Assembly: GCA_963971225.1 (NCBI GenBank)
Contig: OZ020267.1
Location: forward strand, 33,123,298-33,187,297
Source of the DNA: Melieria omissa
Lineage: Eukaryota; Arthropoda; Insecta; Diptera; Ulidiidae
Reading direction: 5' to 3'
Length of the DNA stretch: 64,000 nt
Within the stretch, counting starts at the first letter, position 1, and the number at the start of each line of letters is the position of its first letter. The translations under genes and the position numbers were made by a program. The notes beneath the pieces were generated by a model. It did no database searches. It was not told the DNA's origin and saw only the letters and a list, made by a program, of their open reading frames with translations. Positions 1 to 64,000 of the stretch are shown here, one piece after another.

Positions 1-1262
1 AGAAAATTCGGGATTTTCTCTGGACTGTAACTTTTGAGATTCCACAGCATTTCACGAAATACGTATACACTGATTAGGTGGGACATTCAGCTAAATGATG
101 GTACCAAACTCATCTGCAGAATCCTGCGACTAAATGAATGCGAGCAATTTTCGCATGCCAACCCAAGCACTTTTTGTACTCAGTTCTGGTGAGCAACGAT
201 ATATTTTTAATTGCTGAGCAAAACTATAACGTATGAAAAACAGCAAAGCTGGTGTTGAAAGGAATAAATAAGTATTTAAATGTATAGAATTGAGATATGT
301 ACATATATATCGCATTGATTTATCGATGTCCGTCTGTTAATATGTCTTCCAATTCGTCTGTCTGATGGAAGGTATTCACAATTGCTTTCGAAAAAGTTGA
401 GACACGAAACTGAAATTTCGTACAATCACTTTGGAAATCACTAGAACAACATTTTAGGCAATGTGTTGTTGTATTGTTGTATGGGCATGGTTTGCCGATT
501 CTTAGCAGGGTTGCCATATAAAGAAATTTTTTAAAATATGAACTTTCAAACATTTACCGATTTATTTATATATTTATTTATATTTAGGTATATTTTTGTC
601 TGGAAATAGGTGTGACATGCCTCTTTAACCCTTTGAGATATATAATAAGTTATTAGTTTAACTTTTAGTGAGGAAAGTTATGCTCGTCAGTTAACCTTTT
701 CCGTGCTTTATAAAAGTAAATGAATAGTTTAGATTTTTTTAAGAAAGAGTTTGCCTACTTTTACAAAAGTGGGCTAAGTGTCTCTAAAGAACATTTTAAT
801 GCATGACAGCAAAATTTTAGCTTATTTTAATATTGTTAAAAATAAAGTCTGTATGGACAGTAGACGTGGCCGTGGGCGAATTTTATTCATTTTTGGAATA
901 AATCATCTTCTACTTATGGGAAACCGTTATGCGAAATTTCAATCTTTTATCTTTTTTATTTCCGAAGTTATTAAATATTTTGTTATACACTCAGAAAACA
1001 TAAACCGTGCTGCGAAAAAGTGATCAAATTAAAAAACCCTACAACACGTGTAACTTTATTTTTGATCTTCTACGAAAATCAGTTATCAAAATATTGACTT
1101 ATTTTTTTTTTGCTTCTGATTATGCATATTTCTAAAACTCTTAACTTCCGACTGTAGGGCACCAGCTCCTGGTAGGGGAAATAAAAAAAGAAACCATACA
1201 ATTCTCTGAACAATTCTAAAGATAATAAGAAAATTTCAATTCTCTAGTGCAAAAACTATAGA
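1..1262. other. AT-rich stretch, no gene seen
   Basis: I see no coding signature, terminal repeat or RNA gene here. The open frames are short and AT-driven. A TTAACCC motif near 625 resembles the ends of the piggyBac-like MITEs found elsewhere in the window, but no partner end is visible. Confidence 0.5.
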
Positions 1263-2000
1263 TTCTAAAGCTCAAAACAGGCGATGCGAGCCTTTTTGCC
1301 TGTTTTTTCCCCAACGTGCGACGGCGGAGGTGTGAGCTGGTGGAAGAGCACTTTTTTCTTCGCCAAATGGGGCAACTCCTTCGGATTGCGCTTAAACAGT
1401 GTCAAACACTGCTCTGAAGTGGTCTCACGGATGCGCTTGTTGCCCGGAGTGAGCAAACGCGGCAACCATCGAGCCGACAGCTTTTTCATACCCAATATTT
1501 CATGCAGGATATGACCCACGCGGTCTTTTGAGATGCCGACTGTCTCAGCTATCTCGCGCACCTTCAATCGGCGGTCTGCCAATACGAGATCGTGGACATT
1601 TGTCACGTTATCCTCCGTGGTAGCCGTTTTCGGGGCACCTGGGCGTGGCTCATCAAAAACTGACGTGCGACCACGTTGAAACTCGTTAAACCAATTATTG
1701 ACGGTCGCCATTGAAGGAGAAGAGTCACCGTACACAGCATCCAAGCGCTCTTTGATTTCGCTGCGCGATTTCCCTTCCAAAAACAAGAATCGAATCACCG
1801 ATCGATATTGCTCTTTTTTCATTTTTCTAAAATCCGCGGACACGTTCGTTTCCACACGCGGTCAAAACAAAACTACAAATCCAATATGGCTGAAATTTCG
1901 ACAGTAGCCGTCTACGAGGATGTACTACACAATAGTAAATTTATCTTACGATAGTGGCACCATCGGGCGGTGGGGCTAAGTACTTATCGGACTGCCCTCG
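1263..2000 (-). mobile_element. Internally deleted mariner element (decayed transposase)
   Basis: The minus frame at 1265-1855 encodes a mariner DD34D transposase N-terminus: a helix-turn-helix region with the GKSRSEIKERLDAVYGDSSP type motif, then WFNEFQRGRTS and a second HTH ending in HILHEILGMKKLSARW. After residue about 160 the frame jumps to the PHLAKKKVLFH segment that normally lies some 80-90 residues further on. The first catalytic Asp region is therefore deleted, and the HDN segment is then frameshifted. The transposase 5' side ends in a mariner-like terminus with CGAGGGCAGTCCGATAAGTA on the minus strand, abutting TA at 2001-2002. No matching terminus is seen on the left, so that end is truncated. 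The element is inactive. Mariner identity is clear; the subfamily is not assigned. Confidence 0.85.
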
Positions 2001-2447
2001 TATATGGTTACCATTTTTTCTTCATGAGGGTTCGCTATACTGCATTTCTTTCCAGGCAAGTAATACAGAGAGATGGAAAGAAAATAAGATTGCCTGGTTG
2101 AGAGACGTGTTTCGATTAGTGCATCAGAAATTTTTCTGAAATGAACAGAATGAAACGGCATACAAAATTTTGGGGACTCAATGCTGTGGAAAAGCAAACT
2201 TATTTTACTTGTAAAACCGTCAAAAGTCTTCTGAGAGGAGCTTCACGCTACGTAAAAAGAAAACTTTCCGTTACTACTTTAAAGTAATCAACGAAACTTT
2301 ACAAGTTTGTAGGAAATTTTTACTCAATACTCTTGATGTATCCGAAAAAAGCAAATGATTAATGGGTTATGTTTCCATAGATGAGCAAGGAATGTTGTCC
2401 CAACCAAACAAAAACCATGGCAGATCAAAGACTTCTGCACAAAAAAT

Positions 2448-3172
2448 TCAAAAAGGTGTAAAAGTCATATTCTTAATTTTCCAACTATTGACGCTCATTA
2501 TTATGGCGCCACAACTTCTCGAAAGTATTTGAAAAGTCACCGGAACGTCAGAAAAATGTACGATTTGTACAATGAAAAGTATTTCTTCTCTGTTGAAGTT
2601 TAGGAACCTTTTGGAGTGGTGTAGACCTTCCAAGTTGTTCCAGTATTTCTGTTTGTGTTTTTGCGTCCAGTTTTTGATGTCCTGTTTCAGGTCTTTTTTG
2701 CTAAACCGGAACATCGGGGCTGGCCCTGGGAATGGGTTTTCTGCTCCATTTTTGGCTTGTGCGTCTGCCATTTCATTGCCTTCATGGCCCTCATGCCCCG
2801 ATATATAAACCAAAACTACACAATAAATAATGTCATAAATAGGTTATTGAGCTCCTTGTGGCAATCCAAGAGGGTTTTCGATTAGAAAGAGTGGCTATCC
2901 AAGGCTTTTAAAACTGAAAGGCTGTCCGAGAGTATTGTAATTTTTGCTCGTTTAGGATTGGCTTTGGTGATGATCTGAACTGCATTTATTATGATGGCAA
3001 AGAGTTCGGCTTGAAATATTGACGTGTCGTTGCTTAGTGAAAATAATGTTTTGACGGTTGGTCCCACTATGCCAGCTTCTACACCAGCAGAAGTTTTGGA
3101 GCCATCGTCGTTTAACCATACTGGATTGTTGCCCCACATCTCCCTAGTTATAGTTATTCGAAAATAAAGCAA
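2448..3172 (-). mobile_element. LINE fragment: RNase H domain of a non-LTR retrotransposon
   Basis: Two minus frames join across a frameshift near 2810-2885 to give an RNase H domain: a DDGSKTSAG motif, QAELFAI, a DSLSVLKAL motif and the terminal GHEGNEMADAQAKNGAE. These supply the usual D-E-D-D positions. RNase H downstream of reverse transcriptase is typical of I, Loa and related LINE clades. The remaining 3' coding part (KYWNNLEG, KRFLNF) resembles the copy at 62.8-63.4 kb, so both are probably one family. There is no reverse transcriptase and no 3' tail, so this is a truncated, frameshifted relic. Confidence 0.8.
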
Positions 3173-4440
3173 ACTATTCTGTGAAGTGATTCGTGTGTTC
3201 CTCAGAATCGAAACCCAATAACTTTGAAACCCGTGACAGCTCTATTGTGCTTTTTAAATTAATTAACTGTTGAAATTATAAAACAACAAATTTCAGAACC
3301 CAATAGAATAGCACAATAGAAAAGACTATGAGAATTCTAGAAATTCCGAGCCAATTAATACTTTAATACGAATATTAAAGAATACTTACAAAATATCAAA
3401 ATACCCAGTTAAAAATACTCCAAATGGTTACCACAGATTTTAGAAAATTACTCTCAAAAAGCAGGACTACCGTCATGTGCCTTTTTCAAAAGTGAAGTAT
3501 TTGGAATACAGGAAATGTAATTTGTGGGAAATTGAATATGAACAGAGTCATGAACATTCTGAGTTAATTTTGAATGCATAAGAAACATTCGAACCCAGAG
3601 GTCGTGGGTTCAACTCCCGCCGTGTGCACGGTCCCCGCACTTTTCCATCCAATTTTTCCTGTTCTCAAAAACCCTGCAACATATCCAAGTTCATTGATTC
3701 CTATTCCACTTTCAATTATTCCTATTCCACTTACTTCCACGCAATAGAACGCGCAATAATGCGCTGTGCGGCTGATAAATGCAAACAAATAAACAGCTAC
3801 GCAAAACAGGCGCACGAGCGACATCTGCAAGGGGAAGCGGACAACTGCGAAAACAGCGCGCACCAACCTGATCTAGCGAGGTCCCCAACCATTCTGCTGT
3901 AACCTCCTCATATCAGATGGCGCTACGAGCGGAGGCGACGTTCCTGAGCGGCGTTAGATGATTCCATCACTTAAGTTTTGAGTAATCGCTCAAATTTTCT
4001 GAGTTTATGTTTATGGTTAAGTTTATGTTCTGTGTCATGAGTAACTGGCCCATTAGGACTACCTGCGGCAGGCCAATCACCTACCCTGGCAGAACAACAC
4101 AACTGATTAATGTAACCAACACAAGGCTGTCTTGTGGAGGCCCTATGCTCCCGAGAGGAGTGAACAAGGAACGAACAAAAAAATAAGACTGTATTTAATT
4201 TTTCCTCATTGTGCTTTATACAAGGGGCGTGGCTATTCGAAATTTTGTCGTATGTACTATGGACAAAATCAATTCGAGCGCATTTGTGCCATACGACTAA
4301 TGCTTAACGAGTTAAAAGCCGAATATTTCTTAAAGTTTGCAAGTTATAAGTCAAATCAAATAGGAAACAAAAATATGTAATATCATTCAAATTAGGTCCA
4401 AAAATAATATTGGATTTTAAACTTCAGAATCGATTTTCTT
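3173..4440. other. Unclassified stretch with one B-box-like site
   Basis: No gene is recognised. At 3600-3640 there is a GGTTCAACTCC box like a pol III B box, but I find no A box at the expected distance, so a degraded SINE is only a possibility. Around 4040-4170 a GC-richer piece (GGAGGCCCTATGCTCCCGAG) looks like a retroelement 3' tail that I cannot name. Confidence 0.3.
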
Positions 4441-4499
4441 AAAATTGTGTTTTGCTACATACGCCATTCGTTTTCTGAGGCGACGATATTTGGATTGCA

Positions 4500-4765
4500 A
4501 ACAACTAAAGTTCCATTTTAAACTCATGAAACCTTTCCCCGAAGCCAAAGTGAAAAGTTTCGAAACTATAATTGTGTGCTATCAAAAAGTCGAAAGGTGC
4601 TTGAAAATGCCACATTTGACAATTGAAGGTCAGATTTCCGAAGGATTGAAAAATTGGAAGCATTAACGACCACATTAAACATATGAATCTGGTTGTTAAA
4701 GCATGCTGCGTGTTGCACAATTTTTGCAATCACAACAACGACAACCAATTGTATAAATTTTAGGT
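4500..4765 (+). mobile_element. PIF/Harbinger nuclease C-terminal relic
   Basis: Read on the plus strand with one stop and one frame change, this stretch gives NYNCVLSKSRKVLENA, then RSDFRRIEKLEAL, then DHIKHMNLVVKACCVLHNFC. That order matches the end of the DDE nuclease of PIF/Harbinger transposons (HARBI1-like): a SxxRxxIENAFG-type segment with the catalytic Glu, then the V-ACCVLHNFC motif. Only about 80 residues remain. No termini or Myb-like partner gene are visible. It lies directly left of the Tc1 element. Confidence 0.6.
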
Positions 4766-4807
4766 GCTGCAATAAGAAGTGTTCATTTTAAAAAACAATG
4801 TAACGTA

Positions 4808-6251
4808 CAGTGAGTGTCACTCAAAATCGTACAGCAGTCATTACTTCACTTTTAACAATATCTTTATGTGTTTCCGTTTATGATTAAAAAACACAATGCT
4901 GTTTGTGGTGTGTTCATAATGTTTACCATTGTTGCAAAAATTTTGGCAACACTGTAATTCGTACGGTAAGTGGGCATCAGTGAAAATCGTACAGCTGATT
5001 ATTAGTATGAGAAATTCGGGTATTTCCCTAAAAAAACATTCGTAGAGGAAACTGACAGCGCAATTTGTTACTTTAAATTTAATTTTGTGTAGTTTATAAA
5101 GATTTCTTCTCCTATATTTCTGAACTAAACAAACAATTAAGCAGACAACTATTGACATTCGTGAACTTGCAATCGAGCACCACTAAAACGGTAAATCTTA
5201 TGGTGAAATAGTTAAAATTATTAATCGAAATCGAAGCACAGTACAATCATTCATAATTTCGAGACATAAAAAAGAAAACCAAATCGCAAATAGAACAAAA
5301 AGATCATCATTGAAAAAGCTAACTGGAAGTGATGAACGTTGGATAATAAGAAAAGTTAAAGTTAATCCAAGCATTTCCGCTCCTAAAATTGCCGCAGACC
5401 TTAAAATGTACGTAAAAAATGATGTGAGCGACTCCACAGTACGAAGAGTTCTAAGAAAAAAATTATTACCATGGACGCACTGCATGCAATAAACCACTCA
5501 TCAACAAGCGAAATAGAAAACGACGTTTGGAATTTGCATAAAAGTACCTTAAACAGTCCCCAGAGTTCTGGAATGACGTAATTTTTACAGACGAATCAAA
5601 ATTTAATATGTTTACATCGGTTGGTAAGGTGAATATTTGGAGAAAACCAAATACAGAAATGAATCCCAAAACTTTGCGATCCACAGTAAAACATGATAGA
5701 GACTCGTTAATGGTGTGGGGGAGTATGTCATCTCTTGACGTTGGAAATCTAGTTTTTATAAACGGCCGCATGAATCAATGGAAGTATTTAGATATACTAA
5801 GGAATAACCCTAAACAAAGTGCCGAGAAAATGGTTATTTTGAACACATTTAAACTGTATGCTGATAATGACCCAAAGCATACCGCGCATGCTTCTCGTAT
5901 GTGGACGCTGTTTAATCGCCTCAAAGTTCTTAAAGCGCCCGCTCAATCACCGGATTTCAATGTAATTGAGTATGTTGGAATCATTTGGACCAAAAAAATA
6001 CGGAGTCGTTCGATATCTAATATTGGGGACTTGGAAACAGCTCTGAAAGAGGAATGGTTAAGCATTTCACCAGAATACTGCAAAAAACTGATTGCATCGA
6101 TGCCTAAACGACTGCAGGCTGCAGCAGGCAATAAGGGATTTCCAACTAAACATTAAACAATTACTCGATTATTTTAAAAATATTTTTTAAATAAATTTGT
6201 TGAGAACACGGTCACTGTACGATTTTTACTGACTCTTAACTTTTCTTACTG
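4808..6251 (+). mobile_element. Decayed Tc1-like transposon (DD34E)
   Basis: Termini begin CAGT and end ACTG with a left TA at 4806-4807; the right flank is TT. The sequence AAATCGTACAG occurs near both ends and again inside the left end at about 4985, so the element looks like the IR/DR type with repeated transposase-binding sites. Plus-strand frames from about 5150 to 6156 give a paired-like N-terminus (GEIVKIINRNRSTVQ), then TDESKFNMF, YADNDPKHTA and SPDFNVIEYVGIIW, which hold the D, D and E of the catalytic triad. An in-frame stop near the N-terminus and a frame break near 5490-5600 make the gene inactive. Confidence 0.85.
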
Positions 6252-7450
6252 TTCATCAAGGCCAGTGCAGCAAAGACAATCCTCAGACTGAGGGAGTCTA
6301 ACCAGCTGAAACAGGCCACTCATGGACACTCCAGCGTACTGAACGCCCTCGCAATTAGCGATACCACACAAGGCCTTCTTAACAAGGCCACTGATTATCT
6401 GGTAAAGCGAAATGATTTCGATTCGAAGATACCCATCGAGTATCCCTCCAGGGATTGCTGGCAAGAGCCCGAAGTTAATGACGCGTCAGCGGTCTACTTT
6501 ACGGACGGCTCGAAGACAGAGGAGGGAACCGGTGCTGGTGTTTACTGTAGAACGCAGCAGGTCCACTGGTCATACAGGCTGCCGGACTATTGCAGCGTTT
6601 TTCAATCAGAGGTTTTTGCCGTCATGAAAGCAGCCGAGCATATCAAAAACTCCACGCCATCATTTGTGTGGACAGCCAAGCTGCTCTAAAAGCAATTGAA
6701 TCTGCTGTGGTCAAGTCGAAGGCAGTACTGGACTGCCGGAGCGCACTGGTCAGTATAAGGCACTGCAGGGTAAGTCTGCGATGGGTTCCCGGACATAGCA
6801 ATATCGATGGGAACGAGCATGCGGACGAACTGGCTCGCGCAGGGTCAGCGGTGACTGCCAGTGAGGCGGTCGACACGGTGCTACCACCGTTCTCTGCCAC
6901 AGCGGGTTCAATCGGAATGTGGCTCATTCAAGCTACAAACAGAGCCTGGTCAACCAAGAGCGATTGTAAGATTGCTCGCACGCTGTGGCCAGCGCTGAAC
7001 ATGAGAAGAACTAAGAGCTTGCTGCTCCTCAACAAGCATGCTATGCGCATGGTCACGGGGGTAATCACAGGTCACTCCGCCATCGGCGTAATGCTATGCA
7101 AATGGCGTCTGGCGACCGACGATTTATGCAGAAGCTGTGGAGACGAGGAGGCTGTGGAATCGGTCGAGCACCTGCTTTGCCACTGTCCATCACTACAGAA
7201 CCGACGGCTCCAAACTCTTGGGGCAAGGTTCTTCCGTGAACTTGTGGAGGTAGCGGATGCACAGATCACTGATCTACACAACTTCCTCGCGAAGACCAAA
7301 TGGTTCCCAAAAGATCCGGTCTGGATCTACAGGGATCCCAACAGATAGAAAAAGGCACCGGTTTCTCCGAAAATGAAGGGATTCAAAATGGACCCAACAG
7401 GGTCTCCGAGTGGAAGTGCTTGCCGCACACGCCCCTTCCGTAACCTAACC
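6252..7450 (+). mobile_element. LINE 3' half: RNase H, zinc knuckle and 3' tail
   Basis: From the right edge of the Tc1 element an open frame carries RNase H: YFTDGSKTEEGTGAGVY and QSEVFAVMKA, then after a frameshift near 6600-6650 VDSQAALKAI, RWVPGHSNIDGNEHADELA. All four acidic positions are present. A C-terminal CRSCGDEEAVESVEHLLCHC knuckle follows and the frame stops at 7348. The 3' UTR holds ATGGACCCAACAGGGTCTCC and ends in CCTAACCTTA, a tail style shared with other LINE and SINE ends here. The RNase H plus CCHC tail layout fits the I/Loa group. Reverse transcriptase is missing, so this is 5'-truncated and frameshifted. Similar tails occur at 47.2, 53.9 and 55.4 kb. Confidence 0.85.
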
Positions 7451-8068
7451 TTAGTGAACTTTATTTGTTATCTAACTTTTTTCCCACTTACTAAAGCAAT
7501 AAATACCTACTAGATTACTTACATAAACCTATAAAATAAATTGATTTTTGTATTAGAATAAATAAAAGTACGAAGTGGCCTCTTTTTGTAAAATACGCTC
7601 GCAGAACTTTTTGAACCCCTACAATTTACTTGGTACACTAATCAAAATATTTTTTTCATTATTTGGTGTAAAAACCTTCAGAAAAAAATACAAAAATATA
7701 AAAATATAATATCCACAAGTTTTTGACCTAAAACAGGTACTTAAAAGAGACTATGCCATATGGCATAGAATAACCGAAAGGGTTAAATGAGTCAGTTTGA
7801 ACGCGCCATATTAGTCCGAAAAAAACCTTTTATTTTTATTTGCATTTTTCGTGTCGAGTAGTGTTATTTTTGATTTCAAGTGTTTTCACCAATTTTGAAA
7901 CGAAAAGTTTCATTTATTCATGTTTTTTACAGTTTCTTCATATAAACTTTTGAAAAAAAATTAAAAACACGTGTCACTTTATTTATCATTTGGTGCATTG
8001 GTGTGGCTAACCACGTTTGAAGTAAAAAACCTCTTTAGATCATATTTGTCCATACAAACTATTAATCC
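7451..8068. other. AT-rich spacer, no gene seen
   Basis: There is no coding signal. A GAAAGGGTTAA end near 7778-7788 resembles the TTAA-flanked MITE ends, but a partner end is not visible nearby. Confidence 0.5.
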
Positions 8069-8071
8069 TTA

Positions 8072-8495
8072 AGGCTTGATTACACGTAACGAGTAGAGTG
8101 AGAAGACAGCAACTCGAACGAGTACTCGTTTCGTCTAAACGGTAAGGCGAGTTGTTGATTGAGTCAGTGGCCGATGAAAGTGGCGAGAGAGCCACTAGAA
8201 TCACATTTTGTTTGCTAGGCCGAGCGACCACTACTTTACCGTTATATTTTTCTCTTTTCGCAGCGATTCGCGCAATCGCTCGTGACATGCGGTATGCGTC
8301 ACACACCACTTTTCGCTCGGTTAAGTTTAATTGCGCGAGTTGCTTAGTTCATTTTATGCATTGTAAAACCGAACTGACTCGCCGCGTGTCGAAATACGTT
8401 TGAACAACTCGTCGCTTTTGCTCGCTATCCCAATTCTTTCGGCCTAGTACCATTTTGATGTCTCGCCACTCGACTCGTTACGTGTAATCAAGCCT
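8072..8495. mobile_element. MITE with 24-bp TIRs and TTA duplication
   Basis: The ends are inverted copies beginning AGGCTTGATTACACGTAACG (8072 rightward and 8495 leftward). TTA sits on both sides (8069-8071 and 8496-8498). A 3-bp TTA duplication is typical of PIF/Harbinger elements. The 424-bp interior has no transposase frame and is rich in CGAGT/ACTCG motifs that could fold. A non-autonomous Harbinger-type element is the best fit. Confidence 0.75.
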
Positions 8496-8927
8496 TTAGT
8501 TTACCCTGTTAGATTTCGATTTATAAAAAACGAAAAGACAATTGAGAGTTTTGGAATATAAATTTTACTGTACAAATGTAGTCACAAACTGTTAGTACTA
8601 AAAAGAACAAAAATAAGATCAGTGAGTGTGTGGTTGATGCGACACTTGTGTTCCATATGTGCCTAATGCATGCGGCCAGCTATGCTATCCACCAGTGCAT
8701 TAGGTACAGTGGAACACTACGTAAAAGCAAATGGTAACTGGCCACCTTTACTGTCCACGTACCCCAATCGCCTTACCGTGTGTCCTCTTCAACTGCTCAA
8801 TTCAAAAAGGAAAAGCGTCCGCTCAGGGCTCGCTTAGCCGTTAAGTTTGCTGCGCGTCAAAAATTAACAATGCACGAAATTATGAAATGCATTAGCAATG
8901 CAAATTATGAAATGCATTAGATATATA

Positions 8928-9533
8928 GGGTGTTTTTTTTAGAGGTATAGAACTTCGAATTGAAATAAAACACAAGAAAATCGTTTTAATGTCCATCAAT
9001 TTGGCTTTATTGGAAGGATAATTTTATGCGGTTAATGTTTAAATATGATTTCGGGCATGTGGCCGCCGCGGCTGGCTCGAATAAAGCCAATTCTACAGGT
9101 CCAATTTTTAAAGTTGATGGACAAAGCTCCAATTGCTGTGCACGGTAGCGAATCGATTCATTCGGGTCCTCTTCAACATTTTGCTCTACAGCGGCAATTG
9201 TTTCTTCGGTGCGCACTGTTCGACGTCTCTGCGGATGCGTATTATCACATAGAGTAAACGTAGTGCGAAAACGACCCATGGTTAACCGAATTAATTGCTC
9301 TGATGGACGATTATGTCGACCATAAAATGGACGGAGCTTGCGGTAAACTTCGCGAACTGAACCATTATTTTCGAAATAAACTTGCACGATTTGCAAGCGT
9401 TGTTCTTTTGTCAACCTGTTTATGATAAAATGGCAAACCAAACTGAACATAAATGACATTAGAGTTGCCAGATTTGACCACAAAATGCCAGTTTTATCTC
9501 TATTCGAAAAACAAACCTCTAAAAAAAACACCC
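8928..9533 (-). mobile_element. Deleted Tc1/mariner-like element with GGGTGTTTTTTTTAGAGG ends
   Basis: Inverted ends GGGTGTTTTTTTTAGAGGT are flanked by TA (8926-8927 and 9534-9535). The minus frame encodes a helix-turn-helix region: LTKEQRLQIVQVYFENNGSV, RPFYGRHNRPSEQ, then EENVxEDPNESIRYRAQQL. This N-terminal domain (DUF4817 type) is found on insect Tc1/mariner-related transposases. The frame then runs straight into the opposite terminus, so the whole catalytic domain is deleted and the 606-bp element can only move in trans. Confidence 0.8.
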
Positions 9534-9535
9534 TA

Positions 9536-9974
9536 TACTATATGACCCGGCGAACTTTGTCTCGCACAACATTTGTTTTTTTTTTGATAATGAATTGCGC
9601 GAGATGGCCAACTAAAGAAGAAGAGCTACTGATTAACGCAATTGAGGCCCACAAATCAGCAACGTTGCTGATAATAAAACTTGAGTCCGTTCATAAACCT
9701 GAACGGACTCAAGGCGAAATTGGCTCGTCCGTTTGAGTGTGATGCACTTACACACATACATCCACTTTCTTTATATGTATGTATATTTATGTATACATAT
9801 GTATATATGTACTTATATAGAAGAAGATGTAGCTGAAGCTGTCTATTTCTTATCAGAAAACAGCATGTTCGTTCGTTTTGCACGTTCGATGCCAAACAAT
9901 TGTATGTTCGAAAAAAATAAAATCAAAAACGGCCTGTCAGCCCTCAATCAAAGTCAGAAATCGCTGATATCAAA
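9536..9974. other. Spacer with ATGT/TATG microsatellite
   Basis: A run of TATG/TATA repeats at about 9760-9820 makes spurious open frames on both strands. It lies just upstream of the promoter of the secreted-protein gene at 10.0 kb. Confidence 0.6.
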
Positions 9975-10009
9975 TATAAAAATTGCTATAAAAACGATCT
10001 GAGTTCAGT
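9975..10009 (+). promoter_or_regulatory. TATA box and initiator of the 10.0-kb gene
   Basis: TATAAAAA at 9975-9982 is followed by TCAGTT at 10004-10009, the arthropod initiator. The initiator A (10006) lies 31 bases after the first T of the TATA box, the canonical spacing. A second TATAAAA at 9987 is too close to be the functional one. The start codon follows 50 bases later. Confidence 0.7.
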
Positions 10010-10055
10010 TGATCCCCAGTCGTGAAACGTCTTAGCTACTGAGCTGGTCTCAAAA

Positions 10056-10616
10056 ATGCTCGTTGCACAATTGTTCATTTTCCTGGCTTGTACAATCGCC
10101 TCATCGCACCAGTGGGTAATTATAAAATAAATATACGTTTGACATTTCAGAACTGGAAGCTCTTTAACCAATATTCAATTTAAAGTTTGGAGGGCCTCGA
10201 GATCTCATTGAATTGCAGGGAGACGCCTGGGATGAGTCAATGCTACTTTTAAATCGTTCGAGTTACGCACATTTTAAGGATCCCAAGTGGTGGGAGATGC
10301 CAGAGTGGAAAAATGTGTAATATTCGCTATATATCAATGTTTACTATGCAATGCAGTGCAAGCTAATGTATTTATTTTTTATACTCTCAACAGCTTAGTC
10401 AAAATGCACACAATCAAACGTCGAGTTACAATAGGTACGATGTTCGAATACAAAGGGTTTTATCACACAAAGTATAGGGGTCATTTGTTCTGTAATATAA
10501 ACATCCACGTCCAGCCGTGGGAGTGGAAGAACAGGATGATGGATTTCGGCTTTAGATGCACAGAACCGAAGGATAGGGTTTATTTCCATTATAATCATTC
10601 GATGCTTTTTGCCTGA
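10056..10616 (+). CDS. Small secreted protein, three exons, unrecognised
   Basis: Coding exons are 10056-10115, 10219-10316 and 10394-10616, total 381 nt, 126 residues. Exon 1 encodes a 20-residue signal peptide (MLVAQLFIFLACTIASS, then HQW). Intron 1 (103 bp) has GTAATT...GCAG in phase 0; intron 2 (77 bp) has GTAATA...CAG in phase 2. Both join open frames exactly. The mature part is rich in Trp, Tyr and His, with a WDESML stretch, KDPKWWEMPEW, and two cysteines (C86 in GHLFCNI, C108 in GFRCTEP) that could pair. It has a TATA/initiator promoter 50 bp upstream and AATAAA 80 bp downstream. I recognise no family. The design (short, secreted, tiny introns, single disulphide) resembles fly seminal-fluid or immune-type peptides, but that is only analogy. 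Exon structure is well supported; function is unknown. Confidence 0.75.
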
Positions 10617-10695
10617 GAAGGAGAAGAATATAAAATGTAAAACATTTTACTGAATTGCAAAAGTTCTGCTCATTCGTAGAATTCAATTAAATTTG

Positions 10696-10701
10696 AATAA
10701 A
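10696..10701 (+). terminator. Poly(A) signal AATAAA of the 10.0-kb gene
   Basis: The AATAAA lies 80 bases after the stop codon in an AT-rich 3' UTR, consistent with a compact fly gene. Confidence 0.6.
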
Positions 10702-11178
10702 GTTAAATAACATTTGTTATTAAAGTTGAATAACATTTGTTTTTCACTTCATCTTGTTTTTGTGTATTACTTCATATAAAACAGTTACAATAAAACCAAA
10801 TACATATATTGGCTTAGCTCACAGTAACTCTGGAATGAGGAATGCTACGATATTAAGTACTTCAGATGGCGCTTATTGTGCAAATTAAAGTTTACGACTT
10901 GGTTCTTCGGAAGCCAATTTTATTCCGTTTTTCTCGTGCTCATCATACCAAGCATCACGCCAAGCATTGCACACCGCATTGCGGTTTGCGGTAAACTGCA
11001 ACGACTATTTATAATTGGTGAACCGATTCACCAAGCCGCATTCCGGTTTAAAGCTTTTACTGCGACAACCATCTCTCACTTGTGGGGCGTGATCAGCACA
11101 TTCTTTAGCGCAGCAGCGTTGTTGTTGTCTCGATGAACGTTATCGGTGAAGATTTTACGCTGCGTCCGAGAGCAAATG
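10702..11178. other. Spacer, no gene seen
   Basis: There are short frames only. Nothing shows splice-supported coding or terminal repeats. Confidence 0.4.
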
Positions 11179-11412
11179 ATGCAGCGCATATGCATTGCAT
11201 TTGTTGTAGTTGTACTGATTGGCGCGTTATCGGGTCACAAGAGAGGCTTCAGAGGAGGAGTTACACATGTTATCTTAACTTGCATAGAGGCGGCTCTCAT
11301 AGGGTATTGGATAGCAAAACCTGGTCAACATTATATTCTTTATATATGTTTCGCTTCTAAACGACTGAAAAGAGTGTTGGTGGCTAAGAACAATAATAAG
11401 AATTATTGTTAA
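11179..11412 (+). CDS. Candidate small membrane or secreted ORF (weak)
   Basis: From the internal Met pair at 11179 the frame gives MMQRICIAFVVVVLIGALSG, a plausible signal peptide, then a basic stretch (HKRGFRGG), a second hydrophobic segment (VILTCIEAALIGYWIA) and a Lys/Arg-rich end. It stops at 11412, with AATAAA about 12 bp later. There is no intron evidence, no family match and no clear promoter. The right side is Helitron-like repeat, so it could be a chance frame. Confidence 0.2.
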   Translation: MQRICIAFVVVVLIGALSGHKRGFRGGVTHVILTCIEAALIGYWIAKPGQHYILYICFASKRLKRVLVAKNNNKNYC

Positions 11413-11419
11413 GATGGAA

Positions 11420-12150
11420 ATATGCAAATAAAAATGAATGTCTGTTTGTTTGTTGGTTTGTTGATCACACGACACTAAAACTCACAGTCTGGAAGACTGA
11501 TTGAGCTGAATCTGGCACGGAATGTTCGTCTTGGCTAAGTCTCGCTAAACCATATAGTGCGAATATGACCCGACAGGGGGGCGTGGCACCTCCAGTACAA
11601 CCTACATTTTCAATATGGAATGAAACTTGGTACAGGGCCCTCGTTTAGGTGTATCGTTTTACTTGTAACATTGTATGAGAGTTGGATAAGGGGCGTGGCA
11701 TTTTTGAAGCGATCCAAATGTGTCAAATAGCTTTGGAACTACCGGTCACATATCAATGAATTTTGGCACAAATTAACGTGTCCTTCGACCAGGGAAATGG
11801 GTTAGGTATTGCACGAAGGGGCATGGCACCGCGAATACAACCCAAATGTTTAATATGGAATAGCTTTGGAGTTATAAGTCGAATAGCATTGAAATTTTGT
11901 ATTCCGTCGTCCCATAGATGTGGCATTCTACTAGAAACATTTGATAAGCGTTGGACAAGAATCGTACATCAACGAAACTGGGTCGCATCCTTCGACTAGA
12001 AGAATGGGTTGGGCATCGTCAATACAATGCCCAAACCGCTAAAGAACAAACATGAAATTGGAACTGTAAATACCTTTAAGAAAATAAACTTACACTAAGA
12101 CGGGATTTTTTTCAAACTCGGGGTCTATGGGCGCAAAGCCGCGACGCCCT
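11420..12150 (+). mobile_element. Helitron-like non-autonomous element
   Basis: The 3' end has a hairpin-capable GGGCGCAAAGCCGCGACGCC followed by TGCTAG and T, matching the Helitron pattern of stem-loop plus CTRR before T. The body has repeated gggggcgtggca and gaaacttggtac-type phrases, and a TTTGTTTGTTGGTTTGTT piece near the left. Just before the hairpin lies the phrase CTAAGACGGGATTTTTTTC, shared with the elements at 15.1, 26.3 and 57.1 kb. No Rep/helicase frame is present. The left boundary is approximate. Confidence 0.55.
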
Positions 12151-12229
12151 GCTAGTACTTTATATATAGTAATGTCCGATTCACATACACATTCGATGCA
12201 ATTAAAATATTTGGGCACATTTAGATTTA

Positions 12230-12480
12230 TTTTACAGAGCGGACATACACAGTAAAAGGATTTTTTAAAATTTAACCTGTAAAGGAGTCAAAAATGGGTT
12301 AAGAGTTTATATGAAGAAAAATGATTTTTACGCCTTTTGAGTTTAAACTTGGTAAAAGTACTTCAGAACAGTAATAATTCGACAGGCATTTTTTAGTTTT
12401 CCAAATCGATCTCAAAAACGGTCAACAATGGGTTCAAGTTTGTATGGAGAAACGAAAGTTGTTTACTGAAATAAATAAAT
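12230..12480 (+). repeat. Degenerate Helitron-associated tandem repeat, 1-2 units
   Basis: This contains the recurring unit phrases ATGGGTTAAGAGTTTATATG, a GAGTTTAAACTTGGTAAAAG stretch and TTCAAGTTTGTATGGAGAAA. The same unit forms longer arrays at 15.1-15.7, 26.3-28.0, 49.6-50.0 and 56.8-57.1 kb. Confidence 0.55.
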
Positions 12481-13863
12481 CTCAATTTTAATTTCGTTTC
12501 AAAAATAAAAACATGATTTAAAGCTGTATTTATAAAGTAGCACTTCAGTATAAAAGTAAAACAAAAACACTTAATTGTCGTCATCTGCATTTGAGTCAAG
12601 TCTTCTTAATATTTCAAGTTCTTCGTAATAATTCAAAGTTTGTGTAGGCGATTAAATTTGATCAGAAATTTTTTGGAGCAATTAGCGTGTCAAGGCGCAC
12701 TATACTAAAGGGTTGATGAAACTAAAAGACAAGCAAAAAGCCAGTACTATAAATCGAATAAATTACATTTGGAAAATACTCTCATGTTAGCCACATCAAG
12801 GTTGCCAAAGTTGAGTCTATATTCTTCATCTCTACATTGCTCATACTAAATCTTATTTCGATTGAATACCACTATTTAATCGAAAGTTATAGTGACTACC
12901 AGGTATCTGAGAAACGCTCAGACTGATATCCTTAAGTCCTCAATTTTGGAAACCTTGTGCTAATTGAACTATATTGTATAACAACTCAGTAAAACCCCTC
13001 AGTAAAGGGGTCTTAGATGTAAAAAGTGTAAAAAGTACACAATTTTTGAATCGCACCTCACCACACCTCAATGTTGAGCTTGAATCATCTCAAGGAAACA
13101 CGGAAAATGACTGCAGCGCAATGTGGAGAAATAAGTAAAACTAAATTGTTTTTGAAAGTTTAAAATATGAAACAGAAGTCATGTTTAAAGGGGTCTTAAT
13201 TTTTTCGGTACAAAAACGCCAAAACTACTATGCTGGTAAATGAATTTATTACATATTATTACATAATAATTTTTTTTTCCGAAACACTTTTTAATTAATT
13301 TTGTAACTTTAGTCACTGACACACAGAAGAAGAACACTGCGAGTTCACATCAATGCGTATGCCCAACTTTGAACGTGTACCGTTATAAAAAGCGGGACTT
13401 TAAAAAACATAACTGTTGCCTAATGACGCACGTATACATATATACTTTGTCCACGCGATCAGTGATCAAATTTGCAATAAAAAAAGCCAATTTTCAAAAA
13501 TCGATTTTTGACCAGCTTTTCCTATCAAATATTCCTACGTGCAGCTCAGAGATTTGTTTAAAACTAAAAGCTATTCAATTTTCAATTAACTCTATTCATT
13601 TCAGCATTTGCCCTAAACAACATTAACCTCTGCAACCAATGTTTTTTCCTGGTATACACACACATACATACTCGTATGTATGAACATTGATAACATTAGC
13701 GCAGTAATGCAACTAATTTTAATCTGCTCACCAGCGTATGTCAGAGTTTTTATATATAACAACAGATTAGCATGTAAACTAATTGATTTCACATGCGGCG
13801 AACGCTATAAGCTTTCGATTATTAGAATTCAATCATTGAATGGTGATCCCGCAACAGATTAAT
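12481..13863. other. AT-rich spacer, no gene seen
   Basis: I see no coding or terminal-repeat structure. At 13771-13802 the phrase around TTGATTTCACATGCGGCGAACG is similar to one at 14488-14520 on the other side of the MITE, so the MITE sits between two diverged direct copies of this stretch. Confidence 0.45.
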
Positions 13864-13867
13864 ATGT

Positions 13868-14484
13868 CGCACACGCACTACAAAAGTGACACAACTCAAA
13901 ATTTTTCATTTTCGGGTTTATGTGTTAATGCATAAATCTGCACAATGCATAAATCTACCAATCAGCAAAAGCTGTTACAAAAATACAGTTAGGTCTCTTT
14001 TCATGTCAGAAGTTTGATGCTATTTGATTGCTGCAGCTCAGTGCAAAAGAGTCCCAACTCAAATTGTGTCACTTTTGATGAAATAAATTTTTGTTTAAGT
14101 TAATTTTAAGCCAAATTCTAACAATTTTTGTATATATTTTTAATTTCTAAAATTAATTATGAATTTTCAAAATTTTCTTTCAACTTTTTAACTGTCATTT
14201 ATAATTATTAAATTTAGAAAAAGTGCAAAGCATAACTTGAAATAGTTCCGTAATTATTGAATTAAAATATCATCAAAACAGTCACAACTCAAAATTTTGG
14301 ATTTTCTAATTTAAAATAAAAAAAAATTCTTGGAACTTATCAAAAAGCATAACCTGTAAGGATTTTCTACTGAACGGTCTATATGTGATTTAAAAATAAA
14401 TGTTTATTTAGCTCAAGAACAGTTTTTTGCGTTTCCTGAAAAATCACAAATTTTGAGTTGTGTCACTTTTGTTGTGCGTGTGCG
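13868..14484. mobile_element. 617-bp TIR element with 4-bp TSD ATGT (copy 1)
   Basis: Long inverted ends start CGCACACGCACTACAAAAGT and continue through GACACAACTCAAAATTTT. ATGT flanks both sides (13864-13867 and 14485-14488). A second copy in opposite orientation lies at 59554-60173 with ATAT on both sides, so a 4-bp duplication is supported twice. The interior has no long frame. A 4-bp TSD excludes mariner, typical hAT and Harbinger; Chapaev, Sola and related superfamilies use 4 bp, but I cannot choose among them. Confidence 0.8.
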
Positions 14485-14913
14485 ATGTGAACTGATTGAT
14501 TCCACATGCCACGAACGTGATAAATTAAATCGCTAAATATTAGCTTTCGATTGGTTGATAGACTCCTGTTGTTTGTTTAAAATGCTTATGTCGGCCACTC
14601 ATACAGTCAAAAGTAGTTTTCATGAATTTGATGGTTTCTCATGAATCATCCGAGTCACCAATTAGATAGATAGGTGTTTATTAGAAGAAGAAAATCATTA
14701 CGCAACTTATGTTATCGCACAATTTACAAAAATATAGTGTTGACCTTGGCCTTAATTCAAGAACATCATCTTAATTTTACTCTGACAGTTACACTTTAAA
14801 TTTAGATTAGCAGAAGCGATTCCGAAGGAAAAATACTTCTACTGGAAAGAGTCACCAATAAGTCTTCCTGGCTTGTGCAATCGTCATCACTGCCGCTGTG
14901 CGAAATGACATCG

Positions 14914-15796
14914 TCTATGTACATGTGTATATATGTACAATACATATAATTGTTTGTGCTGACTGATTGCCTGACTCATTGCCTGAGTGACTGCCCGAGT
15001 CGCTGAAGCTACAAACGTGCAATTTTAATTGTAAGTCCACTTTTGAAAATGAACCTCCGTTTAGAGTGGGGATTTTTTTTTTTAAATTCGGGGCCTGAAG
15101 GGGCAAAATATGGGTTAAAATCTTGGTAAAAATGCTTCAAATCAAAAATGATTTCACGCGTAATTTTAAATTTTTCCAAAAATCTAAATTTAACTAGAAC
15201 AACAAAGAGGTTCAGGTTCGTATACAAGAAGACTATGAAAAAACATGATCCAATAGACCTATTGACTTCAAAATTGGTGAAAACAATTGAAAGAAAAAGT
15301 TAGTAGAAATGTGTTTTTAACATTTCTTTTTTTAAATCAAAATTTGATGGGGTTAACGTTGGTAAAAATTATCGGATCACCGATACGCTGAGAGAACTTA
15401 AAACTCCAAATGAGAAATAATTTGAAACAAGTTTTTCACTTTTTCAAAATCACAATCTGACGAGAACACAACGCTTTGTTAACGCTTTGTGTGAGGAAAC
15501 ATGATTTAATGGGCCCATTGACTTCATATATGGTGAAAGCTTGAAAGATGAAATCAGAAATAATTAGAGAAGTAATAATAATTAATAATTGATGGGGTCA
15601 ACAAATGGTTAGGAAAAACTTGATGCGAAATAATTCAACGCATGTGTTTTAGTGTTCGAAGCTCAACATGAAATCAGATGAGACAAAAAATGCGTTCGAA
15701 GTTATGTAAAGAAACACTTTATGATTGTATCTAATGATCATAAAGTGAGTAAAGAGTATTTCAATGTAATTATAAAATTCCTGCGGGTCCTGCTAA
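14914..15796 (+). mobile_element. Helitron-like element with central degenerate tandem repeats
   Basis: The left part starts TCTATGTACATG and holds TGACTGATTGCCTGACTCAT, a head style common in insect Helitrons. The conserved phrase GTGGGGATTTTTTTTTTT then AAATTCGGGG follows. The centre (15095-15720) is a degenerate array of about 110-135 bp units with GGGTTAA, ACTTCAAA-GGTGAAA and TTTGA-GGGGT phrases. The right end reads CTGCGGGTCCTGCTAA then T, matching a Helitron CTRR terminus. No replicase gene is present. Confidence 0.55.
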
Positions 15797-16060
15797 TCAT
15801 ACACATACCTATATATCTACATATATAAAACAGAGCCTACATAACTCGAGGACGGATCGCCGCCCAATTTGCTTAGTCTTTTTCGTTGTGTTCGTCTCTG
15901 CCCGAGGAAGTTCAAAGCGTCGAGAAGATTCAACACATTTTGATCGGACAACTCCAAAAAATCGATTATGCGTACATTTTTTTTTTAGGGAATTTCCGGA
16001 AAATCGAAAAAATCGAAAGCCTTGATTTGCACTACATTATTTTAAATTTGTTATTTTGAA
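15797..16060. other. Possible second Helitron-like head
   Basis: Immediately after the Helitron-like end, TCTACATATATAAAACAGAG (from about 15818) resembles another Helitron head, followed by a GGACGGATCGCCGCCCAA stretch. Head-to-tail nesting would fit, but no right end is identified before the SINE. Confidence 0.3.
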
Positions 16061-16065
16061 CAGCA

Positions 16066-16378
16066 GCAGCCGCCGTGGCTCAGTTGGTTAGTGCGCGGTC
16101 CCGCGAGTCGGATGCAGAGCGACGCAAGTTCGAATACTGCATGTAGCAACACCTAAAAAAATAACGGGAAACTGTCCTCTCAGCTGGAAATGGCAAACCT
16201 CGTGGAGTAAAAATTGCCTATGAAAAAGCTCCCAACCTGCCGTTCGGAACCGGCATAAAACTGTAGGTCCCTTCCACCCGCGTACAAAATTCACACGCAC
16301 AACACGGGTGGTTGCGGGAAGCCAGGCCTTAGTCTCGCGTAAGCGGGCTGTCGTGCCTATCAATTATTATTATTATTA
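16066..16378 (+). mobile_element. tRNA-derived SINE with ATT tail (copy 1)
   Basis: The head GCCGCCGTGGCTCAGTTGG carries an A box, and AAGTTCGAATAC carries a B box at tRNA spacing. The body holds GAAACTGTCCTCTCAGC, TGGCAAACCTC, GCCGTTCGGA and ACTGTAGGTCCC. The tail is (ATT)n, and mariner copy A has inserted into that tail. A second copy is at 44.0 kb. Confidence 0.8.
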
Positions 16379-17122
16379 TCAGGTGTACAACTTTGCTTCC
16401 GCCGTTTTTTTTTCCAAAATTAAAAGCTTTATTGCGAAAAAGTGCTTACAGATGTATTATTCAAAGTATTGTCCGTCGCTAGCGACAACTTTCTCCCATC
16501 TTTCCGGCAATTTTCGGATCCTGGCTCGAAAAAAGGAGTCCTCTTTTGACGCTATCCATGAAGCAATCCATTTTTCCAATTCTTCGAAGGATTGAAAATG
16601 TTGATCTGCCAGGCCGTATGCCATCGAACGGAATAGGTGGAAGTCAGAAGGGGCGACATCTGGGGAATACGGCGGGTGGGGCAAGACTTCTCATTTCAGC
16701 GTTTCCAGGTACTTTTTGACCACTTTTGCGACGTGAGGCCGAGCATTGTCGTGTTGGAGGATGACTTTGTCATGTCGAAATCACCATTTTTAAAACGTTG
16801 AAACCACTCCCGACACGTTCTTTCACTCAGAGCAGCATCACCGTAAGTTTCTGAGAGCATTCGATGCGCTTCAGCTGCATTTTTTTTCGAATTGTAACAG
16901 AAAAGTAAAACTTCCCGCAAATGGCGAGAATTGGGCACATAAACGGACATTTTCGAGCGTGAATAATACGAAAACAAGAACAACTGTCACTGAAACGGCG
17001 ATGACAATTCGTTAGGCACTGTCCACACTCACTTTAAAGGCATTGCCATCTATGTATTTCAATCAGCCTCAGCCGGTACAGCCACCTATCGGAAAACGGC
17101 GGAAGCAAAGTTGTACACCTGA
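16379..17122 (-). mobile_element. Deletion-derivative mariner, copy A
   Basis: Inverted ends TCAGGTGTACAACTTTGCTT (about 30 bp) lie between TA dinucleotides (16377-16378, 17123-17124). The minus strand encodes a Mos1-like mariner N-terminus (MSVYVPNSRHLREVLLFCYN through WFQRFKNGDF) joined directly to the C-terminal part (YSPDVAPSDFHLF, KLPERWEKVVASDGQYFE). The middle, with the first catalytic Asp, is deleted and the frame is broken at the junction. It is 744 bp, against about 1.3 kb for an intact element. Three sister copies lie within 8 kb. Confidence 0.9.
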
Positions 17123-17124
17123 TA

Positions 17125-18563
17125 AATTGAAAGAAAACGTCATATTAAAAAGTTGTCAAATTTGTCTGCTTCTTATTCCTTTACTATGTCAAGATATACC
17201 TTAAAAAAAACGTGTATACTTCTCTTCTTTAAACTTAAATATTCAGTTGTTTAATTTCGTATTTTTCCTAAAACTTCAAACTATTCTCAAGATCAACAAT
17301 AAATGTATTCGTGCAGACGTCCATAAAGTAGCATGTAGCATGGCATATGGCAACAAAATAGCGAAAGGGTTAAGTAGCAGAGTTTTGTGAATACAAAACT
17401 ACTTCAACGAATACAAAATTACTTCGCTTTTGTATGAGTTGGTTCAGGGCGTATTGGGCACACAATCCTCTTGAACCCCTTAACCACATAAACACTTTTA
17501 CGAAAATAAGTTTGTACTTACTTATGCATATGCAGCAAGAATGCCAACGCATTTGCTTCTTGTATCAAAATTGTTGTATTGTTGAATTAAAGTCTATTTG
17601 CAGCTCAAAGTTGAAGACCATTTAGGTCGTATCCCAATTTTGTCTATGCGTGTGTGTGTGTCCGAATTTACGCGAATCAATCGAATTGGCACTCAACTTA
17701 AATGTTTTGCACCAATGTTTTCCTAGAAAAGGCCCAAAGGATAATTTTTTATTTTTGTAAAAAATTTTGATTTCAACACAAAAACGAAACATGACTTTTA
17801 TATGGAAATTTTTGCCGATTGCCATCATGAAGGTGGTCTCTTTTGTGCTTACGCACTCTTGTGTAAAAAATGCCCTGAATTTCACAAAAGCAACGCAAAG
17901 ATCCAAGTGAAAATAAAAAGGGCCACTTTTTGTCCAAATGGTCCAAACATGGGGCAGAACTTACGAATTGAACAATAAACGAAACTGAAGAGAGAAAGCA
18001 ACACGCCAACAAATCAATAATTACAAACGAGTGGGCGCTGCATCATACAAACCGGGAAATCAAAGCAACAAAGACCAACGCGGCTGCCTATGATTTGCGC
18101 AGGTAATCGGTTCACCTTCAAACATCCAACTGGCGATGAGAGGCGAACGCAAGGCGCGCTGCAGGGAGATGCTGTAACCATGCGCGTCGATTATTCACTG
18201 CGCTGGAAGTAAACGGGTGAACGATTAGCTGACACGCAACAATGAATTGCATAATTTTTGAACATACAACAACAACAACAGTACAGTAATGTGGGCAAAG
18301 CAATGCATTCGTCGTAAATAGTTAGCTGGTATTTTCCCGCGCGGCGATGACTCACGTCAAGCGCGGCTGTTGTTTGGCTGTTCCGCTCACGGTTGCCACT
18401 CGACCAACATTTTGTTAATTAGATATTTCTGGAAAAGTAACGAAAACGTAGAAAAGACACAACCAAGTATCGGTCGTTTATTGCTGTAGCCGATCAAAAA
18501 TGTCCAAGCAAAACAAAAACAAAAGCCATAACGATACAATGAACAAATTTCATATCAATTATG
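17125..18563. other. Spacer, no gene seen
   Basis: No splice-supported coding and no terminal repeat are visible. Simple CAA and TG runs occur. Confidence 0.45.
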
Positions 18564-18596
<33 letters not shown>

Positions 18597-18600
18597 CATA
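18564..18600. repeat. (AT)n microsatellite
   Basis: An uninterrupted AT run continues into CATATACATA. It is followed at 18695-18720 by a GCAT run (ATGCATGCATGCATGCATG). Confidence 0.9.
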
Positions 18601-18937
18601 TTTGCATATTACGTCGAGCAACACAAAAAAGTGGCATTTGGTTAAAAGTAACCAACTGTGGCAACCGTGGCTCCGCTGCTCAATTTTTGTCGTATGCATG
18701 CATGCATGCATGTGTGCATGCGCGAGCGTGCGAGCAACTGCCGCTAGCCATTAATTACCCTGTCGGACCTGAGACAACTAGTTCCCAAAATTCATTGGTC
18801 TTTCAACTGGTTTTTTGTAGTCAATTGGACAACTAGTTGTCCAAGTGAGTGTCAGGGGATGCAGAAGTCAGTCAGTTCGCGTCTAATCGTTCACGTTCTG
18901 CGTGCGCGTTCATAGTCGAGAAGAGACATGAATATAT

Positions 18938-19386
18938 TGTAACGATAAGCCAGTCTGTCGCTGTGCATTGCAACCCTGCCGCTACGTGCCTTGCTATAAT
19001 CCAATCTGGCAACGACGGCCGCGATAGCAACTTTTAGTCCAATCTGGCAACGACGGCCGCGATAATAACTTTTAGTCCAACCTGGCAATGATGGAAACTT
19101 TTAGTCCACTCCGGAATGTGCGGGAACGATCTGCGCGACGGCCGGACAGAGTATAAAAGGCGGCCGGATGCGGCGCAGCGAGTCAGTCTGGTTTTGACAA
19201 GTGAAGTTGCCACACGGAGTGATTAAGCAAATATTTAAGTGTACGAACAGTAAAGTGTAAACTGTGAATAATAAAGTGACTGTTGGTTTATCTTATTGTC
19301 TGCGGTTAAGAAACTGACTGTGTTTTATTTTCAAATTACACAATCCAGAGATACGTAACAGCCCACTAGACTTAGTATTCGTAACA
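18938..19386 (+). mobile_element. Solo LTR with 4-bp TSD ATAT
   Basis: The element begins TGTAACG and ends CGTAACA, with ATAT on both sides (18934-18937, 19387-19390). Inside, in the order expected of an LTR, are a U3 with 38-bp tandem repeats (starts 19000, 19038, 19076, the last shortened), a TATAAAAG promoter at about 19152, an R-like AGTCAGT and AATAAA at about 19269. No internal retroviral genes adjoin either side, so this is a solo LTR left by recombination between the two LTRs. The 449-bp length and 4-bp TSD suit a Gypsy-type element. Orientation is from the TATA and poly(A) order. Confidence 0.85.
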
Positions 19387-19390
19387 ATAT

Positions 19391-19798
19391 GAAACGAAAC
19401 GAAAGACGAAACAGAGGTGAAATAATCAACAATATTCTGTTATGGATGATCTTGCGATGCTTTTGTTACAACAACAACGTATAAATGTTTCTTTCTTTCT
19501 GTTTCTATGACTCGAAGTTCGCTCGATTTGTACGTTTTGTCTTGAATGATTTCAGTTAGAATTTTGCGTGGTTGTGTGAAGCAACGAATTGCAGCAGCAG
19601 TCGAATGGTATGTATTAATAAATTTATGTAATTATGTTTATATAATTATTTGTTAATTAATGAATTTTTTTATTTATTGCAGGCGAAGTCAGGATGTTGA
19701 ACTGTGTCAGTTTCGACAGAAGTGTGTCAACAAGTCGAAGTTCATCTTTACATGCACCAATACTTTTTTTATTCGCCATTATTTTTTGCTATTTTAAT
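19391..19798. other. Spacer with an intron-like segment
   Basis: Plus-strand text around 19575-19760 shows a possible exon pair split by an intron: donor GTATGT at 19609 and acceptor TTTATTGCAG ending 19681. Joined in frame it gives CVKQRIAAAVEW then RSQDVELCQF. It is too short to identify and may be a transposon scrap. Confidence 0.2.
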
Positions 19799-19799
19799 A

Positions 19800-20526
19800 T
19801 CAGGTGTACAACTTTGCTTCCGCCGTTTTCCGATAGGTGGCTGTACCGGCTGAGGCTGGTTGAAATACATAGATGGTAATGCCTTTAAAGTGAGTGTGGA
19901 CAGTGCCTAACGAATTGTCATCGCCGTTTCAGTGACAGTTGTTCTTGTTTTCGTATTATTCACGCTCGAAAATGTCCGTTTATGTGCCCAATTCTCGCCA
20001 TTTGCGGGAAGTTTTACTTTTCTGTTACAATTCGAAAAAAAATGCAGCTGAAGCGCATCGAATGCTCTCAGAAACTTACGGTGATGCTGCTCTGAGTGAA
20101 AGAACGTGTCGGGAGTGGTTTCAACGTTTTAAAAATGGTGATTTCGTGGTGAGTGAAAATGGTGAGTCATCCTCTAACACGACAATGCTCGGCCTCACGT
20201 CGCAAAAGTGGTCAAAAAGTACCTGGAAACGCTGAAATGGGAAGTCTTGCCCCACCCGCCGTATTCCCCAGATGTCGCCCCTTCTGACTTCCTCCTATTC
20301 CGTTCGATGGCACACGGCCTGGCAGATCAACATTTTCAATCCTTCGAAGAATTGGAAAAATGGATTGCTTCATGGATAGCGTCAAAAGAGGACTCCTTTT
20401 TTCGAGCCGGGATCCGAAAATTGCCGGAAAGATGGGAGAAAGTTGTCGCTAGCGACGGACAATACTTTTTCGCAATAAAGCTTTTAATTTTGGAAAAAAA
20501 CGGCGGAAGCAAAGTTGCACACCTGA
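19800..20526 (+). mobile_element. Deletion-derivative mariner, copy B
   Basis: Same family and ends as copy A but in plus orientation, with TA at 19798-19799 and 20527-20528. The N-terminal frame begins at 19972 (MSVYVPNSRH) and runs to FKNGDF, then a different junction reads VVSENGE before the frame-broken HDN region. The C-terminal half is at 20208-20460. Length 727 bp. The junction sequence differs from copies A, C and D. Confidence 0.9.
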
Positions 20527-20528
20527 TA

Positions 20529-21310
20529 ATATTTTTGCAATAAAATTAATATTTAATACAAATATCAACTGGTTAGAAAACTAATCCAGAATAAACTAGT
20601 TCGCAAACTAGTCGCTTTGCAACTGGTTTACTTCGGACTAACCTTGGACTAGTTGCAAATGGATGCAGACGGGGACAATTGACCCGCGCCTAGGACACCG
20701 CCATGTTAAAAGGTTTGGAGTTTGCTCCAAGGAAACGAGTCGATTCTGAGGTCATATATGACTGTCAAGCGACCAGTTGAAAAACTAGACTCGGATCAGT
20801 CCGATTTCCCGCAGGGTGGCCAGCAGCGCATCAAGACTGCTATGCGTGTCGCGCGCTCTGGGGTTTTCTCAAGGTGCAGCGTATGCCGAACGGAGCCGGT
20901 CGGTCCGCGCACATACGCGACAAGGGTTAGCGCGTCACTCGACCGACCTTCCTTTGCAGCAACACTACTAAATACAACAATAACAGGTCGCTTTGAACAC
21001 AACAACCTACCGCAATGTTGGCGCTTATAAGCAAACCACTCATCGCTGTGGCAATTTTTTCCGGCGCCAATAGTAGCTGCAGATTTTTGGGCTATCTTTA
21101 CTTATTTACATTTTTATTGACTCGTTTGTATGAACATATATACATACATATGTGTTTTGCTGTCTTGTGTTGTTCGTGTGTCACATTTGTGCAGTTGTTT
21201 GTGAATTTTGTGCTCTTTACTTTGCGCCACAGTTTCGAATTATGGTTTTACCACCATCCGACGTCGTCTGGTTTGAAGTTTGAAGTGATTTGCTCTGCAG
21301 AAATTGTGAG
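20529..21310. other. Spacer with repeated CTAGTT motifs
   Basis: 20570-20690 is dense in AACTGGTT and ACTAGTT motifs resembling those at 18770-18845, so the two patches may be ends of one old element carrying the LTR and mariner inserts. 20700-21010 is GC-richer. No gene is recognised. Confidence 0.35.
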
Positions 21311-21315
21311 TTTTC

Positions 21316-21449
21316 TATAAAGTGCGCACTGCCAGCTGTTGGCTTCACAGTTAACGTGAAACAGCAAAGAGAGCCGCACAACAAGGGCCGAGCAGCGCTG
21401 CCCTAAGGATTAAGTGAATTTATTAAGCGAATATAGGCAGCAACATCAG
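21316..21449 (+). promoter_or_regulatory. Possible promoter and untranslated first exon
   Basis: TATAAA at 21316-21321 precedes TTCACAGTT, with the candidate +1 A at 21347, a spacing of 31. A roughly 100-nt leader without long frames ends in CATCAG at 21449 followed by a good donor GTGAGA. Such a short non-coding first exon is common for Osiris genes, but which downstream acceptor it joins cannot be seen; gene A at 39.03 kb would require a 17.6-kb intron. Confidence 0.4.
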
Positions 21450-21692
21450 GTGAGACCGAAAGGAGTGCTTTGAAATATTTGCAACTTAATTTTTGGTTTT
21501 GTGTTGTGCAATGTGCAAAGTGAATGAAAATGCGTTGGTGCGAAAAGGCATTGAATCTATCGGAACTCGAATAAATATTTGGTGTGATATTGCAAGTGTA
21601 GATGCTAAAAACATTTTACAAAACAACAAACAAAAACAAATATTAAGCATACTGACGAGAGAAAGTATTTGAATACATAAATAGTTATTGTA

Positions 21693-22429
21693 TCAGGTGT
21701 ACAACTTTGCTTCCGTTTTTTTCCAAAATTAAAAGCTTTATTGCGAAAAAGTGCTTACAGATGTATTATTCAAAGTATTGTCCGTCGCTAGCGACAACTT
21801 TCTCCCATCTTTCCGGCAATTTTCGGATCCCGGCTCGAAAAAAGGAGTCCTCTTTTGACGCTATCCATGAAGCAATCCATTTTTCCAATTCTTCGAAGGA
21901 TTGAAAATGTTGATCTGCCAGGCCGTGTGCCATCGAACGGAATAGGTGGAAGTCAGAAGGGGTGACATCTGGGGAATACGGCGGGTGGGGCAAGACTTCC
22001 CATTTCAGCGTTTCCAGGTACTTTCTGACCACTTTTGCGACGTGAGGCTGAGCATTGTCGTGTTGGAGGATGACTTAGTCATTCGAAATCACCATTTTTA
22101 AAACGTTGAAACCACTCCCGACACGTTCTTTCACTCAGAGCAGCATTACCGTAAGTTTCTGAGAGCATTCGATGCGCTTCAGCTGCATTTTTTTCGAATT
22201 GTAACAGAAAAGTAAAACTTCCCGCAAATGGCGAGAATTGGGCACATAAACGGACATTTTCGAGCGTGAATAATACGAAAACAAGAACAACTGTCACTGA
22301 AACGGCGATGACAATTCGTTAGGCACTGTCCACACTCACTTTAAAGGCATTACCATCTATGTATTTCAACCAGTCTCAGCCGGTACAGCCACCCATCGGA
22401 AAACGGCGGAAGCAATGTTGTACACCTGA
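21693..22429 (-). mobile_element. Deletion-derivative mariner, copy C
   Basis: Same ends and gene order as copy A; TA at 21691-21692 and 22430-22431; length 737 bp. The N-terminal frame is broken upstream (ATG region shifted) and the deletion junction after GGTGATTTC is slightly different from copy A. C-terminal residues through DGQYFE are intact at 21766-22032. Confidence 0.9.
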
Positions 22430-22431
22430 TA

Positions 22432-23476
22432 CTTACATTTGAAACAAATATTTTTAAATAAGAAAACTGTACAGAAAACGGCGAAAATAGGATATTGACG
22501 TGGATTACTTAAATCACATTCCAACTCCACGAACCAAACAGGAAATATTGATTTAAAAGAGGCCAATTTTCACCAACTTATTTGATATTTTTGAGGCGGC
22601 TATCACACGGTCGATCATGTTCGGTAGTGGAGTTCGATGTCCAACTACTCAGCGCGAAAGTAAATGGTATACAAATTAAGACGATTCTATGGTGGTGCGC
22701 CTGACTATTAATTTGCCATAGATAATTCTGGCAGACTGTCGTCGAGTTCTACAAAGACTTTTGGAAACACGCAAAAGCAAATTAAATTTTTACAAGATTC
22801 GACAAAAAAGCAATTACACTGACATGTCGGGTCGGTGTCGAACCAAGAATGTTAAACATTTTTTAAAACTACCGAGCGCGGCTGACCCACGGCCGTTTGG
22901 ACATTTAACGCCGCTGACGAACCTCATCGATTGTGTAATACTTAGCTGTCTTACTCAATGAGACCGGCCTGCAGTGTGACGTCATTGGGCAGCTTGCAAT
23001 TTCCGAGAATAAAACTGACCCTTGCACATCTTGGCATCTTCTGTGCTTAGGCAGGAAAATGTCCCTTGGGGAAAAATGATGAGTCGTTGATCAATTAGTT
23101 GTACATAAACGAGATGTTAAATAACATTTTATTAGAAGCATACTATGCCTTACAAGCTCTAATGGACACCAGAACACCCGGTCAATCCAAGTTTCCATCC
23201 AAAACTTAAAAAAACAATAATTCTTTTTTGAGTTGCAATAAGTCATCAAGTTCATGCTCAAACGTTCTTAAACTCACTCTAAGACATTTGCCGCCCAGCA
23301 GCGCACAGGACTGCATTTTGATGGGAGGGTTTCCGTACACAACTATTCAGACAATTGCCTCTTGAAGTCATATCTGTCACTCAAAATGTATGTAGCACAC
23401 AATAGTTCATGCATTTGATGGTTAAAGGGCAACACCACTCAAGCGACAGAGAAAAAGGACTAATGGACTGATGAAA
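22432..23476. other. Spacer, no gene seen
   Basis: Short frames only. No terminal repeats or RNA gene are recognised. Confidence 0.45.
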
Positions 23477-23478
23477 TA

Positions 23479-24219
23479 TCAGGTGTACAACTTTGCTTCC
23501 GCCGTTTTTTTCCGAAATTAAAAGCTTTATTGCGAAAAAGTGCTTACAGATGTATTACTCAAAGTATTGTCCGTCGCTAGCGACAACTTTCTCCCATCTT
23601 TCCGGCAATTTTCGGATCCTGGCTCGAAAAAAGGAGTCCTCTTTTGACGCTATCCATGAAGCAATCAATTTTTCCAATTCTTCGAAGGATTGAAAATGTT
23701 GATCTGCCAGGCCGTGTGCCATCGAACGGAATAGGTGGAAGTCAGAAGGGGCGACATCTGGGGAATACGGCGGGTGGGGCAAGACTTCCCATTTCAGCGT
23801 TTCCAGGTACTTTTTGACCACTTTTGCGACGTAAGGCCGAGCATTGTCGTGTTGAAGGATGACTTTGTCATGTCGCTCTTCCATTTTTAAAACGTTGAAA
23901 CCACTCCCGACACGTTCTTTCACTCAGAGCAGCATCACCGTAAGTTTCTGAGAGCATTCGATGCGCTTCAGCTGCATTTTTTTTCGAATTGTAACAGAAA
24001 AGTAAAACTTCCCGCAAATGGCGAGAATTGGGCACATAAACGGACATTTTCGAGCGTGAATAATACGAAAACAAGAACAACTGTCACTGAAACGGCGATG
24101 ACAATTCGTTAGGCACTGTCCACACTCACTTTAAAGGCATTACCATCTATGTATTTCAACCAGCCTCAGCCGGTACAGCCACCTATCGGAAAACGGCGGA
24201 AGCAAAGTTGTACACCTGA
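23479..24219 (-). mobile_element. Deletion-derivative mariner, copy D
   Basis: Same family, TA at 23477-23478 and 24220-24221, 741 bp. Its junction retains more on the 3' side (EERHDKVILQHDNARPYVAK), so the second catalytic Asp segment reads in frame with the C-terminal half (minus frame 23555-23923). The N-terminal frame (23868-24080) stops at the junction. The first catalytic Asp is missing, so it is inactive. Confidence 0.9.
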
Positions 24220-24601
24220 TAAAAAATAAAAAAATATAAATTTTTGACCAAATGGCCAGTACATCGTTTTGAACAAAAAAATGTCCATCTGATAAAAAAC
24301 ACATTGACTACGTACTACCACAAAAAATATATTTGTGAAGCTTCTGCGAAATTCAATCGATCCATGCAAAGGAGTAATCCGTCCACCCAGTTTGTGAAAA
24401 GTGCTTTCGAGAAAAATGCTTGTTCCAAGGTGCTGGAACTAAACTTGTTATAATGTTTTTTGATTATTAAAACAACTGGACAACAAATTGTTTCTAATTT
24501 CTTTTTATTCAAAGTATAGTTTAAGTCAAAAAACAAATTCAATTTTTCTAAAATCCTAGAGTAGTGTTAATTCTCTCATAAAGCATATAAGCAAACCTTA
24601 A

Positions 24602-24730
24602 CCCTTAAATGCATGGGGCAATTATTTTCAAATGAATTTAGAGCAAGCACAAACATGATTTAAATTGATTGAACAGTTTAACAAATGATTTAGGAACTGT
24701 ACCATATATGGTACGCCATGCATTTAAGGG
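24602..24730. mobile_element. Short piggyBac-like MITE (TTAA-flanked)
   Basis: Perfect 15-bp inverted ends CCCTTAAATGCATGG are bounded by TTAA on both sides (24598-24601, 24731-24734). A TTAA target and CCC start are the piggyBac signature. The 129-bp interior is AT-rich and non-coding. Confidence 0.8.
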
Positions 24731-24734
24731 TTAA

Positions 24735-25569
24735 ACTCTGTAATCGCTTCCATATAAACACTTTCATTACCTCACAATTTCGTCTATTTTTGCAAAAATT
24801 TTAAACAAAAAAAATCACCCGCAATAAGCTAACAACGACAACAAAATTGCATAACTTTTCCTGAAACGGCGAATTACCTTCGCCTTTCATTCCGTGGCGC
24901 TTACGAAATGCATTTTCGTAAAATTACCCAAAAAAACACACACTGAGAGTGCAACAACAACAACAACAACAAAAAGCTGATATCTCAGCTTAAGCACAGC
25001 ACAGTGAAATACACAAAAGCAACAAAAATAAAACAAACAAATCAACGCACCGACGACCAGACAGATGGCGAGACAGGCAATTGACCAGCACACGACCAAA
25101 AATAAGTAAACAAAAGCCATACATGTCATCATCAGTGTATGCACACACACACACACACACACACCACAACACCAACAACAACAAGTGGTTATTGGTAATG
25201 AAAATGACAAATAAAGAGCAAAGCCAAACATAACGAATCGCTTCGAACCGCAGTGAAGTAAAGTGAAATGAAGTGAAGTGAAGCGAAATGAAATGAAATG
25301 AAAAAACGTGATGCGGCTAAAGTGGCCGACTCGGCGATGAAGCGTTCGATTGCGCAATATGTAAATTTCGCTCCAAAAAGCGAAAGAAGTAATGCAAACA
25401 CGGCACTGTTGACCTCCGTAGAGTGTGTAATGGCATAATTTATGCGATTGTTTGGCAAATTACGAAAGCGCCAAAATAATAAAAATCGCAATGTAAACAA
25501 AAATGAAAAAAAAAGTGCGACAGAGAAAGAGTGCGTGGGCGCTCGATTGCATTTTTCGCCATAACTCAA
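24735..25569. repeat. Simple-repeat-rich spacer
   Basis: This contains (CAA)n near 24955-24970, (CA)n at 25141-25163 and a pentanucleotide GTGAA/ATGAA run at about 25250-25300. These create long low-complexity frames on the minus strand that are not genes. Confidence 0.7.
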
Positions 25570-25573
25570 TTAA

Positions 25574-26059
25574 CCCATTGCTGCCTAATGGGTAACATTT
25601 TACCCATGAAAACTGACTTTTTAAAAAAATCACAGAAAAGTTCATGGTAGAGATATATCAAAATCATTGATAGGGATGGTTGGGATAAAGATGGAACTAC
25701 CTTAGTCTAGTGAAGGTCACCCTAAAATTCCGCCATCTAGCTAGAGTTACCAGACTCCAAAAGTTGTGAATTTTCCGGAGGTGGAAAATGTGGTAAAACG
25801 TAGTGGTCCTAGAACCTCACAAAAATCTGCCTCCTAACTCACCTGTAAAAAATACAACTTTCGTTCACGTGTTTAGCTGATCACTTCACAAAGTATGGAA
25901 AAAAGGGTACAATGGGTACAAAATACCCAATGAATATCTCAGCAACGTGCAGAGAGAGAAAGCTGAAAATTTGTTTCTTATAATTTTGAATCAATTACAG
26001 GTCGTGTATGAAATTTTATCAAAATCGTATGGACGGAACTGGTACGCCGCAGCAATGGG
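25574..26059. mobile_element. piggyBac-like MITE, 486 bp
   Basis: Inverted ends CCCATTGCTGC lie between TTAA at 25570-25573 and 26060-26063. The interior is non-coding and contains TACCCA/TGGGTA motifs near both ends as sub-terminal repeats. Confidence 0.75.
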
Positions 26060-26264
26060 TTAACATAAAGATGGGTTTTTACGGGGCAATGTTGTGCACT
26101 GCTAAAAATGTTCTTACATTTTCATAACAATTGCAATTACAGTAAAAAATTCTGTCATAGGTATCGGATTTATATGCACAGAAAATATGCCCGAAATATG
26201 CAAAATATATGCACACCAGATTTTTTCAAGCCTTCAGCCAGTTGTATTTACATCTTGAAAAATG

Positions 26265-26447
26265 AACCTTCGTTAAGGCGTTATTTTTTTTTCAAATTCG
26301 GGGTTCAAGGGGCCAAAACATGGGTTAAGGTGTTGTATGTAAACGCAATGAATGGAATTTAAATTTTGGGGAAAATACTCGAAATCAAAAATAATTCGAT
26401 AAATATTTCGAAAATCAAAATTTAACGGGGTGAACCAAGGTTCGTAT
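26265..26447 (+). repeat. Helitron-associated degenerate repeat, left part
   Basis: It starts with the conserved TTTTTTTTTCAAATTCGGGG phrase and continues with ACATGGGTTAAGGTG and AATTTAACGGGGTGAACCAA phrases. The array is cut at 26447 by the hAT-like MITE and resumes at 27246. Confidence 0.6.
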
Positions 26448-27245
26448 TAAAGAGCTGCACAAAAGGTTCTATTGGCACACTTCAGTACTGTATTTAATTG
26501 TCGCGTTGACAGCAAATTCAAATGCTCAATAGCTCTATTCTGCAACAAAGCAAGCACTGCATCATTCGAAAACCTTTTCGCTTGTGTTCTGTTGTGAAGC
26601 AAAACATCAAAACAGAAAGCTATAATGAGGTTAAGTAACGGTAAATCACAGCAAGCACACCGAGTGAAGTAGAACTTCTAAGTAGAACTTCTACTTCACA
26701 CCGAGTGAAGCAGAACTTTTACTTCACACCGAGTGAAGTAGAACTTCTACTTCACACCGAGTGAAAAAGACTTAAATAAATATCGAAAAACATGTTTTAA
26801 ACCTGCGTTTTTTTTTACATGAATGTTGTTGTAATGCTTGAAATGCAGCCCAGATTCCATACAAAATACCAAAAACAAACGTCAGCTACTCCGATCGTGC
26901 CAAACAAAACACCGTATGCTTGAAAATGTTCTACTTCAGTGCTTCACTTCAGTGTTGTTCTACTACAATGTTGTTCTACTTCAGTGTTGTTCCACTGCAG
27001 TATAGTTCTACTTCAGTGTTGTTCCACTGCAGTATAGTTCTACTTCAGTGTTGTTCCACTGCAGTGTTGTTCTATACTTCAAGGTGCTTGAAATTCTATT
27101 GTCGTTTCGTGCAGTATTCGTCTGAATATCAAAAGCTTTCTTCACTGCAGTGCTTGTTTTGTAGTGAAAGTGAAGAAGAGCGACAGTATTTGAAAGCACA
27201 GCGATGGCTTGCAAGTCATTTTTATAGTGCTTGCGCCGCTCTTTA
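26448..27245. mobile_element. hAT-like MITE with internal minisatellite (copy 1)
   Basis: The ends TAAAGAGCTGCACAA and the inverse of TTGCGCCGCTCTTTA are flanked by 8-bp near-identical repeats GTTCGTAT (26440-26447) and GTTCATAT (27246-27253), as expected for hAT. The interior has palindromic CACCGAGTGAAGTAGAACTT units (26650-26765) and a run of TTCTACTTCAGTGTTGTTCC units (26925-27075). Copy 2 is at 52577-53491. It was inserted into the Helitron-type repeat array. Confidence 0.8.
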
Positions 27246-27960
27246 GTTCATATACGGGCAGACTATGAAACAAACATGAACCAATAGGCCTATTGACTTA
27301 AAAATTTGTGAAAACATTTGAAATAATTAAACAAATATTTTTCACTTTTTTTGACACTCCACAAGGCAAACCAAGGGTTAATATATGTATGGATTCACAA
27401 GATTTTTTGGCTTCTTGATCTTCAAACTTGGTGAATGTACATCAAAAGCGAAATAATTGAACACGTGTTTCTCAGTTTTTTTGAAAATCGAAACAGGGTA
27501 AACTAAGTGTTGAATGTTTATAAAAAAAACTATGAATTAATGGGCCTATTGACGTCAAATATGAGCTAAATTCGACACATGTTTTCTCACTTTTTTGAAA
27601 ATCGAAATCTAACAGGATAAATCAAGGGTTAAAAGTTCGTATGGAGAAACATGATTTAAAGGGGTTTTGACTTCAAATTTCGTTAAATTGCAACACATTA
27701 TAAATAAAGCGACTATTTTTTGAAAATCAAAATTTGACGGGGTCAGCGATGGATTAAGGGGTTTCATAGGGAAATTTACTTAAAATATGGCGAATGCCGT
27801 TTAAATTAGATATTATGAGACAATTATTTTTTCCTAAGAATCTGATTGGGTCAACGAAGGATTAGGAGAAACTTGATTTATTGAGCCCATTGACTTTAAA
27901 CTTGCATGCATTGGGGAAATAAAGATTTTTTTAAATAAAAGTATACAATTCATTTGTTCA
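27246..27960 (+). repeat. Helitron-associated degenerate tandem array
   Basis: Unit starts (GGGTTAA/GGATTA phrase) fall near 27374, 27507, 27626, 27751 and 27859, giving spacings of about 108-133 bp. Each unit carries GTATGGA-AAACATGATT, TTGACTTCAAA--TTGGTGAA, TTTTTCACTTTTTTGAAAAT and GAC/ACGGGGTCAACNA phrases. Units are diverged and no unit is coding. Confidence 0.7.
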
Positions 27961-28049
27961 AATCCTATATTCCAGGAACTAGGTGAAATTTGAGAAATTC
28001 GTAAAACTAAAAAAAAACACCATGTTTCAAATAGAATTCATTTCTTTAT

Positions 28050-28590
28050 TTCAAGTCCACAAAACAAAGCCTTAACTCAAATAATAACAAAACTCAAAAT
28101 TAAATGTATGATCCAAGTTTTCTACGGTCAGCCAATGCCTCTTTTCGTTATTTGAGAAATATTCCATATCGGATCTTCAAAAAGGGAGAAAAGTTCTTCT
28201 GGATCCTTAAAAGAGTTTTTATTTTCGAGGCCATTTAAACTACCTAACATACATTTAGGGGTGGGTTCTTAAACATGATCGATGGAAAAACTGTTTAAAA
28301 GGTCTGGACTGTTGCGTAGTTAACATATTTGGAAGCGATGGGGAGAACGCGAGCTTATTGTTGCTATTGTTTGTAAGCGAGGACCTTTTGTAGCGAAGTT
28401 GAAAGCGATTATTGAATCCGTAGACGGTCGGCATTAGAAAATGCTGCCACACATCAACTTGGATGCTAATATCGTTTGTTGTTTCAGTTTGGAAGAGCTA
28501 AATTGAATCAAAAATGCGCTTTACGTCATTCGTGGAGTAAAGACTTGACTCAACTTTTGTCCCAACCCGAAATTCAAAAACTGAAGAAAC
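28050..28590 (-). pseudogene. Decayed minus-strand coding sequence, family unknown
   Basis: Minus-strand frames give long protein-like stretches broken by single stops and frameshifts: FEFRVGTKVESSLYSTNDVK, then DVWQHFLMPTVYGFNNRFQL with KLAFSPSLPNMLTTQQ, then LLNSFSIDHV and LENKNSFKDPEELFSLFEDP, ending KEALADRRKLGSYI with a stop near 28100. AATAAA on the minus strand follows near 28050. Composition is not that of a simple repeat. The mariner at 28599 interrupts its upstream side; the text at 29343-29450 may continue it. I recognise no family. It could be a dead gene, a retrocopy or transposon coding sequence. Confidence 0.35.
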
Positions 28591-28598
28591 CCAATATA

Positions 28599-29340
28599 CA
28601 CTATGATCAATAAGTACCGGGACTGTGTATTTTAAATTTTCCGCCGTTGCCCGATGCAGGTTTTTTTAGGTCGGTAGGACCTTAACTGACATCTGTGTCA
28701 AATTTTGAGCGGGATTGCATCATTCGTTTTTGTTTGGCAGCTGTAAGTGTCAGTCAACTTTTTGTACTTCGTCGCATTTTAAATGGATAATTTTGTTGAT
28801 CAACGTATTTGTTTGAAATTTTGTCTTAGGAACGAAATTTCTTGTGCCAATGCGCTTAAAATGTTGCAGAAAGCATTTGGGGAGTCTGCTCTATCAAGAA
28901 CCAGAGCGTTCGAGTGGTATAAAATGTTCAAAAGTGGTCGTGAAGTGGTCGAAGACTTTCCTCGTTCTGGACGTCCTTCAACATCGAATACCGACGAAAA
29001 TGTTTAAATTGTGAAGAAAATCGTGCTTGAAAATCGTTATGTGAGCCTCAGAGAGATTTCTAACGATCTTAACATCTCTTATGGAAGCGCACAACACATT
29101 GTTGTCGATATTTTGCGCATGAAACGCGTCGCCGCACGGCTTGTTCCTCAAGACCTGAATTTCGTTCAAAAAGATCATCGAAAGCAAGTGGCTGAAGACA
29201 TGATTTCCGAAGCTAAGAAGGACCCAACGTTCATGAAACGTATAATTACTGGTGATGAGACATGGGTCTATGAATTCGACGTCATCGGGCAACGGCGGAA
29301 AATTTAAAATACACAGTCCCGGTACTTATTGATCATAGTG
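28599..29340 (+). mobile_element. mariner with 58-bp perfect TIRs, C-terminus deleted
   Basis: TA flanks at 28597-28598 and 29341-29342. The inverted ends begin CACTATGATCAATAAGTACC and are identical for 58 bases. The plus frame from 28783 (MDNFVDQRICLKFCLRN) gives the mariner HTH region, one in-frame TAA after NTDENV, then the second HTH and ITGDETWVYEFD with the first catalytic Asp, after which the frame runs into the right terminus. The two later Asp segments are deleted. Related to the DD34D mariners but a different lineage from copies A-D. Confidence 0.88.
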
Positions 29341-29342
29341 TA

Positions 29343-30176
29343 TAACTCGCCGCCTTATTAACTTGCCAAGTTGATCAATTTCATTAAATGTAAAGAAGTT
29401 ACGATTTCAACTACGAGTAAAGAAATCTAACCTTAGTGTTGCCGTTAGGCGAGTATTTTCATTTGAATATTTGCGACAATTGTCGAAATTTTTAATACAT
29501 TTTCCACAGTGTTCACCAAAGTCGACAAGCCATATGTGCATAATGGTTTTATTGTAAACGTCTGAAGTCTGCCCGCTTATAATTTACATACTATTTCACA
29601 CGATTCCAAAGTGTTACGCGGAAAATTTTATTAAAAATGATTTTTTCGACTGTTGCTACTTTTTTTCGAAATTTCTACACGGCTCGGGTGTCATTCAAGA
29701 CACATTCGACATCACTCATACGCCCCGCTTGCCGCCCACATAACATACTATATATGTATGTGTACATAGACAGCAAAAGCTCTTGGGCATTCGAATTTAT
29801 TTGAAACACGCACGTGCAAATGATTAAATAAAATAAATGCGAAAATTGTTGTTGTTATTTTACTGGAATCAATGTTGCCATTGCTAATTGCGCTAGCAAT
29901 GCAAATTGCCGCCATATAACTTAAGACTGCTTTGCGCCACAATTGCGCCGCCATTTGTTTTACGTTGTCCAATTTCAATTGTTGCACAAGTCGACAACAG
30001 TTGCTATGGCGCTGTGACACACGCACACACACATGCACACACACAAATGTTCGTTAATGCCGCTTGCATTGCATACTTTTAGGCATTTTCATTGCCAACT
30101 GCGCACAACAGTGTGTGATGCAGTGTGCACGCGAGCAGCAGACAGATTGCGTTGCCGCATACTTTTGCGCGCAAAT
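29343..30176. other. Spacer, no firm gene
   Basis: 29343-29450 on the minus strand may continue the pseudogene at 28.0-28.6 kb. The rest shows CA-type simple repeats (about 30020-30045) and no coding signal. Confidence 0.4.
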
Positions 30177-30600
30177 ATTCCCACCAAGCAAAATCTGAGA
30201 AATAGGTAACAATCATCAGTGGCAACAAATTGGCGACTCGACGATTTATTGCCGCAGCGACAAATTAGCAACATGTCACAAACACACGTTGTTTTTCAGG
30301 ACTTTGAAATATCGAATTGATATATTTTGTATTTCAGGGAGATTGATCGCATTTAAAAAATTTGTATTCATTCATCGACGGTTCATTGATCAACAGCATT
30401 GATTCAAGCTCAAAACAATGAGAGCAACATTGAATATTTGTATGCAAATGAAATTCCATCCCAACCAAAACTGACTGACATTTTATAAATTGATAATTTC
30501 CCAAACAATATGATGTATTTAGATATGAAAAAGAATCGTCCAGGCGATAAGAAAACGACTCGTCACGGCGAGTTGCTTTCGGCGGACGTTTTAGAACGAC
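30177..30600. repeat. Dispersed block also found inside the 42.2-kb MITE
   Basis: The 424-bp stretch from CCCACCAAGCAAAATCTGAG to GGCGGACGTTTTAG is nearly identical to 42394-42840. Here it is not bounded by that MITE's ends. GATAAGAAAACGACTCG (from about 30547) recurs inverted near 30660-30677, so this locus also has a fold-back feature. There is no coding frame. Confidence 0.7.
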
Positions 30601-30679
30601 TGGGGATACGAAATCGATACGCTGGCGATATTACCGGCGATCAATTCGTTCCCGGGGGCGACTCGTTTTCTTATTGCCG

Positions 30680-33400
30680 GCAACAAAAAATGTCTGGTGG
30701 GTTGGCTCTCATATGCACGCACACGCATGCAAATTACTCTCTAAGCGCTCATAAGCGGCACAAGTCGATCGATTTGCGTAGATTTTTGGCATTTCAAAGA
30801 AATGTTCAGTAACAGAGCATCTTGACTACAACTGCGGTACTTACCTGAAGGTACTTCAGTTTGCCACTGGTTGCTTGTTACATACATTTGGAGCGCATTT
30901 GCAAGCCCGAATTGTGGTTAGAGCCATTCGAGACAAACTGGCAACCTTGTGTCGAATATATGAAAATCTCATATTAGCCACGTGTTGCTGAATATTACAG
31001 TATTTGAAAATTTAATACTGCAGCGTCGTAGCACTTCTGCTTCGAAAAGCAATCAAATTATATTTAGACAAATCAAATGGCAATGAAATAAAAATATGCG
31101 TGTGCGTGATGCAAGTTTGGCCAATTGTTTCTTTCCTTAAAAAGCACTGAACCATGAGGCTCTTATTACTGTACAATGAAACTGGCAACAATCAGGCATA
31201 ATATAGCTGGTCCAGGGGGGGGGCGGCTTTCAAAAATTGTTTTTTGCCAATTTAGTGCTACGTACTTTTTCACATTGAACTGCACTTTTCAAACAAGGCA
31301 TTTGTGGTGGCGCCTCCTACGTATATGTACATTACTTAGTGCATTACAATTTAAATTTTTTCACCCGGTGAAATAGTTGCCTAAGTATGTTTCGTTGCCA
31401 GTTTTCCCAATACATCATATTTCATTATCCAAAAATTTCCCAAAAATCCACTAAGAATCCGAAAAATCGCCTAACCTGAAATGTAAATCTCCCAAACTTT
31501 CTCCTAAACAATTCTTCCTCCTAAAAATTCTCCTAAAACGCCAACAATCCCCTAAACCTAGGAGGAAATCTCCTGATCTGGCAACACTGTCCAAAAGGCT
31601 TTCAGTACTGACCTCAAGTACATTCCGATACATTTCTACGATACAAAACACTGATCACACATGCTTTTAGATTATGAAAATCGCTGTATTGAGCCTAAAG
31701 GAGACTATTTAAAAAAACAAAAAAAAAACAAATTAGTTTTGCCAAAAAAACTTTTTGTTATTATTCTTTCAAATGTTAACAGACCTTTTTGATAAAAGAG
31801 CAAACGAAATTCTGCTTGCAGATTAAAAGACATTCAGTGTCCAACTTGTTTGCTTCATTGCGGATTTATGACCTGTTTTCATGACGATGAACTTAATGTC
31901 AAGAATGGCCAAAGCGATGCGAGCAATAATCAATCTGCATATAACCAAAACGACATTTAAATACCAACATTTATGGTCTATGTTTTTACAGTTATGCCTT
32001 GGTTTGTTGCAATGACAATTTCAATGTCCATAAGACTCTATGTGTGTTTATGTGGCATCTTGACATTGAACCACACTCATCACATGCACAATGTCGAAGC
32101 AAAACGGAAAGGCCAACATTTTTGCCGTATTTTCGAAATAGTAAATGTCCAAGTTTTTGTTTTTCCCACGTCATACCAACATTCAACTATCGCTGAATTG
32201 CCGCACTGAGAATGCATTTGCTGGCATTTTCCAACACGCCAACAGCGCTTTGCATTTCAGGTTCAGCGACTGAACGCTCACAGCCGCAGCGCAGGTTTAA
32301 ATGTTCGCTTGCAAAAGAAAGCGAGCCCCGTTCGAAAAATATCAGCGCTCAGATCAAAAGTTGACGAAATGGCACAAATGAAAACCATAAACAAAAAGGC
32401 AGCACTAATAAAAATGAAAACTGAAAAAATGTTAACCAACACCGCAACCTTCAGCACGTACACCGCATTAGCGGCAAAAGAAATCGACAATCTCGACGAA
32501 AGTAAAAGTTATCGCATGCACAGAGAGTCGAGACCGCAGATGCTGCGTGCGCGCTAATGTGAGTCACTGTATGTGTGTGTGTGTGTGTGTTTGTGTGTGC
32601 GAGTATGGCTGGCTGTTGACTCGCAATGCTGCATAGTTGAAAAATTGAAAATTTATTGAGCGAGCTGCGCTCTATGCCAGTGCGCAGCAACTAATATTAG
32701 ATATGCGATTGTGTAGGATAATTTTTTCTCGTTTGATTATTTGGTTATTTTAATTTCTGTTTGATGATTTCTTGCAAAGGAAACCTAATGCAGAATACAG
32801 AATAATGCAGAATTTTTAGGGAAAAACATTCAAGGAAAACAATTTTTCTTTTTGCACCAGAAGAGAAACATGTCCTAAAACTCGTCCAAGCTATTTCAGT
32901 CATCATCAACTAGTCACAACAGCTCATTAAAGCGTGGTCTCAGCAAGAAGCCAATCAGCTCAATCAGCTTTGTTGACATAAGGACAACACAGGCTCGTTT
33001 GTTCTTTTTTCAATTAGTCGTTCGGTCATTGAGTCTTTCACTCATTCAGTCACTTTGTCTCTCATTAGTTTTGTTCATTCCTTTTTAGCTGATTACTTTC
33101 ATTATAAGTTTTATTGTACAGCAATAGTAACATTTGTGACAGCAGCAACAACAATAACCACTTTGTCAACAACATTATTACAACGTCTCATTCAACTTAA
33201 CAATTTGCATTGGGCACATTTCAATAAAATTACTTTCAAATGTGCGCAACTACTTCACTACTACGTTGAAACGCCCCCCCCCCCCTTCCCACCACCAGCA
33301 TATCTATTTGAAAACTGTGCACAAGTGAAATCAATAAACGCATAACAACAAAAACAACAACAACAAATGCCGCAGCCAAAAATACGCGTCGCACAGTGTC
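30680..33400. other. Spacer, no gene seen
   Basis: This contains a locally repetitive TCTCCTAAAA patch (31480-31580), a (TG)n run at 32572-32600 and a poly-C run near 33276-33286. The open frames are short and lack splice support. Confidence 0.45.
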
Positions 33401-33419
33401 GCGATTCCATATAAGCCGT

Positions 33420-33960
33420 GGCCAAAAATACTTAGCGTTGTGCTATCTCGATGAAACTTGGTGAGATCGTTTTCGAGGTCGAAATTAAGAAATTTGCAAA
33501 AAATAATTTAAATTGGAGCATTGCCACGCCCACCCCCCTTACGAAAGGAACAGTAATATTGAAATAAGTTGCTTAATATTAGTGATAGAAATATGAAATG
33601 TTGCATTTGTGCTTAAAATAATGAAAAAAGCTCACACTAAAAATGGGTGGTCTGCCACGCCCACTTTCAAAAATATTCGCATTTGACTACAACTACAACT
33701 GTATTTTTAGAACGCTGTTTACAATACCGTTCTACGATGTGATTTTAATTTTTAAGCTTTCTAAAACCTTAAAAGTCGGCGTGGCAGCTGAAGCATATTT
33801 ATTAAGGGGCCAAAACTTTTCCTTTAAGAATTTTTGTTTATTTTTCAGCTTGTGATACCAAATTTGGTATAAATGTTTAGATTTTCAAAGTGGGCGTGGC
33901 ATTCTGCCTACTTTCGATGATACGATCAAAGTGCCCACCTTGTCTTTTATATAGCTCACC
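33420..33960. repeat. Degraded repeat with CCACGCCCAC motifs
   Basis: It opens with CGATGAAACTTGGTGAGATC and contains several GCCACGCCCAC or GTGGGCGTGGCA motifs. This style is common in fly non-autonomous transposon relics, including Helitron-like ones such as 11.4-12.1 kb. No ends are identified. Confidence 0.4.
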
Positions 33961-34569
33961 ATTGTAGTAGCTGTTTTGCCGCTGTTTTCAAATAGTGAGT
34001 TGCTTTGGCGAACGTGTGTTCCAAGAAAAGGCTCAACTCTGTGGATGGCTCCTGCTTACATTTATTATTTGTTTTAAGAAATATTTTGGATTTGTCTTAT
34101 TGGGAGTATTATCTCAACATATGTGTAAAAAAAATACCATGTTTGCAACATCGACTTTTTGTATTTTTGGCCACACTCGCGACACTGTGCGTCGCTGCGC
34201 ACTTGGGCCGCTTGATTTGTTGTTTGTTGCGACTGTTGTTTTTGTTGTTTTGCTGCTCCCATTAGCACATATTATATAAAAGTTAAAATAATTGTCGCTG
34301 GCCGCCAAAGCGCAGCACCGAAAGCAACCATAAACGCTGCCTGCCTTCTGCGCCTTTTATGTGCAGCATACGCCAAACTTAAATGATGAAGATGCATTTC
34401 ATTTTCTTAAATTTTGTATTCACAAGCGATTTCACGTTTTGGCCATCTTTCACAGCAAACGAAATTGGCCGCTTGGTCTCTTTGTATAGCATTTGCAGTT
34501 GTTGTTGTTGTTGTTGTTTGTGTTGTGATTATATTTTGAATCAATTTTCTCTCGCTTGTTGAAATATTT

Positions 34570-35023
34570 CGATGCATTGCAGCGTTGCTGCTGAGAGCGA
34601 AACGATTGTATTGATTCGACAATGGGGTTTCTATGGGCTCACACCGACTGACTGGCCGACGGGCAGCGAGTGGCGTAGCCACCACCACCGACTGCTTTAT
34701 AGCGAACCGATAACACCAGTCACGGCCGAGTCACAACAATATAAACAAGCAGACGTCGGTTGGCGGGGCGAAAAGCCGCGCGCAATCGCAATGCCAATGT
34801 CAATGTTTGAGTTTTATAAGTGAAAACGCGTCAAAAGGTGCGGCCGTGTGTAAATTTTTGCAGAGGCTCCACCACGTCACAGACAGCCAGTGCGCCAACC
34901 AGCCAGCCAGCCAGTCAGTCAGTCAGACAGTCAGTCACAGGAGGTGAGCTGACGGCGAGAGAAAAAACCAAGTCGATAACAATTAGAAAGTGTTGAAAGA
35001 AAATTTTGCTGCTCTACGAGTAG
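34570..35023 (+). promoter_or_regulatory. Possible upstream promoter/leader region
   Basis: A GC-richer patch has TATAAA near 34740, CAGC/CAGT runs at 34895-34940 and a good donor AGTAG/GTAAGAG after 35023. It could be an alternative untranslated first exon of gene A (acceptor 39030). There is no coding frame and no clear initiator, so support is weak. Confidence 0.25.
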
Positions 35024-35029
35024 GTAAGA

Positions 35030-35735
35030 GTAAGTAATGTGTATGTGTGGAATTTTGAAAGTGATTCTCTGTAAAATGGTTTTCAAATGGCGAAATGTAT
35101 TTTCGCCGCAGAGTCAATTTGTATGGCCCATACATTCACATTCACTTTGATTTCGGAGTTTACATATAAAGCGCCATGGATAATAATGTGAAGAAGTGTG
35201 GTGTGGACTCTGACAGAGCACAAACCGCGTATTGTTGAACTATGCACACTTGCGTTTAGTTTTAGCCTTCAAAGTTGTGTACGAGCCTACTAAACAATTG
35301 TTTATAGAAGCTTACCGGCCGCACATTTAACTACTTATTTCCACCAACTTCAATTGAGTCGAAACTAGTTATTCGGAAATTTTTAATCGGAACAAATCTA
35401 AGCTAAAACTAACCATAACTTTGAAATGAAAATATTAAATCAGGTTCTTAGACAAACGGCAGCGGCAGCTCAGGTTGCCCACGCCTGGACCATGTGGGAT
35501 GCCTAGCATCCTTAGTGTTGCGGGCCGACGTAAAAGTGATTGGTGCAAATTGATGGCTGGACTTATTATTGGATAACTCGAAAAACTCGGAGACCCCTAA
35601 CTCAATAAAGTGCAGCTTTCAGAAATCTGCAAAGAAGCAAGAATATGTTTCAAAATTTCCCTAATACAATTTTCGTTGCTTTTCCTGCATTCATTCAACT
35701 CGGAGATGCCCATTCGTTGCGTGTAAACCGCTGTT
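35030..35735. other. Spacer, no gene seen
   Basis: I see nothing that I can support as gene, RNA or repeat. Confidence 0.4.
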
Positions 35736-35737
35736 AT

Positions 35738-36251
35738 CCCGTTCAATCCCATAGTTACCTGAGAGCAACTTCATGTATTTGTCATCTATAGCAACAGCTA
35801 CGATTGATTTATGGGTTCAATTTAAGTAGTCACCAACAAATTAATATTTTTAGAAGTGAAATCAATGCAAATTACAAAAACTTTACTGTTATCCGTAAAA
35901 AAGTTCTAATAATTTGCAGCGATATCAGGGAAGTTTGTGTTCTAATTGAAGTCTTTTGATCAAAGTTTGATCAAAACCCTGTTCCTTTAATAATGGTTAA
36001 ATTAAATCAAAAAGTGATCATTTTGTATTTTTTCGTAAATATTAAATAGTTTTTCTGTAAATAAAAAATATTCATACAAATTGTATTTAACCCGTTTTAA
36101 GCTAAAATTATTCCAAAGTAAATTAGCTCTAGAACTCTAAAACAAAGAGGCGTGGCGACTTCAAATGTCGTGTGCACACTTTTAAGTGTTTTATAATTGA
36201 ATTACTACAAAGTAATATCGAGAGATGGGGTAAAAATCGGGTTCGAAAGGG
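35738..36251. mobile_element. piggyBac-like MITE, 514 bp (copy 1 of a pair)
   Basis: The right end CGAAAGGG is followed by TTAA (36252-36255); the left end CCCGTTCAATCCC follows a mutated TTAT (35734-35737). The interior matches 53997-54519 closely over its length (for example AAAGAGGCGTGGCGACTTCA and AATAATTTGCAGC). Non-coding. Confidence 0.75.
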
Positions 36252-36779
36252 TTAAGCAGGACCCCGGTAGTTTGTTTACAATGGCAGTTTGTGCGGTTGC
36301 TCACGTAGCTAAATTGTACCATTTCCTGAAGTTCTCATCCAGACTCTTGTTGATCACCTACAGATGCATCAAAACGTTGCTGATTTCCTCATCTGGCCGG
36401 GAAACTAAACTTTTAGCAACAACATCTGCTCAATCCCTGCATTCCAATTCCAGCAATTACTCAATTATTTGAGTAGTTTTTTCGACTTGTCTTTTGTTTA
36501 CAATTTCTTTGCTTGTTGTCTTGTTAAGACTAAAACTTTTTCCATTTCATTTTTATTGTATAATATGGATATGGATAATCTGATGTGTAAATTTTAGTAA
36601 CATATGAAAATAATTCCAATTGAAACCAACGACAAGTCGTTTTTAAGAACTTTGATGCAGTTCTTTTTTTTTTTGTTTGGACTGATCTTTTGTATTGACT
36701 GTTGACTTGTTTGCTTCAAACTCGTCACCAGGAAAATGCTATTCGAATACGTACGATGTATGTATGTATGTATGTAGCA

Positions 36780-36949
36780 CAGGCGCGGATTCAGAAAAAT
36801 ATTTCGGGGGGGGGGGGGAGGGGGTGGGTTTAAAAAAATAATTCTTTAATATATATAAAATGCCTTTTAATTTGTATGTAGTTTTATAGGCGATCTAAAT
36901 ATTTCGAGGGGGAGGTTCAACCCCCAAAACCTCCCGGAATCCGCCACTG
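36780..36949. mobile_element. hAT-like MITE, 170 bp (copy 1)
   Basis: The ends CAGGCGCGGATTCAG and GAATCCGCCACTG are inverted copies. The flanks ATGTAGCA and ATTTAGTA match at 6 of 8 positions, an old 8-bp duplication. A poly-G run follows the left end. Two more copies lie in gene A introns. Confidence 0.75.
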
Positions 36950-36957
36950 ATTTAGTA

Positions 36958-37868
36958 TATTCCATTTGACCTGTTCATGTCAAACATAGAAAGAAACTAA
37001 GCTCGTTTGAAACAAGCCGAGCCTAAATCGAACCTGCGGAGATATGAGATATTCGTGCCGAAATAATGACTGAATATTTTATTAAATTTAGTTACTTATT
37101 TCGGTCACAAGTGCCACAGCACTTTTAACATAATTCATATAACGATATGAGGAAATTTTCCAAAGAAATCGATATCTCTGTCTAATCTATCTTAATCTGT
37201 ATCTAAGCGCATCACACTCAAACGCAACGGCCGATTTCCATGGTTTTTTTTTTAAATAATAAATAATAACTAAATACAAATTTTGTTAGGACTTTTTCGC
37301 TAATTTCGTTCATAAGCAGACAAAACAAAAAATCTATTATTTTACCTTCTCACTGCGTGCATTGGTGCAACCATGAAATTCCACTTAATTTTGGCTAAAT
37401 GTTTAAATCAAATGCAATGCAGGCAATTCGTGCAATTAAAACTGAAAACATAACAAGCCAACAACATTGCAGCCAATCAATTTCACACGTACTGGGCCGT
37501 TTGCGCTCACGCTCCGCCAATCTTTACAGCAACATTTAACGCCAGCAAGCGTTATGGCCATTGTGCGCAACCGACAGTCAGCGCTGTCCGGCCGGCCGCC
37601 AACTAAGCTCTGCCCAGCGCGTACGCAAGCGAAGCGACGTTGCGAGTGAAATTCACTCTTGTTTTATTTACGGCCAAGTGGCCAAGTTGTGCACGGCAAC
37701 TGCGCGCGCGTGCAGCCGCCCCGAGCACTGAACTGTGCGACGCTGCGCATTGTCGGTGCGCTGCGCTACATTTGCATCGGATGCAAAGAAAGTATGTCGT
37801 GCGTCAGTGCAACGAACGCGTATTGTGTGTGAGTGGGAGTGGAACTGTGTGTGTTTGTGTGCGCTGAG
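36958..37868. other. Gene A upstream region
   Basis: 36960-37460 is AT-rich with nothing recognised. 37470-37860 is markedly GC- and CpG-richer, as expected of a promoter-proximal region of gene A. No TATA box is seen close to the initiator. Confidence 0.4.
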
Positions 37869-37869
37869 C

Positions 37870-37944
37870 TCAGTTAGTTGGCAGCGTTAAAAGTCAATCC
37901 GAGGCATTGAAAACAAAGCGAAGTATTGACAGTAAAAAAAAAAA
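37870..37944 (+). promoter_or_regulatory. Initiator and untranslated first exon of Osiris gene A
   Basis: TCAGTT at 37870-37875 is a consensus arthropod initiator. The following 73-nt leader ends in AAAAA at 37944 followed by donor GTATGT. The next acceptor, GTTTTTTGCAG ending at 39030, sits two bases before the gene A start codon. A short untranslated first exon followed by an intron just before the signal peptide is usual for Osiris genes. Splicing here is inferred, not proven. Confidence 0.5.
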
Positions 37945-39032
37945 GTATGTGGAAAACATGTCCAAAACAAAGCGTGCAGCAGAGTATAGATTTTTTTAAT
38001 TTATTGCTTATAAAAACCAAAAAAAAACTGACATTCCCACCGAAAGTATTTCTCCTCTGGCTCTGCCGCAAATTGCTTGTATATACTATATATGTGAGGG
38101 AAGGGGGAGGGGTTATTTTTGTGTGCCAGCACCACTCAACGTTGGCAGCCATAAAGTGAAAACAACGCCAACAACATTGCTGCGCACCAGACATGACTTA
38201 GTATTGTATGGAGATTCTTAATAATGGGTTCTCGATGCTCCGCAACCTCTCATTTTATGCGGTTTGGTGAAAAAGCGCATGTGGCAACAAATTTTCAGGC
38301 TAGAGTGGGGCTAAATGGCTTCGCAACGAGGTCAAAGTTCATAAAAAAGCTAGGAACTTCGACAAATTGCTCCACAGCTGGTCAGAAGTTGCTCTTAGAG
38401 GTTTTAATTCTATGACTGACCCCCTCTAGTTTTCTGTACTGAACATTTCTTTCAAACATCCTCACCCCCTATCTCCAACCCTTAATTGGGCTCCCATACA
38501 AAATGGTCGTTTTTACAAAATAGGCTCCCACTGCTCCCAAGTTGCCCCCAGGATGTGTCAAATGTATGACCGATACCCATTTATTTTCCCTTCCGAATGT
38601 TTCTTTCAGACATACCTACCTGCTATCTCCAAGTCTTAAGGGGGCTGCCATACAAAATTGGCCATTTTCTATGCCATTAACTCCCCACTTGTAAATGTAG
38701 TTGTTAAGTAAGCGAGAAAACATCGTATCTCGGAAACTACTGACCCAATTTAAATGATTTATTCAGCGATCGCCAACATTCTTGTGTACAAAAAATACAA
38801 AATTAATTAAGGTTCAGAAATTCACCATCGGAGGGCATCTCCCATACGATCGAAGTTGTGAGGTTGTCAACTTTTAGGTTTCTACATAGAAATTTTGAAA
38901 AACCGCTAAGAACGTATGCAAAACAGTTCACCATGTAATTGCATGCATAGTTTTATATTACAACAACAAACACAATTGTAGTAATATTGAAAAATGAAAA
39001 TGTTGTTATTGTGTTTTGTGTTTTTTGCAGCT

Positions 39033-41948
39033 ATGTCATACAGCAGACAGCACGTGCGCACTAGGAGCGCACTCACAGTCACTCTTCTACTGCTCGCGAC
39101 AGCAGCTTTGGTGGCCGGCGAGGGTCTGCGGCTGCCGGATCAACAACCCGTGCAGCAGCAACAGCAACAACAACAACAACAACCCATTCAAAATGTGCAG
39201 CAAAGTTACACGGCACAGCCACAGCCACAGCTGCGGCTGCAACAGACGGCGGCCAACTTCGGCGAGGAGCGCGGTGGCCGCTCGTCGCTGCTCAGTTTGC
39301 TGGGATTGCAACACGACAACGATCCCTATTTGGCGCGCTCGAACCAGAACTGCCTCAGCGGCGATCTGTCCGAGTGCTTCAAGACGCAAGCGCTCAGCAG
39401 CTTCGATGAAATCTTCTACAGGGATCAATATCGGTGAGTGCGAAGCCAAGAATTGGAGCATTCGGAGGATTCGTTTATAACGAACTTCTGCCTATAACGA
39501 ACCAATTTCATAAGTACGCGCTTTATTTTTTCGCCTATTACAAACGCGTTTAAAGCCAACTTTCGGTTAAAACGAACCATTTTGACCAGTCCCTCGAAGT
39601 TCGCTTTAACCCTTTCGGAACTACAGGGATAATACGTCCCAGCAAGTTTTTAATGCCCCTCAAAAAATGTATTCAAATCTAACGACCCACGCAAAATATT
39701 TTTTCGATTTCGGTTTTCCCGCATAAAACGATGATTTCAGAGTATGTGAGCATTCAGTATAATTTTCTAACCCCAACTTAGCGAATATTTCTATTGAGAT
39801 TATTTTGGAGTTCAAAATTAAACTCCGTGCCGAAAGGGTTAAGCGAAAAATTCTGTTTATAAATAGATTTTGTTTTTGTGAAAGTGATTTCAAGAATCAA
39901 GTTTTCAATGCTTTTTGTTTTTAACAGTTTAACGGACTTTGCGCGCATTGTGCGTTTGCCAGAGAATCAGCAACGTTCGCTGCTGCAAGAACCCTTTGAG
40001 TATTCGCAGGAGCCGCGCAATGAGGACACCGATTGGGATCAGATGCTCAAGTACGCGCTGAGACGTGCTGAAAGGTGAGTTGAAACATTTCAAGTCCAGT
40101 TACGTTCAGTACAAAGTCTTGAACAAACTATCTGCAGTAGAAATCGGATGTATATAACAGGCGCGGATCCAGAAAAATATTTCGGGGGGGGGGGGGTTTT
40201 AAAAAGTAATTCTTTAATATTTATAAAATTCTTTTTAATTTGTATGTAGTTTTATAGTCGATCCAAATATTTCGGGTGGGTTTCGATCCCCAAAACACCC
40301 CCCTGGATCCGCCACTGGTATATAACCACATCTTTCGACAACTACACTTTGAAAAGTGTGTTAAGTAAGTTCAGCTTGAATCATGCAAAACTTTCCTCGA
40401 AGAATTGCCAAACGACAGAACCTCAAGCAGTGGTGGATTCAGGGGGTGGGTTGGGGGTTGAAACCCTCCCAAATATTAGCGTCGACTTTAAAACTAAATA
40501 CAAGTTAAAAGGTATAAACATAAACATTTGTGAATATTAAAGAATTACTTTTTGAAAGCATTCAAAATATTTTTCTGAATCCGCCCCTGAACACAAGGTC
40601 CGCAGTCCAGTTGGCGAAGATGGTTTTAGTCGCTAAAAATCCGGAAAAACCGATACACAGAATCCGCATAGCAATTTGTGGCTTCTTTTCAGATTTCATG
40701 AACAATGTCTTACGCCCAATTTTAATTGTTTTAAAAACATTCTACCTACAAAAGAATACATTTTGAATTTTTTAAAGATATATATATATTTCTTCAAATC
40801 AAACTCGCAAAACCTCTACTAGAGCAAAACATTACATTTTGGAAGAATCGAGTGTTCGTTTCCTCTGCGTGTACTCGCTCACCTTACCGCCTCGTTTTCC
40901 CAACAAATACATATATACATATAGTATGTACGAGTACATACGTCCAAGTAACCCTTTGCCATGAATGTCCTTTGCCGTTTCAAGCTGCGTTTGCCGCGTG
41001 TGTACATCATTAAGCTGCCAAACATTGGCTGAAGCGTAAATGTTGCTGCTTTCAGTATAAAAGCTCTTGATTTTCACTCAAAGACATAAACTGACAGCAA
41101 AGTTTGTCGGCCCTTAGGCGCCGCCTCAATGCACTTCACTGCCAATTGGGTGGACGATGAAATTAATTAATTACATTGTCACGTAATTTGCACACACAAG
41201 TTGACCCTTTGCCTTTTGCAGATTTGTCAAGTCGACCGCTTTGGAAGTGGACGTGCCCGAGGAGCTGACCGAAGCCGGCCGCTACGAGGCGCGTTTCATT
41301 GGCAATGACATTGACAGCGAATTGGACGTCATCGAGGACAAACATGCGCCCGTATTCAGTAAGTTGTCGCACTTTTAATTGCTGCGCTCAGCTTTGCAAT
41401 TAATTTGCCAAATTTGTTCTTTCCGATTTATCTCGACAGAACGCAAGAAGTTGAAGAAGATGATCATTCCGCTGTTGCTAGTGTTGAAAATCTTCAAGCT
41501 GAAGCTGCTACTCTTCCTGCCTTTCATACTGGGCATTGTTGGCCTCAAGAAGATACTCGGTCTGGCCGCGATTGTGCTGCCCGGCCTCTTTGCCTACTTT
41601 AAGCTGTGCCGTCCGGCCGGCGCGCCCGGCTACGGCGGCGGCGGCGCCTTCTCTGGTCTCTTCGGCAGCAAGAACACCTTCCCGGAGTACTCGCCGCAGG
41701 GTGTGGGTGCCGCCACCTACTATCACCATCATGATCACTTCGAGGGCACCGGCGGACCCACCGGACCCCACTACCACCAGGAGCCGTCCTTCTCGAAGCC
41801 CTACACCGATTACTACAGCAAGAACTATCAGACTGGTGGCGGCGGCGTCGGCAATTCGGTGAGCTTTGGCGATGCGCACGAAGCGGCTTATTCGGGCTAC
41901 TATGGCCGCAACACCGGCAAGGACATTCCGACCGTGCAGAAGAGTTAG
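39033..41948 (+). CDS. Osiris family protein (DUF1676), gene A
   Basis: Four coding exons: 39033-39433, 39928-40074, 41222-41358 and 41440-41948 (1194 nt, 397 aa). Donors are GTGAGT, GTGAGT and GTAAGT; phases 2, 2 and 1 all close. Residues 1-30 contain a signal peptide (SALTVTLLLLATAALVAGEG), 41-50 are ten glutamines, and C107 and C115 form the C-x7-C pair. A basic KRKKLKK leads into the long Leu/Ile-rich Osiris hydrophobic segment at 236-284 (MIIPLLLVLKIFKL to AAIVLPGLFAYFKL). The tail is Gly/Tyr/His-rich, and AHEAAYSGY near 373 corresponds to the family AQ-x-LAY motif. Osiris proteins are secretory-pathway proteins of cuticle-forming epithelia; exact biochemistry is unknown. Start: ATG 39033 follows an acceptor; the in-frame ATG at 38994 would be intronic if that acceptor is used. 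Orthology to a numbered Osi gene was not assigned. Confidence 0.9.
39610..39838. mobile_element. piggyBac-like MITE in gene A intron, 229 bp
   Basis: The inverted ends CCCTTTCGG.AC lie between TTAA at 39606-39609 and 39839-39842. It lies in the second intron of gene A (39434-39927) and contains no splice-site-disrupting sequence that I can see. Confidence 0.8.
40158..40317. mobile_element. hAT-like MITE in gene A intron, 160 bp (copy 2)
   Basis: The ends CAGGCGCGGATCCAG and CTGGATCCGCCACTG are flanked by identical 8-bp repeats GTATATAA (40150-40157, 40318-40325), which fixes the boundaries and the hAT-type duplication. Confidence 0.88.
40428..40589. mobile_element. hAT-like MITE in gene A intron, 162 bp (copy 3, inverted)
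   Basis: The ends CAGTGGTGGATTCAG and CTGAATCCGCCCCTG match the same family, with the interior in reverse orientation to copies 1 and 2. The flanks ACCTCAAG and AACACAAG match at 6 of 8 bases. Confidence 0.75.
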
Positions 41949-42066
41949 ACCCAGTTGCCATTTTACTGTTATTGTTATTGTTAATGGATTTTTTACTGTA
42001 ACTGTGTGCATCCAGCACAGCTCAACAAATGCTCTAAACTATTTATTGTTCTGTATTGTCGTTGTA

Positions 42067-42072
42067 AATAAA
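42067..42072 (+). terminator. Poly(A) signal of Osiris gene A
   Basis: AATAAA lies 119 bases after the stop codon, followed by a T-rich stretch. Confidence 0.65.
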
Positions 42073-42216
42073 TTGTAAGTTATTTTTCCTTAGCCATACT
42101 TGTGCCGTTATTAAAACAAAAACAAAAAAACAAAAAAAAACAAAAATAATTGCACCCACACACCCATACACACTCACACACATACACGAGACGTTGCTTT
42201 CGTGTATCGCTTCGCC

Positions 42217-42890
42217 GCACAGTGGCTCAATTTGGCATTTTAGGTTGCGAAAATCATAACTTCTGAACGAATCGAGATAATTGAAAAATTGTTGTTGCTG
42301 TTGGTAAAAAATTCATCCAAAAAAAGAAATTCAATTAATATACAGGGTGCTACGTAATACTTTGTCAAAGTTCGGCTTTTTATAAATAAGAATAATCCCA
42401 CCAAGCAAAATGTGAGAAATAGGCAACAATCGTCAGTGGCAATAAATTGGCGACTCGACGATTTATTGCCGCAGTGACAAATTAGCAACATGTCACGAAA
42501 ACACGTTGTTTTTCAGGACTTTGAAATATCGAATTGATATATTTTGTATTTCCGGGAGATTGATCGCATTTAAAAAATGTGTATTCATTCGTCGACGGTT
42601 CATTGATCAACAGCATTGATTCAAGCTCAAAACAATGAGAGCAACATTGAATATTTGTATGCAAATGAAATTCCATCCCAACCAAAACTGACTGACATTT
42701 TATAAATTGATAATTTCCCAAACAATATGATGTATTTAGATATGAAAAAGAATCGTCCAGCCGATAAGAAAACGACACGTCACGGCGATAAGAAAACGAC
42801 TCGTCACGGCGAGTTGCTTTCGGCGGACGTTTTAGGACGTTCAGAAGTTATGATTTTCGCAACCTAAAATACCAAATTGAGCCACTGTGC
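42217..42890. mobile_element. 674-bp TIR element carrying a foreign block
   Basis: Inverted ends begin GCACAGTGGCTCAATTTGG and continue through ATTTTAGGTTGCGAAAATCA and TAACTTCTGAACG, about 52 bp with one mismatch. GCC occurs on both sides, a possible 3-bp duplication. The interior (42394-42840) is the block also present at 30177-30600, here with an extra 24-bp tandem duplication (GATAAGAAAACGAC-CGTCACGGC type). The short arms and the foreign interior suggest sequence capture or insertion. Confidence 0.75.
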
Positions 42891-43825
42891 GCCGTGACGG
42901 CTAAACCTTTTCCTATTTGTTTGACTACCTTTCGTAAACATGGCAACTTGAAACGTTGCTTTCGGCCATTTGAATCGATAAAGCACTGCTAACAAGCAAA
43001 ACATACGCTTTGCTGACAAACTTTGGCTTTTTAGTTCAGTACGATGCGTTCTTCATTTGCTCTGTGTTCTTCACAATTACGTAATTAAGTTTGAAATGCG
43101 ACTCGCTGCACTCACACAACAAGAGTTGCATAATTAAAATGGAACTAAATATCTCAACACTAGTTGCGAACAGGGTAAACATTTTTGAACACGTCAGCAG
43201 TAACGAAATTGAACGCCAGACAAATTGTAGAATGCGCATTGCACTGGCTTGAAAATAGCCAAAGCTACATAGAACACCGCAGCAGTTTTGTGCAGTTGGG
43301 TTAATTTGGTTCGAGCTGCTGTGAGGGTAGTGAAACACTTTGTTCTTGAGGTACGAAAAGTGCGAACACATACAAAACGTACAACAGAATCGCTCAGGTT
43401 GCACCTTCTGAATGTTTATTTGGAAAATTATTTGGAAGATTTGGAACTTGGGGCTATCAGATGCAATCCTTGGTCCTTTTGAATATGTGCTTCTGGGTTT
43501 TGACATAAAGATTCCAAATTTAGAGAGATGTCATACTTTAAAAACTTTTGTTCTTTGAAGTGACCTGACTGAATGACCATTAGTGCTCATACATATTCCG
43601 ACCTCAACATGAAGATGAGAGCATTCGACAACAAAAGTTTGAGCTTTTTATAAAAGGTGTTCACCAAAATTTCAACCACTTGGTGAGTCAGTTGATCGTC
43701 GCCTGAGAAAACAAATGCCGTATGTCTGACCAGGCTCAATGGAACATACGACAAACGTTTTCTGAGGTGATTTGGTGATATTGGAAGAAAACCGACTGTA
43801 TCGCAGACATTAAAGATTTGCTTTT
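42891..43825. other. Spacer, no gene seen
   Basis: No splice-supported coding. The minus frame at 43036-43506 is long but compositionally unremarkable and has no domain I recognise. Confidence 0.4.
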
Positions 43826-43829
43826 GATT

Positions 43830-43965
43830 GGATTATTACAGACAAGTTGGACGCTGTGTATGGGAATTTCGCACCATCATCTGGCACCGTGAAAGTTTGG
43901 GTAGATGAATTTGAACATGGCCGCACCACTGAAAGTAGCATCGTTCAAGTTCAGCAAATGGTGCC
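43830..43965 (+). mobile_element. mariner HTH-domain relic
   Basis: The plus frame reads DKLDAVYGNFAPSSGTVKVW then VDEFEHGRTTE. This is the second half of the first mariner helix-turn-helix region (D-AVYG-SAPS--TV--W--EF--GRT). The flanking sequence is frameshifted and no ends are visible. Confidence 0.55.
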
Positions 43966-44001
43966 ACCATCGAATTAAAGTGAGAGATACCAGAGGCATA
44001 G

Positions 44002-44317
44002 CAGCCACCGTAGCTCAGCTGGTTAGTGCGTTGGGCCGCGAGTCAAGACTGCGCGAGTTCAATACTCCGTTGCGTTAACACCGAAATAAGAAAAAACAAC
44101 AATTTTTCTTTCGGAGACTGTCCTCTCAGCAGGAAATGGCAAACCTCTGAGAGTAAAATTGCCTATGAAAAAGTTCCCGACTCACCGTTCGGAATTGTAG
44201 GTCCCTTCCAATCTTGTAAAAAAAACATTCGCACGCACAACACTGTTGGTTGCGTGTAGCTAGTAGACCTTAGTCTCGTAATCGGGCTGTCGTGCCAGTC
44301 AAGTGCGTAAGTAAGTA
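44002..44317 (+). mobile_element. tRNA-derived SINE (copy 2) with GTAA tail
   Basis: Same family as 16.07 kb: A box TAGCTCAGCTGG, B-box-like GAGTTCAATACTC, then CTGTCCTCTCAGC, ATGGCAAACCTC and AATTGTAGGTCCC. The tail is a short (GTAA)n. Imperfect 17-bp direct repeats flank it (43985-44001 and 44318-44334, 14 of 17 matching), a target duplication of LINE-type insertion. Confidence 0.82.
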
Positions 44318-44334
44318 AGATAGCAGAGGGTATG

Positions 44335-45960
44335 AATATGTCTAAAGAATCTCTTTGTTGCATATTGAGTCACGAGTCACAGGCATAAAGAAACTGTCCG
44401 TGCGTATACAAAATTTATATATGTAAATTTAAAGAAAACGTATCTTGTTCGAGTATCTTTGATAGGTGGGGAAACTTTTCAGACCATATTCGTATTTTTG
44501 TTCAAACATTTTCATGAAGCCAACATCAAGTGACGAAGTGACAAGTGGCCTGAAATTATTTTCTGTAGCTTGTTGTGTATGAGTAACATATTTGGAACTT
44601 CCAACTGATTTCCAAGAAATCCTTTCAAGTATTTCCCTAAATGTCAACTTATTTCTTCTGCTCTCTGGCCATGTGAGAGCTTACAAACTTCTACTTGTTG
44701 GCCATGAGGGAAACTTATAAACATGTTAAACAAATTCAGTCAATTTTAAAAGTCGCTGTTGTTGTCGCTACTCATTTCAATTTCATAAATATGCGATAGG
44801 GAAAGCGAAAACTTTCCACCCTCAGCAGAATGTAACGCGCAATTAGTTGCAGAATTTTAGCATTCGAATTCAGTTAGTTGACGTTTCAGTAAATAAACTT
44901 TTAATTAAAGTCGCATCGCTGCATTGCAAATTCCATGGCCAATAATTTGCGCCAGCGACGCGAGGAAAAGTAGCCAAGCATTGAACCGGCTACTGCCGCC
45001 TAAAGTCGCATTCAGCGTTTGCCATTGAAACCACTTACCAGTTGCTACCACTTAACACATGCGGCCATTGCATGTCCAGGCGACTGGACCACATTTTCCG
45101 AAAGAAAGCGGCCACGGCTGTCCGCGCGTATGGGCCGCTCAGCTCAGCTTAGTGAAACTGCCGCAGTCGAGTCGCAGCGAAGTGAGTCAAGTCCAGTGTG
45201 TCTATTTATTGTTACTAGTCAGTTGAACTGGCAGTCAGTCAGTCAGTCGTTGGCACTGTTGCCATCGCTCATTGAGCCTCCACGCGTCGTCGCAGCCTTT
45301 TATGCGCCGCTGCAGCGGTTGCAATGTTTGCGTGTTGGCGAATTGTGCACTTGGTGCATTTCTCCATTTTGATTGCGGCAATAGTTATTGTTATTGTTGC
45401 TTGCTAGTGACTGGTCGCTTTCTTGCTGCCTGGTTTCTTGGCGACTTCTGCCGTTAGCCTAGTTTCGTGCGGCGCTGAAAATGCGAGCAACCAGCGGCGG
45501 CAGTTTGCCGCACGCGAGCGCCGACGATTTGATGACGACACCTGCAGCGGGACACAGTGGGACGTGCAACTCGTTCTGGCTGTTACAGTGCGGAAATGGG
45601 ACCAGTTCGAGTGTGGGAGCATGGCGCGCGCTATCGGTGGCACCTAAATCCATTGGTCAACTTTACTGCGACTTGTTTGTCTTTGGAGAGCGTACTGATG
45701 ACACTTACATACATACATACATACATATTGTATAAATATGTACAAACAGGAAATGCAAGATGTCTGGAGATATATGAAAAATATTGTACAATTCCTGTTC
45801 TCTCCACTCTTAGAGTGAGCTTCCGACTTGGTTATTTATTTTTTTGATTATTTAGCGCATCAGAGTTGATTCCATGCAAACTCGTAGGTCCTCGAAATGT
45901 TTTGTCATTCGTCTTTTTGCATTTGGGTTCGTCTATTGGTCCCTTTGAACGCTCGTCAGT
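44335..45960. other. Intergenic region between genes A and B
   Basis: 44900-45660 is GC-richer with CAGT runs (45232-45250) and may contain regulatory DNA. (CATA)n lies at 45705-45725. Several overlapping frames on both strands at 45400-45650 reflect GC content, not genes. Confidence 0.4.
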
Positions 45961-45964
45961 CTGA

Positions 45965-46820
45965 CTTTCGGGTTAACAGAGGCCCTTGGAGTGTTCGAGA
46001 GAAGGGTAAACAAAGGCCCCTGGAATGTTCGAGAGAAGGGTAAACAGAGACTCTTGGAGTGTTCGGGAGAAGGGTAAACAGAGGCCCTTGGAGTGTTCGA
46101 GAGAAGGGTAAACAGAGACCCTTGGAGTGTTTGAGAGAAGGGTAAACAGAGGCCCTTACAGTGCTCGAGGGAAGGGTAAACAGAGGCCCTCGGGGTGTTC
46201 GAGAGAAGGGTAAACAGAGATCCTTGGAGTGTTCGAGAGAAGAGTAAGCAGGCACTGTTGGAGTGTTTGAGAGAAGTGTAAAGAGAGGCCCTTGGAGTGT
46301 TCGGGAGAAGGGTAAACATAGACTCTTGGAGTGTTCGAGAGAAGAGTAAACAGAGACCCTTGGAGTGTTTGAGAGAAGGGTAAACAGAGGCCCTTACAGT
46401 GCTCGAGGGAAGGGTAAACAGAGGCCCTCGGGGTGTTCGAGAGAAGGGTAAACAGAGATCCTTGGAGTGTTCGAGAGAAGAGTAAGCAGGCACTGTTGGA
46501 GTGTTTGAGAGAAGGGTAAACAGAGGCCCTTGGAGTGTTTGAGAGAAGGGTAAACAGAGACCCTTGGAGTGTTCGAGAGAAGAGTAAACAGAGACCCTTG
46601 GAGTGTTCGAGAGAAGGGTAAACAGAGGCCCTTGGAGTGTTCGAGAGAAGTGTAAACAGAGTCCTTTGAAGTGTTCGAGAGAAGGGTAAACAGAGGCCTT
46701 TGGAGTGTTCGAGAGAATAGTAAACAGAGACCCTTGGAGTGTTCGAGAGAAGGGTAAACAAAGGCCCTTGGAGTGTGCGAAAGAAGGGTAAACAGAGACC
46801 CTTGGAGTGTTTGAGAGAAA
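45965..46820. repeat. 34-bp minisatellite, about 25 units, with higher-order repeat
   Basis: The unit contains CCCTTGGAGTGTTCGAGAGA followed by AGGGTAAACAGAG. Unit starts at 46081, 46115 and 46149 fix the period at 34. A distinctive variant block (CCCTTACAGTGCTCGAGGG) recurs 238 bp later (7 units), showing amplification of a multi-unit block. The minus strand has no stop codon in the unit, so it yields long SLEHSKGLCLPFSRTLQG-type frames that are artefacts of the period. Confidence 0.95.
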
Positions 46821-46905
46821 AGAGCTTCGCAGATCTTCGGCCCTATTGGTATTGATGATAACTATTGAAAACGAACCAAGAACGAGCTGTATGAGATGTT
46901 TTTAC

Positions 46906-46990
46906 CCTTTCAGTCACAATGTCCAATATATTGGACTACAGCCCATACAATTCATACAGCCCGGCATTATTTTCATGTCGGAGAGGGTTA
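46906..46990. repeat. Possible tiny TTAA-type MITE
   Basis: TTTACCCTTTCAG near 46908 and GGAGAGGGTTAA near 46981 look like decayed ends of the piggyBac-like MITE group, about 80 bp apart. The ends are imperfect, so the call is weak. Confidence 0.3.
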
Positions 46991-47149
46991 AGACATGGAC
47001 GTAACACTACGAAACTCTGGATTGGTCATGTTTACCGTGTGCACAACGAAGCTCCGGCAGAAAAGTGTTTGACGTGGTAGTTGAAGGTCGTCGGCAAAGA
47101 AGGACACCGATTTTCCGATGAAAGAAAAATGTTGGGAACGTCCTATTAT

Positions 47150-47400
47150 CTCTTGATGTGACCAACTGTAGAGGATATGCGCAAAGCAGGCCTTTTGCGG
47201 CAGGCCGGTGTTAAGGCCAGTTATGTTAAGCACATAAGCAAGACCAAATGGTTCCCAAAAGATCCCGTCCGGATCTTCAGAAAAGCCAACGAATGGGGAA
47301 AGACACCGGATCCAAAAGAAGGACACTCGGGTCCGGGTTTTCAGCCGATCGCCAATTACAAGGCAGATACGAGTTTATTTGGTTACAATGCATAAGAATT
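47150..47400 (+). mobile_element. LINE 3' coding tail relic
   Basis: The frame SKTKWFPKDPVRIFRKANEW matches the extreme C-terminus of the LINE at 6.3-7.4 kb (KTKWFPKDPVWIYRDPNR). Only this tail is recognisable, so it is a 5'-truncated, decayed copy. Confidence 0.6.
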
Positions 47401-47514
47401 TGGATAATTCAAAGTGGTGTGAATTTTCGCCGATTTCCCAGAGACCACAGCAGCCACTCACAACAATTGCGACGGTACAATTTTATGTGGGTTTTTGTGA
47501 AAAAGGTCTACTAG

Positions 47515-48660
47515 TTAATTGAACATAAAGTTGTCAGTGTCTGTTCTTTAATTAAATTCAATCAAGTTGATGAATTCGCAAATTGCAGCGCACGACATGC
47601 GACGAATTACTTCGGTGACAGTGTGGAGAAAGAGAAAACCTTGTCATGTCGATTTATGCACAATGAAGATGCCAATCGTGTGTTGACAACGACAGCAGAA
47701 ATTTTCAATTTTCACTATGCTAATAGGTGTTGGTGGGAATTGGGTTTCCTGTGCGCGGCGAGTGCAAGTGTGCGACGATGAGGCTGGCACTGTCTGCTTG
47801 TGCAACGGCGCGCCTGCACCGGCTCGACTTGTGTTGCATGCAACCGTCGTGGCCGAAAAAGTGCAGCCAGCAACGGTAAAAGCAACAAATCTAAGCGTAA
47901 TAAAAACAAAGCCAGAAGTCGACGATGTCTGCGGTTCCTTGCACTCGACAAGCAAGTTGCAACCTGACATTGAGCTGCATGCGGCAAGCTGCCGCAGTCG
48001 ACTCGGTGGCAGCAGCGTTTGTGTGGTTGTGCCTGTTTTTGGGTCTATCGTCGTCTAACTGGGATTATCGCTGCGCTGGCAAGTCGTTCGGCTGGTTTGC
48101 CAGCGAACAGGTAGCATCCCTGCCAGCTGCCGTGCCGTGCGCCGTCATCGCTTCGTATAAAATCTTAATCACAGGCATTCGAACTCGCATTAGGTTTTCT
48201 GATATCACAACGATGTCATCGCATTTTGCCAGTTTTACGGTGACTTAGCGACACAGTTGGCGGCCACCAAACAACACACCCAAAACACAAATAGTCGAAA
48301 AAGAAAAAATAAAAACAACAGCAAAAAAAATACACTTGTGCGCGTACAACAAGGATAACAAAGGATATAGTGCGGTTACGGTTGGATGGTGGCATCGTTT
48401 CGGTGCGAATTGGCGCAAAATTGTTGACAAAGTCAAACCAGGATACGAACGCATTTGTAAGCCTCTCGAAAGTGACGTTGCAGCAGGAATAAACTGTCCC
48501 ATATGCTACGCGTCGGATCCGAGTAGCTGCAGCAAGCGCACAGAGCCGCCGCATTCGAGTGCTGTCCGCATGAGCGCGCTTTAAGGATTCGAAATCAAGG
48601 CGTCGAACAGTGAACGATTCAAACCAAATACCGATTCGTGTTCGTCTGTCACACGTCGCC
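47515..48660. other. Gene B upstream region
   Basis: This is GC-richer DNA with a TATAAA near 48156 and no coding sequence that I accept. The 5' UTR of gene B must lie in its right part. No single initiator stands out. Confidence 0.4.
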
Positions 48661-48663
48661 AAC

Positions 48664-50069
48664 ATGAGAGCGTTAATATCCTGTGGCGTGATCGCGTTCG
48701 TAGCGATTTTAGCTGTGCGCGCCACGCCGGCCATCAGCGCCAGCGACAATGCGGTAATTGATGCACTTTTTCACAGTGGGCGAATGACTACAAAATCTTG
48801 CACAACAAAAAAACATACAGTTTTGAATGAAAACAAAAACATCTCAACCAACTGAACAGATTTCTTAACAAAATTATAAGCTTGATTGAAGGTGGCTTAG
48901 CTTTGTTGGAAATTTTTGTCCTCAATGTGGTGAATTTGTGTGCAATTAAAGGCAGTGGCGTCAATGTTTTCAAGTGAGAGTGAGCGAAAGGATAGTACAA
49001 TAATTTTGTATATTAGTTTATATGTACAAAATGAGTTTAAATGGTTGGAATTGGTTTGTTAAAATCAATTATGGTTAGATGAGCACAGATAAGTCTATGT
49101 ACATTCTACAGTAAATTGAATAAGCACCCAACAGAGACAAATGTCGCACAGTTCACAGCACTTTTTTTGTATCAAATGCTGTTCCACTTTAATGTTTCAT
49201 AGAAAGGTAATCTACGTAAGTTCTCGATAGCTAAGAGGAACTGCTACAAATTCACAGTTTTTTCATGGTATAACATGATGTTTCACTTCAATGTGATCCA
49301 TGGACAAATTTTAATAGATCTTTCATAGCAGAAGAGATCAAAGTTTAGGCTGTTTAGCTCATCAGTGCCTAAGCCTTGAAACTGGTTCTTGTTCTTCTTC
49401 ATGCTGTTGCACTTCAATGCGATCAATGAACAAATTTTAATAGATCTTTCATAGCAGAAGAGATCAAAGTTTAGGCTGTTTAGCTCATCAGTGCTCAAGC
49501 CTTGAAACTGGTTCTTGTTCTTCTTCTGCTTGGACAAAGTTGAGTGAATTCAGTTGAAATATTTTAATGTATTGCAAAAAACTTGTAAGTATGTTAAAAG
49601 TTTGTATGGAGAAACATGATTTCATGGACCTTTTTTGACTTCAAACTCAGTGAAAGTGAGATGAGCGAGCGGTGTTTTTTTTTAATCAAACTCTGGCGAG
49701 ATCAACTTTGGGCTAAGAGTTTTTATTAAGAAACTGTAAAAAACATGAGTTTTTAGGTCTGTTGACTTCATACTCGGTGCAAGTGCTTCAAATGGAAAAA
49801 AAAAACTTTGACAAGTCGCACACGCACAGTGTTTATCAACTTTTTTGGAAATATATTCGTTTAACAATTTGTATGATAAATGATGAATTAATGAGCCAAT
49901 TTATTACAAACTAAAATTAACGTAAAATTAACGTCCCCAAATGAGTGATTAACGATTTGAGTGAAAGCACTTCAAATGTGAAATAATTACAAAAATATTT
50001 TTATTTTAATTTTTCATCAAAATCCGCCGGGCTCAGCAAAGGGATTTATGACACCCACTGATTTCAGAC

Positions 50070-50100
<31 letters not shown>

Positions 50101-51408
50101 GAACAAACACGCAGACTTGTGTGCAAAGACAACGAGCGCTGCTAATATACAATATGACTATACAGTAGCGCACACAGGGGGGTTTCGGGGTTCAAACTTC
50201 ACCAAAAAAGAAAAAATTGCCGCTACAAAATATGGTTTCGAATGTTAATTGGCTCAAAAGTTGTACGCAACCCCCGTCTCCGTCCCCCCCTTATGAAATC
50301 CTTTGTGCGCTACTGTAACTATATCTTCATAACTTAATAACTGTAACTATATATATCATCTGGTTTAGGCTAAAGTTCCATAACAATAAATATGCCACAG
50401 AAAGCTACTCAGCTTCTCGTTCTGATCTTCAGTTACGAATGCTTGGATTTTCGTAAAACAGTTCACATTGATTTTTTTGACAGATTCCCATAATGAACCG
50501 CCATCAGCTGGAGGAGGGCTTCCTGCGCAAACTCAACACCAAATGCAGCCAGCGAGACAATCACTCGTGCATGATGTTGAAACTGATTGTTTACATGAAT
50601 CGAATATTTAAAAAGTCCTCCATTGAGATAAACGAAAACGTCAAAGTCACACAGAACAGGTAACTCGTCCACTTCTCACCATACCCACAGCATTTCGTTG
50701 CCCCAGAAAACGAATATCGTATGTTGCATTGAATTCAACAGCACATACGACTATCGTTTTCTCAGTTAAAAACTTGCTTCTCTTTGTGGTTGGGCCGTTT
50801 CAAGAGCATTCGTGCGCGTTGTCCTTTGCAGAGACATTGACACCATAGCCGACGATCCGGACGATGATATGTTGCTGGCGCGTTCAATTAACTCGGACGA
50901 CGAGACACTCGGTCTGCTGGTGGCCGGCAAAATCTGGAAGTTTGTACGCTCACGAACGCTGCGCTATAAATTTTCCAATAATGCCGACTTTGTTGTGACC
51001 ACCGAGCCGCAGGGCAACCTCAACTTTGGCGTGTCCGTGAGTCCTGTCGAGGCGCTGGAGGAGGGCCGCGGCAAAATGAAGAACATTGGGCCGCTGCTGA
51101 TGCTGATGGCGGCCAAGGCGGGCATGGTGGGTGCCCTGCTGCTCAAGGGCCTCTTCTTGCTGGCGGGCAAGGCGCTGATTGTGTCGAAGATTGCGCTGCT
51201 GTTGTCGGTCATAATTGCACTGAAGAAGCTGCTGTCGCAGAAGAAGCACATCGTCGAGATACCGCATCACGACTCGTACAGCTCGGGCTGGGCACGTGCG
51301 CTGGACGGCTTCATCGAGGGCATGGCCGAGGTGCCGGCGCACATTGTGGCGCAGGAGGCGCAGGAAATGGCCTACGCAGCGCAGCTGCCGGCGCACAAAA
51401 GCACTTAG
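48664..51408 (+). CDS. Osiris family protein (DUF1676), gene B
   Basis: Three coding exons: 48664-48753, 50484-50659 and 50832-51408 (843 nt, 280 aa). Introns use GTAATT...GACAG (phase 0) and GTAACT...TGCAG (phase 2). Exon 1 is the signal peptide (MRALISCGVIAFVAILAVRA). Residues 51 and 59 form the C-x7-C pair (KCSQRDNHSC). The Osiris hydrophobic segment spans about 176-219 (GPLLMLMAAKAGMVGALLLK to SKIALLLSVIIALKKLL). After HHDSYSSGW the tail carries AQEMAY at 265-270, the family AQ-x-LAY motif. Gene B is complete and lies downstream of gene A in the same orientation. Intron 1 (1.7 kb) contains a 126-bp tandem duplication and a Helitron-type repeat. The number within the Osi series is not assigned. 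Confidence 0.93.
49281..49530. repeat. 126-bp tandem duplication in gene B intron 1
   Basis: Two near-identical units, starting at ACTTCAATGTGATCC (49285) and ACTTCAATGCGATCA (49411), share TTTCATAGCAGAAGAGATCA and AACTGGTTCTTGTTCTTCTT. The duplication is responsible for the repetitive minus frame there. Confidence 0.9.
49565..50040 (+). repeat. Helitron-associated degenerate tandem repeats in gene B intron
   Basis: About three diverged units carry GTTTGTATGGAGAAACATGA, TTGACTTCAAACTCAGTGAA and TTGACTTCATACTCGG phrases, as in the arrays at 15, 27 and 57 kb. A 27-base poly-T tract follows (about 50068-50094). Confidence 0.65.
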
Positions 51409-51892
51409 AGTGCGGCCAATAGAAGCGCAAACGCTGGACTTTGGCTGGTTACAGAAACAAAACATAAGAAGTGAAAGAAGTGCCGCTGGCTTAGAGTGAA
51501 AGTGGAGCAGGCAGCAGCTTCACGACCGAAGGAATGGAATGAGTCTTGAGCACCAAATCAATTACGGACCTTGGACGAACATCTGTGCTTCATAAGCAAA
51601 TCTTATCATTTCAGCTCGAACTAAATGCTTTCGACTTGCACTTTCTTTTCAAGGGGTTGGCTTAGTTGTTTTTGTTGTTGCTTTAGTTGACTTTACGAGT
51701 TGCTTTAATTTATTTAATCTTCCCTTTCCTACTAACTGCTTGCTACCTCTCGCTCTAATGTGGTTAGGTTCTGGGTTCGTTTCGGTCTTTTGTATGTAGC
51801 TTTAAGCACTCTAAAGCCTCTATTGCAATTCTAAGTAATGTATTAGCTATGCTTCCAAAGCTCTCTCTCTGAATTGACTTCAAAAGTTCGTT

Positions 51893-52012
51893 AATAAAAA
51901 CCATTGATTATTACAAAACTAAGAAACACAACAAATTTAGAAATTATCTTAATTTAGTTTGTTATTATTTATTTGTATTTATTTTATTGTACATGATTTA
52001 CATTGTAATAAA
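51893..52012 (+). terminator. Two candidate poly(A) signals of gene B
   Basis: AATAAA occurs at 51893-51898 and again at 52007-52012, giving 3' UTRs of about 0.5 or 0.6 kb. The second is followed by a GT-rich element. Confidence 0.6.
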
Positions 52013-52417
52013 AGACAATGAAGCTTGTCAGCTCTGGTTTGTGCTTTTTATTTACTTCATTTTTTCGTTCTTTTTAATTAATTTTTTTTTTTTGGGATTT
52101 TGTAGCATTTTCTGCTCAGTACAAATTTACATATAAATACATAAACGCTATAAATGTGTGTGTTGAAGTTTTCTTATTTAGCAAATCTTAGTAGAGTTAG
52201 TCTATTTTGTATACAACGATTTTCTGACAAATTTTTTTTTTACATTTTTTCAATACATTTTCATATGTTTGCATTTATTTGGCTAAAGTTAAGAATAAGA
52301 AGCTTATTGCATATTTTAATAAATACTTAACTTACTCACAATTCGTTTAAGTTAATTCTACTCGTAGCTTACTGCCTACAGTTGGTGTTTGCCATCATTG
52401 TCTAAGCGTTGCACGCG

Positions 52418-52494
52418 TCATAGACGATAGTAGGGATGGTGCGGCTGTAAGTAGTTGTAGACTAGAGGACGTCTCACCGCTGCGGCCGCCGCTG
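52418..52494 (-). CDS. Orphan last exon on the minus strand
   Basis: The minus strand shows a pyrimidine-containing acceptor TGCTTTCAG, then an open frame AAAAAVRPLVYNYLQPHHPYYRL ending in TGA at 52418-52420. The exon begins in phase 1 (two bases completing a codon) and the acceptor is a CAGCAG tandem, the same features as the last exon of gene C. AATAAA on the minus strand lies at 52047-52052, abutting the end of gene B, which would make the two tail-to-tail. Upstream exons are not seen before gene C. It may be an alternative end of gene C, the last exon of a separate gene, or a chance match. Confidence 0.35.
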
Positions 52495-52576
52495 CTGAAA
52501 GCACAAATTCAAGACATGGACTCTATTAGTGTATTGTTGGAACCCATAAAACAACAACAAATCATTGAGTATATAC

Positions 52577-53491
52577 TAAAGAGCTGCACAAAAGATTCTG
52601 TTGGGCACACTTCACTACTGCACAGTACTGTCAAGTACTATACTTCAGTGTCGCGGTGACACCAAATTCAAATGCTCAATAGTTCTATTCTGCAACAAAG
52701 CAAGCACTGCATCATTCGAAAACCTTTTCGCTACAGCAACGACAGTGCTTGTGTTCTGTTGTCAAGCAAAACATCAAAACAGAAAGCTATAATGAGGTTA
52801 AGTAACGGTAAATCACAGCAAGCACACCGAGTGAAGTAGAACTTCTACCGAGGGAAACAGAATTTCTACTTCACACCGAGTGAAACAGACTTAAATAAAT
52901 ATGGAAAAGCTATAATGAGGTTAAGTAACGGTAAATCACAGCAAGCACACCGAGTGAAGTAGAACTTCTACTTCACACCGAGTGAAGCAGAACTTATACT
53001 TCACACCGAGTGAAACAGACTTAAATAAATATCGAAAATCATGTTTTAAACCTGCGTTTTTTTACATTAATGTTGTTGTAATGCTTGAAATGCAACCCAG
53101 ATCCCATACAAAATACCAAAAACAAACATCAGCTACTCCGATCGTGCAAAACAAAACACCATGTGCTTGAAAATGTTCTACTTCAGTGCTTCACTTCAGT
53201 GTTGTTCTACTACAATGTTGTTCTACTTCAGTGTTGTTCCACTGCAGTATAGTTCTACTTCAGTGTTGTTCTACTGCAGTATTGTTCTACTACAATGTTG
53301 TTCTACTTCAGTATTGTTCTATACTTCAAGGTGCTTGAAGTTCTATTGTCGTTCGTGCTGTATTCGTATGAATACCAAAAGCTTTCTTCACTGCAGTGCT
53401 TGTTTTGTAGTGAAAGTGAAGAAGAGCGACAGTATTTGAAAGCACACCGACGGCTTGCAAGTCATTTTTATAATGCTTGCGCCGCTCTTTA
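52577..53491. mobile_element. hAT-like MITE with internal minisatellite (copy 2)
   Basis: Same TAAAGAGCTGCACAA ends as 26448-27245, flanked by GTATATAC (52569-52576) and GTATATTT (53492-53499), matching at 6 of 8. The interior is longer (915 bp) because the CACCGAGTGAAGTAGAACTT segment is duplicated (52800-53030). Confidence 0.8.
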
Positions 53492-53640
53492 GTATATTTT
53501 AAATATACAAATTGTAGTAAGTCAGGTTTGAGCAAGTTTGTAAAAAATATATGCAAAAACTTCTGTTAAAGAATATCTAAATCACTGAGTGGGATCTGCT
53601 GGAGATTGCGAGCGAATTGTATGTTGTTACAACAAAAAAT

Positions 53641-53858
53641 TGCTTGCCTCGAGAGTTCAGCGGTTAGCGTGCTGGCTTCTATACCAGAAGTCCAAGGTTC
53701 GATTCCCAGCTCAGGCTGGTAAAACACTATTCTGCCAAAATGAGAACCATTATTGGTGTTCTTGTGGGTCGCTGTTCAATTGACAACCACGCAAAATTTT
53801 CCTTTGCTTTTGCTATAGAAATAGCTTCTGTCGTAGGACGAGGAAGAAGAAGAAGACG
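53641..53858 (+). mobile_element. tRNA-derived SINE, second type
   Basis: The tRNA-like head has A box GAGTTCAGCGGTTAGCG and B box AGGTTCGATTCCC at tRNA spacing, followed by a non-tRNA body (GAGAACCATTATTGGTGTTC) and a (GAA)n tail. Poor pairing of the acceptor and the body and tail argue against a real tRNA gene. Confidence 0.65.
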
Positions 53859-53879
53859 CGCTTCACCTTCTATGCACTT

Positions 53880-54610
53880 GTGTTGTATTAACTACCATTA
53901 ACTAAAGGACTCACTTGCACAACTTGATCTACGGCAGTCTACGGGATCTGGTCGATAGAACTATTCACAGTCTACTAGGCTTTGTGAGAAGCTTAACCCT
54001 TTCGACCCCAAAGTTGCCTGAAAGCAACTTCATCTATTTGTCATCTTATAGCAAAAGCTACGATTGTTTTATGGGTTTAATTGAAGTAGGCACCAAAAAA
54101 TTAATATTTTTAGAAATAAATTCAAAGCAAATTACAAAGATTTTGCTGTTGTCTCAAAAATAATTTCCAATAATTTGCAGCAATATCAGGGAAAGTTTGT
54201 GTTCTAACTGAAGTTTACGAATTGAGAGCGTTTGAACAAAATCCTGTTTCTTTAATAATGGTTAAAAAAAATCAAAAAGTGATAATTTTGTATTTCTCTA
54301 TAAATATTAAATAATTTTTCTGTAATAAAAAAATATCGATACAAAATTTATTTAACCCGCTTTAAGCTAAAATTGTTTAAAAGTAAACTAGCGCCAGAAC
54401 TCTAACAAAGAGGCGTGGCGACTTCAAATGTCGTTTGCACACTTCTTAGATAAAAGTTTCATGATTTAAATACCAAAAAGTAATATCGAGACACAGGGAA
54501 AAATTCGGAGTCCAAAGGGTTAAACTGGTTCAATGGATGCGCGGAGTCAAGCTCCAATGATTGTGACATCACAATGGACCTGGAAGACCCAAGTGGACGC
54601 CATCTTGGAG
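53880..54610 (+). mobile_element. LINE 3' end interrupted by a MITE
   Basis: Skipping the 53997-54519 MITE, the plus frame reads LRDLVDRTIHSLLGFVRSL then NWFNG, the C-terminal ending of an RNase H-type LINE ORF2. After it comes the 3' UTR phrase GTGACATCACAATGGACCTG, as in other LINE/SINE tails here. The 5' part is absent. Confidence 0.55.
53997..54519. mobile_element. piggyBac-like MITE, 523 bp (copy 2 of a pair)
   Basis: Both ends have intact TTAA (53993-53996, 54520-54523). The ends start CCCTTTCGACCCC and, inverted, CCCTTTGGACTCC. The interior matches 35738-36251. It is inserted in the LINE 3' end. Confidence 0.85.
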
Positions 54611-54619
54611 CAGCTTCTA

Positions 54620-55375
54620 GTTACTACCTACACACATGTAGAAGAACAATAACAGCAACAAAAGAAGAGAGTTTTTTTGTCAAAGATTCCATTTGGTGCG
54701 AGTGATTCTGTACACAACTTGTGCGCCCAATACCAATTGCAACCAAATTTGCCTCCTAAAATGTTTGCACACATATTTGGAAGATGTCACTGCCACTGTG
54801 TGGTAGATGCGGGTCAGTAAAAACAGTCAATTTTTGGAACTTCTTGGTCACGTTCAGTCAGTCAATCAATGTTCAGTCAGTGTATTGCATTTTTAGTTTA
54901 AGGTTTTCCTTGCTCAGAGTTGAAGTTGTCATATTTTGCCATTAAACAATTTTATTAAAAACCATCTACAAAATTCTATAAATTCACTTTCTGCAATTTT
55001 TTCGCAAATATTTCAACAATCTGGCTTTTCTTTTCTAGTTTGACAACCATTTTAGTTATTTTAAACAATAATTTTAGTTCTTTTTTCTTTCTTAATATTT
55101 TCAACATATATTGAAATTTCAACAAATTGAAAATATTTTAATTTAACTAAAGTATTTTAACTTAATATTAGATCGAGAAGTTCGAAAACAGTGACAATGG
55201 TAGCGACATGGCTGCACAACTTCAAAATGGCGAAAGCTTCAACTGACGCTGTGTAGTTGACTACTTGATCAGAATGAAAGCGACAGCAGCATCATTACAA
55301 ATATAAATATTTTATAAGTCCGTTCAATTCTTGTTTAAAACGGGCAGGGTCCGGCGACTTTGCACGCCAGTTTCA
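54620..55375. other. Spacer, no gene seen
   Basis: AT-rich, with no coding or repeat structure that I can support. Confidence 0.45.
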
Positions 55376-55379
55376 AGTC

Positions 55380-56371
55380 AATGGACCCAATAAATCAAGT
55401 ATCTCTTAATACTTGGTTGGTTGGTTGATTGGTTGGTTGAAGTGGCTGACTCACAGTTGTCCCTCTGCAAGTCACAATTAGCGCATAGACGCAGTTTTGA
55501 TACCACATGCTCACCGAAACTTAGCCTGGTTAGTCGTATGACTAAATCCACCCGGTAGAATTTAGGTATCCAAGAAGGTTCCACAGACTTACTGTCGAGC
55601 ATTCGGTCAAGCAAGTAAGAAAGTGGTTACCCAGAGACTTAAATCTTGCTCTTGCCAAAGCTGCGCAGTGACAGAGGAAGTGATTAGGTGTCTCTTTTTC
55701 ATCTTAATGCCCACAGCTACTACAGTGGGTATTGAAGGGGGTATGCTTAGCCTCTCCGCATGTGGACCTATGCTCCAGTGGCCTGTGATGACCGCCGTAA
55801 GCCTAGCGACGTCCGTGCGAGATTTGTGTATAAGCTTGCGGGATCTGCGCTCATTGTAGAAGGGCCACATCGCCCGCGAGGTACGACAGGAAGTCAGCAA
55901 CTTCCACCTCCGATTGGCAAGACTGAGACAGTGCAGATAGCAGCCCCTCTTGACAACTTCCAAAGGCGTCGGAACCGGGAGACCTAGCGATGCGTCAAGC
56001 GAGGCATCTGAGCGCTCCAATTCGTCCGCTCTCTCATTCCCTTCAATGTTCCTATGGCCAGGAACCCAGATAAGGGTGATGTCAGCACAACGACTTAGCG
56101 CGCTCAGCGCCATCTTATACTCCTCGACCAGCCTTGACTGGACCGTGGTAGATTGTAGAGCCTTTATTGCTGCCTGACTGTCAATGAATATTGCAACCTT
56201 GCACCCATGAGTGATATGTCTCTTTACCAGTCGGCAGGCTTCCCTGACCGCCAAGACTTCTGCCTGAAAAACTGTGGCATCATTAGGTAGACTGAGGTAT
56301 GGCTTCATTAATCCCCACGTGCTGTGAGTATATCCGGTCAGGTTTTCATGAAAAAAAATTGTCTTATTATT
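55380..56371 (-). mobile_element. LINE fragment: RNase H and C-terminus, minus strand
   Basis: The minus frame from 56377 gives QAEVLAVREACRLVKRH, then IDSQAAIKALQ, WVPGHRNIEGNERADELERSD and LTAVITGHWSIGPHAERL, before a frameshift in the Cys knuckle region. A following frame (55378-55614) begins LDRMLDSKSVEP. The first RNase H Asp motif lies beyond the SINE insertion or is lost. Related to, but distinct from, the 6.3-7.4 kb element. Truncated and frameshifted. Confidence 0.85.
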
Positions 56372-56379
56372 TTTCATTT

Positions 56380-56786
56380 GAAAGGCCGGCCTCGATAGTC
56401 AAGCGGGTAGCGCGCTGGATTCTCATACCAAAGGCTCCAGGTTCGATTCCTGGCTCGGGCTGGTAAACAACTCATCTACTTCTATCGCTATCCACATGAA
56501 GGGAATGAGAATTACAAGAATCGCACAAGTGCGCTCTTGGCTGGCAATGGCAAAACCTCCAAGTGTGAACGAAAAACTGCCAATCGCCGTTCGGATTCGG
56601 CGTTAAACTGTAGGTTCCCCCCCCCCCCTTTCCCCATCCGCTTGAAATGTGTGCTGTAAAATATGTTGGCAAAACAGTGTTGCATACACAGTTCAAAAAC
56701 GGGTGAAATATGTGGTATCACAATGGGCCTTTCAGGCCTCCGAGTGTGTCTCTTATAGAGGCAGCCACCGCCAACCTAACCTAACC
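56380..56786 (+). mobile_element. SINE with LINE-type 3' tail and 8-bp TSD
   Basis: TTTCATTT lies on both sides (56372-56379, 56787-56794), fixing a 407-bp insertion. The head is tRNA-like (A box ATAGTCAAGCGGGTAGCG, B box AGGTTCGATTCCTGG); the body has TGGCAAAACCTCC, GCCGTTCGGATTCGGCG and ACTGTAGGTTCCC; the tail has GTGGTATCACAATGGGCC and ends CCTAACCTAACC, the same tail style as the LINEs. This is the structure of a SINE that borrows a LINE 3' end for mobilisation. Confidence 0.85.
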
Positions 56787-56799
56787 TTTCATTTTAAAT

Positions 56800-57206
56800 G
56801 TTTTTAACATCTTCGAAGTAATTTTAAATCATGTTTCCGCATACAAACTCTTAACCCATCATTGACCCCTTCAGATTTTGGTTTTTAAAAAACATGAAAC
56901 GAACCCATAAACGATTATTGATCTAAGCCCTTTGTTGACCCCGTTAAATGTTGGTTTTCGAAAAATTGAAAAATACTTGTCGAATGATTTTCAATTTGAA
57001 GTACTTTCACCAAGGCCCATTTAAATCATCATTCTTCATACAACACGTTAACCCATGTTTTGCCCTTTCACACTCTGAATTTAAAAAAATCCCGTCTTAG
57101 TAGAGTTTCCTTTGTTTGAGTAATGTACCTACAGTTCAAATTTCAATCGTAATCGTGAATCGTGAATCAGTCAGTCAGGATAAACTTTTATATGTAGATA
57201 GATTAA
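56800..57206 (-). mobile_element. Helitron-like head with degenerate repeats, minus strand
   Basis: On the minus strand it starts TCTATCTACATATAAAAG (57206 inward), then CTGACTGACTGATTCACG, CTAAGACGGGATTTTTTTAA and two to three ~120-bp repeat units (AACATGGGTTAACG, AATGGGCCTTGGTGAAAGTA, ACGGGGTCAACAAAGG). It shows head, linker and repeats in order. The 3' end beyond the SINE is not seen. Confidence 0.55.
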
Positions 57207-57770
57207 AAAAAAAAGTTAAAATGTTTAGGGCAATTTTTCAATTCGGAATCCAAAACAATGCATTTGTTGTAGCATAGTTCTACTCCGCATTTTTTGCAAA
57301 GTGTTTGTGTGTTTTTTATTAATAAGTTTTAATTAATTTTGTTTCACTAAAATAAATACGTGCAACTTTTCGCAAAAGCGGTAAAATAAGTGCTGTCAAG
57401 TAAAATTTAGCTACTTTTTCCCACTTTTAATGCCAGTATTTCAAAAAAGGAACTTTGCATAGTTGTAAAATCGCAAGAAAGAGTCGATTTGATAATAACT
57501 TCCGAAATTATGGGCAATTTTACGGTTGATTGCAGATATGCAACTGTACCGTGAAAGGGTTAAAACGAAATTGAAATGAATGCCTGGAATTGGTTGCGCC
57601 CTGTGCCACGCAGTGCCGCCAACCGAGCGTTGCACAAACTCCCGCTTCCACTGCATGTGAATTGCTAAAGAGAAAGCCAGGTTTTGAGGGCAACTAAAAG
57701 TATGCAACACATTCTATATTTCAGTAAGCCAAACTAGCATCACAGTTCAAACTTGGCTGCCAACGGGCAG
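57207..57770. other. Gene C downstream region
   Basis: This is presumed 3' UTR and flank of gene C. TTTATT at 57315-57320 and TTTAAT at about 57424 are possible minus-strand poly(A) signals. A GAAAGGGTTAA end near 57552 resembles the MITE ends. Confidence 0.4.
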
Positions 57771-57775
57771 TGTTG

Positions 57776-58806
57776 CTACTTTTTCTTTCTGCGTATTTTC
57801 ATGCCCAAATACTCGAGCGTGTCCTTGACGCTCTCCTCGCTATTGAAAATGTCATCCTCCTCTTCCTCCTCGGCATCGTCCTCGCGCTCGATGTCCTCCT
57901 CCACGGCCGCGGCAGCTGCTGCCAACACCAGCCGCTCGACTGTGTGCTGGCGCAACGCGGACACGTGGTCGTGTCGCTTCGAGATCGGCTTGAACTTGCG
58001 CCGCCATGGCGCGTGACGCTGCGGCACACGCCACGCTACTGCTGTCGCAGGCACACAGACGACAAACGTGTAAGATACAAAAATGCAATAATCGCAAAAG
58101 TGTCGCTGCACTCACTCTTGGCCATCCACGAGTCGTCGCGCTTCACCTTCTGGCCCAGGCCGACTGCGTTGAGCGCTGCCAGCATTTGCGTGTTGTTGTG
58201 TATGTCGGCAATGTTGTGGTGCAAGTTGCTCTCGGCCGCGTAGCTCTCTAGTCCGGGATGGGCCTGATGCTGCATGGGCGCGGCCGCAGCCAGCTGCAGT
58301 GCCGCCGGATACATCTCGCTGCCACCGCCACCGCCACCGCCACCGCCCATCATTTCCGGATGCATGGGGTAGTCCATGCCGTAGGGCATCATGTAGGGCG
58401 TGTGCTCCGGAAATTGATACATCATTCTGCGCGCCGCACAAAGACAAAAAATTAACCAAACACAATCGCATGTAGTGGGTGGAAATTGACGAGCGCCGTT
58501 GCACTTACTTGTCCGAGGCGCTGTCCATCATCTTTTTCACAATGACCATGGCCGCCACCACGAAGGCCAGCTTGGAGATGGCCAGCGCCTTGAGCGTCAG
58601 CAAGCCCACTGCCTTGGCGGCCACCATCGTCCAGCCGAAAGTGGTGGCCGCCAAATAGAGCGGAATGTACATCTGGAATTGCTTTTTGTCCTGCTGCTGC
58701 TTGCGATGGCGGCCGCGATGGCCGCCCATCATGCCGCCGCCGCCGCCACCACCACCACTGCCACTACCGCCGCCGCCGCCAAGACCGCTGAGCAGACCAC
58801 CGCCGT

Positions 58807-58838
<32 letters not shown>

Positions 58839-61800
58839 TTTAGGCGGCCTGCAAGAAATGAAACAAAGTCAGCATGAATTAGTCAAGTGGAGACATGGAG
58901 TTGTGAGGTTGATTGTGACGCGATTGTTGGATGTGGAATCTGCAGAATCTGGCGAGTAGGAGAAGTATGTATGGGATCCTGTTCATTAAAGATATCTAAG
59001 ATAACAAGATAGACTCGCCGGAGCTATTGGTGCTTGTACCTTTTATGTGCCGGAACGGGGCTTAAGGAAAATATATCTGTGGAATTTTGACAAAAGCGCT
59101 TAAGTCGACTTAAGTCAAATTTCCAATTTGTTAATTATAAAGAAACAATTTAAAGACGCTTCTTTTGGTGTAATCGGTTTGTTTCTATGACATTTAGTTA
59201 CAGAGATATGACGTGTATAATTTCAACATTTCTCGAGTTTTGTATGAGATTTGGTCTGCACCTCATCAGTTTTTTCGCTCTCCTGAACATTTTGAAAATT
59301 AGACTTACGTTGTTTTGTCAAAATGCCACAGATATATATTTTTTATAATATGGCTTATAGAACAAAATATGGTGAGAGGGAACCGATTCACAAATTTACA
59401 TCTTTGTGCAACAATATCGATTGCGAATCAAGTCGAGAGCTTTTTAAGAAAAAACGTTGGGAATTTTTATATTAGATTTAAATTGTTATTTGTAGTCTGT
59501 GAGGGCTAAGCAAGGTAGATGAATAAATAAATAAATTAAATTGCAGCTCATATCGCACACCCACTACAAAAGTGACACAACTCAAAATTTTTAATTTTTC
59601 AAGAAAAGCAAAAAACTGCTTTTGGGCTGAATAAACATTTTTTCACGTATAGACCGTTTAGTAGAAAATCACTACAGATTACGCTTTAGGATAAGTTACA
59701 AAGATTTTTTAATTTTATTTTACACAAAATTTTTGTTGTGACTTTATTGATGTTTTTTTAATTTAATAATTACCGAATTATTTTAAGTTATGTCACTTTT
59801 TCTAAATTTAATAATTAGAAATGACAGTTAAAAAGTTGAAAGAAAAATTTTGATAATTCGAAATTAATTTTTTTTATTTAAAAATATTTACTAAAATTTT
59901 CAAAACTTTACTTAAAATTGATTTCATCAAAAATTTATTTTGTCAAAAGTGTCACAATTTGAGTTAGGACTTTTTTGCATTCAGCTGCAGCGATCAAATG
60001 ACATCAAACTCCTCGACATGAAGAGAGACCTCAATGTTTTTTGGCAACAGTTAACAACAACAAAATATACTGAGCTTTTGCTTATTGGTAGATAGATGCA
60101 TTGTGCACAGTATTAACACATAAACCCCAAAATTAAAAATTTTGAGTTGTGTCACTTTTGTAGTGGGTGTCCGATATGCACGTTGTTGCCCCAATTGTTG
60201 TTGTTGCCCGTTGTGTCTAATGTGTCTTTTGCTGTTGCAAATAGAAATCTATGAAGCGCCCCAATTTTAGTGTTGCGCCTTCAACACAATGCAACCTACG
60301 CTTCCAATCTGGCTGACGTCACAGTCGACTTTTTTTTAGTGTAGCAACTGCGGCATGCAGCCTGTCATAACCTAAACAAGGATTACACGCCCACTCGCTG
60401 CTTGGATACTACACAACGAACACGAAGCGCACAATCGTTTCGGCTGGTGCTGGTTGACAACACGTCAGTCATGTCACACTGTGACTTGTGACTTGTAAGT
60501 AACCCAGTAGGAAAGTGGCACCTTCCGTAATTCATTACAGCATACTTGCTTTTCATCCGGTAAGCATTCGGACTTCCATGCCATGGCCGCCGAATCATGC
60601 ATGATTTTGTAAAGTACAAATGGTATCATTTCAAATTTCCCATTCAAATTACTTACTTAGTAATGTGGCGGTATGAAGGAAAACGTAAAGCGGTCGTAAT
60701 GTGCTGTTAGAATGGGCTTAAAATGATACAAAATTAAGTGACCTACTCAGTTTATGCCGTCCTCGCTACGGATAATGTAAGCACTGCTGATTTCTTCACT
60801 TACGATGTAAGGTAGACATATTTGGAAATTTTAATTGCCTGCAAAAAGTTGGCTTGTGCGTTTCTTATAATTCTCAACCGCTTCATGTGACTGGCGATGG
60901 AAATAGATGAGTGTTTAAAACAGCCCACGCTGGGAATTAAACCAGGGCCAACTTATTATGCTTGTAAAATCAGGTCTTTCTTCTAGATTTGTTCTACTTA
61001 AATGTACATTCCACGTACATTACAAAGTAAAGTGCACTTGAAAGTGACGATACGAACAATCATTCGGGTTTTAAATGAACTTTTTTCGCACTTCCTGTGC
61101 CTTGTTGTTTGCTTTCTTAGCTTAAGCTACAAGCGGAGGTACTCGGAACGTATCTTACTAATACCTTACTTTTGGTAGTATGGCGTTTCCACCTCCAAAA
61201 AGTGGAGGAAAACATGCCTTATTATGGTAAGCATCTTACCATTTTCCTACTGGGAAGCGTCATGCCCAATAATTTACTACTTCCATAACTGTGTATGTGT
61301 GCGTAGTGAATTGTGCGAGCTTCACTGTCATTCGCAAATTTGTCCCAATAGATATCACTTTCGCTCGGAATAGGGCCAAGGCTGATTCTTTTCGAACGCT
61401 GACTTGGATGCTGCCAATAATAGAGGTCGTCAAGTGTAATTTTGTTTTCCAGCTATTTAAGTGGGTCAACCTTTTACATATGAAATTCTGCACAAAAAAA
61501 GTTTTAAGCCATAAGGCTTGTTGTGCAATGTGTCTAAATTCATTCTTACACACACTCACTCACCTTTGCGTATGCGAATACAAATTAATTGCAATTGGAT
61601 GCACATGAAGTAAATATTGTATGCTTTAAATTCTTCTTTCATGAGTCGACCTTGAAGCGATTTCGACTAATAATATCGCACATTCTGGCAGCAAAATTTG
61701 TTTTGCTGTTACTATTTTGGGAAAATGTTCCATTTAAAGAACCAATTTAATGTTGGCTTTAACATTATTAGGTGAACTTCGAATGGTTAAGAAAACCATA

Positions 61801-64000
61801 GCTTTTTCGAAAAAAAAATTCAAAATATTTTGAGTGCAGCATTTCAATTCAAATTGAGATTAGAAATTGTAGATTTTTATGAAAACAATGGACTAAAGTT
61901 TTCTTTTTAATTTTCTACTTTCATTGTTTAAAAATCGAATTGCTGAATTGCTTGAGAGTTTTTATAAACACTTTAATGTTTAAAAATTTCAAAATAAATT
62001 TATAAATTTAATGCCAACCTATTTGGAAGAATGTCACTTAAAAATTATTTAAAATTTTTTTCAGGTAATTAAACATTGTGTAGACTTTACTAGAACTTTG
62101 ACGAATAACTCTGGTAAACTAAGTTATATTTAAGAGAAGTACTTTATTGCATACTGTTAGGCTGAATGGTGATTCATTACTATAAAGTTGGAATGCCCTG
62201 AACAAAATGGACCACAGCAGCGAAGCAATTGCAACAGTCAATACAGAAGTAGAATTTGAATGTTTCTATGGAGACGATTATGTTGACGACTTCACGACTA
62301 CATGAACATCGAACACAGTTGTCGTTGTGGCCAGTCTTAGGTTAGGTTAGGTTATAGTTGCTGTCTTCGCATAGGACTTGCCGTGAGAGACACTTAGGCC
62401 ACGGAACGGGCCCGTTGTGATACTACAAGTTGAAAGGTCTGTCTTACTGCAAGTCGAGAAGCCTATTCAAGCCATTTCGATTTGTGGATTTGTTGCCAAT
62501 CCTAGAAGAATTTATATTTCGTAGGCAACAAAACCAAATCAATTGGCATAACTGTTTCAAAACAGATGTTTCAGTTGGCGTTCTTTTTATTTTTTCTGCA
62601 TTAGAAATTTGTCAGTATTTCAGTTAAAATTTACTTGTAAAATTTACTAGATGAATGCTTAGCAGAGGAAGTGCGCAAGCACTTTTCATTCTATGATTTC
62701 AGCTTTCATTCTGTAATTGTAATGTCAATCATCATCTGGTTGAATCATCTGGTGTTTTATGTGCTCAGGTATTGAATCAGACCTTTCTGCGATATTTGCA
62801 TCAGTTCCTCATCACCGAGAATATGTTTCCCTAGAAACTTTGCACGTCTGTGTGCCAGGGCTGGGCAGTTTATGATGACGTATTCCATTGTTTCATCGAC
62901 CTCATTGCAGTATCTGCATGTTTTGTCGATGACGATGTCGATTACACGAATAGTGGCCGGTTAGGGCGCCATATAGGATTTTGAGTTGTCTTCTGCTAAA
63001 AAGTATAGCAGATTTGGCTCGTTTTGTGTTAAAGTTTAGGAATCTTTTCGAGTGTCGTAGTCCCCCAATATTATTTCAGTATTTTTGTTTTTGTCTCGGG
63101 ATCCACTTGTGGATGTCCTGTTTTAGGTCGGTTTTACCGAATCCAAACATCGGGCCCGACCCTATGAATTGGCTTTTTGCATCGTTTTTTGCTTGTGTAT
63201 CTGCCCTTTCGTTGCCATCATGGCCCCCATGCCCAGGAATCCAGACAAGTACAACCCTGTTCTGGGTCCCTAGGGCGTTGAGTTCCTTGTCGCATTCAAG
63301 CAGGGCATTTTGATATGTATGAGTAGCTGTCTAGGGCTTTTAGGACTGACAGGCTATCCGAAAGTAGGCAGGTGCCGCCTCTAAGCATCGCTTAGGACAG
63401 GTGGCTCATTGTGTTGAATATGCCAAAAATTTTTGTTGTGACCCTGTTGCACCACCTAAGACTAAAAAGACCATTGCGGTCATTTTGAAAGTATTTCATT
63501 CTTAAATATCTGTAGTTTCTTAAGTAAAAGCAAAAGTTGATAGATAACTTTTGCTTTGGGGACTCTTATGAAAATTTTTATATTTTTTAAAATTTATTTT
63601 CTGAAAAATTAGCCAAATCCGCTGTGTACTTTTCGAGATATCAGCGAATATGAGATCATTGTGGTCATTTTGACGGTTTTTAAATATCTTTAGCTTCTTA
63701 AGTATTTCAATCAACTTTTGCTTTGGTGACTCTTATTTTTTTGTGGTGAAAATTTTTATATTTTTAAAAACTTTTTTTGTGAAAAATTACCCAAATCCGA
63801 TGTGTACTATTCGAGATATCAGCGAATATGATATGTAGTCATTGTGGGTATGGAAAGGGTCTTTTAAGGGTTAAAACTCAAACTGCGCCAAATGAATTTG
63901 CATCCTTGCAAAGCGTTTCGACTGCAAAGCAGATGGGGGGAGGGGGGTCGCAGAGCTTACCTTGATTTGCGGCCTTCTTGAGCAGCGCAATCTCAATGTA
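57776..64000 (-). CDS. Osiris-like protein, gene C, 5'-partial
   Basis: Minus-strand coding exons in order: 64000-63961 (runs off the window), 58848-58509, 58426-58116 and 58041-57776, totalling 957 nt and 318 residues plus stop. Donors are GTAAGC, GTAAGT and GTGAGT; phases 1, 2 and 1 all fit. The visible protein starts YIEIALLKKAANQ, then a Gly/Ser/Asp-rich stretch, MMGGHRGRHRKQQQDKKQ, the Osiris-like hydrophobic segment (MYIPLYLAATTFGWTMVAAK to SKLAFVVAAMVIVKKMMDS), a Met/Pro/Tyr-rich stretch (YMMPYGMDYPMHPEMM), and an Ala- then Glu/Asp-rich tail ending MKIRRKKK. The last acceptor is a CAGCAG tandem and can drop one codon. Signal peptide and Cys pair must lie beyond the window. The 5.1-kb first visible intron carries two TIR elements and a LINE. 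It is opposite in strand to A and B. Confidence 0.75.
59554..60173. mobile_element. 620-bp TIR element with 4-bp TSD ATAT (copy 2)
   Basis: Same ends as 13868-14484 (CGCACACCCACTACAAAAGT) with ATAT at 59550-59553 and 60174-60177. The interior is inverted relative to copy 1 (the GCAGCGATCAAATGACATCA phrase here matches the reverse strand there). It lies inside the gene C intron. Confidence 0.82.
60503..61254. mobile_element. Candidate TIR element, 752 bp, class unknown
   Basis: The ends CCCAGTAGGAAAGTGG and, inverted, CCCAGTAGGAAAATGG are 15 of 16 identical. No clear target duplication is seen and no transposase frame lies between. It lies inside the gene C intron. Confidence 0.5.
61255..62335. 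other. Gene C intron, no feature seen
   Basis: AT-rich intronic DNA without coding or terminal repeats that I can support. Confidence 0.45.
62337..63425 (-). mobile_element. LINE fragment: RNase H remnant, CCHC knuckle and 3' tail
   Basis: The minus strand at 62780-62940 reads CRYCNEVDETMEYVIINCPA then RRAKFLGKHILGDEELMQIS, a LINE C-terminal zinc knuckle and tail ending in a stop. Upstream (62980-63350) are decayed RNase H segments (GHGG..GNERADTQAKN type) like those at 2.4-3.2 kb. The 3' UTR-like tail at 62337-62430 reads GTATCACAACGGGCCCG and ends CCTAACCTAACCTAA. It is in sense orientation with gene C, inside its intron. Confidence 0.75.
63470..63836. repeat. Tandem duplication, about 183 bp, two units
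   Basis: Units starting near 63470 and 63655 share CATTG.GGTCATTTTGA, AACTTTTGCTTTGG, GAAAATTTTTATATTTTT and CGAGATATCAGCGAATATGA, with moderate divergence. A third unit start appears at about 63836 and is cut short. It lies directly beside the gene C exon. Confidence 0.75.

Follow-up and report, generated by a model that had tools for sequence, protein, structure and literature searches.

A compact, probably secreted three-exon gene of the fly Melieria omissa, its likely descent from insect cystatins and its divergent second copy

Positions 9975-10701 of a 64,000-nucleotide stretch of the Melieria omissa genome (contig OZ020267.1, positions 33,123,298 to 33,187,297; the window) had been proposed, from a sequence-only reading, to hold a compact and complete gene for a secreted protein of no recognised family. 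This raises the questions of whether such a gene exists, where its exons begin and end, from which family its protein descends, and what its evolution says about its role.

Gene model, second copy and splice sites

The signals described by the sequence-only reading were largely found (Table 1). The TATA box TATAAAAA and the TCAGTT initiator are present, with A+1 at 10007, 32 bases from the first T of TATAAAAA. Exon 1 with its phase 0 end, the GT donors at 10116 and 10317, the phase 2 intron 2 ending at 10393, the stop codon and the AATAAA signal are also in place, as are the two cysteines of the mature part (Cys97 and Cys119). By inspection, the N-terminus of the protein is hydrophobic. The donors fit 6/9 and 4/9 positions of the consensus, indicating modest splice strength. 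When gene models of at most two introns were sought in 300 Markov-generated sequences of the same length, 126 codons or more were reached in 1.3% of them; this search demanded a C or T before the acceptor AG, so that a TTTAAAG acceptor was invisible to it. The rarity of long models in these controls means that structure alone favours a gene, without proving one.

Table 1 Positions of the gene features, protein landmarks and duplicated block in the window.
Feature	Position	Strand	Remarks
TATA box TATAAAAA	9975-9982	+	also conserved in the C3 paralogue
Initiator TCAGTT, A+1 at 10007	10005-10010	+	also conserved in the C3 paralogue
Exon 1, coding, ATG at 10056, signal-peptide-like MLVAQLFIFLACTIASSHQW	10056-10115	+	phase 0 end
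Intron 1, corrected, 70 nt	10116-10185	+	AG and phase 0 in both copies; branch-point-like TTAAC
Exon 2, corrected	10186-10316	+	N-terminal Gly segment and presumed helix of a cystatin-like domain
Gly22-Gly23-Pro24 (FGGP; LGKP in the paralogue), counterpart of the N-terminal Gly segment of cystatins	10189-10197	+	hhalign
N-glycosylation sequon NRS (NRT in the paralogue)	10252-10260	+	by inspection
Intron 2, 77 nt, phase 2	10317-10393	+	branch-point-like CTAAT at -31; acceptor CAACAG
Exon 3, coding, with stop (10614-10616)	10394-10616	+	presumed beta-hairpins of a cystatin-like domain
RVTIG at the QxVxG loop position, degenerate (RIIAG in the paralogue)	10422-10436	+	profile alignments
Cys97, first cysteine of C-x7-P-W-x12-C	10491-10493	+	motif comparison
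Pro105-Trp106, counterpart of the cystatin PW loop	10515-10520	+	cystatin spacing from Cys97 in both copies
Cys119, last cysteine	10557-10559	+	kept in both copies
Poly(A) signal AATAAA	10696-10701	+	sequence inspection
Block collinear with C3:86264500-86274499 (minus strand)	9536-15508		genome DNA alignments

The genome (490 Mb in 164 contigs, with the window on contig C1) was searched with the 126-aa protein, which returned the window and one further locus, on the minus strand of contig C3 near 86.271 Mb. The same two loci were returned by the C3 protein in its 132-aa version and by the DNA of 9975-10750. As these searches score the best candidates only, there are at least two copies. A profile of the pair, applied to the window and to the 200 kb around the C3 copy, detected no further copy under E 0.3. 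A multi-copy mobile element as carrier of the gene was rejected, because the DNA search gave two loci only, itself a lower bound.

The surrounding DNA is also shared. The collinear block consists of five pieces (9536-9759, 9789-11279, 11275-11718, 13388-13867 and 14485-15508) with insertions between them. Counting substitutions only, the four gene-free pieces differ at 13/223, 26/420, 26/461 and 66/1004 sites, about 6% each. Given this collinearity and this even divergence, we read the block as a segment of about 6 kb that was duplicated once between chromosomes. A known structured RNA as the cause of conservation was ruled out, Rfam giving no match in 9500-11800. A bacterial promoter scan found nothing; its bacterial model is not applicable to a fly.

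Several other features lie in or next to the block. Directly after the stop of the C3 copy there is a MITE-like, 131-bp inverted repeat with arms 94% alike (L006 reverse complement, 3618-3748). At the place corresponding to 11275-11279, the C3 copy carries an insertion of about 1 kb flanked on both sides by those five bases. An open frame of 78 aa with a signal-peptide-like start (MMQRICIAFVVVVLIGALSG...) spans 11176-11412 on the plus strand, and its C3 counterpart has, by eye, an in-frame TAG. Positions 14865-14888 resemble exon 1 of the gene (E 0.015) and are possibly a decayed third copy; this degenerate stretch was not accepted as an extra exon 1. The left edge of the block is adjoined by a transposon-like, DUF4817 helix-turn-helix frame (9007-9531, minus strand).

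Elsewhere, the window contains several transposon remnants and four copies, 92-98% alike and one of them inverted, of a repeat of about 750 bp (16377-17126, 19780-20531, 21691-22431 and 23477-24223). A tandem array at 45970-46822, with offsets in multiples of 34 bases, has long open stretches in two minus-strand frames. Osiris (DUF1676) frames lie at 41379-41948 and 50812-51408 on the plus strand, the second matching Osiris 3 of many flies; the Osiris-3 piece of the window is 87% identical to that of Anastrepha ludens, 84% to Eurosta and 83% to Lucilia.

By comparison of the two loci, it is the second copy that shows the gene to be coding. The window and C3 proteins share 59 of 131 aligned residues. 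The paralogue keeps the intron phases, the stop and the signal exon. Its frame is free of internal stops, and its exons have changed in length by net multiples of 3 only (3, 6 and 15). In exon 3, the coding frame is free of stops in both copies, against 4 to 7 stops in the other two frames. Identical residues number 27, 23 and 21 of 72 in the three frames, and with identity so similar, the difference between frames shows more in stops and similarity. When the same number of substitutions was placed at random in exons 2 and 3 only, without realignment (5000 simulations), the sequences stayed free of stops in 0.3%, and the observed BLOSUM score of 214 compared with a simulated maximum of 164; the 41 identical residues observed were tied by the best simulation, the mean being 28.9. 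The proposal of a compact, complete gene is thus backed by a paralogue that preserves its frame, and a probably secreted three-exon gene at 9975-10701 is supported by these sequence comparisons.

The second copy also bears on the end of intron 1. The sequence-only reading had placed the acceptor at 10218 (TTGCAG/GGA), which is probably wrong: the paralogue has TTGCAT there and lacks the AG. At TTTAAAG/TTT (10185/10186), the AG is kept and joins exon 1 in phase 0 in both copies, giving an intron 1 of 70 nt in the window copy and 74 nt in the paralogue. A branch-point-like TTAAC lies about 20 bases upstream of this acceptor in both. The 33 added bases (10186-10218) are open and of equal length in the two copies, and the strong divergence between them begins near 10186, ahead of 10219. 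Against the correction counts the A, rather than C or T, that precedes the AG at 10185 and makes the acceptor weaker than the one at 10218. On the missing AG, the open frame in phase from TTTAAAG and the onset of divergence, intron 1 most likely ends at 10185 and the coding exons are 10056-10115, 10186-10316 and 10394-10616. The corrected proteins have 137 aa (window) and 143 aa (C3), and the 126-aa length first assigned to the product was probably too short.

Relation to cystatins

The earlier statement that the protein matches no known family held in part. At E<=10, none of the 126-, 137- and 143-aa proteins matched a Pfam family, and neither a database of 5.8 billion proteins, searched with the 10218-acceptor protein, nor a single-sequence PDB search with the 126-aa protein gave a match. 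Flies are represented in the protein database, from which an Osiris-3 query returned 194 proteins, including Anastrepha. The statement failed in profile and pairwise comparisons with cystatins.

The sequence that we take to be Drosophila Cys was recognised by Pfam as PF00031 at 1e-10, with a score of 42.2 against a cut-off of 22.2. Aligned with it, the C3 protein scored 54, compared with a shuffle mean of 22 (z 8.8), and 0/2000 shuffles scored as high; for the window protein, p was 0.0085. With hhalign, the pair matched three vertebrate sequences and three plant repeats over 87 collinear columns (E 0.012, probability 3.6), a score without insect sequence that was reached in 1/300 column shuffles. 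With an alignment that included Drosophila Cys, the match extended over 90 columns at E 1.9e-4 and probability 47, and 0/300 column shuffles reached it. The match thus rose when an insect sequence was added, as ancestry predicts.

The motif C-x7-P-W-x(8-14)-C occurs in both copies, in Drosophila Cys and in two vertebrate sequences tried. Shuffling the two proteins 200000 times produced it in 53 and 14 cases; it occurs in 0/120 Osiris proteins and in 6/2005 six-frame reading frames, which include the exon-3 frames of both genes themselves. A PDB profile search with the corrected pair returned two entries, factor V (E 0.32) and multicystatin (E 0.73). The multicystatin match is collinear in its three repeats and places QVVAG over the RVTIG/RIIAG columns. 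The residues shared by the window and C3 copies include cystatin landmarks, and the N-terminal Gly segment comes from exon 2 in its corrected form.

Other results point the other way, beginning with hhalign probabilities of only 47 with Drosophila Cys and 3.6 without it. The multicystatin match stands at E 0.73, and at E 33 for its best domain, and a PDB search with the C3 protein gave Menin chains and TRAF1, no cystatin. An HMM built from six cystatins, none from an insect, placed two unrelated frames ahead of the exon-3 frame of C3, which came only third at E 1.8; the window gene was absent from its matches at E<=5. Local shuffle tests were mixed, with both extremes coming from chicken cystatin (p 0.42 for the window protein, 0.004 for the C3 protein), and global scores against cystatins gave p above 0.05 in 5/8. 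A structure model of exon 3 alone had three strands and a pLDDT of 52.8; the best match of its fold search had an E value of 0.87, and among the matches listed (50 of 343) the proteins were unrelated and none was a cystatin.

A fast-evolving, lineage-specific secreted protein unrelated to cystatins, with the motif arising by convergence or chance, would fit the empty Pfam and protein-database searches, the single-sequence PDB searches without a cystatin, and an insect-free HMM that singles out neither gene. It would also gain from the fact that cystatin was picked after inspection; for the same reason, the shuffle and E figures are somewhat overstated, and correction for many families would weaken the E values. 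We nevertheless find this unlikely in view of the shuffle controls, the landmarks kept in both copies and the strengthening of the match by the insect sequence. Descent of the gene from insect cystatins is, on these comparisons, what we regard as likely.

Cystatin hallmarks are QxVxG together with a glycine in the N-terminal part and a Pro-Trp in the C-terminal part (PMC2553070). In both copies the N-terminal Gly, the Pro-Trp loop and the C-terminal cysteine pair are found, and similarity scores lie above those of shuffled controls. Only the Gly of the QxVxG loop is retained in both, and the proteins fall under the Pfam gathering cut-off for PF00031. With QxVxG missing and the cut-off not reached, we describe it as derived from a cystatin and do not count it among the inhibitory cystatins.

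Divergence limited to the mature exons

Noncoding DNA near the gene differs between the copies at 43/799 sites, against 147/336 in exons 2 and 3. The 43/799 count was made with the 10218 acceptor and takes in nine bases that are now exon 2; left out of it are the gapped stretches, namely the last 24 bases before 10219 (13/24 differ, now exon 2), 10657-10859 and 10961-11019, the latter two being unalignable through insertions, including the C3 131-bp inverted repeat. By part, 11/246 sites differ upstream, 5/79 in intron 1, 8/76 in intron 2, 4/40 after the stop, and 3/101 and 12/257 farther on. In the signal exon (exon 1), 2/57 aligned bases differ, plus one 3-base gap. Only 41/112 residues are identical in exons 2 and 3. 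The divergence is abrupt at the exon borders: the 77-bp intron 2 between these two exons differs by about 10%, slightly more than the other noncoding DNA (8/76 vs 35/723, P 0.055).

A C3 pseudogene, with the window copy alone functional, might be suspected from the absence of the AG at 10218 and from the inverted repeat just past the stop. This appears very improbable, since the corrected acceptor leaves the C3 frame open across 143 codons, and a copy dead since the duplication should differ by about 6%, not 44%.

Substitution rates in the corrected model (window vs C3) were dS 0.88 and dN 0.61, with dN/dS 0.70 (bootstrap 0.41-1.14); dN does not exceed dS between the copies. Ordinary strong positive selection after duplication, with fast amino-acid change and neither old lineages nor homogenisation, would explain why the divergence is confined to the mature exons while signal exon and introns are spared, and why noncoding divergence is uniform across the block, as from one duplication. 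However, it predicts silent sites at about 6%, whereas dS is 0.88. Third codon positions differ most (0.49 vs 0.41 and 0.41), and the 41 codons with identical residues carry 11 silent changes in 23.0 silent sites (P 2.5e-8 at 6% per site). Such age at silent positions would not be expected if selection had acted on amino acids alone since the duplication, and we consider this explanation improbable.

Exon-focused raised mutation or error-prone repair, altering all codon positions after duplication, would agree with substitution being up at all three positions in the mature exons only. For Hessian-fly salivary genes, the authors mention that Y-family polymerases, rather than positive selection, might be responsible (PMC2955719). 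In the present pair, however, amino-acid similarity and frame are preserved. We know of no mechanism that halts at exon-intron borders 77 bp apart, and think this explanation highly unlikely.

Taken from the one gene pair on which the evolutionary argument rests, the copies look like two constrained coding lineages about ten times older than the surrounding DNA. Nearly the same surroundings with a very different mature protein form a pattern usually linked to evolutionary conflict. With moderate confidence, we favour a secreted, cystatin-descended protein whose block was duplicated and whose old coding lineages have been kept apart amid homogenised noncoding DNA. The block of about 6 kb was duplicated between contigs C1 and C3, probably at a time corresponding to roughly 5-6% noncoding divergence. 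The likeliest cause of the pattern would be diversifying selection that maintains separate, old coding lineages, with recombination or gene conversion homogenising the introns and flanks around them. A role in conflict, through seminal fluid, immunity or feeding secretions, would fit.

MHC-type loci have homogenised introns and old exon lineages. The present gene resembles them in its old, coding-limited divergence within young noncoding DNA, here seen in two copies and in an unrelated protein. The two lineages could accordingly be ancient alleles of a single insect locus under long-term balancing selection, with recombination removing divergence at distances of a few tens of bases and the second allele happening to be copied in a recent duplication between chromosomes: an MHC-like pattern in a secreted fly protein derived from a cystatin. 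We treat this as a doubtful, though conceivable, variant.

Known systems, putative function and significance

The reading of a cystatin-derived protein with old coding lineages can be set against several known systems. Insect cystatins such as Drosophila Cys (PF00031; MEROPS I25) resemble it in the small domain, probably secreted in our gene, the N-terminal Gly, C-x7-P-W-x-C and one cysteine pair, with a collinear profile match across 90 columns; a single pair in the mature part is also what the Drosophila Cys sequence has. Unlike them, the gene has lost QxVxG, lies under Pfam detection and has mature exons that are hyper-divergent between two copies. The CRES group comprises cystatin-related, reproductive proteins without QxVxG and with a degenerate first loop. 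By that description, the fly gene is like CRES in its cystatin-like landmarks and degenerate first loop, but CRES is vertebrate.

In bracovirus cystatins, genes of parasitoid-wasp viruses under directional selection, the protein is likewise of the cystatin type and diversifies at or near the wedge; the one that was modelled keeps QxVxG and two disulfides, unlike the present protein (PMC2553070). The small secreted salivary gland proteins (SSSGPs) of the Hessian fly have a conserved promoter, UTR, signal exon and intron, and a super-diversified mature coding region; positive selection with concerted homogenisation was proposed for these salivary genes (PMC2955719). Our gene pair is similar in its conserved noncoding DNA and signal exon and its diversified mature region. 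SSSGPs form clustered groups and show dN/dS above 1 in moderately diverged pairs (PMC2955719), whereas here two dispersed copies lie on different contigs, with dN/dS 0.70, a high dS and a cystatin-like domain. The gene itself was not named in literature titles or abstract openings among the matches listed, which is no proof of its absence from print.

The 137-aa protein is predicted to be a secreted single domain with one expected disulfide, Cys97-Cys119. Its fold would be a helix packed on a beta-sheet, and its binding edge would correspond to the cystatin wedge, formed by the N-terminal Gly, the first loop and the PW loop. The change from QxVxG to R-V-T-I-G suggests that a cysteine-protease target may have been changed or lost. 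The putative function is that of a binding protein that would be secreted, perhaps in glycosylated form, and act where there is conflict. Of the 40 genes with the highest expression in the accessory gland of the sepsid S. punctum, two encode cystatins that carry secretion signals (PMC9768217). This makes seminal fluid one candidate setting, alongside immunity and feeding secretions.

Genes of this kind can escape annotation: there was no Pfam or database match, and the likely splice site came to light only through the paralogue. If our reading is true, the two loci would offer a clean test of how the divergence of exons can come to be about ten times that of the intron separating them, and a cystatin-derived protein would join the very fast-diverging secreted proteins of flies.
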